Assembly: GCF_028583425.1 (NCBI RefSeq)
Contig: NC_072801.1
Span: forward strand, 24,634,001-24,698,000
Direction of reading: 5' to 3'
Length of the DNA stretch: 64,000 nucleotides
DNA from: Eublepharis macularius
Lineage: Eukaryota > Chordata > Lepidosauria > Squamata > Eublepharidae
The notes beneath the pieces were generated by a model. That model was not told the DNA's origin, ran no database searches, and saw only the letters and a list, made by a program, of their open reading frames with translations. The position numbers and the translations under genes were made by a program. Every line of letters starts with the position of its first letter. Position 1 is the stretch's first letter. This document shows positions 1 to 64,000 of the stretch, in pieces.

Positions 1-2358
1 GTCCCTAAGGGGTCTAGTGTCCATGTTTAAAAGGAACCGGTTCCAATCTGTGCGCACTATCCAGTGCTTACTAGGGCATATGGCAGCGGCCACCTCTGTG
101 GTGCCTTTCGCTAGGCTGCGTATGCGCCCTCTACAGAACTGGTTTGTGCGGAGGTATGATGCTCTACTGCACCCTCCGTCCCTCAAATTCTCTATCCCGA
201 GGGTCATCCTCTCCTCCTTGGACTGGTGGCTGTCTGATGACAACTTGTTTAGAGGGACCCCTTTCGGGTATCAACACCATGACATCACGGTTACCACTGA
301 TGCCTCTCTGTTGGGATGGGGGGCTTACTGTGGTGATGTGTCGGTGCAAGATGTCTGGTCTGACAGGGAAAAGACCCTCCATATCAATGTGCTTGAACTA
401 AGGGCCATTCGTTTCGCACTTGTGTCTCTTACAGCACTGCTGAGAAATCGTCATGTCCTGGTGCAGACGGACAACACGACTGCCATGTACTACGTGAATC
501 AGCAGGGGGGCACAGTGTCCATGGCCCTGTGCCGGGAAGCCACACTCACTTGGCAGTGGGCTATCAAGAACGGCGTGTCGCTCCGTGCTATACACGTGGC
601 TGGGTCGGACAATGCCCGGGCAGATGCCCTCAGCAGGGTCCCTTTACTGGAACACGAGTGGGAACTGAACGGAGAGTGCGTTGGGCCGATCTTCCAGATG
701 TGGGGTCATCCAGTGATAGATGTGTTCGCCACTGCGGCGACCACCAAGGCCCACACGTTCTGTTCCAGGGCAGGGAGCGACCCCCTCTCTATTGGGGATG
801 CCTTCCAGTTTACGTGGACGCAGGGCTTGCACTACATGTTTCCTCCGTTCCCCTTGACTCCCAGGGTCCTGTGCAAGATAGAGGAGGACGGGACGGACTG
901 CATCCTAGTGGCCCCCTTCTGGCCACGGCAGGTTTGGTTCCCGAAGCTCCTGCGGATGTCCCAACGGACGTATGTCAGTCTGCCCCCTCGGCAAGACCTT
1001 CTCCTAAACGGGAGCCTAGTCCACCACGATCCCAGGAAGCTGCACCTAACGGCTTGGCGGATCGTTCCTCCCCTGTAGGCTTTACTGACGAGGTACAGAG
1101 GGTCCTCCTGAATGCTCGTCGGCCATCCACTAGGCGCGCTTATGCGGCCAAGTGGCGCAGGTTTGAGCTCTGGGCACTTGCCAGAGGAGTGGTGCCCGAG
1201 AGCAGTCCCTTGGGGGTTGTGTTCGAGTATTTGTGCCACTTGCGTGGCCTGGGCTTGAAGGTTTCCTCCCTCAAGGTCCACCTCGCAGCGATATCAGCTG
1301 CTCACACCCGAGTTGAGGGTGCTACGGTGTTTTCTCACTCGCAATCCCGCCAGTTCCTTAAGGGCATGTACAATCTTTACCCACCTGTGTCTGCGCCAGT
1401 GCCTCGGTGGTCACTGTCCTTGGTGCTCTCACATCTCATGTTGCCTCCATTTGAACCGATGGCTACATGCCCCTTGGATATGCTATCCTACAAGGTAGCA
1501 TTCTTGGTGGCCGTCACATCGGCCAGAAGGGTCAGTGAGCTGTCTGCACTGCGGTCTGACCCTCCCTTTCTTGTGTTTCACCCCAACAAGGTGGTCCTGC
1601 GTCCCTGCCTTGGGTTCCTGCCTAAGGTGGTGTCCGCCTTCCACCTCTCGCAGGATATCTCACTGCCTGCTTTCTTTCCTCAACCCTCCTCTAAGGGGGA
1701 AAAGGCCCTCCATACCCTAGACTTAAAGAGGGCCCTAGCCTATTACCTGGATAGGACGAAGGGATTCCGCTCCAGTCCTCACCTGTTTGTATGTTTTGGG
1801 GCCAAGGACAAGGGTAACAGGGCTTCCTCACAGACCCTGTCTAGGTGGATTGTGACGGCCATTAGCAAGGCCTATTCCCTAGCAGGGGTGGCTTGCCCGC
1901 TTCATGTCAGAGCCCACTCCACGCGGTCCCAAGCATCCTCTTCGGCACTCCTCAGGGGGGTGCCCCTGGTTAACATTTGTAAAGCAGCCACATGGTCCTC
2001 TGCAGACACCTTTGTCAGGCATTACGCCGTTGATGTCAATGCGGAGCAGGATGTATCTGTGGCCAAGGCTGTCTTACACTCCCTTTTTTCCTGAGGGAGT
2101 TTTGGTTTGACTTCCTTGACGTACCTGCTGGGTACCCTTGAGTGAAAGTGTGTATATATGTACCTGGGGGTGTGTATATATGTAAATATTGAGTATTTAT
2201 GTGTCCTTACACAGTATTTTTACATAGATGTATATATGCATATCTATTTATTGTTGATCTTGTTTGCTTAATAAAATTGTGTTGGACTTCACCCCCGCCT
2301 TCCTTATTGTGTGAAGCTTGGTACACTCCCATGTGTGGAGGCACAGAAGAACGAAGAT

Positions 2359-2417
2359 GAAAACAGGGTTAACATACCTGTAACTTATGTTCATCGAGTT
2401 CTTCTGTGCTGACACAC
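2359..2417 (+). repeat. DIRS internal complementary region, left arm of 59-bp inverted repeat
   Basis: Bases 2359-2417 are the exact reverse complement of 2687-2745. The bases just upstream (2328-2360) also resemble 2682-2714 in direct orientation, so this site carries sequence matching both kinds of element end. This is the arrangement known for DIRS internal complementary regions, thought to template circular DNA formation. Confidence 0.88.
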
Positions 2418-2686
2418 AACCCTCCCTCCTACCCCGCTGTGAACTCCAATGCACAATACTGTGATGGCTGTAACGGATATTGGTGTTTTTAAGGTGTTAC
2501 GGCTGAAGTGTGTTGGTCAAGCGGCGGCAAGGGAGAACTGAGGGAAGGGGCCGTTGGTCGCTGGAGGATCACGTGACCGTTTGGGCGGGAAAACGGTCGC
2601 TGAGGCGCGCGACAAACGGCCCCTTCGGAGCCATGGAAGCTCTAGAAGATTCTCTGGCGGCTGGCCTGCGCCTGCGCAGTCCCCAT

Positions 2687-2745
2687 GTGTGTCAGCACAG
2701 AAGAACTCGATGAACATAAGTTACAGGTATGTTAACCCTGTTTTC
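2687..2745 (-). repeat. DIRS right terminal repeat end, right arm of 59-bp inverted repeat
   Basis: Exact reverse complement of 2359-2417. It closes the element: the sequence beyond 2745 no longer matches the internal region. The GC-rich stretch 2510-2690 before it is the rest of the terminal repeat. Confidence 0.85.
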
Positions 2746-3365
2746 TCAGCCATGGTGATCCAAGATGGAGCCATACAAATAGGGACAGTGTACCTTTTGT
2801 TGACATGCATTAAGGGTTAATACCAGAGCATGGTTATCACATCATGCTCTGCCTGTGAGCAGCTGTCATGAAATTCATTCATTTGCCAAGATTTGTCCAC
2901 TTTCTCACTGAGACTCAAGGCAGCAGATAACATAAGTGAGTACAAACAACAGGATGAGGAGACATCTTCTGAGGCATCCCTTCTGCTCCAGACAGAAGGC
3001 TTGGCAGTCCATTTTATGGTGTTCAGGGGTAAATTCTGCCACTGCTGCCCATTTTCTATTTTCTCTGGACTGAGCCTTGTCCAATACAATAGATTTTGGA
3101 ATCTTCTGTTTTTTTCCAATACCACCATGTTTCTATTGGACTGCACAAGTTCCCTCCAAGTTGAGGGGGAAAGCTGACACACCAGGCCATGCTCCAGCTT
3201 CTGGAACTAATATTTTGAAGCATCTTTTATTTCTCACTTGAGCTGAGATCAAAGATGAGCCACCATACTTCCTCTTTGGGGGCCCTGCTTCTGCAGGGTA
3301 CTGCTATCTGGTACTAGATGAGTGGTGGTAACCCAAAAAAGGACCTTCTTGGTTGTGTCACCAAA
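2746..3365. other. No gene recognised (MAD1L1 last intron)
   Basis: Unique-looking sequence between the DIRS end and a SINE fragment. Open frames on both strands resemble no family I know. Confidence 0.5.
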
Positions 3366-3464
3366 ATGCAGAGAAAAGTAATGGCAAACTCCCTCTGCTT
3401 CTCACTTGCCTTGAAAGCCTCTTGCTGGGGTCACCACAGGTCAGTTGTGACTTGATGGCACATC
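3366..3464 (+). repeat. 5S-rRNA-derived SINE, 3' half only
   Basis: It shares the body found after the 5S-like head in the copies at 51984 and 62364: the 'cttgccttgaaa' block, then 'gacttgatggcac'. The 5S head is absent, so this copy is 5'-truncated. Confidence 0.65.
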
Positions 3465-4157
3465 TATCAGTCATAGAGATTTCTAGAGGACTAAATAGAG
3501 AGGTAGCCTCAGGTATGTTGGGCTCAAGCTGTGCCTAACTTCATACAATAAACTGATGTTCATACAATAAACTGATGTTGCAGCTTTGTAACTTAGAGAC
3601 ACAAAATGGTTGCAATCCGTTATAACTTATTCAGGATAATTAATTGTCTCTTTATCTCATCAGGCCATGGCAGCCAGAGTGGGAAAATACAATTGCGATT
3701 TAAATCAGTGGCTTTCAAACTTTGCTATCTTGTCTGCCATACAGTGTCCAGTGCATTACCAAGGATTCTGGGTCATGTTTTGTGGTACCCACTCAGTTCA
3801 TGTTGATTTCTGGTCTCTTGCACTCCATTACCCTCTGGGAACCAAGAATCTACCCAAGAATACTCCTTGACTCCCCTGAATGGCTGCAAAGCAAGAATAG
3901 CCACATTCAGCAAGCTGTCTTTTCAGGACACGCATGCGCTATTATGGATCTTTATGGATCTCCTTGTTGGAATGTCCCTGACAAGCTTCAAAGGAACCCC
4001 AGGCTTCTCTAGAACTGTTAGCAAGCCACTTACTTCTTATCCATTAATTAAGACTTGACCTAGTAATTATGAAGCTAATGTGTCATTAAAATGTGTAAAT
4101 GAGTTTGGCACAGGCTAGGTCTGTGGGCACAGTGCGGCCATACGTTCCCATGCCAAG
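3465..4157. other. No gene recognised; one 19-bp tandem duplication
   Basis: AT-rich sequence. A 19-bp unit is repeated exactly twice at 3540-3558 and 3559-3577. The last 17 bases before the L1 (4158-4174) are its left target-site duplication. Confidence 0.55.
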
Positions 4158-5744
4158 GAAATCCACCCATGCCCGATTCGGTTTCGTTTTCTCAGCCATG
4201 CCGGACGCTCCTCTCGGCTGGTCCGGGAGGAAACGACCGGGCACCCTGACCGGGCGGCTGATCCGCAAGGATTAGCCCCCAGGACTCCCAGGGAGGGAGC
4301 CAGGGTCCGGGACGCGGCGGGAAGAACTCCCTGAAATCAATGCGGGGGGGGAATTGCCCGTTTGTCCCTATGGAGGCCGGCAGACGTGCGCGGCGCCTCA
4401 AGTGCCGCCGGGCAACGAGAAACGGCAAATAAAAGAAACAGGCGGAAGCCCGTAAACAAGCGAATCCCTTCTGTTCTACAAGCGTTTGTGAAGGAGAGGT
4501 TGATCTGAAGAAGACTCGTTCTTCCCCTTCGCTGAGTTCCAGAATTTTGTTGGCGCCCCCCCCCCCAAATGGCAGCAAAGAAGCAAAGTCCCGCTCTCGG
4601 TAAGTCAATCTCGGCTACCTTGAAGGGGGAGTCGCTCGAAGAGTTGGTGCGCAGGGCGGTGGTGGAAGCCATAAAACCCTTTGTTGACAAGCTGAACGAA
4701 ACTGATCAAAGGGTGGGCTTAATTGAAAGCGAAGTGAAAACCATTAAGGCAGCAGCGGGGGGGGGCAGAGAAGTCTGCTCTGGAAAGTGCGTCACTTGTG
4801 AAGGCTACAAAAAAGGAGCTGAAGCTGGTTGAGAACCAGCTGATCGGGCTACAGATGGAACGAACGCAGACAATTTTGCGTCTCCAAAATGTGAAAGAGG
4901 AGGAAAAAGAGGATCTGTGGGAGGTGGTCTCGGAACTATTGGCGATACCCGCGAGGACGACTAAAGAAGAGGTTAAAAGCGCCATTTTGGAGGTCCGTCG
5001 GGCTTCTTCAAAATATGCAACAAAGCGACAGTTGCCTCGTGAGATCATTATTGACTTTTCATTTAAAAAGATTCGGGACACCATCCTATATAACTCATAC
5101 AATGCGGATTTGGACTTTATGGGTTTGAAAGTCAAGATTTTGAAGGACGTTCCATTTCTAGTCCGGAAACGGCGTTTTAAATATAAAAAGTTTGCAGCTC
5201 TTCTGAGGGACCATGGAATAAAGTACAAATGGTTATTCCCGGAAGGAATATGGTTCAGATATAAAGATCAGGCCTATAAGATATTATCAGAAGATCAACT
5301 AAAGGATTTTGAGAATAAAAACCCAGAACTCTGCTGCACCGAGAACGAAGAAAAGGAGGAGCCGGAGGGGGGGGGAGGAGGAGGAGGAGAGCACCGCAAC
5401 AGCGGTTGCACAGAGAGAACTGCGTCCGGGACCTAGAAGGGGGAGGAAAGTTTAATCAGAATTTGAAACGTTTATTCTCTGTATGATTAACCACTCCATC
5501 ATTATCCTATGGAGCTATTTTTGTATTATGACAGTATGAAGGGAAAACATTGAAGTGTAGTGTTTAGTGTTTGTAGTTCATTCCCCCCCCCTTTTTTCTT
5601 TTTCTTTTTTTCTTTTTCCACCCCCCTTTGTCCCTTCCCTCTCCCCTTTCCTTGTGATAGTCTTGTGTAGTGCTGTGTAGTGTTTTGTAGTTATGAAAAA
5701 TAAAAAAAAAATTATAAAAAAAAAAAAGAAATCCACCCATGCCC
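4158..5744 (+). mobile_element. ORF1-only L1 retrotransposon (HAL1-like, 'half-L1') with 17-bp TSD
   Basis: The insertion (4175 to about 5727) is flanked by the 17-bp direct repeat gaaatccacccatgccc (4158-4174 and 5728-5744) and ends in an A-rich tail. It has a GC-rich 5' leader of about 390 bp, an L1 ORF1 region (4569-5436) and about 290 bp of 3' UTR. There is no trace of ORF2 (endonuclease/reverse transcriptase). Since the TSD abuts the 5' leader, the copy is not 5'-truncated: ORF2 was missing from the inserted molecule. Mammalian HAL1 elements have the same plan and are moved in trans by L1. The 3' UTR has a long pyrimidine tract (5581-5650). The alternative is a one-off internal deletion; only further copies would tell. 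Confidence 0.8.
4569..5436 (+). pseudogene. L1 ORF1 protein region (RNA-binding chaperone), in two frames
   Basis: A first frame (4569-4832, 87 aa) begins MAAKKQSPAL and runs into a helical stretch ending at KLNETDQRVGLIESEVKTI, which fits the ORF1p coiled coil. The second frame (4798-5436, 212 aa) continues the coiled coil, then carries an RRM-like block starting near 'TILRLQNVKEEEKEDLWEVV' and a C-terminal domain with 'REIIIDFSFKKIRDTIL' and 'FRYKDQAYKILSEDQL', in the order typical of L1 ORF1p. The protein would bind its own RNA as trimers. The shift between frames falls near the G-run at about 4756-4766, a common slippage site, so the copy is probably no longer coding full length. The C terminus is glycine- and glutamate-rich, from a GGA-type simple tract. 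Confidence 0.78.
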
Positions 5745-6990
5745 AAGACTGTGTTTTTATTGCATTTGCTGCCAGTGGCTTAGGTTCAGTGCAGGATTTC
5801 TGCCAATGGAAGATGGGAGAATGTTTACTGAATTCCCCCCACCCTCAGCTGCAGACCTCCAACTTCCTTCTCATACCGGTTCTTGGGAGTTCCCTGTCTC
5901 CCAGGAGCAATATTTTGGGAAACATTTTTGTTTGCACCAGGAAAGGGGGCTTATGAAAATCCCTTCCATCTACCAAAATTGTTTGGCAGATTCAAGCAAT
6001 TGCTGCCAAGGGTGACTACATGGTCACCTTTATTCCATAACTACCCTACTACTGAAGGTCATTTCCTGGTTTTGCTAGGTCAAGCGCATATGGTAACTAG
6101 GTTAGTATTTTCCCTAGTTTTAAGACAAGATGCTAGAGTCTCCCATCAGAAAGCCAAAGTGGTTCAGATTGTGCATAGATAATAAAAAGCACAAAAAAGA
6201 GTGTGTGGAGTGATTTGGGGGTCATAAATCTTGTTTTGTGCTCCACAGCTTTCCCACCCAGGTATTCAATTTCATTTCTGGCACTGCCAGCCACAAGTCT
6301 CCTCCTTGTGCCAGCCTGAAAGAACTGCTTTTTCATTAGTTTCCCTGGAAGTCATTTTATAGTTGTCTGTCCCCCTCTATACCTCGTAAATTCACTTTAT
6401 ATATCAAGGCTGAGACATGGGGTCAGAGGTCTTGGCCAGAAGCAATTACTGTAAAGAGCCAGCCGGTCACTCTTAAGCTACAAAGAGAATATTCTGGGCA
6501 AGAGAAACAGAGCTGAAGCACCCTTCCTCGGACTGATGGACGTCAAAGCATCTTTGTTAGAACTGAATTGTTAAGTTATGGGGGTGGGCAGGGGCTGTGC
6601 AAAGTTCCAGCACTGGACAGCGCAGCCTGCTGGTTGCTCAGAAAAATAATGGTATAAGCTTTGCCAACCAGATATCCCACATCTTGTCAGCAAATTTATC
6701 TTCTTGTATGTGTTTTTTAAAATATTTCTATCATTGTAAATGAACAGCCCCTAATTATACTGATTTTCTCACTACCTGGGGAAATGATATTTGAGCAAGG
6801 CCAAATGCTTCCGAGAGACCAATTGGTAAAGCATAATTCAATTTGGAGATTTGAGTAATGATTCTGCCGCTCGGAATAGGAGAGTTTTGAGCAATTACGC
6901 AGCGACCCTCTGATTCAGTTGTTTCCTCCCTCGCCTCCTGCTTCTGTGCTCTGGGACAGCAGCTAGGAAATGCAATTTGGAAAGCCCAAA
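5745..6990. other. No gene recognised; possible conserved non-coding block
   Basis: Repeat-poor intron sequence. About 6650-6960 is AT-rich with several TAAT/ATTA-like cores and no repeat signature, so it is a candidate conserved element (inference only). Confidence 0.4.
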
Positions 6991-7090
6991 CAATATTGGT
7001 GTTCGATGTATTGTCGAAGGCTTTCACGGCCGGAGAACAATGGTTGTTGTGGGTTTTCCGGGCTGTATTGCCGTGGTCTTGGCATTGTAG

Positions 7091-7138
7091 TTCCTGACGT
7101 TTCGCCAGCAGCTGTGGCTGGCATCTTCAGAGGTGTAG
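7091..7138 (-). ncRNA. Hammerhead-ribozyme-like motif, PLE left terminal repeat
   Basis: On the - strand the core CTGAAGA (7130 to 7124) is followed by a stem II of gccagc/gctggc and then GAAA (7103 to 7100) and CGTC. This fits the hammerhead core CUGANGA...GAAA, with a very short stem III. A 3-bp stem I (CCU/AGG) is visible. Hammerheads are established in Penelope-like elements. Activity is inference. Confidence 0.6.
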
Positions 7139-7201
7139 CACCAAAAGACAGAGATCTCTCAGTGTCACAGTGTGGAAAAGATGTAGGTCATTTGTATCTA
7201 C

Positions 7202-8017
7202 TCAGGAGGGGTGGGGTTGAGCTGAGTCATCCTGTAAGGGTTTCCCAGGGTGTGGAATGCTAATGGCGGGAGGCTTCACTGTATCCTGAGGAGGTTCTTT
7301 TGCATATGGATTGGTGCTTGATGTGCTAATCTTCTCTGCAGGGCTATTGTCGGGTGTGGAGTGTTTTGTTGGCCTGGTGTTTTTCAGAACTGGAGCCCAT
7401 GCTCTGTTCATTCTTAAGGTTTCTTCTTTCCTGTTGAAGTTTTGCTTATGCTTGTGAATTTCAATGGCTTCCCTGTTCAGTCTGACAAAGTAGTTGGAAG
7501 TGTTGTCCAGTATTTTGGTGTCCTGGAATAAGATACTGTGCCCTGTTTGAGTTAGGTTATGTTCAGCCACTGCTGATTTTTCAGGTTGTCCAAGTCTGCA
7601 GTGTCTTTCATGTTCTTTTATTCTTGTCTGGATGCTACGCTTTGTGGTCCCGATGTAAACTTGTCCACAGCTGCAGGGTATACGGTATACTCCTGCAGAG
7701 GTGAGGGGGTCTCTGCTGTCTTTTGCTGATCGTAGCATCTGTTGTATTTTTCGGGTGGGTCTGAATACTGCTTGAAGGTTATGCTTTTTCATAAGCTTTC
7801 CCATCTGATCAGTAATTCCTTTGATATATGGCAAAAACACTTTTCCTGTAGGCGACTGTTTTTCCTTGATTGTTTGATTCATCCTGGGTTTGATTGCTCT
7901 TCGGATTTCATTTCTGGAGTAGCCATTTGCCTGAAGTGCGTGGTTTAGATGATTAATTTCCTCATTGAGAAAGCGCGGCTCACATATCCGTCTTGCACGA
8001 TCCACTAATGTTTTCAT
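7202..8017 (-). CDS. PLE linker + GIY-YIG endonuclease, C-terminal fragment (left copy)
   Basis: A 271-aa open frame. The N-terminal ~105 residues (MKTLVDRARRICEPRFLNEE...) are the linker that joins reverse transcriptase to nuclease in Penelope proteins. Next comes a GIY-YIG nuclease core with 'GVYRIPCSCGQVYIG', then 'TRIKEHERH' with the conserved Arg, and 'KSAVAEH' with the conserved Glu, at about residues 108-170. A low-complexity tail rich in Pro, Ser and Thr follows. GIY-YIG nicks target DNA to prime reverse transcription. The reverse transcriptase part is missing, because the copy begins at the centre of the dimer. It is a retroelement fragment and not a host gene. Confidence 0.82.
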   Translation of the reverse strand: MKTLVDRARRICEPRFLNEEINHLNHALQANGYSRNEIRRAIKPRMNQTIKEKQSPTGKVFLPYIKGITDQMGKLMKKHNLQAVFRPTRKIQQMLRSAKDSRDPLTSAGVYRIPCSCGQVYIGTTKRSIQTRIKEHERHCRLGQPEKSAVAEHNLTQTGHSILFQDTKILDNTSNYFVRLNREAIEIHKHKQNFNRKEETLRMNRAWAPVLKNTRPTKHSTPDNSPAEKISTSSTNPYAKEPPQDTVKPPAISIPHPGKPLQDDSAQPHPS

Positions 8018-8083
8018 TATGCCTCTTTTCTGTCGGGGGTGGTGATTGGAGTTTTTGTGTAAGTACCGATCAGTGTGAGTTGG

Positions 8084-9015
8084 TTCCAGTAAAAGACACT
8101 ATTGCACTTATTAATCAGATTTTCTCAGAGGATGTAACAGCCTTATTCCACCATTGTCTGACAACCAGTTACTTCCAATGGGACAATGAATTCTATGAAC
8201 AGATGGATGGGGTGGCCATGGGGAGCCCACTCAGCCCAGTTATAGCAAACTTCTACATGGAACATTTTGAAAAAACAGCTCTAGAATCAGCACCCCACAA
8301 ACCCAGTGTATGGTTCCGGTTTGTGGATGATACATTCATCATTTGGAGCCATGGGGAGGAAGAATTGATGGGGTTTTTGAATCATCTCAACAACATCCAC
8401 CTGAACATACAATTCACAATGGAGAAAGAAAGAGAGGGAAAACTCCCATTCCTGGATACCTTGGTCATCCGCAAAGCAAACTTTCAGTTAGGTCACAAGG
8501 TCTACAGGAAACCAACTCACACTGATCGGTACCGTATACCCTGCAGCTGTGGACAAGTTTACATCGGGACCACAAAGCGTAGCATCCAGACAAGAATAAA
8601 AGAACATGAAAGACACTGCAGACTTGGACAACCTGAAAAATCAGCAGTGGCTGAACATAGCCTAACTCAAACGGGGCACAGTATCTTATTCCAGGACACC
8701 AAAATACTGGACAACACTTCCAACTACTTTGTCAGACTGAACAGGGAAGCCATTGAAATTCACAAGCATAAGCAAAACTTCAACAGGAAAGAAGAAACCT
8801 TAAGAATGAACAGAGCATGGGCTCCAGTTCTGAAAAACACCAGGCCAACAAAACACTCCACACCCGACAATAGCCCTGCAGAGAAGATTAGCACATCAAG
8901 CACCAATCCATATGCAAAAGAACCTCCTCAGGATACAGTGAAGCCTCCCGCCATTAGCATTCCACACCCTGGGAAACCCTTACAGGATGACTCAGCTCAA
9001 CCCCACCCCTCCTGA
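8084..9015 (+). CDS. PLE reverse transcriptase C-half fused in frame to GIY-YIG endonuclease (right copy)
   Basis: The real PLE part of a longer open frame; the bases before 8084 belong to the antisense of the left copy. Reverse transcriptase motifs are visible: 'GVAMGSPLSPVIANFYM' and the active-site box 'RFVDDTF', then 'KLPFLDTLVIR'. At 'KPTHTDRY' the frame jumps directly to 'RIPCSCGQVYIG', the start of the GIY-YIG core. The left copy has more than 100 linker residues between those same two points, so this copy has lost the linker through an in-frame deletion whose ends share 'tac' near 8530. The rest matches the left copy almost residue for residue, to the same C-terminal PHPS. Confidence 0.82.
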
Positions 9016-9081
9016 GTAGATACAAATGACCTACATCTTTTCCACACTGTGACACTGAGAGATCTCTGTTTTTTGGTGCTA

Positions 9082-9130
9082 CACCTCTGAAGATGCCAGC
9101 CACAGCTGCTGGCGAAACGTCAGGAACTAC
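9082..9130 (+). ncRNA. Hammerhead-ribozyme-like motif, PLE right terminal repeat
   Basis: The same motif in the other arm: CTGAAGA at 9087-9093, stem II gccagc/gctggc, GAAA at 9114-9117, then CGTC. It is identical to the left copy through the core. Confidence 0.6.
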
Positions 9131-9189
9131 AATGCCAAGACCACGGCAATACAGCCCGGAAAACCCACAACAACCAATATTGGTGTTGC

Positions 9190-11340
9190 TTTCAGCAATT
9201 CTTCTTGCTGCTGACCAGGAATCATCCTAACATCTGGAATCCAGAGCCCCTTTTAGATCTTACATTAGGTTGGATTCCACACTGGCCTGATTATGGTACT
9301 ACTATTAATCAGTGCCACCTCCATTTTAGCTGAACTGAGTTTCAGTTTATTGTCCTCATTCTGCCCATTGCCTCCCCTGGGCATTGGTTCTGACTGTCTA
9401 CCATCTCACCTGATGGGATATACAGAAGTAGAACCTGATGTCACATGAAACAGCCTCATACTGAGTCAGACTCTTGGTCTATCAAGGTCCGGACTGCCTA
9501 CTCAGACTACAGCAGCTCTCCAGGCTCTAAGGCTTTCACATACCCACTACCTAGTCTTTTCAACTGGAGATGCTGGGGATTGAACCTGGGATCTTCTGCA
9601 TGCAAAGCAAATGCTCTACCACTGAGACACAGCCACTCAGTGTATGGATGATACCCTTTCCCAGATCTCCAGATGAGCCCTCTTAATGGTTTCATAGAGA
9701 TGTTAAAAAGCATGAGAAACAAAATCAATTCCTGGGCAACCCCATTGCATAAATGCCATGAACTTCAATAGATGTCTCCCAGGAGCATCTTATGGATCCA
9801 GTCAGCCAAAAAGGAATGTACCCACTGGAAGTCAAGTCCCTTAGCCCCCGTATCAGCTAGCTAGTCCGACAATATACCATGATCAATTGAATCTGTTGAG
9901 AAATCCAGAAGAAGCAACGGTTGCCCTTCCCCCCTTGCCTTTCTCCTGATTCTGGTCGTCCTTCAGGTTGACCAGCATAGTTTCTGCACCAAAACAGGGT
10001 CTGAAGCTTGATTGAAACAGATCTAGATTATCAACCTCATCCAAAGCTGTCTGGATGTATCCATCTATTATTTGTTTGAACACATTGGCCTGAAGGGTCT
10101 TTACAGTAGTCTCCTTCAAGATCGTTTGCCATATCCCCTCATTTATTAACTCTGGACTCATACAATACTTTCCCTTTTCTAGCTTTAGTTAGCCAAGAAG
10201 GAGAAGGGGTTGAGTTTTGAGGATGTTGGATGGACTCCTCCAAGCAATTTATCCATATCTTTAGGCCATGCTAAATGAAAGTCGTCCAAAAAGATGCGAT
10301 TAGATGGTACTCTGATAACATTATGAATTGCAGAATTGTTAGGAGTCCAAATCATAGCAGATGCAATCAAATGTATTGAGAAAGCGCCTAGCAAACATGT
10401 CACAGTGGATTTTTGGTAAATCTGAGTCGGCTTCATTGGAGGACAAATCTATAAGTCACACACACATACATTTCACACACACAGCACTGAATGGCTTGGT
10501 ACAGAACCTGTGTCAGTAGTGAAGGGCTTCACTGCCAATGTAGCTAGTAAGAGGGCTCATTAGAGAGCTGTAGCTAGCGTTCAGGGAGGCCCATTGCAAG
10601 TTTTCCTCCATCTTTACTCCAGCAGTTTTCCAGGTCATTTCACTGTCCCCCAGCTCCCTAGTATAAACTGCGAAGTGGAATGGACTCAACAGGAGTGAAG
10701 ACCATGCTTGGGGACAATCTTATCAACAGCACAAGCTGCCTCCTGAGTTCTACCAGGGCACTGACACAGAGAGTCAACCATATCAGCAGGAAACTCCTCT
10801 GGGGCAGTCAGAAATCCCATCCAGATTAATCAGCCTGTGGGGATGGTCCATCTTACTAAGTTCTCCACCCCTGTGGAGGTTTACAAGAGAACATCATCAT
10901 CCTAAACTTCACCAAGTAATGATTAGTCCATGACACAAGAGACATGGACATTCCCCTCACTAAACCATTTCACTCTGTTCCAGTGAAGAAGAACAAACAG
11001 AGTGTATGGCCAGAATGAATGGGGACTATCATGTATTGTGGCAGCCCCATGGTGTCTCAGCTGCCATGAAATCCTGGGCCACACCACTGAAGTGGCTGAA
11101 AGACCCAGGGGTCTCAACATCAAATCCAGGATCAGTTCCGTGAAACAGAGTAGGGAAACAGCAGGACTCAGTGTTAAATGAACAGAATCCCTGTTCTGTC
11201 TGATACAGCTTCAGACACTCAAAATTAGAGAGACCTGGAGATCTGTAGAGGGTAATGGAAGATCAACAGATGATGCCACATCCCCATCTCCAGCCATCAT
11301 GCCTAGTCTAGTGTTGTACCAAGAAACCTAATGGGCAACA
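9190..11340 (-). mobile_element. Decayed L2 LINE covering most of ORF2
   Basis: Read on the - strand, fragments follow L2 ORF2 order. Endonuclease-end and spacer-like sequence lies at about 10560-11120 ('VDKIVPKHGL'). At 10185-10436 comes 'DKLLGGVHPTSSKLNPFSFLA'. At 9883-10161 comes 'SPELINEGIW' followed by 'VDNLDLFQSSFRPCFGAETM', the L2 reverse transcriptase block. At 9649-9760 comes 'LFNISMKPL', ahead of the lost YADD box. Many stops show an old copy. A tRNA-Ala SINE interrupts it at 9443-9645. The 3' end stops close to the PLE insertion. Confidence 0.72.
9443..9645 (-). repeat. tRNA-Ala-type SINE, full-length-like
   Basis: Read on the - strand: a tRNA-Ala-like head (box-B-like 'aggttcaatcccc' pattern, box-A-like 'ctcagtggtagagc'), then the 'gagagctgct...gtctgagta' body and a tail containing 'gactcagtatgagg'. 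It sits inside the decayed L2, so it is younger than that L2. Confidence 0.75.
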
Positions 11341-11345
11341 ATTGG

Positions 11346-11545
11346 TACATGAAACACATGAAGCTGCCTTGGTCCATCAAAGTCAGTCTTGTCTGCTCAG
11401 ACCAGTGGAGGCTCTCCAGTGTCTCAGGATGAGATCTTTCAGATCACGTGCCACACAATTCTTAACTGGAGATACCAAGGGCTGAAGCTGGGAGCCTCTG
11501 TATGCCAAGCAGCTGCTCTATCACTGAACCACAGACCCAACCAGA
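11346..11545 (-). repeat. tRNA-Ala-type SINE
   Basis: Tail side 'acatgaagctgcc' at the left, degenerate tRNA head at the right (about 11480-11545). Same family as the 9443 copy, more diverged. Confidence 0.7.
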
Positions 11546-13114
11546 TCATATATGGCGAATCAGTTTCCACATCCAAGATTAATTTGTGAATGGAGACTGA
11601 TCTTACACTTAGCAGTAGCCTATTGAGCGCCATGGTTTCCTGATAGGGCAACCAGAATTCTGTCACCAGTGGGAGCAGCAGGCAGCAAGCGTTGAATCTC
11701 CTTTCCCTCATCTGGCTGACTGTTCTCAGAAGCAAGTGTTAACCAACATTTTAAAAGCTTTGGTAGGGCTTTTTGGCAGTGTGTGCTCATGTGTGTGTGC
11801 ATGTGCCCAAGTTCAGAAATATGCAACCTAGCTTATTTGTGCTGGGCCTCAATTTCATGCATAAGTCCTCTGAGGTGGAAACCATTCCCCTTATTTATCG
11901 ATGTGTCAAGGATAGTGGATAATTCTCAGCAGGGAGACCATGAAGGTTTACTCCTGTCCGAAGGCACTGTTTCCTTTATAAGAGCTGTACAGGTTGTGAT
12001 GTGAGAGGATTTTCAGAACTGCAGGCCTACCAACTCAAAAAGTTACCAACTACCCCTGCTGAGAGGAGATTATTCTAGAGGTAAGCAAAACTGCCAAGAT
12101 TTAAGCAAAAGAAGGTCATTTTTTTTATTGTCAAGATAATTTTGGACCATGCTTTTAGAATTGAGTCTTATCTTCTCCATATCCCAGGGTACTGTCGACC
12201 TCTACTTTAAATGGGGAAGAACCATGGTATTTTGAAGAAGAACTCTCCTGAGTACACCTGTGGTAGCTGAGACAGAATTCTTCATCCTAGGTTCATTTTT
12301 ATACATCAGCTTTGTCTCCTCGCCTGCCCTTTTCCATGTGCCAAACGTTCCAGGAGACTGTGGCAGTCCATCTGAGAGGTGGCTCTGCCGTTTTTGGAGA
12401 CAGCCACGAACGGACAGCTTAGTTCCTGACATTTAGAAAAATCTCAGAATCTAAAGCAAAAGGCAGAAACTAAAGGATTTTCCTGTTAAAAGGTCAACGG
12501 TGAGAGAGAAAGAGGGAGAGAGTTGTTTTAACATTGGTTTGTTGGTCTGTGACAAGATCTCATCCTGCTAAAAGAGGAGATTAGAAAACACAGACTAGAT
12601 GGACCAAGGGAATGGCCAAGTGCAGAATGTTGTGAAGTAAGGAGGGAGTAGGTGAAGGAAATCTGACAAGAGTGCCCTTTCGACTGGAACATAGAAGTCC
12701 TGATTGTTTAGTGATATTGCAGAATAGCTCAGGATTTTTTTTTCCCATGCCTGATTAAAAACTGGAGGAAATATTCTCACAAGAGCTGGAGGCTAAGTAG
12801 GCCGGAAGGTCAAATCAATGAGGAAAGCACTAACTCCCTAGAAGAAAAAGTGTTGAAAGTGGGCAGCAATGTTCTCCCACTGGATTTGTTATCAACATGG
12901 GGAAGCGATCCTTTACCCTTCCACGCACAGAAATGTCACAAAGCAGTATTTTCAGGGATTCTTTTTTCTTTTTCCTCTCCTTGTGTAAAAATCTCATAGA
13001 CCGAGGATTCACTTCACCGCATCTGACAGTGGTTCAAACTTACAAACATAAGTGTTAGGGGATTGGGATGTTCCCCCCGCTTTCCCTAAGGATGGCAGAA
13101 TGGGAGACCAGCAC
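11546..13114. other. No gene recognised
   Basis: Intron sequence with short purine runs (about 12500-12525). No recognised repeat or exon. Confidence 0.45.
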
Positions 13115-13372
13115 AGGGATCTTTACACCCTGCTTGTCTCCCCTATGGGACCTAGAGCAGCTTACGACATCATTCTCCCCTTCTCCATTTTATCCTCACT
13201 ACAACAATTCCTGAAAGTTAGGCCAGGCCGAGAGAGAGAGAGAGAAAGAGAGAGAGACTGAGACTGGTCCCAGGTCACCCTGCCAACTTCCATGCCAGAG
13301 TGGAGATAAAACACTTCAGTCTTCCAGATCCCAGACTATCACACTAATCACTATACACACTGTCTCTTGACC
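13115..13372 (-). repeat. MIR-like tRNA SINE (squamate type) containing a (GA)n tract
   Basis: Read on the - strand, the tRNA-like head is at 13320-13372, followed by a 'gggtgacctgggac'-type core and a 'gttgtagtgaggataaaatgg' tail. A (GA)n run at 13230-13258 interrupts the core. Confidence 0.6.
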
Positions 13373-14814
13373 CATCATAGACCAAGTTTACTAAAGAGTT
13401 CTCCCTTGAAAGCCTCATTGAATTTCTTTACTCCCTTTGAAGGCCATTGAAATTAATGTCCACAATTATCTCCTGAGTTAGTGAATTCTGTCTCTGTCCC
13501 CTACCCATGACACTCACACACACATCTGAGCATTAGCATTGTGTTCGTGTGAGGTGGAAGCATCTCTGCCCATTGGAAAGGCCTCGAATAAACTCTCAGT
13601 CTCTGTAAGTCTCTGATCCACAATCTAGTCGGAGTGACACTCTGGAAGGCTTCACAAAGGCAGTGCTTAGTTGTGTGTGTCCTGTCATTTTATCCGTAAC
13701 TCAAGCCACACTACGGCGCTGTGCGTCCATCTCTTTCCAGGTTGACAGCATTGATCCTCTTATGTAGTTTTGCGTGTTGCTGTGTTGCCTTGACAAAGGT
13801 TGGCATGACCCTGCCAATCTACTCGAGCAACTTCTCTGGCAAGGGCGGGGTTTTATTGATAATGGGGCCTGCGCGTGTGCCTGCGTGGAGTGCATTGCTG
13901 ACGGCAAGCTCAGCCTGTGTCAAGATTGAGAAAGGGCCGATGGCTTGGAAAGCACAAGTAGCCCCATGGAACAAAGACATTTCTTTAGCAGGCAGGCCTG
14001 TGTGAAGGTGGAACAGGTTGGCCTTGAGGGCCCTCATCTCTTCCCTGTCTCAAATGGTGTAACTTTTCCTGGGCTGTACCACTTCAGGCTGCAGGAGAGG
14101 GTGAGGAGGCTAATGTTTGAATGCTCTCTGCTATCAGTGGAACCACTATGATAATAGAAAAACAGAATGTCAGACTAAGCACGTCTTCCTGATGTGCAGG
14201 AAGGATTTTTTAAGGCAGGTATGTGTGTAGGGGGGAGAACTTCAAAAAATGGAACTCCTCGCCTATAGTTTTAGTAAGGTCCAGATAAAACGATGGTGTT
14301 TTTTTGTGAATGGATAACCAACCTCTGAATCTGTAGACAGAGAAAAAAAAAGAGAGGGATGAACTGGACAGATTTATTCTGTGGCTCAGAGGAAATCAGC
14401 AGTTTGCACCCCTCCCTTGGGCAGCCATTTTCCATTCCTGAGCTGTTGACTGCTCTCCAATCTCCCTCTCCTTCTCAGGCAGATATATTGAGTGGGACAA
14501 AAGAAAATGGGGGCACTCCAGTTCCGAGGCAGCTGGCTCATCTTAAAGGGTGGAATACCAACACACAGCTGTATTTGCGAGTCACTGCTTTCCCAAAGGA
14601 GTATCTATGTAAAAAATGAAGCGCTGAATAATTTACCAATTGCCAGGGTTAAAGGGAAGATTTATGATGTTTTCCTTCAGTCGGGGGACAGCTCATCATC
14701 TCTGTCAAAAAAAGCAATTCTGCTCAAGTCTCTCATCTCCAAGGGCTGCAGGGAGCTTGGGCTATCCTATGCTACAAAATCCAAATCCTGCTTCTTTCAG
14801 CGTGGACTTTGTAG
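13373..14814. other. No gene recognised
   Basis: No convincing exon or repeat. Short (CA) and A-rich runs only. Confidence 0.45.
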
Positions 14815-14935
14815 AGGGACATTGCTCAGTGACAGAGTGTGTGCTTTGAAAGACCTGGGTCCGATCCTGGGTATCCCAGGTTAAGAAGGCCTTGAGTAAA
14901 ATCCCTGCCTTTGAGAGCCCTACGCATCAGAGGAT
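14815..14935 (+). repeat. tRNA-Ala-type SINE, degenerate head and partial body
   Basis: 'attgctcagtgacagagtgt' followed by 'gggtccgatcctgggtat' mirrors boxes A and B of the family. The tail is lost. Confidence 0.5.
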
Positions 14936-15257
14936 GAATCCAAAGTCCCTTTTGGCAAGACATTCGCTGACCAGAAGAGTACATTTCTGTGCGTGCATGT
15001 GTGTTGTAAATGCAGAGTTTCCATCTCTTGAGTTTGCATGACTTCTAAAAAAAAGACCCTTTGCATTAAGTTGGAATATGCCTCATTTGCAAAATGTCCT
15101 CCTGTTTTGCGTAATTTATTCTGGCTTTGCTTGTCACAGAGAAGGGGCAAGGAGCCTTTCTGCTATAGCACATGGCACTCTTGCTTCTCTATGCTATTGG
15201 TACCTTCAGTTCTTCCACAACCACGATGTCCATATGAATGCATGCAGCCCTCCTAGG
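14936..15257. other. No gene recognised
   Basis: Nothing recognised. Confidence 0.4.
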
Positions 15258-15380
15258 TCTCAGTGAAAATCTTTCACAAAAGCTAACATTTGATCCTTCT
15301 AACTAGAGATGCCAGGAATTGAATCTGGGACCTTCTGCAGAGGAAGCAGATGCTCTACTGCTGAGCCAGGGTCCCTCGGC
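15258..15380 (-). repeat. tRNA-Ala-type SINE, head half
   Basis: Contains 'ccaggaattgaatctgggac' and 'gctctactgctgagcc', the complement of boxes B and A. The tail half is truncated. Confidence 0.65.
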
Positions 15381-16146
15381 ACAATTGTTTAGCAGCTAGA
15401 GAGGTCATGGGTACCCTTTGACAGCCCACCATTGTGCCTCTTCTGATCTGCCCGTGCAACAGAGCGTGAGACTGGCCCGCACATTAAACATGCACCTTCT
15501 GGTACATCCACTAAAGCGACGTGAAGCTGTTCATTTTGAATATGGGTCTCCCTCTTTTGGTTTTTTTTTTTAAATCAGGAGGAATGGTTGGATTATGTTA
15601 TGCCAAGCTGTTTAGAAATGTAACAGCCATGGTGAAAAGTGGGATCATCAGAGCTTCAAAAAGGAAATGAGGAGAAAGCAGGGGGCTGAAGTGTTAAGGC
15701 TGTCCATCTTTCATGGAGACAGATGATAGAGATGTTTGTGTATTTTCTCCCAACCGAGCCCAGTTTATCGGTAAATTATTTTCCAGAAGGCTTGGTGGCG
15801 CTCCCCGCTCCTTACACTCAACAGCCCTTTCAAGATTGTTTTAAGAATGTTTTAAATATTCTCCCCACTGCTCCGTAATTCATTATTCATCTGAGGGTTG
15901 ACATGGGGGGGTATTGTTCAGAGATTTTGGAAAGGTAGAATCTTAATAATGGCCCAATTAAATTGTGTGTTGAACACCTGCGCAGCAGTAGATAACGTTA
16001 CCTTGATTAGAATAAGATATGCTGGAAGGATCTCCATAGCGAGGGTATAGGAATGTGCTGGCATTCAGGGAGAACGCAGACAGTCTTGAATTAATGGCTT
16101 CTTTCCACTCTCCCCTCCACTTCTTTTTTTTCCCCTCTCCCTACAG
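15381..16146. other. End of last MAD1L1 intron; possible conserved block at 15700-16060
   Basis: No repeat signature between 15690 and 16080. AT-rich with several TTTAA/TAAT cores. It ends in a strong pyrimidine tract and acceptor AG at 16145-16146. Confidence 0.45.
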
Positions 16147-16305
16147 GACTCCAGATCCTGTGGCAGAAAAATGCAGCTGCTGGAAACAGAGTTTTCCCAG
16201 ACAGTCCGTGACCTGATCGACCTCCACCTGCATCACCAAGACAGCATCCCTGTTTTCCTTAGCGCTGTCACCCTGGAACTCTTCAGCCGCCAGACCATGA
16301 CTTAG
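16147..16305 (+). CDS. MAD1L1: MAD1L1 (MAD1 mitotic spindle checkpoint protein), last coding exon
   Basis: MAD1 is the kinetochore-bound coiled-coil dimer that presents MAD2 in the spindle assembly checkpoint. From the acceptor AG at 16145-16146, behind a long pyrimidine tract, the frame reads DSRSCGRK, then [20 protein letters not shown] and [18 protein letters not shown], ending SRQTMT and a TAG at 16303. I recognise this as the extreme C terminus of MAD1, which in human ends with nearly the same string ([22 protein letters not shown]). It belongs to the C-terminal globular domain that binds phosphorylated BUB1. Only 52 residues are encoded here. I did not find the preceding exon in 1-16146, so the last intron exceeds 16 kb. 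The first few residues after the junction are less like human; an acceptor a few codons away is possible. An antisense open frame of 111 aa over the same place is a shadow. Confidence 0.9.
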
Positions 16306-17010
16306 CTCACCTTCTCCACACTTCTGTTCAAGGATAGTACTGGTATATGTCTCCAGGGATGACAGCAGGACAGGGCTATTTCCCAATTTCAGTTGCCTTT
16401 TTAAGTGCCCAGCTTCCGTGGCCCTCTCTTCCACAAAACCTTTTGTTTTGAATCGAAGAAAAGTGACCAAAGACATATTGTGTTGGGGGCAGGGGTGGTT
16501 GGTTCTTTTGAGGTCCAGAGGGTTTCACACAGGCTGGTTCCTTCAGTCCCATGATAGCTGGGGCCTAAGGACTCCTGTAAAAATCAAGGAACCCCAAGTG
16601 TACGTGAAACATGACCAAAACTTTCTATGACAAACAAAATGGCTTCCCAGATGTTTAATGCCATTTGGAATCCCAGTATCTTCTAAGGTCATCTGAGAGA
16701 GGCCCAGATGTTTCCTATTTATCTTTTCTCCTTATTCTCCTCAGCAGTCAATATAAGGTTTCTGCTTCTTCACCTATAGTAACTCCGAGAACAGGGACTT
16801 CCAAGGAAAGAGGATAGTAGCAATGTTTCTTTTCTGCGGCTGGATTGGGACTTTCTACTTGTTGCCAGTGATTGTTCACCTGCCTTTCTCTAAAATTGCT
16901 GTTCCTCACTCACTCGTTAAGGACTTCATTTGTAAAGACTGAAAATTTGTTTTGTCCCATGTTTAAATGATTCAGGGAAGCCAGCAAATAAAGCATAACT
17001 TTTGCACTCG
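16306..17010 (+). other. MAD1L1: Probable MAD1L1 3' UTR
   Basis: About 700 bp from the stop to just past the first good poly(A) signal, with no recognised repeat inside. The extent is inferred from the signal alone. Confidence 0.5.
16987..16992 (+). promoter_or_regulatory. MAD1L1: AATAAA poly(A) signal, candidate for MAD1L1
   Basis: The first canonical hexamer on the + strand after the MAD1L1 stop, followed by T/G-rich sequence at about 17015-17040. Confidence 0.5.
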
Positions 17011-17332
17011 CCTTGTCGTCAATTTTCAGGGTCGTCGTTGCTTCTCCTCTCCCATGGTAACAACAGCTCTCGGTGTGACAGTGGACAATATTGCTACCGA
17101 GAGAGAAAGAGAAAGTGCACCTTGTTCACAAACACATGGCAGGTATTTCAGAAAGCAACTGGCTGAGAGCAGGCTGTCTTATTCTGTAGAAAGCCTTGCT
17201 CAAGTTTTCCTGTTTCGAAATGAACCTAAGAGATTTTGTTTCCAGAGTCGGTAGGGGTTGCTTCTCTTTCATTCACCAGGGCCAGATTGAGGACATAGTG
17301 AGGTCATACCCTCCTAGACCTAGCGAATGAAC
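17011..17332. other. No gene recognised (start of intergenic spacer)
   Basis: Nothing recognised except a short GA-rich run near 17100. Confidence 0.4.
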
Positions 17333-17450
17333 ACACATGAACACGCACGTAGCTGCCTCACACTGAATCAGACCATTGGTCCGTTAAGGTCAGTATTGTC
17401 TATTCAGTCTAGCAGCCATTCACATCACCTGCTGCCAGAAGGTAAAGCTG
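17333..17450 (-). repeat. tRNA-Ala-type SINE, tail half
   Basis: The complement of the family tail ('actgaatcagaccattggtc', 'ggtcagtattgtct'). The tRNA head is missing. Confidence 0.6.
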
Positions 17451-17591
17451 AGTACACAAATAGGGTGGTCCTCTGTGGCAAGAAATCCTCTTATACTGAT
17501 TCTAGGCCACTTTGAGTCCCAAATGGAGAAAAAAGCAAGGCGTAAATAAATAAAACATACACAAAGGTTTCACACTGCTGGCCAGTCACGA

Positions 17592-18145
17592 GAGCTGATT
17601 AGAGATGGGCATGAACCTGAATACGAACCAGCCCGGTTCGTGGGTCGCAAACCAGTGGTTCGTGGAAACTCATTTCTATGGAACTTCCACGAACTGATCT
17701 ACTGGTTTGTTTGGTTCGTTTTAAAGGGCAATGCCCCTTTTCTTTCTGCTGCAAAGCGGTAGGGGCAGTTTAAATGGCCATTTCCCTGCCACTTGGAGCA
17801 GAAGGGAAATGGCCATTTAAATTTTTTCTGCCGCTTGCAAGTGGCAGGGCCCTTTAAATGGCCCAAAGCCGTTGGCAGGTGGCAGGGATTCCACCACCAC
17901 CCCCTGCCTGCCAGCTGATAGTTTAAAGGGACCTGCTGCTTGCAAGTAGCAGGAAAGGGCCCTTTAAACTATCAAATGCCCCTTTCCCTGCCACTGCTAA
18001 GGGGTCAGAAAGGGGCATTTAAACACCATGAACCATTTCGTGAACTAGCCCCAGTTTGTGTGGGTTCGTGGTTCCTGGTTCATGAAAACACCACGAACCC
18101 CATGGTTTGGATTTTTTGTGGTTCGTGCCCATGCCTAGAGCTGAT
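17592..18145. mobile_element. hAT-type MITE, 538 bp, with gaacc/ggttc subterminal arrays
   Basis: The element 17600-18137 is flanked by the exact 8-bp repeat gagctgat (17592-17599 and 18138-18145). Terminal inverted repeats are tagagatgggcatgaacc and the complement of ggttcgtgcccatgccta. Many copies of a gaacca/ggttcg motif in both orientations crowd the ends. The middle has GC-rich inverted blocks around 'tttaaatggcc'. It has no coding capacity. The 8-bp TSD and 'TAG' ends place it in the hAT superfamily (inference). Confidence 0.85.
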
Positions 18146-19364
18146 GCAGCATGCCTTTTTCTCTTCTGTGCCCAAACTGGGCACAGAGGCTGGACTGCAT
18201 ACAGACCCAGGGAGCTTGCCATGCAAGGCAAAATTCCAGCCCCAGGCTTCAAAGTTTCTAACCCATATACCTGAAGCAAACTATTTTGGTCCCAAAGTAA
18301 TAATAACTACCCTTGGTGATTAAAAAAAGGAATCATGATGGGAAGGAATTTCTGATCTGGCTTTACCTAAAAAAGAAGAGGGCTGTCCTGCAACCTTCTC
18401 AACACGTGGATGGAGAGAAGTCACCATGCAGAGGCCACAGCTGTGGTGTCAGAGCCCCCTAAGTGTGGCTCTAGGGAGTCAGTGTAGCAATTTGTTTGGA
18501 AGGATAGCCAACAGCAAAAGTTTCCTCTTCTCATCCCTCTCCCCTCTCGGCTGCTTCAAGTCTTGGTGCGAAGATGGATTGCCTGGCATTCCGTGCCAGG
18601 GGAACACTTCCCGATTCATATGCGCGACGTGGCAGCGCAAGCTGCCTTCATCAGTCATGGAGAAAATGAATCGTGACGTCAGCCGTGAATTGCTTCTCTG
18701 CCGACACAATGGCAGAGTCGCAGCAGCTGCCTCTGGAAAATCGTTCCACGGCCTCCTTGCCGGAGAAATGGAAGTAATTAATAAATTTACAATCCGCCCC
18801 ACTATCTTAGCAAAACAGAGGGTGAAAGGGAGGGAGGGGAGGTATAGGTGGGGGGAAGCCACCTTGGAAATTGACAAAAGAGCCTGCTGCCCATCTGATG
18901 GTTGACTCTCAAAAGTTAAATAGATGATAAATGGGATACCAGAAAACAGGGGAAGAGAATCTTTTTCAGTTTGGGTGGAGACTTGAGGAATGTATCTGCT
19001 CCCTCACGGTTTTTAGTTCTGTGCTCCCTATCTGTATATCTTTATCTAGATTGATGGAGATACATAAGTCAGTTCCTAATATTCTGTTTACATAGTCATG
19101 TGGCCAACAAATGTGATCTGGGAGCACAGCTGAGAGGGGAACAAAACCTTCCCTTCACCCTCAGGCCTGAGGCCCTTTCGGCCCGTTTTAGCCACCTTTC
19201 CCGAGTCATGTCCCTTTATTTTGCTCTCATAGGTAGGAATGGTTGCCACTCCAATAATCTGGCAAAAACCAGAGTCTGGCAATTAAGGGGTACCTATTCA
19301 AAAGACGGCGGAGTGCTCTGCTTTTCTCCATAGTACACCCCCCCCCCCCCCAGCTATGGAACAT
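18146..19364. other. No gene recognised; possible conserved block at 18650-18840
   Basis: Bases 18650-18840 are repeat-free, mixing CpG-containing and AT-rich stretches including TAATTAATAA. It is a candidate regulatory element only. Confidence 0.4.
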
Positions 19365-19560
19365 GGACACATGAGGCTGCCTTATAATGAATCAGTCTGT
19401 TGCTCTATCAGGGTCAGTGTTGGCTAGTCACTGGCAGCTGCTCTCTGGGCTCTCAGGTAGAGCTTTTTCACATCGCCTGTTAACTCATCCTTTAAAGTGG
19501 AGTTGCCAGGGATTGAACCTGGGACCTTCTGCATGCCAAGCGGATGCTCTGTCTCAGAGT
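19365..19560 (-). repeat. tRNA-Ala-type SINE, full-length-like
   Basis: Tail 'acatgaggctgccttat' at the left; the head with 'gggattgaacctgggacc' ends near 19555. One of the better-preserved copies. Confidence 0.75.
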
Positions 19561-19761
19561 CTTCCCCCTTCTCTCTTTGTTTTAATGATGTGTTTTGGTT
19601 TTTGATTGAAAGATACTCCCAGGGTAGATGTCAGAAGACAATCGGGGATGCCAGTATGTGGCTAACAGCAGGGACTACCCGCTAGCTTACTAAAAATCAA
19701 ATATAAATCATAAAAGAAGTTTTTTAAGGAATGGATGGTGAATTGATTTATTGTACTGAGA

Positions 19762-19948
19762 GGGCCCATGCCTCAGTGGTAGAGTATCTGCTTGACATGC
19801 AAAAGGGCCCAGGTCCAGTGCCTGGCATCTTCACTTTAAAAGGCTCAGGTAGAAGGTGATGTGAAAGACCTCTGCCTGAGACCCTGGACAGCTGCTGTTA
19901 ATAAGAGCAGACAATACTGACACCAATGGACCAAGCAGCATAACACTA
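19762..19948 (+). repeat. tRNA-Ala-type SINE, full-length-like
   Basis: The head 'cctcagtggtagagtatctg' starts the copy; the body 'gaaagacctctgcctgagac' and 'agacaatactgacaccaatg' follow. Confidence 0.75.
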
Positions 19949-20246
19949 CTTAAAGCATTCTCTGTAGCATAAGGATACGTGGGCTTGCATGATGCAAACA
20001 CATCTGATGCAGTGAGATGTTGTCCATAAACGCTTATGGGACAATAAAACCACTAGTCATTAAAGGACCATGGGAATCCTTTTTGTTGTAACAGGCTAAC
20101 ATGACTAGCCTACAGGAATCATCATCATCATTATCATTAGTCCACCTTTCTCACTTGAGATCCAAGGCAGATTACACAGTGCAAGTGAAAGTACGATATA
20201 ATTAACAGCTAGGACATTGACTGAGCAAGTACAATAAGGAACAGCG
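19949..20246. other. No gene; short SINE/LINE tail remnant
   Basis: A (ATC)n run at about 20117-20140 is followed by 'ccacctttctcacttgagat', which resembles a common reptile repeat tail. The rest is unrecognised. Confidence 0.4.
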
Positions 20247-20465
20247 ATTCATAAGAACATAAGAACATAAGCAAAGCCATGTTGGATCAGGCCAGTGGCC
20301 CATCCAGTCCAACATTCTGTCACACACAGTGGCTAGAAATCCAGTGCCATCTAAAGGACTGTCAGTGAGGCCAGGACACCAGATGCCCTCCCACTGCCTT
20401 CCTTCCAGCACCAAGACAACAGAGCACCACCTCCCCACAAAGAGAATACCATCTATCTCCTGTGG

Positions 20466-23414
20466 CTAATAGCCACTGATGGACCTCTGCTCCATATATT
20501 TGTCCAGTCCCCTCTTGAAGCTGGCAATGCTTGTAGCTGCCACCACCTCCTGTGGCAACGAATTCCATGTGTTTATCACCCTTTGTGTAAAGTAGTATTT
20601 TCTTCTATCTGTTCTAACCCGACTGCTCAATAATTTCATAGAGTGCCCACGAGTTCTTGTATTGTGAGAAAGGGAGAAAAACACATCTTTCTCTACCTTC
20701 TCTAACCCGTGCATTATCTTGTAAACCTCTATCATGTCTCCCCTCAGTCGTCTTTTCTCCAGGCTAAAGAGCCCCAAGCGCCTCAATCTTTCCTCATAGG
20801 GAAAGTGTTCCAACCCTTTAATCATTTTAGTTGCCCTTCTCTGTACTTTTTCCAGTGCTATGATATCTTTTTTAAGGTGTGGCGACCAGAACTGTACACA
20901 GTACTCCAAATGAGGCCTCACCATCGATTTATACAGAGGCATTATGATACCGGCTGATTTGTTTTCAATCCCTTTCCTAATAACCCCTAGCATAGCATTA
21001 GCTTTTTTTATGGCAGTCGCACACTGTGCTGACGTTTTTAGTGAGTTATCTATCATGACTCCAAGATCTCTCTCTTGGTCAGTCTCCGCCAGTTCAGACC
21101 CCATCAACTTGTATTTATATTTTGGATTTTTGGTTCCAATGTGCATTACTTTGCACTTGGCTACATTGAACCTCATTTGCCACATGGATGCCCACTCTTC
21201 TAGCCTCGACAGATCCCTTTGGAGTGCCTCACAATCCTCTCTGGCTTTCACCACCCTGAACAATTTCGTGTCATCTGCAAATTTAGCCACTTCACTGCTT
21301 AATCCCAATTCCAAATCATTAATAAACAAGTTAAAAAGCATTGGACCCAATACCGACCCCTGTGGCACCCCACTGCTCACCACCCTCCACTGTGAGAAGT
21401 GCCCGTTTATACTCACTCTCTGTTTCCTATTAATTAGCCAGTTTTCGATCCACAAGAGGACTTGGCCCTTTATCCCATAGCTACTGAGCTTACTTAGGAG
21501 CCTTTGATGAGGAACTTTGTCAAAAGCTTTCTGGAAGTCAAGATAAACAATATCTATCGGGTCTCCCTTGTCCACTTGTTTGTTCACTCCCTCAAAGAAC
21601 TCTAACAGATTGGTGAGACAAGATCTTCCCTTACAGAACCCATGCTGAGTTTTCCTCATCAGCTTTTGGTCATCAATGTGCCCACTAATTTTATTTTTGA
21701 TAATAGTTTCCACCAACTTACCCGGTATTGACGTCAGGCTGACTGGCCTGTAATTTCCCGGATCTCCCCTGGAACCTTTTTTAAAGATGGGGACAACATT
21801 AGCTACCTTCCAGTCCTCAGGAACAGATGCAGAGTTTAATGACAGATTACATATTTTTGTGAGGAGATCTACAAGTTCACACTTGAGTTCTTTCAGAACT
21901 CTTGGATGTATGCCATCTGGGCCCGGTGATTTATCAGTTTTTAAATTATCTAGCAGTCGCATAACCTCCTCTCTCGTCACCTCAATGTGACTCAGGTCTT
22001 TCAAAACCCCTCCCAAAGTCAGTGCTTCCGGAGTGGGCATGCACTTCTTATCTTCCACAGTGAAGACAGAAGCAAAGAACGCATTCAGCTTCTCGGCCAT
22101 TTCCCTATCACCCTTTAGTAATCCTTTTACGCCTTGGTCATCCAAGGGCCCCACTGCCTCCCTAGCTGGTTTCCTACTTCTAATATATTTAAAGAATTGT
22201 TTATTGTTTTTCTTTATGTTCTTTGCAATATGCTCCTCATATTCCCTTTTTGCCTGTCTGATCACAGACTTGCACTTTTTTTGCCACAGCTTATGCTCCT
22301 TTTTATCAACCTCACTCCGACTAGTTTTCCACTGCCTAAAAGAATCCTTTTTACCTTTTACAGCTTCTATTACATTGCTTGTTAACCATGCTGGCCTTTT
22401 CCTAAACCTATTTGTGCCTTTCCTAACCAGCGGTATATATTTAATTTGAGCTTCCAGGATTGTAGTTTTAAATAGACTCCAAGATTCCCCAAGTGTTTTG
22501 ACCTTTTTTACTTTCCCTTTCAGTTTCTTCTTCACGTACCCCCTCATCTCAGAAAAGTTACCCCTTTTGAAGTTAAACATGGCTGTGTTGGTCTTATTTG
22601 GCAATTTCCTATTTATACATATGTTGTACTCAATAACATTATGGTCACTGTTCCCAAGTGGTGCAATCACATTTACATCTCTCACCAGGTCTTCAGCATT
22701 ACTGAGGACCAAATCCAGGATCACCTCTCCCCTAGTAGGTTCTGTAACCATCTGTTCCATAGCACAGTCATTGAGACAGTCTAGAAACTCACTTTCTCTC
22801 CCCCGATTCGAACACCCATTGGCCCAGTCAATGTGTGGGTAGTTAAAATCACCCATTACAACACAGTTTTTTTGTTTAGCAGCCATCTTTAATCCTGTCA
22901 TCATTTTATAATCCTCCTCTATTTTCTGATCTGGAGGGCGATAACAAACTCCCACAGTTAAGTTTCCATTTGGGCCCGTAATTTCAACCCATAGCATTTC
23001 CAGAAGCGAATCTAATTCAGTTACCTTCTCAATCTTACTGGAATGTATACCTTCTCTGACATATAGAGCCACCCCACCACCAACCCTTCCCTCCCTATCC
23101 TTCCGATATAATTTATATCCAGGAATCACCGTGTCCCACTGATTTTCCTCATCCCACCAAGTTTCTGATATGCCCACAATGTCTATGGATTCGCCCAACA
23201 CTAAACATTCCAGCTCCCCAATTTTACCTCGGACACTTCTAGCATTTGTATATAAACACCTGTAACTTCCCCGGCACACTTTGCCTCGAGACGTAGTTAG
23301 GTCATCTGCACTGTTTGTCTCCATCTCAGTTGACAACTCTAATCTATCTCCCTGTAGAAGTGTTATACCTAGCCCTTCATCTCTCTGAGATGAACCATCC
23401 TGAACCAGAGACAC
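20466..23414 (-). CDS. CR1 ORF2 protein (APE endonuclease + reverse transcriptase)
   Basis: 982 aa, normal for CR1 ORF2. The APE-type endonuclease occupies about residues 50-270: 'YTNARSVRGK', 'GISETWWDE', 'GGGVALYVREG', 'VMGDFNYPHIDW' and 'GNSDHNVIEY' carry its metal-binding and catalytic residues. The reverse transcriptase follows: 'DKSPGPDGIHPRVLKE', 'YLDFQKAFDKVPHQRL', 'SGVPQGSVLGPMLFNLF' and the active-site box 'FADDTKLF'. The C-terminal ~200 residues (MRPHLEYCVQFWSPHLKKD, LRRLGLFSLEKRRLRGDMIE) are the typical CR1 thumb/tail region. The enzyme nicks DNA and copies element RNA at the nick. No stop or frameshift is seen. Confidence 0.9.
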   Translation of the reverse strand: MSLVQDGSSQRDEGLGITLLQGDRLELSTEMETNSADDLTTSRGKVCRGSYRCLYTNARSVRGKIGELECLVLGESIDIVGISETWWDEENQWDTVIPGYKLYRKDREGRVGGGVALYVREGIHSSKIEKVTELDSLLEMLWVEITGPNGNLTVGVCYRPPDQKIEEDYKMMTGLKMAAKQKNCVVMGDFNYPHIDWANGCSNRGRESEFLDCLNDCAMEQMVTEPTRGEVILDLVLSNAEDLVRDVNVIAPLGNSDHNVIEYNICINRKLPNKTNTAMFNFKRGNFSEMRGYVKKKLKGKVKKVKTLGESWSLFKTTILEAQIKYIPLVRKGTNRFRKRPAWLTSNVIEAVKGKKDSFRQWKTSRSEVDKKEHKLWQKKCKSVIRQAKREYEEHIAKNIKKNNKQFFKYIRSRKPAREAVGPLDDQGVKGLLKGDREMAEKLNAFFASVFTVEDKKCMPTPEALTLGGVLKDLSHIEVTREEVMRLLDNLKTDKSPGPDGIHPRVLKELKCELVDLLTKICNLSLNSASVPEDWKVANVVPIFKKGSRGDPGNYRPVSLTSIPGKLVETIIKNKISGHIDDQKLMRKTQHGFCKGRSCLTNLLEFFEGVNKQVDKGDPIDIVYLDFQKAFDKVPHQRLLSKLSSYGIKGQVLLWIENWLINRKQRVSINGHFSQWRVVSSGVPQGSVLGPMLFNLFINDLELGLSSEVAKFADDTKLFRVVKAREDCEALQRDLSRLEEWASMWQMRFNVAKCKVMHIGTKNPKYKYKLMGSELAETDQERDLGVMIDNSLKTSAQCATAIKKANAMLGVIRKGIENKSAGIIMPLYKSMVRPHLEYCVQFWSPHLKKDIIALEKVQRRATKMIKGLEHFPYEERLRRLGLFSLEKRRLRGDMIEVYKIMHGLEKVEKDVFFSLSHNTRTRGHSMKLLSSRVRTDRRKYYFTQRVINTWNSLPQEVVAATSIASFKRGLDKYMEQRSISGY

Positions 23415-23443
23415 TTTATCTCTTGTCGGCTTTCCCCTAGCAT

Positions 23444-24352
23444 TTAGTTTAAAAACTGCTCTGCCACCTTTTTGATTTTAAGTGCCAGCAGCCGGGTTCC
23501 TTCTCGGGACAAGTGGAGACCGTCTCTCTTGTACAGCTCCCGCTTGTCCCAAAAAGAATCCCAGTGCCTAACAAACTTGAACCCTTCCTCCCTACACCAT
23601 CGTCTCATCCACGCATTGAGACTCCTGATCTGCGTTTGTCTCTCTGGCCCTGCGCGTGGAACAGGTAGCACTTCTGAGAAGGCTACCTTGGAGGTCCTGG
23701 CCTTGAGTCTCCTGCCTAACAGCCTAAATTTTTGTTCCAAGACCTCACGACTGCATTTCCCAACATCGTTGGTTCCAACATGGACCACGACCGCTGACTC
23801 TTCCCCAGCACTATCTACCAGCCTATCTATAACACGCGTAATGTCCGCTACCTTCGCACCAGGCAGGCAAGTCACCATACGGTCAGAACGCGGTTGTGCC
23901 ACCCAGCTATCTACTTGTCTAAGGATCGAATCACCAACTACCAAGAGCCTCCCTCCCGCCCCACCCAGGGATGGTTCCTTGATGCGAAAGGAAACCTGCT
24001 CACCAACTGAAGAAGAGGTCCCTTCTGAGGGCATGTTCCCCTTATCCTCAGTACGGTGCCCTGATTCCACAAGATCCTCATTCTCCTTGACAACAAGAAC
24101 GCTGCCATTTTTAGAGTGGGACACATCTATCCTGTCCCTGAGAATCTTGTCCTCGTGCCTATCTAACTGTCTCCGCTTCTCCAGGTCAGCCACCTTGGCC
24201 TCAAGGGTACGTACTCGTTCCCTGAGAACCAGGAGCTCCTTGCAGCGAGCACACATCCAGGACTTCTGACCAGAAGGCAGATAGTCATACATGTGACACT
24301 CAGTGCAATACACTGGAAAGCCCCCAACCCCCTGCTGGCATTCTGACTTCAT
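23444..24352 (-). CDS. CR1 ORF1 protein (zinc finger, coiled coil, SGNH esterase domain)
   Basis: 302 aa. The N terminus has a CxxC...CxxC cluster (C16/C19 'YCTECH' and C34/C37 'MCARC') like the PHD-type finger of CR1 ORF1. Residues about 40-75 (LLVLRERVRTLEAKVADLEK) form a coiled coil. From about 130 comes an SGNH-hydrolase fold: 'LLVVGDSILR' (block I, catalytic Ser), 'VVVHVGTNDVG' (block III, Asn), and 'DGLHLSREGTRLLA' near the C terminus (block V, Asp and His). Esterase domains are established in ORF1 of CR1/L2-clade LINEs; their role is thought to be in RNP or membrane association. All three catalytic blocks are present, so the domain looks intact. It is element-encoded, not a host esterase. 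Confidence 0.88.
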   Translation of the reverse strand: MKSECQQGVGGFPVYCTECHMYDYLPSGQKSWMCARCKELLVLRERVRTLEAKVADLEKRRQLDRHEDKILRDRIDVSHSKNGSVLVVKENEDLVESGHRTEDKGNMPSEGTSSSVGEQVSFRIKEPSLGGAGGRLLVVGDSILRQVDSWVAQPRSDRMVTCLPGAKVADITRVIDRLVDSAGEESAVVVHVGTNDVGKCSREVLEQKFRLLGRRLKARTSKVAFSEVLPVPRAGPERQTQIRSLNAWMRRWCREEGFKFVRHWDSFWDKRELYKRDGLHLSREGTRLLALKIKKVAEQFLN

Positions 24353-25046
24353 TATTCTGTTTTAGGAACAACACACTAAGAGGAAAGAAAACGGCTATGA
24401 TCCCCCGGCTAAGAGCCACAGGCCAAGAGCCCTTTAGCTCTTGCCCTTCGGCTCGCGCCAAAGGCTCGCGCCCCTGCCCAGCAGTTGCCTTTTCAATGCA
24501 AAAGGTCACTTCCTGCTAAGCACAGGAGGTGAGCACAAAGGGGGTGTGTGGCTTGTACTCCAGCAACCCCCAGCAGCCTTACAAACACACTCACCCTCAA
24601 ACACAATCAAGCCCAAACACACTTAGCCTCAAAACTACACTCAAATCAACACAAAACTACACACAAAAAGCCCCAAAGCTAGAGAGGACCACCCTTAGCT
24701 TCTCAGCTTAACCCACCACAGCCAAGAAGGCAAAAAGCCCTTACCTCCTCTAGCAGCTGCAGACCATGTGCTCCTGAGCCCAGGTGACTCTGCTCTGCCC
24801 TGCCCCTGCCAAAGGGATTCAGGACATTTAGTGCAAGAGATACTATAGGATATGGTAGCAGAACATTTAAAAAATAAACATAAAGCCAGCACAAAGATGA
24901 AATCTTTCTGAAATGAAGCATAACTAATTTACATGGCATGTTTAGCAATGAGAAAACTCCCTAGCAGGCATGTATCTATATCAACAGACAGTATCCAACA
25001 GAGTAGCATATAGTCCCTGACTGTCCCTACCAATGCATCTCTCTGA

Positions 25047-25276
25047 GCTACTTAATAATAACTACTACTACTACTACGCTTATATACTATTCTAGACAGT
25101 TTAGTGCCCCAGAGCAATTAACAAAATTGGTGCCGTTATTATCCCCATAATACAGCTACGGAGCTGGGGCTGAGAGGCTTACTCGAGGCCACCTGCTGAG
25201 CTCATGGTAATAATGGTATTTGAACCAGCAAAGTGCTGATTTGCAACCTGACTACTTAACCACTATGATACACAGC
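25047..25276 (-). repeat. MIR-like tRNA SINE
   Basis: On the - strand, the head lies at about 25225-25276 ('ccactatgatacac' on the + strand) and the body contains 'ggccacctgctgagctcatg'. A (CTA)n tract at 25053-25077 forms the 3' tail. Confidence 0.6.
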
Positions 25277-25279
25277 CCT

Positions 25280-25815
25280 ATAGTCTGTGTAGAAAGCCCA
25301 GATTTTGCATAGGTTGGGCAAAACCAGGAGAGTGGGAGATTTCCTGACCTCCTTAGGCAGACCGTTCCGTAAGGTGGGGGATACCACAGAGAAAGAATGT
25401 GTGCAGGTAACTTTTGATTTTGCCCACGTGCAGGGTGGTACCTGCAGAAGACCCTGCCCAGATGAGTGAAGTTGCCATGACGGAACATGGGAGAGAGGCA
25501 GTTGCACAGATATGAGGGGCCTAGGCTATGAAGGGATTTGAATGTGATAGTCAAGACCTTGAATTGAGCTCAGTAACTGATGGGCAGTTAATGGAGTGAC
25601 TGCAGAATGGGACTGATATGCATACTTTGTCTAGATCCTGAGAATACACAAGCTGCAGCGTTCGGCACCAGTTGGAGTCTCCAAGTCAACTTTGAGGGGA
25701 GACCTATGAAGAGCGCATTATAGTAGTCTAATCTTGATGTTAACTGTGGCATGAATCCAGGTGGCCAGATCAGCCATGTCAAGGTAGGGGGGCCATCTTC
25801 CAGGCTAATCTGCAT
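25280..25815 (-). mobile_element. L2 LINE, 3' end of ORF2 (5'-truncated, decayed)
   Basis: Two frames on the - strand carry L2 C-terminal motifs: 'SRLDYYNALFIGLPSKLTWRLQLVPNAA' (25588-25815) and 'FKSLHSLGPSYLCNCLSP' (25252-25554). They match the motif order of the better copy at 45163. Confidence 0.72.
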
Positions 25816-26121
25816 TTACTTGATTCTCTAGCAGCTTTCAGCTAATTGACAACAGCACACTACCTCTACAGCATCACCAGGGCAGCTGGATATCCAAAAG
25901 CAACACTGAAAGGCTTAGCTGCATTCCTGATTGTCTTGTCAATTATATACTGAAATGTGAGTATTTTGACTTGCTCCTATTACTCTGTCTATGACTTCGT
26001 CATGTGCATCTCTGTTCCGATCGCACAGAATTTGGGTAACATGACATCCTTTATGTCTTACCTGGTAGTTGCTGTAAACAATACAATTCTGATTCACCGT
26101 TGCCAAAATTGTGGAGGCTGA
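25816..26121. other. No gene recognised
   Basis: Nothing recognised. Confidence 0.4.
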
Positions 26122-26521
26122 GTAAAGAATAGAGATGGGCACGAACCAAAATACGAACCAGGCTGGTTTGTGGTTCGCGAACCGGTGGTTAGTCAGAGCC
26201 CATTTCTGACGAACCATGAACTTTAGGCTGGTTCATTTGGTTCATTTTTTGGTTTGTCACTGCAGACAGCCTGGTGCTGATCAATCAGTTTCCTAGCCAA
26301 CAGGTGATGGACTTCCTGCAGAACTTCTGCTGACCTGGAAGTGGCCTTCTGCTGACCCAGAAGTGATGATTTGCTGACCTGGATGTGATGTTTTCACGAA
26401 CCAAACGAACCAGTTTGCAAAATGGGGCAGGTTTGTGGAAGTTCATGGTTCGTGGTTCATGAAATGCAATGAACCACATGGTTCAATTTTTTTCCGGTTC
26501 GTGCCTATCTCTAGTAAAGAA
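26122..26521. mobile_element. hAT-type MITE, 384 bp, same family as 17600-18137
   Basis: The element 26130-26513 lies between exact 8-bp repeats gtaaagaa (26122-26129 and 26514-26521). Its terminal inverted repeats are tagagatgggcacgaacc and its near-exact complement, with gaacca/ggttcg motif arrays at both ends. The middle differs from the 17600 copy and includes the short tandem repeat 'cttctgctgacc' (about 26325-26385). Confidence 0.87.
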
Positions 26522-27468
26522 CACACTCTCAAGTTCATGAGTTCATTAGCCATGGCATTTTTGCTCCTGCCTTAGGGATGAGCCAAAGCAGAACAAACAG
26601 GAAAAGACAATCGAAAAGGGAACTTCTTAACAGCGATAAGGTTATGGGGACTGCCCTGTTGAATGCCTGGCCAGGCCAAAAGATCATCAACCAGATGCAT
26701 TTGACAAGTACACAAGACAGGTATGTAGATGGTTAGCCGTTCATTTTTTGGTCTTGGCAAAGGTCTTTGTGGGGTTCCCTTCAGCTATCACAGCTCAGAG
26801 CAGTTGATGGAGCCCATCTTCCATGAATGTATGCCATTCTTTCTCAAAGCTATCTAAGTGAGCAGTCTGTTCCATGTCTGGTGAGGCCAGAAAACTATGG
26901 TCATGCCAGGGTTTGATTTGTTGAGTTTATGGCAGATTGAGATGACAGTCCTCAGGTTGCAAACTACTGGTTGTTCCCCATTTCAGATAGTCCAACTGGC
27001 ATCAACCAGAGTGTGCTTTTTCCATAGTAGCTCCCACTCTGTGAAGGGAGTGCCAACTATAAATGTTTAGGAGATGCTACAAGGTCATTTTACTTGCTAG
27101 GGCTTTATTGGCAGGTGTTTGGAGAATAGGGGGCTTTATTTGGGGGGGGGAGTACTTTGAATGTTTTTCAGTTTGGATTAGTAAACCATCTTGAGCCACA
27201 TAGGAAAGATGGCATAAATATTTTACACAAATCAGCAAATTTAACTGCACTCCCTGCAGAAGCCCTTATGAGCCAGAATCTGTGGGGAGAAGATAGCAGC
27301 TGGTTGGTATTTAGGACCAGTGCATGCATTTTGGATGCCTCAGTCTCCGGCTGCATTTGTGGAGGGGAGTTCTGTTCTTATTTTTTTCTTTGCTGCTGCA
27401 GCCTTGAAACATTTTGGAGCATTATAATCTGTTTCCACTTCCTTGCTTATCCCCCTCCCCTCCACCCC
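26522..27468. other. No gene recognised; possible CR1 3' UTR remnant
   Basis: About 26810-26900 weakly resembles CR1 3' UTR on the - strand ('aaagctatctaagtgagcag'). The rest is unrecognised. Confidence 0.35.
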
Positions 27469-27561
27469 TAACAGTGAAATCTAAGCAGAGTTAGGCCAGT
27501 CTAAGCCCATTGAAATCAATGGGCTTAGACTGGAGTAACTCTTCTTAGGATTTCACTGTTA
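27469..27561. mobile_element. 93-bp palindromic MITE-like repeat
   Basis: The two halves are nearly perfect reverse complements around a centre at 27514-27515. The inner 17-bp arms (27497-27513 and 27516-27532) are exact, and the outer ends taacagtgaaat/atttcactgtta also match. It folds into a single hairpin. The sequence resembles a palindromic repeat I believe is common in reptile genomes (recollection, not searched). Confidence 0.75.
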
Positions 27562-28896
27562 AGTATTTGAAAGACAGTGGCATGTTCTTCATCCCTGCTT
27601 GGAATGATCCTCTAAAGAGCACTCCATAAAGAGGTGGAGAGTCCCATAGAGCTTCATCTTCAGATGGCAGGAGAGGAGGGGAAAGCTTCCTTTTTATCCT
27701 CTTTTGCAGAGTTCTTTCAGGCTTGGAGGGGAAGGGGGTGGATGGGAAGAGACAGATTACAGAAACCTTTAATTCCAGCTTTGTGCTTTCATCTCTTTGG
27801 GGTCAGAGCAGGAAAACTCAAGTCAGATGCAACTGCAATCTTCTACAGTTCATAATAAGCTCATATAGTGGCTTCTTTGCTACCCAGAGGCTCTTAAAGG
27901 TCAAGTCCCATGGCTATGTGTGGACACAGAGCTTAGTACTGATTTCTCAGGGGAAGTGATAACATAGTTTGAGAACCAGAGCAGCCTTAGAAATCACAAG
28001 AAAACTCCCAAGTTAGGAGCCAGGGCCCCAGATCAGTTCAAGATCTGTTCTGCGTTGCTTCCTGGAGTTCCTGGAAAAAACATTCTGTAGCCAAGTTCTG
28101 GCAACAATCTCCAGTTTAGAATAAGGCCCTGCTATGGACTGTGGAAGGAAGCAGTCGTAGATTCTCCTAATGTTGCTAGGTTCTATAACTAGGAGTGTTC
28201 AGGAATGAATCTCTGCTGCCCAGTTCAGAAATAGCAAGTTATGTATCATCTGAGCCCTTCTTCAAAATTTGACCCGTTCTGAACTTCCTCCACAGATGCC
28301 CCTTTCCCCCACCCCCCGCCCTCTTTCAGAACACAGTTGCCAGCATCAGTGATAAGAAGAGCTGATTCTCCAGCCTTCATCAGGTTCAAAAGTCTTACCA
28401 GCAGAAAGTTTCTGGTGCCAAGATCCTGAAGCTGGTCAGGGCCTCTGGGCCTCTACCAAGGGTCCCCCCCCCCCCGTTTGTTTACCTTGCTGTTTGTCCT
28501 TCCCACATAGGTCTTCAACTAGGCAGGTTGTCAAGGCAGTTAGCCGCAAGATGCAACGAGAGAGCTGTTCAGTCTCACTCAGATTCAAAGAAGACTGGAA
28601 TCTTTATAAGAGGAGTGGAATTGATCCTTTTGGTGAGCTGGTTGTTGAAATGCCACCCTCAGGCCACACACACACCCCATGAGGATGCAAAGAACATGTC
28701 AGCTGTTTCCTCCTCCACAAGTTACCCCAGTGGCATCAAGGGCTTGCCTTCCACCCACCCCTTTCAGCTGGGGCTATCTCATTTGTTCCAAGCTTCGGCC
28801 CCCAGAAAGCAACACCCTCCAAACACTTGGATTTTAAATCAACAGTTCTCTTGGTTGACTTGTTCTCTCACACTGGTGCCTGTCAGAGCAATCCTA
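27562..28896. other. No gene recognised
   Basis: No exon or repeat recognised. A C-run lies at about 28467-28478. Confidence 0.4.
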
Positions 28897-29068
28897 AGCA
28901 CAGTTCTTGGTCTATCAGGGCCGGTCTTGACTCCTCTGACTGACAGCAGCTTTCCAGGGTCTCAGGCTTTCTCAGCACCTACGACCTGATCCTTTCAACT
29001 AGAGATGCCAGAAATTGGATCTGGGACCTTCTGCGTGCAAAGCAGATGTTCCATCACTGAGCCACGAT
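28897..29068 (-). repeat. tRNA-Ala-type SINE (first of a tandem-oriented pair)
   Basis: Head complement at about 29000-29068; the body at the left is shortened at its tail. It is immediately followed by a second copy in the same orientation. Confidence 0.68.
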
Positions 29069-29088
29069 CCCTTCCTAAACGTCACTGT

Positions 29089-29270
29089 TTTCTACTGAGT
29101 CAAACCATGGTTCTGTCAAGGTCAGTATTATCTACCCTGCCTGACAGTAGCTCTCCGGAGTCTCAGGTGGAGGTCTTTCACATCTACTATGACCTGGTCC
29201 TTTTAGGTAGAGGCACTGAATCTGGGACCTTTGGCATCTAAAACACTTTCTCTACCACTCAGCCGCCCTG
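29089..29270 (-). repeat. tRNA-Ala-type SINE (second of pair)
   Basis: Same orientation as the previous copy, 20 bp apart; head complement 'ctctaccactcagccgcc' at the right end. Confidence 0.68.
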
Positions 29271-30312
29271 ACTCAATATATCTGTCACGTGAAAGGGGAG
29301 TATCCCATCCTGAGATGCCCTGAAGTTGGGTGAGTCTGAAGTAACACAAGCCAGAAAGAGGTTTAACAGTACACCCACTGTTTGGGTCAACTAGGCCATG
29401 GTCTCACTGTGGTTGATGGCACTAGGGATCAACTAGGCAACTCATTGTCACAAGATGTTCTGGCTTTGGTATCCGTCCCTTCTCTCAGTGCCTTTTCTTC
29501 TAGCTTACAGAAAAGACAGTCCTGCTATATTTAAGTGGACTGAGGTGAGCCAAAGCAGAACTTCTGTTGACATGTTTGAAAGGATCGTTAAAAGGAAACA
29601 AGCTGGTGAGGAGAGAAAGAAATGCATGTAGATTTTCCACCCCCTGCATCAAAATGCCCTTGAACCTTTTGCTTATAATGGCAGATAGGCTTTGTCAGTC
29701 CTTGGCAAGTAAATCCCCAAGTTCACCACAGCAATCACACAGGTGAATTGGTTGAAGCAACTTTTATTAGAGATCTACCAGGTTCAAGGTGCTCAGACAG
29801 TGGAATTGGCAGAAGTGACATATTGAGGGAAAGCATGGTTAGTTATAGATTAATGTCCCACCCCCAGGTTAGTAGCCCATTGGAATTCTGGGGCGAACAC
29901 CAGAAACAACAAGTATCAGAGTTTAGACTATGACAAGCAACAATAGCAAATTGGGTATGAAATCATCTGTGTTCTTAGAGAAGATACATTTCAGACTGGC
30001 TGCATCTGGTCTCAAGGCCGTTGGCCGCAGAAGTGAAAGTGTTTAACTTCAAAGCAGAGATAACACACTGAACTTCCAAATAACAGGCATTGAATGGTAT
30101 TCAGAGCTCCGCCTAGTGTCAGAGGACCAACAGGTTGCATATAACATACACATGGCATGTACTGCAGGACGGCATACATGACAGGCTTAGAGTTTGATTT
30201 TGCCCCAAGGACATGTGCTCCCTTGGGATCTGAGACGCATTTCAGAATCTCTGGTTTGGATTTTGACCTGCTCCTCACACTAGATTTGTTCCAACCCTTT
30301 GACAGAAGCTGC
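29271..30312. other. No gene recognised
   Basis: No supported exon or repeat. Confidence 0.4.
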
Positions 30313-30543
30313 ATACTTAGTGGCCGTTTTCACATGGCCACACTCCTGGAAGATAACACAAAACTCACAGCATAAAAGTGTCTTCCTAGCGCGATTTCCT
30401 GGCACAATCCCGTTTAATGGCCCTTTTTCTGACGTCATCGGGCCGTTAAAGGGGATCGTGCCAGGAGATCGTGCTAGGAAGATGCTTCATGCTGTGAGTT
30501 TGCACGATCTCCCAGGGCGCGTGTGAAAATGGCCAGTACCTAG
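30313..30543. mobile_element. Palindromic MITE-like element, about 215 bp
   Basis: The ends tggccgttttcaca (30321) and the complement tgtgaaaatggcca (to 30535) form inverted repeats. Inner blocks are also inverted (the cctggcac and gtgccagg regions at about 30410 and 30465), meeting near gacgtc at 30431. Flanking 8-mers atacttag (30313-30320) and gtacctag (30536-30543) match at 6 of 8 bases, a possible hAT-type TSD. Confidence 0.65.
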
Positions 30544-32077
30544 AATGGGCCTACATCCCTGTTAGCCTCCCATGGTGCTGTTTGTTTTCTGTTGAATTCC
30601 TGTTTGTGGTACAAAGGAGACATTAATAACAGATTTGGGCTCGTCACTGAGAAAATGCTGCCAGCCCTCATCCACCTCCTGCCCCATGAAGTCCAAATCA
30701 ACTTCTGCAAGGCCACCAATATCATCCAAGCAAATTTGATCTGTAAATTGTCGTGCACACGCTGGGGAGATTCCAAAAGAAATGTGTTCACTTGCAGTCC
30801 TCCTCCCCCAGCCTTGTCTTAAAAGTGAAATTTGTCCAACGTTTAAGTGATGGACTTCAAAAGAGACTGGATACAACCGGCCAGCTAGAAATCTGCTTCC
30901 TTGCAAACTGTTTCGAATATTATACATTTAATTTGATGGTTCCCCATGTGACCCAATCATGAATGGTTTTTGTGCTTCTGTTGGGCAATCATGTTGATTT
31001 TTTTAAATGATTGTGTGATTCTTCTGGTGCTTCATGGCACAGAGTTGACGACTCACCATTAGCTGGGACTAAAGCAAGTCACGTGTGTCATCACAGCCAA
31101 TCAAATTAAAGAGTGAAGCAAAGATGAAAAATGAACCAAGAAACAACAGCCAGCGAGCTCGAAAGCCAGCATGTATTTTTTTTTGCTAATTAATTTGGTT
31201 GTATCAAATTTTAAAGGAAATATCAAAAATGTGCAAATGTTCAACACAGCGCTGCATAAATCCATAATATTTTGTCCATGGCTGAACCACGCATGTCAGT
31301 CCTAAGCTCCTGCCAACTGGCCTGCCTCCTCCTCCTCCTCTGTTTTTTTCAACAGTAATCAGGGAAACTGGTTCCCTTGCCCATTGCCCTGTGAGTTCCC
31401 GTGACAAGCAGGTGAGCTGGCTAGCAGTGGGCTGCTCGTTGCCTGGCTCGAAATACTACGTTCTTGCCAAGCCTTGGTTCTAAGCAAGCTCAGCTCATCT
31501 GGCATGGCTTTTCCACTGTGGGTGGCAGATTGTAGTTGTATAGCAACAGTGCTTAAATTTGCATGATGTTTAAATGCAACAAAAGGCACCTGGTACAAAC
31601 AGGCTTTTTAACTCCCTAATATCTTTTCTTAAAGACATTTCCCCTTATTTGCTAATGGAGAAAAAGGAAATCATCCACCCACCAAGGCCAAGATTGACTG
31701 CATAGGTTATGTTGAGTTTGCATTAACACTAAAATATACAATATGACTTCTCTGTCTGAGCAATTGCCTTCTGAGCTAATACAGAATCAGCTTGAAATGC
31801 CTTCTCGGTTTTTAACGGAATGGCAGAAGATAGCTACAAAATTTATAGCGATCTGCTATTGAACTCAGCAACATAACAGCTTTTATGCCATTTTGCTTTG
31901 GGGGTGTTTTTTTTTCTCTTCCCCAAAAGGGAGATTGTGAAGGGAACATCCAACAATTGTGTTAAGATGTACATCCTCAGGAACAGAAAACGGAGCCAGT
32001 TCTACCCTGACACAAAGTGAGGCAGAGGATCAGGATAGCTTGGTTTGGGGAGGTGGGGGGGGGGTTGAAGGGTAAAC
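30544..32077. other. No gene recognised
   Basis: Repeat-poor sequence without a recognised exon. AT-rich block at 31160-31215. Confidence 0.4.
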
Positions 32078-32374
32078 GAGCCCTGTGGCGCAGATTGGTA
32101 CACTGCAGTACTGCAGCCCAAGTTCTGCTCACGACCTGAGTTCGATCCCGGCGGAAGCCGGGTTCAGGTAGCCGGTTCAAGGTTGACTCAGCCTTCCATC
32201 CTTCCAAGGTCGGTAAAATGAGTACCCAGTTTCTGGGGGTAAAGTGTAGATGACTGGGAAGGCAATGGCAAACCACCCCGTAAAAAGTCTGCCAAGAAAA
32301 CGTCGTGATGCGACGTCTCCCCATGACTCAGTAATGACTCGGTGCTTGCACAGGGGACTGCCTTTACCTTTAAT
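32078..32374 (+). repeat. Sauria-type tRNA SINE, full length
   Basis: 297 bp beginning 'gagccctgtggcgcag' (box A side), with a box-B-like 'gagttcgatcccggcggaag', a body 'ggtaaaatgagtacccag', and a tail ending 'ctgcctttacctttaa'. The tail resembles Bov-B LINE 3' ends, the established partner of Sauria SINEs in squamates. This is the strongest taxonomic hint in the window. Confidence 0.82.
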
Positions 32375-32609
32375 TACAGTGGTGGAGTGGGTGGGAGAAC
32401 AGTCTGTTGCCCCAGGCTGTGCCTGGTACCTGGGTAAAGCTGGTGTCTATCTCCCATTTCTTTCCAAGCAGGAGAACCACCTCGCTGATTGGGCCTCATG
32501 ACTGTGGGTGTGTCTGCTTGCATGCAGGAGAATGGATTGCAGATGGATATATCTCGTGTGGTTGCAGCCAGGACGCTGGGTGGCTGGCTACCAAATGGGG
32601 GCAGCAGCA

Positions 32610-32742
32610 TCAACACATGAAGCTGCTCTCTGCTGAGTCAGACCCATCAAGGTCAGTCTTGTCTGCTCAGACTGGCAGCAGCTAATCAGGATCTCAGATG
32701 GAGGTCTGTCATATTACTGACGACAACCTGAATGAAAAGGTA
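32610..32742 (-). repeat. tRNA-Ala-type SINE, tail half
   Basis: 'acacatgaagctgctctctg' and 'ggtcagtcttgtctgctcag' mark the complement of the tail and body. The head is absent. Confidence 0.62.
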
Positions 32743-33771
32743 GGTCTGACTGATCTGTGTTTTAATTTTATTTTATTTTGGTTTGCAGGACAGTTATTTT
32801 CTGTCTTTCCCAGGGAAGGTTCTCCATTGCCGAGGTCTGATGCTTGGTGGGGCTGATTAGCATGGCTGCTTATACCTGTTACTCTTCCAATCTATTTCTT
32901 TGAAGTTTCTGCTTGACTGATTGATTGAGTCCTCATTAGTCAGAATCCGCTTGTTCTACTTTGATCGGCTTCCCTTCCCTTTCTTCTCCCTTTTTCTCAT
33001 TTTGTGTGTTTTCCGATCCCTCCCACTCCACCCACTGCTTCCGTTCTCACTTGGAGGTTTCTCGAACTCCTTTCTGCTCCTCCATTTGCTCCTCCATTGT
33101 TGGCATGCTGCCAGAGCCCATTGGGAGGTCATCTTGATACAGACGGGAGCTGGGTTTAAATAAGGACTTGGTAATTTGATGACCATTAGCGACGTTTGCA
33201 GTAACGCAAGCTTAAAATAATAAGGGCAATTGCTTCTCATGCTTCAGGGAGCAAGCTGATTGCCTGCAGGGACTGAGATGGTAATTCTCCACCCCTCACT
33301 CCCCTCCCAAATATTGCACAATTAACTCGATTGGATTGGCTGCCGACATCTCCAGAAGGGATCAGTCACCAAGCTGCATAGGCCCCGTTCATTTCCATGG
33401 TATTTGTGCAAAAGAAGTTCCCAGTTAGATCATTTCTTTTCCTCTTTGCAAAATGTCTAGCCCACCTTTCCACAAAAAGGGGTCCTCAAGGCAGGTTACA
33501 AAATGTTCTAAACAATACAAAAACACACCTGAAAAACAACAAAAAATATACCCTAAAACTCCAAAATAGAGCAACAGTTAAAATAACAGCCAAGTCCATC
33601 TTATTTGTCTTCAAGAGATTGGGAGAAAAGACTAGTCTGAACAAGGTGCTGAAAAGATCATATTGGTACTGGCCAAATTAGCCTTGAGAGGGCAACTGCA
33701 ATCAGGGTGCCACTGCTGAATAGGCCCTGCTTGGCTTCCAAACATCAATGAAGTTGATGGGCAGTACATTC
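32743..33771. other. No gene recognised; short repeat tail at about 33455-33530
   Basis: 'agcccacctttccacaaaaa' resembles the tail of a common reptile SINE/LINE. The block 33165-33260 is repeat-free and could be conserved. Confidence 0.38.
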
Positions 33772-34025
33772 AGGATGGACAAAAGGAAGCACTTCTTGAC
33801 TCAACAGGGGATTAAAATGTAGACTTCATTGCCAGTGGATGTAGTAATGTCCTCAAGCACAGATGGCTTTAATAGGAGATTGGACAAACTCATGCAGGAG
33901 AGGTCCATCAGTAGCTACTAGCCAGGGTGATTAAAGGGAACATCCGGGTTGTTGGCCGAGTAACTGGTTGGCCATTGTGTGAGACAGGAGGTTGGACTAG
34001 TTGGACCACTGGCCGGATCCTAAAG
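33772..34025 (+). mobile_element. CR1 LINE, 3' UTR fragment
   Basis: Matches the CR1 3' end plan: 'gatggacaaaaggaagcact', then 'gatggctttaataggagatt', then 'tggttggccattgtgtgaga' and 'gttggaccactggccggatc'. It is 5'-truncated. Confidence 0.68.
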
Positions 34026-35730
34026 GTGGGGTATCTGGGCCTCAGATGATGATCTCAGTGAGTTATGCCCCATAGATCATGTCCCCTACTGGCTGGGCTC
34101 TTGGTTTTGTTTGCCTCCTTTTAGGGTTAAAATCTTTTACTACCTGCTGGAGTGTTGTGCAAATTGGCTGAAATTCGGGTGCTGCGGTTACCGAATGGCA
34201 TTGCCTTGGATCAGCGTGCTCTAAAGTGACAGCTCTTCTTGCTATGATTATTGGATTTTTTTCTCTCTCTAGAAGATGGAAGGAGGAGGGGGCGAAGAGA
34301 ATCAAATAAAATAACCCCTGTCAGATATGTTGGAGTGAGCTGGTTTGATAAATGGTCTCTAGATAACATCTCTCTCGTCTCTTTTCTCTCCTGGGTGAAT
34401 TTAATAAACCCACCCTTTCTGTTTTGTCAAGTCCACTCTGACTGCCGGGTGGGGATTGAAATAAAATAATTGAGAGTGAGGAGTGGCAAAGACTTCGCTG
34501 TGGGGTAAGAACGGTCTCCGCAGAGCAGCAGAGTGCAAATGGGACAATGTCTCCAGAGCCAGACAACCGTATCCTTTGTCATTTTGTCCCCATCTCTGTC
34601 ATTTGGCTCAGCGGACAGCTGTATCGAGCGCCGCTGTTTGTTAGCTAACAACCCTGAGGTGGCGTTTTGAGCGGATTATAGCTCTAACAAATCACTCGTT
34701 AACTACCCTAACTCATTAGAATATGCCACGTACAAAATAGTTCTTAAGCGTGCTAATGACCGATTTTAAGGGATTATTGCCGTGGTAAACCATAATTAAC
34801 AGTTTATAACGGTGCTTCCTGTTTAATTATCCTCAAGCCACACTGCGAGGAAGGCGGGCTGTGATTGGGTGCAGGCTCAAAGCCACCGACCTAGGTGCCT
34901 GGATCAAAGCACTCGTTTGCTCAGCCTAGCACTGGAACAGGTCTGTGTGTCAAGAGGCATGCAAGCGTTGGCCTGGGATATACTTCAAATGCAGAGTGGT
35001 CTTCCTTGATTAAAACTAGGCCTTGTGGGAAGTCAGAATCAAGGTTGGAACGTGGATTGCCTTAACCCATGAGCTGTATTTTGCCAAGCCACAGGCAACC
35101 CAGAGCTTGCATCTTTTGGCCTGGTTTTCCAGTCCTGGGAAAAGAGCAGAAAAAAGAGGGGGTCACCAAGCCTCTGGTTAGCCCCCAGTCCCATTCTGGA
35201 CCTTGTCTGGTAAGGGTCCCTGGTGCGGGGTGCAAGATCTAGCTGAGCTGGAGCTGTCCCTTCCATTCAGGAGCAGGGGGTCTCCAACACAGCCCAGAGA
35301 GCTGGAGTCCTTGCAGCAGGGAGCTGCTTTTAGAAGATGTTGAACCCCTCAAAAGGCAAAGTTCAGCTGAAGAGCTCTAGAGGGAGCTGATGGCTCCTTT
35401 CTTTGCTGGAGCCAGTTACGTCTCCATTCCTGCCAAGATCTACAGAGTTGCCTTTCTTCCAAAGTGCAACTGGAGTATAGAAGGCCCTTGACCTCCAGGA
35501 GTGTGCTTCTCCAGGTTGTCCAGATTTCATCTGCTGCTGGGGGAGAGTAGAAGTGGAAGGGGCCATTAGCAGGTTCCTTGTTCTCTCTGTCCCTCTGGTT
35601 CTTGAATGGGAGCCAGCTGTGGCAGAGACAGTAGGGAGCCTTCCCCTGGACATCCTGAGTTGCCAGGATCCTTGCATGTAAGAGGGGACACGGGGCTCTT
35701 CTCCTCTCACGGAGTCTTCCTCTGTTGTTG
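34026..35730. other. No gene recognised; candidate conserved non-coding block at 34050-34860
   Basis: About 800 bp without any recognised repeat in a repeat-dense neighbourhood. It is rich in TAAT/ATTA cores from 34600 to 34840 and includes 'gtttgttagctaacaa' and 'accataattaacagtttata'. From 35040 to 35730 nothing is recognised. Confidence 0.42.
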
Positions 35731-36408
35731 AAGAGGGGCCAGGAAGTAGCAAGTTTTTGGCCAAAGGTTAGGAATCAAATTGTGGAGTGGCTGGGAGTGG
35801 ATATTCCTCTTAGTCCTGATTTTTTGCTTTTAGATCACTGGCCAGATATTTTGGTGCAAAAATGCAAGAGAAGTTTTATCTCTCTGTTGGTAGCCACAAC
35901 CAGGCAGACTATTGCTTCTCATTGGAAAGACTCTGCAAAACCGATACTTGAAATATGGTATGATAGGATTTGGGAAAGTTATATTATGTCTCAAATTACT
36001 CAAAATGTTTTTTTTTAATGGGAGATTCTCTACTCTCTAAATTTAACCGTATGCAAATTTATTGGGATCCAGTTATTGCTTATTTTAGAATCAATAATGT
36101 TATACCAAATCATTACGATTATAAGATATGGATGTCCACTTAAATAAGTTTATCTTCTTATAAATATTGGATTTTGAAATGTGTATATGTTAGTATTAGA
36201 TAAAGACTCATATCAAAACTATTAGTACTCTATTTTGTAACTATTTTCTGGTTTGGGGTACTTCAGGTTGAATGTTGGTCTATTGAGTTATAAGCCTACC
36301 TCACAATCTATTGGTCTTTTTTTCAAAGCTTGACTTGTGATTGTAATGTTTGTCAAAGTTTCAAGAGTTAATAAAGTTATATATATATAAAAAAAAGAAG
36401 GGCCAGGA
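35731..36408 (+). mobile_element. 5'-truncated L1 LINE with about 14-bp TSD
   Basis: The insertion 35745-36394 is flanked by aagaggggccagga (35731-35744) and aagaagggccagga (36395-36408), one mismatch. It contains the last ~90 codons of L1 ORF2 ('KVRNQIVEWLGVDIPL', 'LVATTRQTIASHWKDS', 'WYDRIWESYIM'), then about 370 bp of AT-rich 3' UTR and a tail 'aataaagttatatatatata' with A-run. Its 3' UTR differs from that of the ORF1-only L1 at 4175. Confidence 0.8.
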
Positions 36409-36488
36409 CAGGCCCTGATGCCACCAGAGAAGGCATTGTGGCTACCAAATCACAAATTGTGCAGGCAAAGATAGCTAACGTTGAGGAA

Positions 36489-36687
36489 GACGCCTTGCCT
36501 CAGTGGTAGAGCTTCTGTTTGGCATTCACAAGGCTCCAGGTTCAGTCCTCAACATCTCCAAAAAGGATAAAGCAGCAGGTGTTGTAAAGGGCCTCCACCT
36601 GAGAGACCACGGAGTGCCGCTGCCAGGCAGAGTAGACGATACCTTGATAGGCCAAGGGTCTGATTCAGTATAAGGCAGTTTCATTGA
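36489..36687 (+). repeat. tRNA-Ala-type SINE, full-length-like
   Basis: Head 'gcctcagtggtagagcttct', body and tail through 'ctgattcagtataaggcagt'. Confidence 0.75.
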
Positions 36688-36691
36688 GGGA

Positions 36692-36765
36692 GTGACTGTG
36701 GCTGCTCAGTGGCAGTGCATCTGCTTTGCATGCAGAAGGTCTCAGGTTCAATCCCAACAAGTTTG
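36692..36765 (+). repeat. tRNA-Ala-type SINE, head only
   Basis: 'ggctgctcagtggcagtgca' with 'ctcaggttcaatcccaac', directly after the previous copy. It is cut off by an opposing SINE head. Confidence 0.6.
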
Positions 36766-36843
36766 CATGGCAGAGCAGGGATTCGAACCCAGATCTCCCA
36801 GATCCTAATCATACACTAAGCACTATGGCACGCCGGCTCTTGC
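36766..36843 (-). repeat. MIR-like tRNA SINE, head only
   Basis: 'gcagggattcgaacccagat' and 'taagcactatggcacgccgg' are the complement of boxes B and A of the MIR-like family. Confidence 0.6.
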
Positions 36844-36889
36844 TGCAGTTAAACAGTTGACTCAGGTGATCAGTAGAGATGTGCATTTC

Positions 36890-37022
36890 GGCTTTCTGAA
36901 AGCCGAAAGAAAGCCGAAACAAAAGTGTTTCGGCTTCTTTCAGGTTAGCCGAAACGTTTCAGGCTAAGCCGAAACGTTTCAGCTAGCCAAAAGAAAAAAA
37001 GCCGAAATGTTTCGGCTTTAGG
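36890..37022. repeat. Subterminal gccgaaa/ttcggc array, left end of foldback
   Basis: About eight copies of gccgaaa or its complement in mixed orientation within 130 bp. The right end (39965-40085) has a similar but differently arranged array. Confidence 0.75.
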
Positions 37023-37169
37023 CTTTTTCAATGGGAAAATGCCTCCGGCGTCTTCCCGGACGTCTGGGGGAGGCATTTTCCCACCGAATCAGCCCAAAAT
37101 TGGTGGGGACCTTCCTCTAACCCCTCTCTACAAACCCCCCAAGTTTCAGACCGATTGGACTTTGGGGGG

Positions 37170-37600
37170 CCTCAGGGGCCCTTCTCCCACCCCTCCTCCC
37201 ACCCCCCACCAAGGCTCAGCCTGCTCCCACTTGGGGGGGCCATTTCATGGCCTCCCCAAGTAGGTGCTCTAATCTCATTCTCTACCACTGACAGCTGGGG
37301 GAGGCTTGTCTTGCCAGGGGTGGCATTTTGCATGCAAAATGCCCCCCAACCCTCTGGGGCCCTTCTTCCACCCCCCACCAAGGCTCAGACTGCTCCCACT
37401 TGGGGGGGGCATTTCATGGCCTCCCCAAGTAGGTGCTCTCATCTCTACCACTGACAGCTGGGGGAGGCTTGTCTTGCCAGGAGTGGGGCCCTCTGGGGCC
37501 CTTCTCCCACCCTTCCTCCCACCCCCCACCAAGGCTCAGACTGCTCCCACTTGGGGGGGGGGCTATTTCATGGCCTCCCCAAGTAGGTCCTCTCAGCCCC
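37170..37600. repeat. Three GC-rich tandem units, left arm of foldback
   Basis: Units of about 145-170 bp built from 'caccaaggctcag', 'catttcatggcctccccaag', 'tgacagctgggggaggcttg' and 'ttttgcatgcaaaatgcc'. The mirror set lies at 39210-39690 on the other strand. The right arm also carries an extra module at about 39690-39795 not seen at the left. Confidence 0.72.
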
Positions 37601-38089
37601 TAAAGTCCACCCCTTACAGCCCCACACAAACCCAATTCCCCCCCAGCTGCCACACACAGACCCAAATCCCCACATTAGCCCCTCACAGACCCAAATCCAC
37701 CCCCAGCAGCCCCACACCCATAACCCCAGGAACAGGCTGGCAAAGGCCAGCCCTCTCCCTTTGTTCCCTATGCTGGAAACTTCTAAACTCTCTTTCCCTG
37801 GGCAATTCTGCACAGCCCAGGGGTGCCACAATGGTGGGCACACTTCTGAGTGCCAGCTGGTCCCTGTGAAAGAGCACCTGAACCACAGACACCCTCCCTC
37901 AAATTCCCCCACCACCTACAGTGATGGCTGGCCAGCCAGCCCCATTGTTCCCTATGATGGGAACCAACTGCACAACAAAGAATAAAACAAGAACAACACA
38001 AAATAAAGTTTTTAAAAAATTATTTTCTCCCTTCCAAAGTACAAGTAGGCAAAGCATAATGACACATTACACCAGCAGTCCCCCCCCCA

Positions 38090-38700
38090 CAGAAAAATAA
38101 CACAACTCACTTAACATCAGAGAATCACAAAGCACGATTCCTGTCAAAAACACTTTATTTCTTGAACAGCTTTAGGTTACACAACAGGGGGGGAACACCA
38201 AAGGGCATGGAAGCAGTATCTTACACAAAAATAACACAACTCACTTCACATTAAAGAATCACCCCAAAAAATTGCTGTCAAAAGCACTTTATTTCTGTAA
38301 CTGCTTTAGGTCACACAGTAGGAAGGCACAACAGAGCAGGAAAGTAGTGTACTACACAAAAATAACACAACTCACTTCACATCAGAGAATCACACAAACA
38401 CAATTGCTGTCAAAAACGGTGAAGTGGGTTGTATTATTTTTTGTAGTACATTGCTATCATGCCCTGTTGTGCCCTCCTACTGTGTAACCTAAAGCTGTTC
38501 AAGAAATAAAGTGTTTTTGCCAGGAATTGTGTTTTTGTGATTCTCTGATGTTAAGTGAGTTGTGTTATTTTTGTGTAAGATAGTGCTGCCATGCCCTTTG
38601 GTGTTCCCCCCTGCTGTGTAACCTAAAGCTGTTCAAGAAATAAAGTGTTTTTGACAGGAATCGTGCTTTGTGATTCTCTGATGTTAAGTGAGTTGTGTTA
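38090..38700. repeat. Central ~130-bp units with AATAAA, pointing toward both arms
   Basis: Units begin near 38100, 38230 and 38367 on the left and recur inverted at about 38455-38700. Each has 'gttcaagaaataaagtgttt' or its complement and 'gattctctgatgttaagtga'. The orientation switches near 38417. Confidence 0.72.
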
Positions 38701-40105
38701 TTTTTCTGTGTGGGGGACTGCTGGTGTAATGTGTCATAATGCTTTGCCTACTTGTATTTTGGAAGGGAGAAAATAATTTTTTAAAAACTTTATTTTGTGT
38801 TGTTCTTGTTTTATTCTTTGTTGTGCAGTTGGTTCCCATCATAGGGAACAATGGGGCTGGCTGGCCAGCCATCTCTGTAGGTGGTGGGGGAATTTGAGGG
38901 AGGGTGTCTGTGGTTCAGGTGCTCTTTCACAGGGACCAGCTGGCACTCAGAAGTGTGCCCACCATTGTGGCACCCCTGGGCTGTGCAGAATTGCCCAGGG
39001 AAAGAGAGTTTAGAAGTTCCCAGCATAGGGAACAAAGGGAGAGGGCTGGCCTTTGCCAGCCTGTTCCTGGGGTTATGGGTGTGGGGCTGCTGGGGGTGGA
39101 TTTGGGTCTGTGAGGGGCTAATGTGGGGATTTGGGTCTGTGTGTGGCAGCTGGGGGGGAATTGGGTTTGTGTGGGGCTGTAAGGGGTGGACTTTAGGGGC
39201 TGAGAGGACCTACTTGGGGAGGCCATGAAATAGCCCCCCCCAAGTGGGAGCAGTCTGAGCCTTGGTGGGGGGTGGGAAGAAGGGTGGGAGAAGGGCCCCA
39301 GAGGGTTGGGGGGCATTTTGCATGCAAATTGCCACCCCTGGCAAGACAAGCCTCCCCCAGCTGTCAGTGGTAGAGATTAGAGCACCTACTTGGGGAGGCC
39401 ATGAAATGGCCCCCCCTAAGTGGGAGCAGGCTGAGCCTTGGTGGGGGTGGGAGAAGGGCCCCAGAGGGTTGGGGGGCATTTTGCATGCAAAATGCCACCC
39501 CTGGCAAAACAAGCCTCCCCCAGCTGTCAGTGGTAGAGATGAGAGCAGAGCACCTACTTGGGGAGGCCATGAAATGCCCCCCCCCCAAGTGGGAGCAGGC
39601 TGAGCCTTGGTGGGGGGTGGGAGGAAGGGTGGGAGAAGGGCCCCTGAGGGTAAGGGGGCATTTTGCATGCAAAATGCCACCCCTGGCAAAGGAAGCCTGC
39701 TTCTTCATTTTTCCCCGTAGGAAATAATGAAGAAGATGAGCAGCAGCATGCTAACAATATGCTGCTCCTTCGCTTTCTTATGGGAGGATAGGGGGACCTG
39801 CTTTGGGGGGCCATAACATGGCCCCCCAAAGTCCAATCGGTCTGAAACTTGGGGGGTTTGTAGAGAGGGGTTAGAGGAAGGTCCCCACCAATTTTGGGCT
39901 GATTCGGTGGGAAAATGCCTCCCCCAGACGTCCGGGAAGACGCCGGAGGCATTTTCCCATTGAAAAAGCCGAAAGCCGAAAGTAAGCCGAAAGCCGAAAC
40001 GGCTGGCCGTTTCGGCTTTCGGCTTATACGAAAGAGAATCCTCTTTCGGCTTTCTGCTTTCGGCTTTAGCCGAAAAGTTTTGGCTTGCACACCCCTAGTG
40101 ATCAG

Positions 40106-41780
40106 CAGAATGTAGGGTGCAGCTGTTGTGGATCTGTAATGCCTTGTGGTGGGTACAGGTTAGGGAGGGAATGTTCTGCCGCATAAATTCTCTACATGCA
40201 GAAAGCTAGCATGTCAGGGATCCCTGCTTCCTGACTAGCTATCAAGTGCTTCAGGCTTGGGTTGCGTTGGCTTGAATTTCAAACAAAAGTTACCTCAGCA
40301 GCTTGGAGCAAACTTGTAGTGCTTGGTGCTCAGACCCCAAATTCAGACTGGGATCCCCCTTCAGGGATGTGGGGGAGATCCTGCAACTCCGTTTGCTAAC
40401 TCCAGACAGACGCAAATCCTACCCTTTGTCTCTCTTGCTGGCATTAAAAGTAATGAATGATCCTATCCCCCTTGTTTGTCTCCTCTTCCAGTGTAACGCT
40501 GTAATTAACTTAATTACCAGCAGATTCTTTCTTCCTTCCTTTTCTTTTTTTTTTATGGAACTTAAAATGGAAATTAAATTTTGCACCTAGGTTTACAGAC
40601 TGCTAACTAGAATCGAACAATCAAGCCCCAATGCTAAGTCCTTGAGAATGTATGTTTTGCATATTCATGATGTTAATAGGGTTCAGAAGGTATATTTGCA
40701 ACTGATGAAAAGGATTAATTAAATCTCATTTGCATAGGGAGAGTTGTTTAACTGTTGGCATCCCAGCAGTTCAGACAATACTGGAATGCCAATGTTGCTT
40801 GAGGAAAAGAGGCTAAATCCAAATGCGACCCATTCTCAGGAAGAAGAAAATGGAGATAGTACCGTATGTTTTCTAGCACCCTTTCCCAAAGCTACAGGGA
40901 GTTCAAGACAGGATTTCCAAATAGTTTTATAACCAAGTAGAACAGAAACAAACCTGACTGAGCATACCTTGGTTAAAATGTGTACTATTCAGCTGGAGCT
41001 GATGTGTTTTACAGATTCTTCAGTCTGTCGGGAATAACTGGCCAAATCAATACTTCTGGTATCTGAGCTCAGTTTCAGTGCTGCCTTCCAGAAAGGACCC
41101 AGAAATCTTCCCTCCCTCACTGGCAGACAACTGTGGATCAAGAACCTCCAGCTTGGCCAGAGTCAAGAAAAGATTAAAGGATGGGGCCCAAAGAGGTGGG
41201 TCTCTCTCCCAACTCAGGCCCAGTTCTGGTGGTACCTGCCCAGGACAATGACAGTCGCTTAGGTTGACACAACAAGACTCCAACCCAATCCTACCGAGGC
41301 TTGTGAGGGTAAGTTTCTTGAACCACACCAGATTCTGGCAAGTCCCCCACAAAGATCTACAGAGGTGGCCTCCATAATTTCGCAGAAGTAGTACCTGGCC
41401 GCAAGGCGTAGGAGCATCTTCTGTTAGTTGACCTGGCGAAGTTCTTCAAGGATGTATCTGGAAGCTCCCTTTTTTGTGCAATCTGGGCTTATTTATTTAT
41501 TTATTAAATGTAGATGTTGCATTTTTCCTGGGGCACAGAACTCAAGGTGGCTTATAAATTGTTAAGTCCAAACGGCCTGCTAGTGACAGAACTTTCCTCT
41601 GGCACAAAGCAGTCTGATCGTTTTCTGGAAGTCATCGAAGTGAGTGGCTGCTCTGGGCCCCTGAAGCCATCTGCCCTGAACTCCCAAACAATCACCTTCA
41701 TTGGCGGTGATTCTTGCATGTTTTATAACATGCTGGGAGATGGCTCAGAGGTATCTGCAGGTATAACTTTAGAGCTGACA
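40106..41780. other. No gene recognised; candidate conserved block at 40480-40770
   Basis: 40480-40770 is repeat-free and AT-rich with an octamer-like atttgcat at about 40729. A repeat tail resembling that at 33455 lies at about 41485-41560. The rest is unrecognised. Confidence 0.4.
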
Positions 41781-41976
41781 TGAACACATGAAGCTGCCCT
41801 TATACTGAGTCACACCATCAGTCCACTAAGGTCCGTCTTGTCTGCTCAGACTGGCAGCTGCTCTCCAGGGTCTCAGGCAGAGGTCTTTCCCATCTCTCCC
41901 AACGGGAGATGCCAGGATTGAACCTGAGATATTCTGCATGCAAAAGAGATGTTCTGCCACTGAGCCACTGACTCTC
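41781..41976 (-). repeat. tRNA-Ala-type SINE, full-length-like
   Basis: Tail 'aacacatgaagctgccctta' at the left; head complement 'gttctgccactgagccactg' at the right. Confidence 0.75.
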
Positions 41977-44444
41977 ATGGTGAAGGAGTTGCTTTCTTGG
42001 TGTTTTGGTAATGCGTGAATCTTGGAACAGCCTGGGTAGGGCCAAAGATGCACTTTCGTCTCCCAATAACCTGTTGCCCAGATGATACAGCCTTGAACTG
42101 AACTTCCTAACAAATGAACCGTTCTTATGGCTGTTTTTGCTGACACATAGGGAGCTTGAGATAGTATAAATATTGAGGAACTGTATTTTTAGGACACATC
42201 GGTAAGTGGACATCTCTCACCTGTGGCACCAAATGCCTTTTTTCCATAGCAGGAGAAAGTATCTTTGGAAAGAGAAATTGTGCTATCCCATGGTGGAGAA
42301 TGCCAGGGAAATGGTTCATAGTCTCTTCTGGCTTCTTCTGAAGAACTGCTCAGAAGAAGAAAGATTTCAAGATGATCCAAGAGCATCCTTACAGACTCAA
42401 AGCAGGATTTAGGATCCCTCCACTGAGCAGAGAGTTGGACAATTTGCCCTACAAGGACCCTTCCCACCTCTAATGGGAGACGGGTACCCCTTTTGAAAAT
42501 GAAGAATACTGAAGCAAGTGCCACGAAACATGGCTGCCATGGGAGCTGAGGCAATCACAAAATATTGGGAGATTTCAAGACAAGTGAATGCAGCTGGTTC
42601 GAAAGGGGAGCTCCCTTGAAGACATGAAGATGATGTCTCCTGGACTCTTTTGAAGAGCCTCCTCCTTGAATGGTGGAGGAATGCCACGACTGAGTCTTTG
42701 CTGAGGGGGGGAAGAAAGTGGGCCCCAGGAAATGCATGGCAGGTGCTGTGTTGAGGATCTTGACTCAACAGGGGATTAAAATGTAGAGAAGGTCAAAGGC
42801 AGTTAGTTCCATCCTGCAAAGCTTGTAAGGTGTACAGGATATTGAGTAGGAACTCTGTTTGGAGGGATGTTTGCCAGGGGAAGAGAAAGGAAGTTGGACA
42901 GCTCCAAGGCATTGTGGGTACCTAAAGCAGGCAGGCCAACTTTGGGGCTCTTTCTCCAGCCAAACTGTCTTTATGTTGCCAATGATGGATGAATCCAGTG
43001 ACTCACTCTTTGCTGCTCTAGCCCCATCATTAAGGAGCGCTGTTCGCTTCCCAGCTTGGCAGCTGCCAAAAAATGGAAGCACTGGGCAGCCGTTCAAGCT
43101 GCAATAAAAATCGAGGGCTTTTTGTGTTTCTTTTATTTTAAATGTAAACAATTTTGCTGCATTTGATGAGTTAGCCATTTTTTTAAAAATGCCGCAGAGA
43201 AAAATAAGACCACGGCAGTTTAACCTTTCCTGGTCCCAGCGAGTTCCCCTCAGCTATAGCAAGAAAAGGGGAGGAGGGGGGGAAAGGGGGAAAAGCTAGA
43301 GTGACTTCTAGTTATTTTCAGTCTCTGCCTCTCGAAGTGGCTGGCACAAATTGGCCTTAGTGCATGTTTGTATTTCAGCAAAAAAAAAAGTTCTGCTGAA
43401 ACCAGATCATACAAACTCAAACCACATAAAAAAGATTCAAGAGCCAACTGGAAAGAAGGACTCTTTTTTTTTCCCTTTAGCAGACTGCAACGGGATTCCT
43501 AGCGCTGGGTAGACTCATGGCTTCAGGAAAATTAAAGAACCGAATAAATTCAACACCAAGGAAGCCCATATTTGGCAGCACAGAAGATAATCTGCAGTGG
43601 CGGATTATGAAACACTGAAACTCACTTTTAAATATTTTTGCTTATTTGGCAACGTTTATCTTGCTTTGCCAGTCTGAAAGAGTCTGAAAGCTCTGTCCCT
43701 GGCCCTTGACTTCTGACTCAATACCCTGCACCCACACCTGTTCTTCTGAGATTTTTGAACAGGAGTTGCCCACAAAGCATTAATACCACTTTCAGAGCCA
43801 TAAGGTCTAGAAACTTGTTGGTAACCTGTGTTCACACTGCAAATGCTGGATGTGCCCTGGTACCCTTCTCTCACCAAAATGCTGGAAGTTGATTTCAGCC
43901 TGATAGTTCTGGGGTTGCCAGTAAGCTCAGGGTCAAAACACACGATACTCATGGGCAAGTGTCAGATCCTGCAATGATCCCTGGGAATTGTAGTTTTAAA
44001 AAACTATCTGCTCAATGTGATTCTCAGTTGGGGAGGAAGGGGGGAGTTTCTCTCTCTCTCTCACACACACACACACACTTTCAAAAATCCTCTGAGAACT
44101 TGAGATGGTGGTAGGTGGGGGAACAACATAACAAGAGACAGAAAAAAAGCAGAGGTGTTTTGCGAGCAAGAGAGAAATTTGTCCCTCCCGGCAGTGAATC
44201 GCAGCTCGGATTCATCCCACCCCACCTCCATCTCTGAGCAAAACCAGCTGGTTGGATTTTTGAAAGAGAATCAGTCTCTCTTTGAGAGAATCTCTTTGAA
44301 AGACAATCTCTTCAGTTGAGCGGCTGTTCTTTGCAAGAAATTCCACTTCGCTCAGAGAGGGGTGGGTTTTTTAGACTACTATTCCTAGCAGAGATTGCGG
44401 GACCAATCAAGTGCTCTTCACATGAAGTTTGCCTCGTGTGTTCT
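41977..44444. other. No gene recognised
   Basis: Long repeat-poor stretch. A 30-bp piece at 42758-42787 exactly equals part of the CR1 fragment at 33793-33822 with no CR1 around it. A (TC)n(AC)n tract lies at 44048-44079. Open frames here resemble no known family. Confidence 0.4.
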
Positions 44445-44647
44445 GACCCCCAGTGGCAGAGGCTCTGTTTTGCATGCAGATGGTCCCAAGTTCAATCCCT
44501 GGCATCTCCAGTTAAAGGGGTCAAGTAGGAGGAGGTGTGAAAGACCTCCACTTGAGACCCTGGAGAGCTGGTGCAGTCAGAATAGACAGTCTTGCCCTTA
44601 CGATAGACCAAGGGTCTGGCTCAGAAGAAGGCAGCTTCATGTGTTCA
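44445..44647 (+). repeat. tRNA-Ala-type SINE, full-length-like
   Basis: Head 'cagtggcagaggctctgttt' through tail 'ggcagcttcatgtgttcac'. Confidence 0.75.
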
Positions 44648-44944
44648 CCATATACCCCATATCAACCCACCTTGTTTCTTGGAGCACGAGTTTGCATTGG
44701 CAATAGCTTGTGCCTCATACAGCCTTTCCCTTTGGAAACTCCTGTCCTCAGATTCTGGTTAACGTCTCATCAAAGCGGAATCTGATGTTGGCATCAGCCA
44801 GAATCCAGACCCTGCTATTTCAGAGATGCAGTTCTGCAAGATTCCCTAACCCCACCCCCTCTCCCTGCAAATATCCATTCCTTGAGCTCCTCCGCAAAAC
44901 TGGGCTTCCCTTCTTTAATCTTTGTTGAGAAACAGAACTTTAAG

Positions 44945-45110
44945 GTGGCCCCACAGCCGACCATCTGTTTTGCATGCAGAGGGACACAGAATCTCAGGGT
45001 AATGTGAAAGGCTTCATCCTGAGACTCTGGAGACTCTATGCCAGACAGAGTAGGCAAGTCTGACTTTGCTAGACCAGTGATCCTGACTTAGTATGAAGCA
45101 GCTTTACAGA
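44945..45110 (+). repeat. tRNA-Ala-type SINE, diverged
   Basis: The head is partly lost; the body 'gagactctggagactctatg' and tail 'gacttagtatgaagcagctt' remain. Confidence 0.6.
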
Positions 45111-45162
45111 TTCAGGCGTCTACCCTTGGGGGAGGGTCAGTAGTAGAACATTCACGTAGCAT

Positions 45163-45670
45163 GTCAACCCGTGACTTAACTACAGTGATCCAAGCAACGG
45201 TCATCTCTAGGCTAGATTACTGTAACTCACTCTGCGCAGAGGTGCCCTTGAGCCTGACCCGGAGATTACAGCTGGTACAAAATGCAGTGGCGCGTATTAT
45301 TGCAAGAGTGCCAAATAAGGCACATATAACACCGTTCTTATGCGAGCTTCATTGGTTGCCAGTGGAGTACCGGATTAGGTACAAGGTTCTGGTATTGGCC
45401 TATAAGGCCCTGTGCGGACTGGGACCAGTGTATCTACGGGACTGTCTCTCCCCATATATTCCCCGGAGGACACTCCGATCAGGGGACAAACAGCTGTTGG
45501 TGGTCCCTGGCCCCAAGGAGGCCCGCCTAGCCTTGACTAGAGCCAGGGCCTTTTCTGTCCTGGCTCCCTCCTGGTGGAACGCTCTGTCTGCTGAAATCAG
45601 GGCCCAGCAGGACCTACTATCCTTCCGCCGGGCCTGCAAGACAGAGTTGTTCCGCCAGGCATATGGCTGA
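45163..45670 (+). CDS. L2 ORF2 protein, C-terminal ~169 residues
   Basis: An open frame carrying the L2 tail motifs 'VISRLDYCNSLCAEVPLSL', 'RRLQLVQNAVARIIARVP', 'HITPFLCELHWLPVEYRI', 'YKVLVLAYKALCGLGP', 'YLRDCLSPYIPRRTLRS' and 'APSWWNALSAEIR', ending QAYG. This region lies downstream of the reverse transcriptase catalytic box, so the fragment cannot act alone. It begins at the truncation point, so the apparent start codon has no meaning. The reading frame is well preserved, suggesting a fairly recent insertion. Confidence 0.82.
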
Positions 45671-45884
45671 GGCTGGGCTTCCGCCAGCCTGAAAAAAGGG
45701 GTGTAAAATCTTAACCCTCCCTGTGAAGGCTGTCCACCATCCTGTTTTAAATCTGTATGGGTTTATTGTATTTTAATACGTTGTTTTTATTGCATTTTGT
45801 ATTTTAATATGTTGTTATCTGCCCTGAGCCCACTCATGGGGAGGTCAGAATAGAAATTTGAAATGAATAAAAAAATAAATAAAA
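45163..45884 (+). mobile_element. L2 LINE, 5'-truncated, nested in a SINE
   Basis: A 722-bp insertion with the C terminus of L2 ORF2, a 3' UTR rich in 'tttgtattttaatatgtt' and the tail 'gaataaaaaaataaataaaa'. Confidence 0.82.
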
Positions 45885-46022
45885 TAGCATACAGAAGGTT
45901 CCAAGATCAGTTCCCAGCACCCCCAGCTGAAAGAATAAGTTAGCAAGTGATGGGAAAGACCCCAGGCTGAGACCTGGAAGGCCACTTCCAAGCAGAGGAG
46001 ACAACAGTGTTTTCAAGAGTCG

Positions 46023-46553
46023 AGATCCCGTTTGGCCTCTTCTCGAGAGCAATTAATTAACGGGCCAGACAGGACCGGCAGATGTCAGATGCAGTAGGAG
46101 TCTGGTGTTTTATTACTTCCCCTGCACATCTTAATTCTCCTCCCCTTCTCCAAGCCTTTGATTTCCACAAGTCTCCCAATTATATTAGCAGCCTCCATAA
46201 ACATGGCCTCAATTAAAAGGAGTTCTCATTTAACAAACTGTGTTTCTCCAAACCGGGTTTCTAAGTATCCTCTTTTCTTTGCCAGTCCTTCTGAGTGAGA
46301 ATCAGCTGGCTTCCTTCCTTCCCCACGCACACTTGCGCCACCTCTTCCCCAGCCAGTTTTTGTGCCATGGCTCCACAGTCTTGCTTCCTTCAAATAAAAC
46401 CCATCTGTATGTCTGTTCTTGGCAGGCACGAGATGTACCTTGACCTTACGGGGTCCCATTTCTCTCCTGCCATTTGCATGTTCATATCTCCAGCTTAACA
46501 AGGAACTCTCCAACAAGAGTTTTCCCTTTTCTTCAATTAGCTCCCTCCTTAAG

Positions 46554-46597
<44 letters not shown>

Positions 46598-47449
46598 TCT
46601 GGCGTCTTGCCCTTAAGGCAAGCGCTTGTTCCAATTTTTTTCCTCTCTTCTGAAAAGGGTAAAATGTCAGCTGCTGAAAGGGCAGCTTTGTAGTTCTGTC
46701 CCTTCCCCCTGGAAATAAACGCTCACACCTTGGGAATACGAGACACCTGGTAGCCAAAGGGGAAAGGTCCATGATGCTAATATGTGAACTTCCCAGCCAG
46801 TTCTACAGATCTGGCTTTGGCGAGGAGGGCAATCAAGGCCAAAAAGTGGAGAGCAAAAGGGGACACGAACTATCCCACCAGATCCTAGGATGAAGATTGA
46901 CAGCCCTTCACACCCACCCACAGACCTGCCAACTGTCCCAGAGCTGGCCATATTGGAGCCTTAAGAACTACTGATTCATGTAGGTAGGCACGTATCACTT
47001 GAAAGTTAGCAACTGGATTGCCTCCATCCAGGAGTTTTGGGCTTGAAGGTTATATCTGCATGGGAGGTTGGATAGCCGATTTTTTCACACATGTGACACC
47101 ACTGAGTATTGTGGTCTGCCTGCAGATGTGTGTCAGTTTACCCACCCACCCTCAGAGGTGCTGGTGTAACAGAGATCCAGCTTTTTGCCGAGGTGTGGAA
47201 TGGAGCCACGCTTGTCTTCTCCTCCTTTCTCATTCTTCCCTTTGATGCATATGCAGAAATGCTAACAACTTCCACTTTGGGTTTCCAAACTGCTGCTGTA
47301 CAGCCGGAGGCTAAAAATAGTGCAGGGCAGTGCACAAGCTCTTAAATTACCCTGCTTTGCTCCATTTTCTGATGGGGGTGGGCCAGCAGGCTAGTGTATG
47401 TGCCAAAGTCTGCCAAGTTGTTCCTACAGCTCACCCTAAAATCTCCCTA

Positions 47450-47452
<3 letters not shown>
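46023..47452. other. No gene recognised; possible conserved block at 46040-46220; (CT)n at 46553-46596
   Basis: 46040-46220 is repeat-free with 'agcaattaattaacgggcc' and AT-rich homeodomain-like cores. The remainder is unrecognised. Confidence 0.4.
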
Positions 47453-47454
<2 letters not shown>

Positions 47455-47490
<36 letters not shown>

Positions 47491-47518
47491 TCTCCCTCTC
47501 CCTCTCTCTCTCTCTCTC
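47455..47518. repeat. (CT)n microsatellite
   Basis: About 64 bp of CT with occasional CCC interruptions, directly before a CR1 fragment. Confidence 0.9.
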
Positions 47519-48150
47519 AGGAAATAGATTCAAGAGGGACAAAGAAAAGTCCTACTTTATTCAATGAGTTATTAAATAGTCTGAATTCACTGCCAGAAGA
47601 TGTAATGATGGCCGTGAGCATAGATCGCTTTAGAAAGATGGATTTGTGGAGGAGAGATCCGTCAGTGGCCCTAGCCATCTTCTGGGGCCCTTTGGGTGCC
47701 TCCTGAGATGTGGCAGGTGGCAACTCAGGAGAGGGCCTTCTCGGTGATGGCACCAAACTTCTGGATTTCCCAAGAGAGACTCACCTGCCCCCTGCTGTTG
47801 CTGTCTTCGGCCTGTAGGTGAAAAGTTTTTATTCCATCTGGTGTTCCCAATCTGGGTTTTTTTAATGTTTTTGTATTTGTATTTTAGCATTGGTTTGAAC
47901 TCTTTCAATTTGTTTGGTTTTAATGGCTTTTAAGACTGTTTTTGTTATGTCTTTTTAAGCCTTGAACAGGGCAGAAAAGTGGGAGATAATTTTTTGTAAA
48001 TAAATAAATCTAAAATAAAAGGAGGCAGTAAAACCTCTGGATATCAGGCCACATCAGGGGAAGGCCTTGTCCTCGGTGCCCTGTTTCTTGGGCTTCTGGG
48101 GCAACTTGTTGGCCACTGTGAAAAACGGTGCTGGAAAGGCAGGGCTTATT
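47519..48150 (+). mobile_element. CR1 3' fragment interrupted by an L2 3' fragment
   Basis: The CR1 parts are 47519 to about 47668 ('gggacaaagaaaagtcctac', 'tgccagaagatgtaatgatg', 'gagatccgtcagtggccc') and about 48020-48150 ('ggaggcagtaaaacctctgg', 'atcaggggaaggccttg', 'cttgttggccactgtg'). They are consecutive pieces of the same 3' UTR. Between them (about 47669-48019) sits an L2 ORF2 end and 3' UTR with tail 'aaataaataaatctaaaata'. Confidence 0.7.
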
Positions 48151-48407
48151 TTATTTTAGGAGTTTCTTGTTGAAACCAGATGCACTGCAAAAATGGCAAG
48201 AACATCAGACTGTGTCGGGATGGAGCCACCATGCGTGCTGCACACGTCTCCTGCATCAGCCAGTTCTTCGGTAAGAAGGACCTCTAGGCTTCCTGGGTGA
48301 GGCTGTGGCTGTCAAAAAAACCCCAACAGCTTAAGTTGGGCCTTAATTTTGGTCCAAGAATTGTTGGCTTAGACACATTTGGGGAGGAGAGGTGCGTTAA
48401 ATGGGAA

Positions 48408-48570
48408 ACTCCATATAGAGGCAGTCAACCTTTGAACACCAGCACTTAGAGGCAACATCAAGGGAAGGCCTTGGCCTCTGACTGTGACCTGATTTTGGCT
48501 TCCCAACTGGTTGGCCAGTATGTGAAACAAGATGCTGGACTGCAGAGCTCTTGGGATATTCTTCCATGAA
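48408..48570 (+). mobile_element. CR1 3' UTR fragment
   Basis: 'atatagaggcagtcaacctt', 'gcaacatcaagggaaggcct' and 'aactggttggccagtatgtg' follow the CR1 3' UTR order. Confidence 0.65.
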
Positions 48571-48795
48571 AGACAGCCCAGCCAATGCTGATTAAGACTG
48601 CTAGCAACAGTAACTGCTGAGTGCTTTGTAGGAAATTTTCTTGGTTTACATTGGCACACAGGATGCCAAACCAGTCTTCCCAGTGCCCTGTGCGACCCGT
48701 ATGTGTGCCATAGAGTATGGCCCAGAATACTCTGCAAATATACAACCTGGGGTGCTCATGGATACAAAGAATGAATACTCAACAGAGAAATAGTA

Positions 48796-48934
48796 TAAAG
48801 TCCAGCACCTTTAAGACTAACCAACTTTATTGGTTAGTCTCTCTTTATCAGAGAGCGGTGGTTCTCGAAAGCTTATGCCTCAATAAAGTTGGTTAGTCTT
48901 AAAAGTACTACTGGACTTTTTACTATTTTGCAGC
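48796..48934. repeat. Short inverted-dimer repeat with hammerhead-like centre
   Basis: 48796-48837 is the near reverse complement of 48889-48934 ('aataaagttggttagtctta'). The centre has 'gagagcggtggttctcgaaa' (48853-48872), a stem II plus GAAA as in hammerheads, but the upstream CUGANGA core is degraded. Confidence 0.5.
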
Positions 48935-49517
48935 TACAGACTAACATGGCTAACTCCTCTGGATCAACAGAGAAAGGCTTTGCAGAACTCAGAAGGTTTT
49001 AGGTAACTACTGGTGTCAGACCAGGAGAAGAAAGAGGGTACTATGAACAGAACAAATAATAATAGCTGATTAGAAAGTGCCTAAGTACCAGGGATAGCAT
49101 GCAATGGAGGAGCAGAAGCTTTGCAGTCCACATACTGAGTTGTGCGTTTCTAAACAGCTCAAAAAGCTGCTGGCTGATAACCACACAGTCTTGGTGACAG
49201 CAGTTGCCCCAAGTTACACCCACGGCAGCCTGGATCTTTGAACTCCTATCTCCTAGATCCTAGTTCAACTCATCTCCTTATATCACAACCACTGCTTGCT
49301 GAAACTAAGCTGTCAGTTAGCTAACAAAATATAATGCCTATTCTTTCCCCTTGCTTCTGTCTTTCCCCTCTTCCCCATGGTGTTTTCCCCTGTATAAACT
49401 GTTAGATAACAACCTCCACAGGGAAGGGAGGTTGTCTTTGTTACCTTGCCAAGGGACAGAGACACCACTAGTGTGTATCATCATCATCATCATCATCATC
49501 ATTGCTAATGATAATGA
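48935..49517. other. No gene; (ATC)n run at 49477-49502
   Basis: Nothing else recognised. Confidence 0.4.
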
Positions 49518-49712
49518 TGGTGAAGAGTGCCCTCAGGTCATAGCTGACTTATGGCAACCCCGGTGGGGTTTTCGTGGCAAGAGACTATTACCTGCCTCTG
49601 CAACCCTGGTCTTCGTTGGAGGTCTCCTCTCAAATTACTAACCAAGGCCAACCCTGCTTAGCTTCTAAGATGTGATGAGATCAGGTTCACCTGGGCTATC
49701 CAGAGCAGGGTC
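49518..49712 (-). repeat. 5S-rRNA-derived SINE, near full length
   Basis: On the - strand it opens with 5S-like sequence including 'agaagctaagcagggttggc' and 'gttagtaatttgagaggaga', the region of the 5S internal promoter, then the same SINE body as at 51984 and 62364 (complement of 'ctgacttatggcaacccc'). Confidence 0.72.
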
Positions 49713-50172
49713 AATAACAACAGCAACAACAACAACAGGCTTTAATAGCAGCCTGTTCTTGCTTTTAGAAAGTGTAGAGTAACTTTCATGAGCTTACTGA
49801 GGCCGTGGGTGAGCAACACATAGCTCCAGTTTACTGTAACAACTCTACAGCACTCAGCACCCCCAGGGCAGTCAGTCACTAGAGGTTCCTCACAGCCTGG
49901 CAGTTCCCTGAAGCGGAAGTTGGCCCAAATTCTATTGTCTTCTATGCTTTTGGGAAGTCCATGGAGCTCCTTGAGATTGGACAGATGGACCTTCTCAGCC
50001 CTGGTGGTGAAGTGGGAGAGACAGGGGCATCAGGCTGGGAAAGGGTAGGAAGAGTAAAGCACTGCCTTGTGTGTCGTGTAGTGATTTGGCCTCCCTACGA
50101 GGCCGCGTGTTGGCATCACCCAGCAGCTAGGAGAGAAGACTTTCAGCATAAGATGTTTTCTTCCCTGACAAC
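49713..50172. other. No gene; (AAC)n run at 49713-49738
   Basis: Nothing else recognised. Confidence 0.4.
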
Positions 50173-50416
50173 AACAACAACAGCATTTGATTTATATACC
50201 GCCCTTCAGGACAACTTAACACCCACTCAGAGCAGTTTACAAAGTATGTTGTTATCATCCCCACAACAATCACCCTGTGAAGTGGGTGGGGCTGAGAGAG
50301 CTCTGGAGAGCTGTGGCTGACCCAAGATCACCCAGCTGGCTTCAAATGGAGGAGTGAGGGATCAAACCTGGCTCTCCAGATTAGAGTCCTGCTGCTCTTA
50401 CCTATTACACCAAATT
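50173..50416 (-). repeat. MIR-like tRNA SINE, full-length-like
   Basis: On the + strand: (aac)n tail, 'tttatataccgcccttcagg', 'aatcaccctgtgaagtgggt', 'gatcacccagctggcttcaa', and the head complement 'tcaaacctggctctccagat' to 'ttacacc'. Confidence 0.72.
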
Positions 50417-51983
50417 GTCTGAAGCTGAGAAACAGAGAAAGAAGGGGCAGAAAGACTCAGCGGCAGCTCTTCCTGCCAAAGCTCTGAGGTGCAACAGAAC
50501 AGATTTGGGTCAAGATGGGAAGAGGACCCAGATCATCTGTGGAATGAGAAACAATGAGCCTTTTCCATGCTGAGATGAGTTACGTTGCAATGGCCACAGT
50601 ACTGGGGCCCTGTTGGAGGGAGAACAATGAGCTGTCAGCACCAGAAGTGTCCAAAAGGCCCCTAGGAAACTTTGCTAGAGTTTCTGTCAAGTTTGGGGGC
50701 TATTTTTCTTTACCCATGTTGTCTAAATTGAGAGTGTGAGTTTGACCTGAGACCCTGAAGAGAGCTGCCAATCCAGGTAGATGAGACTGCCGTCGAGAGG
50801 GCCTGACCCAGTAGAGGACGGCTTGGTTTGTTCCCCAGAGCTCCCTGCCTGGATCCGAGCCACCTCCATTCCAAGCAGCAGTCTTTTCCCAACTGCCATT
50901 AAACCTGATGCCTCAAAAGCAGGGTGTGAAAGTGCTGCCCTCCTCTTATCATTTGCTCAGATGTCTGGCGTTTAAAGATATCCTGCCTCTATACATGGTG
51001 GTTCCATTTGTGGCTGTTTTTGATAGCCACATCATCTTCAAGGAACACATTTAATGTTTCTTTTTTTAAAGATGGCATAGCCACACCCGGCAGCAGTGAG
51101 GAAAGCCCTCTTCTGTTCGTTCTTCTGTTCAGCTCATGGATTGGGAACTCTCTTTCCCTGTTTTCTGTCATTTTATACACTGTTCTTCTCCCCCACCTCC
51201 TCTTAATGCTTTCCCCTCCTAAACAAAAAAGGCCTAACCATTATAACCATTCCCATGTAGGGAATCTCCTGCCCTCTCCTCTTTACCCAGGGGCTAATTG
51301 AGAAAGCCGATTGGTCTATTGTGCCCAGGTTGGAAATATTCCTTGCATTTTCAATTTTCTGCCATCAGCCAGATCCACACATAATTGACGTGAACAAAAC
51401 TCCCCCGCGAATATCTGCAAGGAGCTACATTTCCCGCAAATCTGGCCCTGCTTTTGAGCTGTTTCAATACCTTTTCTTTCTTTAACTGGTAGAGTTGTAG
51501 AGTGACCCTTTTGTGGGCCTGCATTTAATTTCCCAAGTAGGCTGGGTCCACGTCGCCTTTTCAATATTGCTCTTGCTCAGCGTCTCGCTCGTAGGGCGCA
51601 GACTTGAAAGCACAGCCTTTCTCTTGATGACTTCTCTCTGCTTGCTATTCGCCTTAATAACAACTTCAGGACTTTTTTTATACTGTCTTTATCCAGTGGA
51701 CTGAATTGAGGTGGGGGGAGGGGGTATTCTTTACAAGGCTGATTTTAGGTAGAGACTTTAACTAGGCATAGGGAAGAAACTGCTACAGCCAGTACAGGCA
51801 GTTGTGGGAAATAAAATAAAAAAGACCTAGCACCGATACAGTGAAACCCAAGTGCTATTTCTGTAATCCTTATCACAGCCCTACAAGGTAGGCTGGGGTG
51901 ACTGATGGGTGAATCGGCTGTCTTTAAAGATGGGAGCTCAAGAACGACATGATGAATCTCGCCTGCTTTCTCCCCCTGATCTG
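50417..51983. other. No gene; two weak SINE remnants
   Basis: 50737-50828 resembles a degenerate tRNA-Ala SINE body on the + strand ('tgacctgagaccctgaagag'). About 51855-51925 resembles a MIR-like core. The rest is unrecognised. Confidence 0.4.
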
Positions 51984-52217
51984 GATGGCCCAGGCTAGCC
52001 TGATCTTGTCTGATCTTGGAAGCTAAGCAAGGCCAGCTCTAGTTAGTGGTCGGATGGGAGACTGCCAAGGAAGCCCACGGTCCCTGTGCAGAGGCAGGCA
52101 ATGGAAAACCATCTCTGTTTGACTCTTGCCTTGAAAAATCCAGCAGGAGTCGCCATAATTTGGTTGCAACTTGATGGCACTTTACACACATGCGCGCATG
52201 CACGTACACTCACACCC
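51984..52217 (+). repeat. 5S-rRNA-derived SINE, full length
   Basis: The first ~100 bp match 5S rRNA: 'gatcttgtctgatcttggaa' and 'gctaagcaaggccagctcta', then 'gttagtggtcggatgggaga'. The last two cover the A box, IE and C box of the type-1 pol III promoter. The body ends 'gcaacttgatggcactttac', followed by a CA/TG-rich tail. It fits the SINE3 class, like the 5S-Sauria SINE described from lizards. Confidence 0.82.
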
Positions 52218-52984
52218 AGATACTTTTGTCCTGTGCCCCTTCCCTCCTCCTGCCCCCGTCATTAGAAACAGGACTATTATAATGTGTGTGCTGGTACAGG
52301 CATCTTACCCACTCTTCTGTTAGTTTATTTATCTAGCCTCAGTTGGGGTCCAGTGTGCTTCACTCCAATCTGCAGAAAGCACAATTTATTTATGCGCCAG
52401 CAAAAGTTCAGAGGAGCTCCTTGCCTGGCCGAGGTTCACTTACTCCAGGATAAATTTTGTTAAACTCTGTAGGTCTCCCTGCTGAGTAAACATGCATAGC
52501 TCTATTATCAGCCAGTGGCCAGGGTTGACTGCACGGGGACAGTTGAATTAAAAATCAATCCCAACCATATTGAAAAGTGAATGACCCAACTGGGGTAGCG
52601 GGAAGGGTACGGTACCCAAAATGCTGCAGTGTGTTAAAGGTATTGGGGACAAGCACTCTACCTCACCCACAAATTCATGATGAGGTAATGCCTCCCTCAT
52701 GGCCTTGCAAAGCTATGGCTTTGAAAAATTCCCCAACCCCAATTCCTCCTCTTGACACTACAGTATGCTTCAGTTGCCCCTGTAGCCTTCCTGTGGCAGA
52801 AATTGGGGCTTAGATACTCAAGAGTTCGAATCCTACCTCTGGTAAAGCTGAGCTGCATTTCTTCATGATGCTTTGGTCTGGTGGGGTTGTGCTTGTTCTC
52901 CACCAATACCCTCCCTTGATTCGAAGGGGATTGTAACCTTCTTGGGGGGGCGGGGGCTGACAAGTGTTAGGAACTTTTCTCCTC
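52218..52984. other. No gene recognised
   Basis: Nothing recognised. Confidence 0.4.
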
Positions 52985-53108
52985 CCCCTTCAAGGTCTAT
53001 CCTGTGAGGTAAATTAGGCTGAGAGAGAGTGGGATTGACCCAGGTCCCCCGGGTGGAGATTCGAACCTGGGTCTTCTAGATCCTAGTCCAACATATTAGC
53101 ATGCCTCT
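52985..53108 (-). repeat. MIR-like tRNA SINE, head and core
   Basis: Head complement 'ggagattcgaacctgggtct' and core complement 'ggtctatcctgtgaggtaaa'. The tail is lost. Confidence 0.62.
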
Positions 53109-53584
53109 CAAATCAGGACTATTGTGAGGCTATAGGGCATTTCCTCATGGCATTTTCTTTCTATTCAACCCCTCCCATTGCTCCATTCCTCCACGAAATG
53201 CAATGGTGGAAATGATGCTATGGGGCCTTGCATAGGACCAGACTGGTCCTTGGACTCTCCAGAGGTCAGAACCAGCCTTTATACAGTTATGGGGCAGCAG
53301 TCTCATTGCCAGTGTCGCCACCCAGCACAAGAGGGAATTTCTTCTCCCTTCCCTATTACCCCTAAGTAGATTTCCCTTACCTTTGTGGGGTTGAATTAGT
53401 ATAATTGTATGGTTTTCTGCATATCTGGGTGCACAAAGGTAGTCAGAAAGGTGTGTTGTCCCTTAACGATAATCCAATGTGATATGAAACATTTGGGGGA
53501 ATAAATGTTTCTCCATCTATAACATTCAAATAGGCTGTGAGCTAGTTCCATGGTCTCCAGTTTGTAGTACTGTAGGCTGAGGAT
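53109..53584. other. No gene recognised
   Basis: Nothing recognised. Confidence 0.4.
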
Positions 53585-53822
53585 TTTATTTATTAATTTA
53601 TAGTCTACTTTTCTCCCCATTGGGGACCCAGAGAAGCTTACACAATTTGTCTCTCCTCCGTTTTATCCCTATAACAACCCTGTGAGGTAGGTTAGGCTGT
53701 GAGTGCATAACTGGCCCAAAGTCACCCAGTGAGCTTCCATGACTGTGGGGGGGGTGGGGTTTGAGCCTGGGTCCCCCAGATCCTAGTCTGTCATGCTGAC
53801 CACTGCACTATGCTGGCTGTTA
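53585..53822 (-). repeat. MIR-like tRNA SINE, full-length-like
   Basis: On the + strand: 'tctacttttctccccattgg', 'taacaaccctgtgaggtagg', 'aaagtcacccagtgagcttc', and the head complement 'tgagcctgggtcccccagat' to 'ctatgctggctg'. The best copy of this family here. Confidence 0.74.
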
Positions 53823-55369
53823 CGCATGCTTCCTGGTGCAATTGTGTTCCCTTGATTTTGTGTGCAAAAGAACAAAAAATAGATTGAGACGGCAGAATCC
53901 AAGAGTTTGGGAGCGGAGGTTACGACTTGGGCGTAACTTGGCCCAGGGGTCAAGGGCCAAGGCATCCGTCTCCGTTCCTATTCTATGTCTCATTTACAAG
54001 ATAATTTGCAAGCAAACCCAGAACACTACACTTCCGGATACCACTTGGAAGGGGTGGGAAGCAATGAAACCTGCCTTTTATTTATGCCAAGTGGATCTTT
54101 TCCAGAGGAAATAGCCTGTTATTCGTAATGAAGCCTTGCTAACGGCTTATTGTCTACACAGATAACCATGGGAGGGGTGAACTTGCAACCCCCCCCCCTC
54201 TTGCCTGTTCCAGAGTTTCCTGGCTTGGAGGAAAAAATGTAACCTTTTGCAAGAATTCTTGTCAAAATCACTTGGAGATGCTGAAATAAGAGGAGAGGCA
54301 CACAGCTGCTTGTGAGCCCTGGTACTTGGTCACTTAGCCCTGGGAGAAGGCAGAAGAAACCGCAACAAGGGGGCTGGAAACACACAGGGGCATATGCAGA
54401 TCTTCACAACCCAGTGGGTTGCTTAGCAACTGGACTGCCGTGAGGTAAACGGGTGCTTTTAGTCTCAGGGACAGCCAAGGTTGCCGACTCCTGTCCTGAT
54501 TCTGACAAATATTCCCTAACCTGGCCTACAGGTGGCACTGCAAGAAGACAGTCTAGCCAGGAGGGTTGTGGGCACACCCCAGACCCATTTGAAAGGTCTG
54601 GGCTGGAGCAGAGAGCTACCTGATAGGTTATGAGTAATGACTGGCAGAATCCAGTGGTAACTTAGTTTTGGGTTACCTGCTCTGTTCATCAGACAACTGA
54701 AATATCGGCTCACAGACAAACTGATAGAAAGTCCAACTGTTGGGAACGCTGACTGAGGCAGGCTTAGATTCTAGAAGAATCTGGGCCTGGATCAAAACAG
54801 GCTTGGGGGTTTCAAACCCAGTGATTTGAACCCCATCACTAGTTGGTAACTCAGGCTTCCTTTTGAGGAACTCAGTCAACTGGAGAACCTCAAGTAAAGA
54901 TCTGGGAGGGAAGTATTATTGCTCTTGCAAAACTATGACTCTCAGGATTCTTTAGGGGAAGCCATGCAAGTTAGACCAACGTGGAATCCTGTTTGGTATG
55001 TCATGTTAGGATCTTATTTCCCACAACTGCAATGTCATGGGCGTGATCCATGTGCTGCCAAGATAACACCTGTGAGCAGGAATGACGTCCTCTACCTACC
55101 CTCTGAGGGCTGAAGTTATCATTATTAAACTCAGCAATCCACCGAAGGCTCCAGGCCGCATGGAAAGCTAGTCAGGGTGGTCCTTTTCAGACCCTTAGCA
55201 TTGCAGGAAAGTGCCTGAAGAGGGAAAATCATAGCATGCTTTAAGCCACCTTCTGGAGGCACGCTTTTTGGGGGGCCTCCAAAGAGCTGAGACATTGATC
55301 CCAGACATGGTTGTGGTGAACTCTCCCTGAGGGCTGTCCCAGTTAAGAAACTGGGCACCAGCAAGGCAA
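53823..55369. other. No gene recognised
   Basis: No recognised exon or repeat. Confidence 0.4.
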
Positions 55370-55567
55370 CGTAAGACTAGGGTTGCCAACTCTGGGTTGG
55401 GAAATTCCTGGAGATTGGAGGGTAGAGCTTGGGGGGCAGGGTTTGAGGAGAGGGAACTCAGCAGGGTATAATGCCTCCAAAGCAGCCATTTTCTCCAGTC
55501 TGGCAGTCAGTTGTAATCCTGGGAGATATCCAGGCCCCACCTGGAGGTTGACAACCCTGTGTAAGAC
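55370..55567. mobile_element. hAT-type MITE with TAGGGTTGCCAAC ends
   Basis: The element 55378-55559 begins tagggttgccaact and ends with the complement-like 'gttgacaaccctg'. The flanks cgtaagac (55370-55377) and tgtaagac (55560-55567) match at 7 of 8 bases. It has no coding capacity. Confidence 0.72.
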
Positions 55568-55640
55568 CTATGGGCCATGTGTTCTCTAGCAAAGTTTCCT
55601 CTGTGGAAAAACCTGGGTTTGAATTCCGCTTGGCCATGAA

Positions 55641-55727
55641 GATTCGAGTCCAGCAGCACCTCAGCGACCAACAAGATTTTCAGGGTGTAAGCTTTCAAGA
55701 GTCAAAGCTCCCTTCCTCAGATATCTG
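55641..55727 (-). ncRNA. Short repeat with hammerhead-ribozyme-like motif
   Basis: On the - strand: CTGAGGA (55720 to 55714), a stem II formed by gggag and ctctt, GAAA (55696 to 55693), then GC, followed by 'ttgttggtcgctgaggtgct' and 'gctggactcgaatc'. It fits CUGANGA...GAAA with a weak stem II. The family recurs at 56925 in variant form. Confidence 0.5.
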
Positions 55728-56751
55728 TAGCTTTCTGTGTATGGATTTCTGCAGCCCTTCCCCCACTTCTGAGCTGTGTGGGGAGACCTGGGTTCATACT
55801 CCCACTCTGTCATAAGCCCCCCCACCTCCGCCATTGTCCCTTTAAGCGAAGACTGTCTTTCAGCCTAACCCATCATTCTGAGTCTGTGCGTTTTCCTGTG
55901 GAGAAAAGTTTTCCTTATGGTGGCACAGGTTCTGGTGGCTTTCTGTTTGGGTTACACACTCAACATGGCGCTGTTTGTTAAATGACCTTGGGAACGACAG
56001 GTGAGTAAGAATTGGTCAGAGGGTCAGACCCACTATCACCCTCAAGAGTGGAGTTTTTTAAACAACTGCTCAGACTACCAGTTGGTTTCTGGGCCTGATC
56101 TTTAAAATACTAAGCCTCCTGGTACCACAGTATTTATAATGCAACTATCTTCAGAGCCCCTCCCACTGTCCTTTGCAGTGGGTGGATACGTGAAGCAGGG
56201 CGTTCCAAGTGGCGACCCCACCACTGTGTGCACAGTTCCATTCTCCTGGCGTGCAGCCATCAGGACTTGAAATCTCTCTTCCAAGAGGGTATTTGAGAAA
56301 AACTGGTTTTCACCTTTAATGGGTATCTTTTGACTGTTGTTTTCTTTCTTCTGGACTCTGTTGGTCTTCTTGGATACTGGTTCTCATTTTGATTTTATTT
56401 TTAACAACATGGATGGAAATGTTAGTTTTAAAAGAAAATAGAATAGTCATACAGGGCACATAAGCTCATGGGAAGGGGGAACGAAATAAATGATGATGTG
56501 ATGGGCAAGAAAGAAATCAGCAGAGCAGAGAGTCATATGGAGAGAGACTTCTTGGCAAGTTTCATCTGGGTGAAAGGAGGTCGGGAAGGCAGAGGAGACA
56601 GTGGTGGCTAAAGCGATAAACAAGGCTATTGTGAGATTATATTGTATGAGTAAGATCTGGCTCCAATAGCACCTTAAAGAGCAACTAGATTTCTTAAGAT
56701 GAGTAGCCATGATTGTCTGTCTGTAGCAGTAGAAAAGAGTAAGGGACAAGT
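55728..56751. other. No gene recognised
   Basis: Nothing recognised, except that 56640-56750 has phrases shared with the neighbouring short repeats ('ggctccaatagcaccttaaa'). Confidence 0.4.
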
Positions 56752-56876
56752 ACCACATATAAGACTAACAAAATGTGTGGTAGGGTATGAGCTTTTGTGA
56801 GTCGCAGCTCACTGAAAAAGTAAACTGTGATTCACAAAAGCTCATACCCTACCACAAATTTTGTTAGTCTTATAGA
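56752..56876. repeat. Inverted repeat, ~50-bp arms, of the hammerhead-bearing family
   Basis: 56761-56813 ('agactaacaaaatgtgtggt' to 'gcagctcact') is the near reverse complement of 56824-56876 ('acaaaagctcataccctacc' to 'gttagtctta'). It is arranged as an inverted dimer, like 48796. Confidence 0.62.
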
Positions 56877-56924
56877 TGCTCCTGGAACTTTGCTCTTTTC
56901 TAGATTTCTAAAGTATGAGTTTTC

Positions 56925-57052
56925 AGGAGTCAAACCTCCCCTTTAACTCTCGAAAGCTCATACCTTGGAAATCTAGTTGGTCTTGAAGGTGCTATTGGAC
57001 CTGGATCTTGCTCTTCGACTACAGACCAACACAGCTACCCACCTGAAAGGAG
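56925..57052 (+). repeat. Short repeat of the hammerhead-bearing family
   Basis: 'ctcgaaagctcatacc' (GAAA box), 'tagttggtcttgaaggtgct', 'ggacctggatcttgctcttc' and 'acagaccaacacagctaccc' give the same order as the 55641 copy. The CUGANGA core is decayed. Confidence 0.5.
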
Positions 57053-57324
57053 ATTGTACAAGATGAACCTTCTGAGATATAAGATCAGATTGCTTACAGG
57101 TTTTGTATTGGGAGGCATCGCATCTTCTGTTGGTTTTCAGGCTTGAAGAGTAAGCAAAAGAAGGGCTGAAGTGGCCCACCACCATGGTTTTTTTTTAAAT
57201 CTCCACCCCCTTCAATTTGCCTACATATGTGGGACTTTTGTTGTGGAGAAGCCTTAAAACAAACATCTTCTTTACCTGTCTTCTCTGAATATGGAGATTG
57301 GTTGTGACAAATGGATCAGTCAGT

Positions 57325-57500
57325 CTTCAGCACCTTCCAGAGGTTTGGGGAGGGGGCCACAACTCGGTGCTTGCCAACAAAAAGTCCCAGCTAGGGTATC
57401 CTTTGCCTGATACCCCAGAGACCTGCTGAGACCAGCCAGAGTAGACCACACTGACCTAGATGGACCAATGGTGTGACTCAGTCTAAGGCAATGCCATATT
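57325..57500 (+). repeat. tRNA-Ala-type SINE, degenerate
   Basis: Only the tail is clear: 'agagtagaccacactgacct', 'gatggaccaatggtgtgact', 'cagtctaaggcaatg'. Confidence 0.5.
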
Positions 57501-57914
57501 TTTGTATATAATGGGTAGTAAGGAATTGACCACATTTAGAGTGTCTGTCCTAGTCTACAGACATTGGTGTGGTGTGTTCCAGTGGGGAATACAGGCCACT
57601 TCTGTAATAAGAACCACCCTAGGAAACCCCATAAGATGTTTCCCAAAGTATTGGTTTGGCTGGGGGACTGTTTCGAATCCGGAGACTCTTGCATCCATTA
57701 GTGGGGCTCTGAAAAAACTTGGGCGACTGGGCTGCCATCATTTCCTTGCTAGTGAATGTTACTATTCCTTTCTCTAACTGGATTCTGTTGGGCTAGGTGG
57801 AGGTCAACCATTATTTGGTATTTCCTTCCTGGGCCTTGGTGGGTGGCATGCAGAGGATGTTAACATGGAACAACAACAAAAAGACTTAGGGCCATGTTCC
57901 ATAAAAAAGGCAAC
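57501..57914. other. No gene recognised
   Basis: Nothing recognised. Confidence 0.4.
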
Positions 57915-58129
57915 AGGGAAGTTAGGTTTGCCAGCCTCCAGTAGGTACTAGATTTTCCCCAGAATTACAGCTCATCTGACTACAGAGATCAGATCCCCAG
58001 AAGGAAACGGCAACTTCCGAGTGTGGACTGTATGGCATGATATCCTTGCTGAGCCATCTCCCCTCCCCGGGATCTGCCCCTGAATCTCCAGGAATTTCCC
58101 AACCTGGAGTTGGCAACCCTAGGGAAAGT
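57915..58129. mobile_element. hAT-type MITE with TAGGGTTGCCAAC-like ends, second copy
   Basis: The element 57923-58121 begins taggtttgccagcctcca and ends with 'ctggagttggcaacccta'. The flanks agggaagt and gggaaagt match at 6 of 8 bases. It includes 'gaatctccaggaatttccca', also seen in mirror form in the 55378 copy. Confidence 0.7.
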
Positions 58130-58589
58130 TTGAGTGCCTTGCATTCTCGGTTTGCAGGAAGGGAGGCTGGACAGATCCTAACAGCAATGCCCCCTGCTCT
58201 AACCCAATTGCCCTCCTCGCTGCTGCCTCCCTGTTCCCCTCCTGTGGCTTTTGTTCACGTGGGTGCCATGATCCTCAACTTAGCCTTTTCTGATGCTCCT
58301 TTTGTCATAGAAGCCTACCCAGTATCTCTAAAGTAGCTGCCTTTGTCAGGCATTCAGAGGAGAACTTGGATATTTAGCCCTTAGAAACCTTCCCCCCCCC
58401 TTGGCATGCCCCAATGGGCCCCGAATAACGAGAGGAACTCCGATTCTTTTTGCTTGCAGAATGTCACAAACATTCATTGGAAGTAAGAGACACCCTAACC
58501 CTTACCACAGTGAACAAAGAGCCGAAATGAAACCTCAACAAAACAAAACAAAAAACTCCAAACCAAGCCCAACTGTAGGGTTTGTTTTT
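58130..58589. other. No gene recognised; may hold the ELFN1 3' end
   Basis: Nothing recognised. The true ELFN1 cleavage site could lie here. Confidence 0.35.
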
Positions 58590-59391
58590 TTTTTCTAAAA
58601 TCCATGATTAAAACCTGGTACAAACAGGTGAATATATAGATATATTTCTTTTTAGTAGGCGTAATATTTTCCTTTCTCTTTCTCTCTCTCTCAGTATACA
58701 GCAAACATTTGCAAATATAGATTATTTTGTTCTCTCTGTACAACAGGACGACAGTTTTACAATGCAACATTGTGGCAGAACCTTGTGTCAAATGAATGCA
58801 CAAATGGAACTTCAGGCGGCTCATCGTCTAAACTGGAAGACTCCATTTGCAAAAGGCCCAAAATATTATCGTTTTGTCTGTTTTTAAAATCCTCCTGCTA
58901 CCTTTTTTTCTGATTTACCTTTTACTTTTTTGGTTACGGAAGAAGACAAAACTGTACACAAGAGTCCACAAAAAAACCACAGAGTTAAGGAGCCATGCGA
59001 TGCAATGCTGGTTCGTTCCAAACTCCTTGGCCTATTCGATTTCTGCCTGGCTCTCTCTCTTTATTCCTCATCCCCCTTTTTAAATTTAATTTTCTGTATT
59101 TTTTTTTAAAAAAAAGAAAAAAAACATTTTCTCCACTCCACCATTTAAGTGTCTTCCCCCCACCCTTCTCAAATTTAGTACTCATCTCACAAGTGTGAGA
59201 TGATAGATATACTCTGAATACCTTTCTCTCTGTCTCTCTGTAACTCTCTTATACTTTATATAGAATAATTATAGATTCTCATAAGTTATTTATTTATTTG
59301 TTTTTAAAGACAAGTCTGGATTTTAAAAATAGCTGCTGCTGATTTTTCTTTTTCTTTTGGTCCAGTGTTAAGTCACGAGTTGGTTGAGGAC
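58590..59391 (-). other. ELFN1: Probable ELFN1 3' UTR
   Basis: About 800 bp downstream of the ELFN1 stop, free of interspersed repeats and rich in T- and CT-runs on the + strand. TTTATT (AATAAA on the - strand) occurs at about 59060 and 59290. The end of the transcript is not resolved. Confidence 0.4.
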
Positions 59392-61782
59392 TCAGGACTT
59401 GTGCTGGGCGGACACCCCCTTCCAGTAGTCTAAGATGTCATGAAGATCCTCGTCTTTGGCAAACTGGACCTTTTTGCGCAGGGCGTGACCGGCAGCCATG
59501 TACTCTTCCTCATCTTTGTGCCGCTTCCGGTTCAGTTTGAAGCGCTCCCAGATGCTGTGGGACGGTTTGCACGTGTACTCTGGGCTGGAGGTGTAGCTCA
59601 GGTTGTGGTATTGAGGCGAAAGTTGAGAATAGGCCAAGTCTCTAGGGCGAGGCCTGGTCAAAGGTTCCAAGATGGAGGGCTTGCGCCCCCCCATGCTGTC
59701 ATGCTGCTCCCCTTGGTGGGACCCTGGGTAAGAGTGCCGGTGCTCGCTATACTGCCGGATCTTCTCGGCCTCAGCCCGCAGGATAGCAGCAGCCGGCGTC
59801 ACAGTGAGGATGGTGTCTGTGGTTGGAGATGTCTTCTCGATATATTTGGCTTCTGATTTGTGGCCGGAGCCTTCTGAGCGGAAGGATCTGGGGCTTCGTA
59901 TGGAACCACTGGAAGAAGTGCTGGAACGCTTTGGGGGGGCCTCCATGCTGTGGTGCCTCTGCAGTGGGTGGTTGTAGCTCTCTTTATAGACCGGGGCCAG
60001 GAAGCCATGTTTGCCTGGGATCTGTTCTGATAAAAGCACCAGTTGAGGCTCAGCTGTGGACACCGCTCCTGATTTCACCCCCTGGAATGAGGTGGACTCT
60101 GATTTCAAGGCATCGATACAGTTGTTGATTATTTGGTTCACCTTGTCCACTTCCTTGGTGATAGTGGAGATCTCTGCCACTGAGCTCTGGCTGTCGGGCG
60201 CCATTGGCAGCTCGCATTCCCTCCTTTCGGGCTGCTCCCCTGTGCGCACTTCCATGTAGTTACCCTTTGTGGTCTTGGGGGTCTCACTACTGTCGATCAG
60301 TTTGTATTGCTCGACCTCTCCCACAGAAGGAAGGTAAGGGATACGGGTCACAGTCTCACCACCTAACATCTGGCCTTGTGACAGTTGAGAGATGCTGGTG
60401 GTCTCCATCTCAGGCCCATACTTGAGCTCGATGATGGTCTTCTTCATGTTGACTGCGGCCTTCTTGTGCTTTTCCTCCTGCTGACGTTTCTTCCGGAGGC
60501 AGTAGTACACCACCCCTAGGACAATCACCATGCCAAACAAACAGCCCAAGATCGTCATGATGTAGTGAGTGGCCGTGGAAGAAGTGGGAATCGGCTCTTC
60601 CCTGTTTTGTTTGTTGAGGTTGATGGTGAGGCAAGTATAGTTATACCTGGAGACTCGGTTGGAAGACATCACACAGTAAGTGTAGTCTTCATTTGCCACT
60701 AGGTTCGTCAGCTCAATGTCTTCCTTCTTCTTTAGCAACTTGGCGAGGATGTTGTACCGCCCATTCTCGAACTGCGCCAAGGTGTACATCTTGCTGTAGG
60801 GCACTGGGATTTGCACGCTCAGTGTGGCTGAGTTGTGGGTCACGTGCTTCACTTTCATGGTGGGGTACAAACCCGGATCAATCACGGGGGTGTGCAGTGA
60901 GGCCTGTGGAGTGGTACCGTCTCCAGAGAAGCACTCTTCCTCGGGACATGGACTCTCAGGAGGAGCTGTCGTCACCGTGTACTTGGGTGGGATGAAATGA
61001 GGAGGCATGGTATATGGGCCACCTGTGCAGAGGGAAGAGAGCATGCCCAGGGCGTTACGGTAACCACTCCGACCTTGGCCTAAAAGGTAGTAGCCGGAAT
61101 AGTCCGGTGGGGAGTCACACTGCATGCGGTCGTAGGTGCGCGTCATGTTGGTGAAGCCTTCTAGCCACTGAAGGAAGCCCAGGAGCTCACATGAGCAGTA
61201 GAAAGGGTTGCTGTAGAGTTCACAGACTGTGAGTTTGTTCAGGCCCCTGAATGTGTTGCTGTCTAGCCTCTGGATCCTGTTCACAGACAAGTCAATGTTC
61301 ATTATGTTGGGGCACTCCCCGAAGGCATTGGGGGTGACTGTCTCAATGAGGTTAGCCTGGAGGTAAAGGTACTCTAACTTTCCCAGGCCACGGAGGATTC
61401 CCTCCGTCAGATTCCTCAGGCGGTTGTAGCCAAGCTGCAGCACCTGCAGGTTATATTGTCCCGAGAAGGCACCATCCTCAATGTAGGAGATCTCGTTCTT
61501 GGTCAGGTTGAGGTATGTGAGGTTACTGAAGCGGCTGAGGGAAGAGAATTGCACGCTTTTGATCTTGTTGTCATTCAACCGCAAGTCCAAAATCGTGCTG
61601 TTGATTTGCTGAGGGATGGACTCATACGGCGGCTGGTTCTGGCTGCAGATTGCTAGCCACACGAAGCCCTTTTCACCCTCAATCAGCCAGCAGTCTGCCT
61701 GCACCTCGCCCACATACAGGAGAGAGACAGCTGCTACGCATGCGCACAGTGCTGATGTCACAGCCCATTGATGGCCTGCCAT
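59392..61782 (-). CDS. ELFN1: ELFN1, extracellular LRR and fibronectin type III domain protein (complete, single exon)
   Basis: 796 aa. ELFN1 is a postsynaptic adhesion protein of certain interneurons that binds presynaptic group III metabotropic glutamate receptors in trans; it is also a protein phosphatase 1 regulatory subunit. Order: signal peptide 1-29 (cleavage after VQA); N-terminal cap with C31 and C46; leucine-rich repeats about 61-190; LRR C-terminal cap 191-252 with 'NPFYCSCELLGFLQWL'; fibronectin III about 308-390; transmembrane helix about 406-428 in 'HYIMTILGCLFGMVIVLG'; cytoplasmic tail to the end. N-glycosylation sequons include N61, N87, N92, N124, N212 and N381. The PP1-docking RVxF-type motif is KVQF (771-774), followed by the family C terminus 'DILDYWKGVSAQHKS'. 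The ending SAQHKS and the LRR text fit ELFN1 rather than ELFN2. Human ELFN1 is about 830 aa; the difference lies in the shorter proline-rich stretches. ATG at 61782 opens the signal peptide. The frame is intact. Confidence 0.96.
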   Translation of the reverse strand: MAGHQWAVTSALCACVAAVSLLYVGEVQADCWLIEGEKGFVWLAICSQNQPPYESIPQQINSTILDLRLNDNKIKSVQFSSLSRFSNLTYLNLTKNEISYIEDGAFSGQYNLQVLQLGYNRLRNLTEGILRGLGKLEYLYLQANLIETVTPNAFGECPNIMNIDLSVNRIQRLDSNTFRGLNKLTVCELYSNPFYCSCELLGFLQWLEGFTNMTRTYDRMQCDSPPDYSGYYLLGQGRSGYRNALGMLSSLCTGGPYTMPPHFIPPKYTVTTAPPESPCPEEECFSGDGTTPQASLHTPVIDPGLYPTMKVKHVTHNSATLSVQIPVPYSKMYTLAQFENGRYNILAKLLKKKEDIELTNLVANEDYTYCVMSSNRVSRYNYTCLTINLNKQNREEPIPTSSTATHYIMTILGCLFGMVIVLGVVYYCLRKKRQQEEKHKKAAVNMKKTIIELKYGPEMETTSISQLSQGQMLGGETVTRIPYLPSVGEVEQYKLIDSSETPKTTKGNYMEVRTGEQPERRECELPMAPDSQSSVAEISTITKEVDKVNQIINNCIDALKSESTSFQGVKSGAVSTAEPQLVLLSEQIPGKHGFLAPVYKESYNHPLQRHHSMEAPPKRSSTSSSGSIRSPRSFRSEGSGHKSEAKYIEKTSPTTDTILTVTPAAAILRAEAEKIRQYSEHRHSYPGSHQGEQHDSMGGRKPSILEPLTRPRPRDLAYSQLSPQYHNLSYTSSPEYTCKPSHSIWERFKLNRKRHKDEEEYMAAGHALRKKVQFAKDEDLHDILDYWKGVSAQHKS

Positions 61783-61821
61783 TTGGAAGGGCCACGCAGA
61801 GACAGGGAGATCCCTTATCTG
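61783..61821 (-). promoter_or_regulatory. ELFN1: ELFN1 coding-exon 5' end with tandem (NAGNAG) splice acceptor
   Basis: On the - strand the sequence just upstream of the ATG reads cccctttcctcccttccag then cag: a pyrimidine tract with two adjacent AGs (complement of + strand CT at 61822-61823 and 61819-61820). The coding exon would start about 36-39 nt before the ATG, leaving more 5' UTR in an upstream exon outside the window. Confidence 0.6.
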
Positions 61822-61823
61822 CT

Positions 61824-62363
61824 GGAAGGGAGGAAAGGGGTGGTTTGTTTTACGGCACAGCCCTACCTTAGGCTAACATTTCTGGGGAAGCTTTGTCATT
61901 CTATCCTTTCTCTTCATGGTCGCAAACCATGAAGAGTCACCCAAGGGGGAAAAGGAAAGGAAAACTTCTTGCTTCAAAGTCACCCTTCCTGGTGCAAAAG
62001 CTTTAGCCAAGGTTCTCCTGGGAAGCTGGTTCTTCTACCATTGTCTTGTGTTTTCTCTGAAGTCACGCAGGAGAAAGATCGATCTTTGGAGAATACAAGG
62101 TCTGGCTCAGGAATGGGCTGAGCTTTCCCATTCAGTGTTGTCTGTTCTGGTCTTCTTTTTGCTTCCTGCTTCCACTTCGGTGCTGGGCTCCTTCTCCATA
62201 TCTGTGGTTCTCTGCAAATTTCTTCTCATTGGTTCACTTGGTTCTCCTGACAACACAAAAATAGAGACAAAAAGCGATACTTAATGGCTTTTGTTGAAAC
62301 AGAAAACTTACTTGTTTAGTGTACTTTTGGTTATTTCCAGGTGGTCTAAAGTCACAATTGGCT
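61824..62363 (-). other. Probable ELFN1 5' intron, proximal part
   Basis: No repeat or exon recognised. Confidence 0.45.
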
Positions 62364-62555
62364 CCGACCTAGGTGGCCCAGGCTAACCCGTTCTCATCCT
62401 TTCTTGGAAGCTAAGCAGGGTTAGCTCTGGGAGACCACCAAGGAAGTCCAGGATTACTGTGCAGAGGCAGGAAATGGCAACCCCTTCAGTTTGTCTCTTG
62501 CTTTGAGGGGTCACCATATGTTGGCTATGACTTGATGGCACTTTACACAAAATCA
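62364..62555 (+). repeat. 5S-rRNA-derived SINE, near full length
   Basis: 5S-like head 'tcttggaagctaagcagggt' with a shortened 'ctctgggagaccaccaagga', then the SINE body to 'gacttgatggcactttacac'. It is antisense to ELFN1 within the presumed intron. Confidence 0.75.
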
Positions 62556-64000
62556 CAACCGTGGGATGACTGCACCTGATATTGAATGTTTGTGCTTAGT
62601 ATTTGTGCTCAGCAATAGGGCAACGAGTGTCATTTCATTAGATAATTTTTGGATTGTCGCCCAACTAAGTCTTGGGCAGGGGACACCAAGCCGTACCCCC
62701 AAGCGTTAGAAATAACAAGCTGCATGCAACTATCTGTGGACTTCAATGAGTGGGACATTCTGGCTTTTCCATACTGCTGCAGCTCATGAAGCCCCCTGAA
62801 ATTTTGTTCCTTGGGGGTCAGGAGAACCTCGGGATCAGCACAGAGGGCAAGGGGAGGACTGTAGTGGGAGGGGGGAACTGGTAGAAATTGTCATCCCTTC
62901 TACTGCAAGCGGAAATGCCGTTGGAGAAAATGCATGGTTGGGATATCTCCAATATTTTATGTTATTTGCAGCCTTTCAAAGATTGCAGATTAGAAACTCT
63001 TAGGAGCGATTTGGAATTCCTGCACCCTTCAGTTCCCACATCCATCACTTTAATGGATCCCGCCCCCCCAAATGAGCAACACACCCAGCCAGCTTGGGAA
63101 ACACTCTGTGAGTCACTTGTGGATGTCTCTCATCTGAAGGATTCCCTCCACTCATCCCTTAGTACAAGCACTTCTCTGGCAAGGGCAAGACCTTTCTGCA
63201 TTGCCACGTCACCCTCATGAACCTTCTTTTTGACCCAGGCAACAGACATGCAAACAAATCACTCAGTCATGCATCCAGCTATGACTCAGTGAGTGATGCC
63301 TGAGCAGCAATGTTCAAAAGCACTGCATTTGGTAGTGGCAGCATGTCTGTTTAACTTACAGGGAAATTTCCTGGTAAGCCAGTGCCCTAAGGGGCCACTG
63401 TTGGCCAATAGCAAGCAGACCCAAGCCCCAGCAACTCTGCTCAAACATTAGGGGCCGCTTGGCCCAGACACCTCATCAGACCTCGAACTGTCTTCTCCTG
63501 TACGGCTGCCAGGAGGGAGCAATGGGTAATACCCATTGATTGCACTGCTGAACTGCGAGGGCTGCTCACTTCGACTTTTTCACTTCCTAGTCTACTCCTG
63601 GCGTCTGCCTCTAAAGAGGGCAATAACGTTCACTCCTGTTTGGCTGTTCTGTAAGATCTTTAAGGATTTTTTTTATCTTGTTTTTGATGATCTGGGGTGA
63701 TGGCCAGGATATAGCCAGATCAGCTGCATCAACCTTGGCAATCTTTGGGGTGACAGATGTCACAGCCAGATCGCCCTCACATCCAGCCAGAGATTGCTGT
63801 GCTGCAGATGTCAACCAGTTTGACGGTCCTTCCCGTTCCTCGGGATACTCTGGAAGCTAGTTCTGGGAAGAGGGTGGTGATTCTAAGAGAGAATTCTCTG
63901 CATCCCCTCCAGAGTACAATGTGGATACAAGATAGCGGAACCATTTATTATTTATTTATTATTTCTTTGAGGAAAAAATTATGCCTCCTCCCTGGGGAGT
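62556..64000. other. No gene recognised; presumed ELFN1 intron
   Basis: Open frames on both strands resemble no known protein. No upstream ELFN1 exon could be identified. Confidence 0.4.

Follow-up and report, generated by a model that had tools for sequence, protein, structure and literature searches.

What kind of element has produced a 3.2-kb, almost palindromic stretch of DNA in the Eublepharis macularius genome, and is its symmetry inherited, made anew in each copy or artefactual? The window (the whole stretch of 64,000 nucleotides that was analysed; positions are counted from its first letter) was described in the initial annotation as carrying a giant foldback element: an exact 8-bp target site duplication (TSD), hAT-type ends, and two modular arms that are reverse complements of each other, with no protein domain. 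Judged from its sequence features, the element is very probably a non-autonomous foldback of the hAT superfamily that would depend for its movement on a BED-domain hAT transposase acting in trans.

The features of the window copy are collected in Table 1. The element has a GC content of 0.52, the TSD is indeed exact, and the left and right tips are identical at 10 of 12 positions. Long inverted repeats made of tandem modules flank a short centre, as is expected of a foldback; the modules have periods of about 163, 134 and 29-30 bp, in agreement with the modular arms first described. The local alignment of one arm against the other scored 2381 (100 Markov resamplings: mean 27.6, maximum 37), and the arms proved to be mostly 97-99% identical, with a longest perfect run of 222 bp. 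Ungapped identity, given for the three outer blocks in Table 1, is 97.7% (38089-38222) and 87.5% (38223-38353) in the inner blocks. Over 37010-38222, 22 substitutions separate the arms, which also differ by indels, the largest of 172 bp.

Three details of the first description were revised. The inverted symmetry of arms of about 1.5 kb stands, but the arms are not equal, since 172 bp of the right arm are missing from the left. A palindrome centre was confirmed close to the proposed axis at 38417; the axis itself lies near 38400, within a spacer of about 40 nt. Finally, "almost fully palindromic" holds for the interior and fails at the end regions, 136 bp on the left and 116 bp on the right, which are asymmetric. 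The 172-bp segment was probably lost from the left arm of the window copy, as judged by comparison with related loci: about 170 extra bases occur at this point within the left-arm match of many other copies (e.g. C7:91935120-91935417, resuming at 91935588).

Table 1. Coordinates of the foldback element and its parts in the window
Feature	Position	Strand	Basis or remark
Whole element: non-autonomous hAT foldback (very probable class), L-end to R-end	36874..40097	.	3,224 bp; TIR, TSD, inverted arms; 39 related copies
Left TSD GTGATCAG	36866..36873	.	identical to 40098-40105
L-end: 12-bp tip TAGAGATGTGCA and subterminal GCCGAAA/TTTCGGC array, 7 sites	36874..37009	+	L-type end conserved across copies
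Left arm	37010..38379	+	inverted repeat of right arm
Outer arm block	37010..37169	+	99.4% to 39822-39981
Left-arm modules of about 163 bp	37170..37554	+	96.6% arm identity
Left arm core	37555..38088	+	99.1% to 38710-39241; includes 29-bp array 37617-37717
Putative inter-arm conversion patch	37589..37614	+	three sites at which the left arm has the usual right-arm allele
Left 134-bp tandem modules, 2.5 copies	38089..38417	+	tandem-repeat analysis
Central spacer/loop, about 40 nt, between CACTTCA and TGAAGTG	38380..38419	.	sequence reading
Right arm	38420..39981	-	inverted repeat of left arm
Right 134-bp tandem modules, 2.2 copies	38422..38705	-	tandem-repeat analysis
Right arm core	38710..39241	-	arm alignment
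163-bp tandem modules, 2.4 copies	39282..39698	-	tandem-repeat analysis
172 bp limited to the right arm in the window copy	39650..39821	-	arm alignment
R-end: tip TAGGGGTGTGCA and a different GCCGAAA/TTTCGGC array, 7 sites	39982..40097	-	R-end conserved across copies
Right TSD GTGATCAG	40098..40105	.	identical to 36866-36873

Ten open frames of the element were compared with Pfam and none reached the cut-off (best sub-cut-off family: SRR1, E 0.27), as the initial annotation had supposed; this copy thus encodes no transposase and is non-autonomous. Comparison with Rfam gave sub-threshold hits only, and the top one (mir-722, 32.6 bits against a cut-off of 81), which falls on the self-complementary ends, was taken as chance. 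DNA pattern searches of viral contigs (two patterns) and of phages, plasmids and genome contigs (one pattern) gave zero matches, as expected for a vertebrate repeat.

To find relatives, the window's own genome (2,236,738,225 bases, 72 contigs) was searched with each arm. The left-arm search scored 40 of 2,968 candidates, giving 40 loci including the window; the right-arm search scored 40 of 2,203 candidates and again gave 40 loci. The copy set used throughout consists of the 40 left-arm loci (the window and 39 others), and was therefore chosen by similarity to the left arm of the window; 36874-40097 is the sole family copy found within the 64-kb window. Both arm cores are present in 26 copies and one in 14, and the end pairs are L+R in 34, read as L/L in two, with no end pair found in four. 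An exact 8-bp TSD flanks the predicted tips in 30 of the 40 copies, 20 of them two-armed (2,856-3,845 bp) and 10 one-armed (1,782-2,961 bp). The other ten were all retained in denominators of 40, and are as follows: four with no end pair found (L010, L035, L039, L047), two with a decayed or missing tip and no TSD (L011, L013), one L/L copy (L024), two with one TSD mismatch each (L021, L025), and L026, which was L/L at first reading, though its locus has a true R-end and an exact TSD. At L025, a shifted 8-bp match was rejected in favour of the one-mismatch TSD at the proper tips.

Fold-back chimeras produce inverted repeats, and an assembly or library artefact of this type (a fold-back read) could in principle have created the symmetry at the window locus. 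The initial annotation had proposed that arms occurring in other genomes only as separate units, or a symmetry missing from an independent long-read assembly, would count against the element. In this genome the two inverted arm cores occur together in 26 of the 40 copies, 25 of them outside the window, and 20 of the 26 are bounded by exact TSDs. The arms at L026 (99.75% identical) and L050 (98.6%), host flank included, could individually be such chimeras. The 22 substitutions and the indels between the window arms, and the exact TSD that joins two different flanks, speak against it here; the artefact is refuted for the window copy unless every locus is an artefact, and its probability is negligible.

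The family is large and present in high copy number. Exact end patterns were found genome-wide at 352 (L1), 2,651 (L2) and 2,247 (R) sites, and the reversed controls at none. The first 100 L2-ends listed lie on contig C1, up to 88.64 Mb; 58 of them face a convergent exact R-end no more than 12 kb away, at a median spacing of 3,483 bp, and 57 of these 58 pairs are 2.5-4.5 kb apart. The same stretch of C1 contains one L2/L2 pair, one R/R pair and one divergent control pair. There, 42 of the 100 L2-ends and five of nine L1-ends lack an exact R partner (four of nine L1-ends are paired); the partners of unpaired ends may be mutated, missing or distant. Four R-end loci were examined: at L052 (3,470 bp) and L053 (3,044 bp) exact TSDs enclose a full palindrome, L051 is partial, and the R/R case is L050. 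With two full palindromes among these four, we infer that most of the 2.5-4.5-kb L2-R pairs are palindromes as well.

Short terminal inverted repeats (TIRs) of hAT elements begin YARNG. Among the 30 copies with exact TSDs, the left tip reads TAGGGATGTGCA in 28 and the right tip TAGGGGTGTGCA in 28, and the hAT motif is present. Of their TSDs, 26/30 have T as the second base and 23/30 have A as the seventh (both in 20/30, either in 29/30), the pattern nTnnnnAn that is the target preference of Hermes (PMC10368747). Duplication length, tips and target pattern all uphold the hAT-type ends claimed for the window element.

A foldback of another superfamily with a TSD near 8 bp, P/Galileo-like or Mutator-like, was weighed against the hAT assignment. 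Galileo, with a TSD of 7-8 bp, and Tetris, which has one of 8-10 bp and is assigned to Mutator by its authors, are similarly built, and in the 30 exact copies the ninth base is equal in 15/30 on the right side and 12/30 on the left, where chance would give 7-8. A duplicated ninth base is nevertheless far from general, in conflict with the TSD of at least 9 bp of Mutator, and the nTnnnnAn pattern is at odds with the other superfamilies. Moreover, two loci have the exact 23-base L2-end upstream of an open frame with a hAT domain (zf-BED shown in one), and the transposase with the family left end has zf-BED and Dimer_Tnp_hAT domains in place of the THAP transposase of the P superfamily. Another superfamily is therefore very improbable, and the hAT assignment is retained.

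Foldback elements have been described from flies, plants, a midge and a sea urchin, the majority of them apparently Mutator (PMC4079207). Tetris, a foldback of Drosophila virilis, resembles the window element in its TIRs of up to 1,735 bp, in lacking a conserved ORF and in its architecture, which combines a flanking domain with tandem repeats of about 220 bp, and it shares its ends with the MITE DAIBAM; it differs in its 8-10 bp TSD, its assignment to Mutator, its fly host and its three structurally complete copies (PMC4079207). Galileo (P superfamily, Drosophila) likewise has TIRs of more than 1 kb with internal tandem repeats, which grew by tandem expansion and recruitment of internal sequence, and multiple transposase binding sites; it differs in its THAP transposase and its TSD consensus GTATTAC, where the present family has BED+hAT and nTnnnnAn (PMC3688188, PMC4168063). 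Hermes (hAT, housefly) has the same 8-bp nTnnnnAn TSD, short imperfect TIRs, a BED domain and subterminal repeats arranged differently at each end; it carries its own transposase, however, and is not described as palindromic in the available text of PMC10368747. Among the matches listed in the open-licence PMC literature on foldbacks and long inverted repeats, no vertebrate hAT foldback was found, which does not prove absence. What appears new here is the combination of a hAT-type foldback with a vertebrate host and a high copy number; the family may already have a Dfam or Repbase name.

Ordinary hAT MITEs and Ds-type derivatives are non-autonomous and have ends in common with autonomous hAT elements; they are usually short, or simple internal deletions, and not palindromes of 3-4 kb. 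When the genome was searched with the hAT dimerisation domain, 150 of 4,145 candidates were scored, and every one of the 150 exceeded the cut-off. A 918-codon open frame (C1:2751906) lies 6.1 kb inside an exact L2-end (C1:2757986), and a 920-codon frame (C1:20954523, locus L054) lies 6.7 kb inside another, both in the right orientation; the exact L2-end is 23 bases long in each case, and these are two of the seven hAT domains on C1 below 88.64 Mb among the matches listed. The L054 frame contains zf-BED and Dimer_Tnp_hAT domains and matches Hermes in the PDB (E 2e-7, 69 residues). A third locus, on C3, has an L1-type end at 42814466 and is 96.9% identical to L054 over 5,061 bp, with its frame broken into several pieces; comparison of its L-end with foldback copies gives 86-92% identity over 147-169 bp.

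Stretches of 160-210 bp on the 3' side of the C3 gene are 72-86% similar to the arm core, in right-arm orientation, and the same arm-core-like stretches follow the L054 gene (71-85%). No R-end was found at L054, where arm similarity stops at its position 5062 and no tip occurs in the next 1.5 kb, nor on the C3 copy, which is followed by another foldback element; the tie to the family thus lies in the left ends and in some 350 bp on the 3' side of the gene. At two further transposase loci, L055 and L056, the surrounding DNA that was examined contains no matching ends. The partner transposase that the initial annotation proposed to seek is probably this BED+hAT gene with the same kind of left end.

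The two ends of the element are distinct, and each is conserved between copies. In the window, 14 of the 19 GCCGAAA/TTTCGGC sites of the 64 kb lie within the 252 bp of the ends (Markov null: mean 0.22, at most 3, n=500). Aligned with each other, the L-end (136 bp) and the R-end (116 bp) give 76 matches, 12 mismatches and 76 gap bases. This colinear similarity exceeded a motif-preserving null in all but 5/500 shuffles, so L-end and R-end may share a distant ancestry. Across 34 copies, L-ends are on average 0.934 identical to each other (minimum 0.67) and R-ends 0.927 (minimum 0.70), against 0.474 (maximum 0.56) for L-end versus R-end inside one copy. The 149 bp inward of the ends, compared arm with arm in one copy, are 0.954 identical (minimum 0.78, 28 copies); the palindrome ends 116-136 bp before the tips. 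In Hermes, whose subterminal repeats are asymmetrically arranged, LE/LE transposons retain little activity and RE/RE none, and asymmetric ends are an important requirement according to the authors (PMC10368747). By analogy, the kept asymmetry is consistent with this published need.

At L026 and L050, reverse-complementary words adjoin the like ends, so that both look like in-place inverted duplications rather than transposed symmetric elements. A convergent L2-end (C1:86383521) lies about 370 bp past the inner R-end of L050 and 3,703 bp from its outer R-end, and the layout of L050 is thus probably that of L026. Two other like-end cases count against the need for one end of each kind: L024 (L/L, no TSD) and the L2/L2 pair at C1:85653794/85657021.

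The history of the arms was followed in an alignment of 540 columns, in which 61 arm cores were labelled as L (39) or R (22) and one more was unlabelled, and in a tree of 529 columns. Allele frequencies differ strongly between L and R arms at six sites (37589, 37601, 37614, 37706, 37708 and 38058). The typical alleles at the first three sites and the last (left arm GCC..A, right arm CTT..T) are found in 12/21 two-armed copies, from which it follows that the palindrome was already present in the ancestor of the copies. It is quite improbable that the palindrome was instead made anew in each copy by recurrent foldback synthesis: L026 and L050 are indeed recent inverted duplications that include host flank, yet different copies have these L-arm and R-arm alleles in common, and the partner arm is the nearest neighbour, or tied for it, of just 4/44 arms.

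For the inherited palindrome, distances between copies are 0.0183 (L-R), 0.0154 (L-L) and 0.0142 (R-R), and the L-R distance within copies is 0.0142 (22 copies, L024 included). For the 21 copies whose two arms are one L and one R, arms of the same copy are 0.0133 apart on average, versus 0.01725 when partners are permuted (0/20,000 as low). An old palindrome without exchange should give equality, so the arms have exchanged sequence; the window's left arm has right-arm alleles at the first three of the six sites. On the tree, in which most forks are weakly supported, the L/R label changes 10 times versus 18.4 in shuffles (0/500 as low). L and R arms are two distinct lineages of long standing, between which sequence has been exchanged in patches. 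Within-copy similarity might also be a by-product of sampling, the copies having been chosen by similarity to one arm and the tree resting on 529 columns; this is unlikely, though of appreciable weight, because a single palindrome without exchange predicts equal within- and between-copy L-R distances whatever the subfamilies.

Besides patchy exchange between the arms, the copies carry larger rearrangements. Nine single-arm copies have large deletions (L015, L016, L019, L022, L028, L033, L040, L042, L043), with nine distinct breakpoint pairs, eight of which start at 1,747-1,925 of the reference copy L014 (3,616 bp). Inside its ends, L031 repeats, in direct orientation, about 93 bp of the host DNA that flanks it (the 54 bp next to the TSD exact), together with the TSD and the R-end. 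At L026, an inverted copy (2,368 bp, 99.75%) that comprises the left 660 bp of the element and 1,708 bp of adjoining host DNA lies between the L-end and the true R-end; either side still has an intact outer TSD, ATACTGAA. Such scars would follow from post-excision gap repair with strand switching; for defective Galileo copies, gap repair with slippage and template switching is invoked by the authors (PMC4168063).

The proposed sequence of events is as follows. The transposase would bind the subterminal GCCGAAA arrays and would need one L-end and one R-end, in which case the palindrome could not spread across the tips. Given the arm-core-like sequence 3' of the transposase gene, the right arm is proposed to be the old 3' non-coding side of an autonomous element. 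The left arm would be an inverted copy of that side, which a template switch in post-excision gap repair set beside a retained left end of about 140-168 bp. The palindrome would have formed before the copies spread and then been copied as a unit, and its arms would later have exchanged patches by gene conversion or crossover.

A broader reading is offered tentatively, as possible rather than probable. In this vertebrate hAT lineage, a palindrome of 3-4 kb would have become more successful than any other form and reached thousands of copies. Inter-arm exchange would hold its arms in partial concert, the transposase requirement would keep its tips asymmetric, and the hairpin would make gap repair switch strands, thereby capturing and inverting neighbouring host DNA and seeding inverted duplications. 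A high-copy, multi-kilobase vertebrate hAT foldback offers a natural test of the Hermes asymmetric-ends rule, many palindromes in which gene conversion between arms can be measured, and visible template-switching scars.

The family is also a possible source of long double-stranded RNA. The predicted fold of the full element has an energy of -3011 kcal/mol (plus) or -3016 (minus), against -1115 to -1243 for five resamplings, with predicted uninterrupted helices of up to 222 and 367 bp. The duplex-RNA idea of the initial annotation is energetically sound in this model, and we infer that transcribed copies would give a long hairpin RNA. An ELFN-like host gene, the sole host gene recognised among eight window frames tested, lies about 19 kb from the element (59392-61872, minus strand).

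Further features were seen beside other foldback copies in the same genome. At locus L019, the host flanks on either side of the foldback copy form an inverted repeat (685-1080 and 5006-5401), which measures at least 396 bp at 99.7% and runs to the edge of the fetched stretch. At locus L034, a more diverged (85-92%) left terminus and outer arm block were found from position 4741 on, approximately 680 bp away from the young foldback copy, and these perhaps represent an older relative of the foldback family.

In the transposase-bearing copy on contig C3, a tandem array lies 5' of the transposase gene, and the copy's own 3' side is duplicated in inverted orientation (see table). The 8-bp word CTCTTAAC adjoins the ends of both this copy (L058) and the foldback copy at locus L052, which are located on different contigs; the common word is probably a coincidence combined with target preference.

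Coding frames of the window and repeats of the C3 copy
Feature	Position	Strand or reference	Content
ELFN1/ELFN2-like coding frame (host gene), 825 aa	59392-61872	minus	LRR + Fn3_ELFN
RT + endonuclease frame, 1,003 aa	within 20466-24361	minus	LINE
GDSL-lipase/esterase domain frame, 305 aa	within 20466-24361	minus	LINE
Tandem array, C3 copy	1339-2735	L057+L058 joined, reverse complement	~171-bp units
Inverted duplication, C3 copy	6615-7041 / 8008-8434	L057+L058 joined, reverse complement, with L059	427 bp

The window also contains retroelement-like sequences. The minus-strand LINE with long open frames (20466-24361) is probably a young element of the CR1 type. A frame of 565 aa with a tyrosine-recombinase match below the cut-off was detected at 397-2094, and this region looks like a DIRS-type element. 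At 7041-9176, an inverted repeat (647 bp, 99.5%) flanks a reverse-transcriptase fragment, with what we take, by resemblance, to be a GIY-YIG endonuclease-like C-terminal motif; Pfam returned no match for this motif. The arrangement probably corresponds to tail-to-tail copies of a Penelope-like retroelement. Finally, three short MITE-like palindromes were observed, with self-complementarity of 81% (56730-56902), 89% (27469-27561) and 72% (48788-48928).
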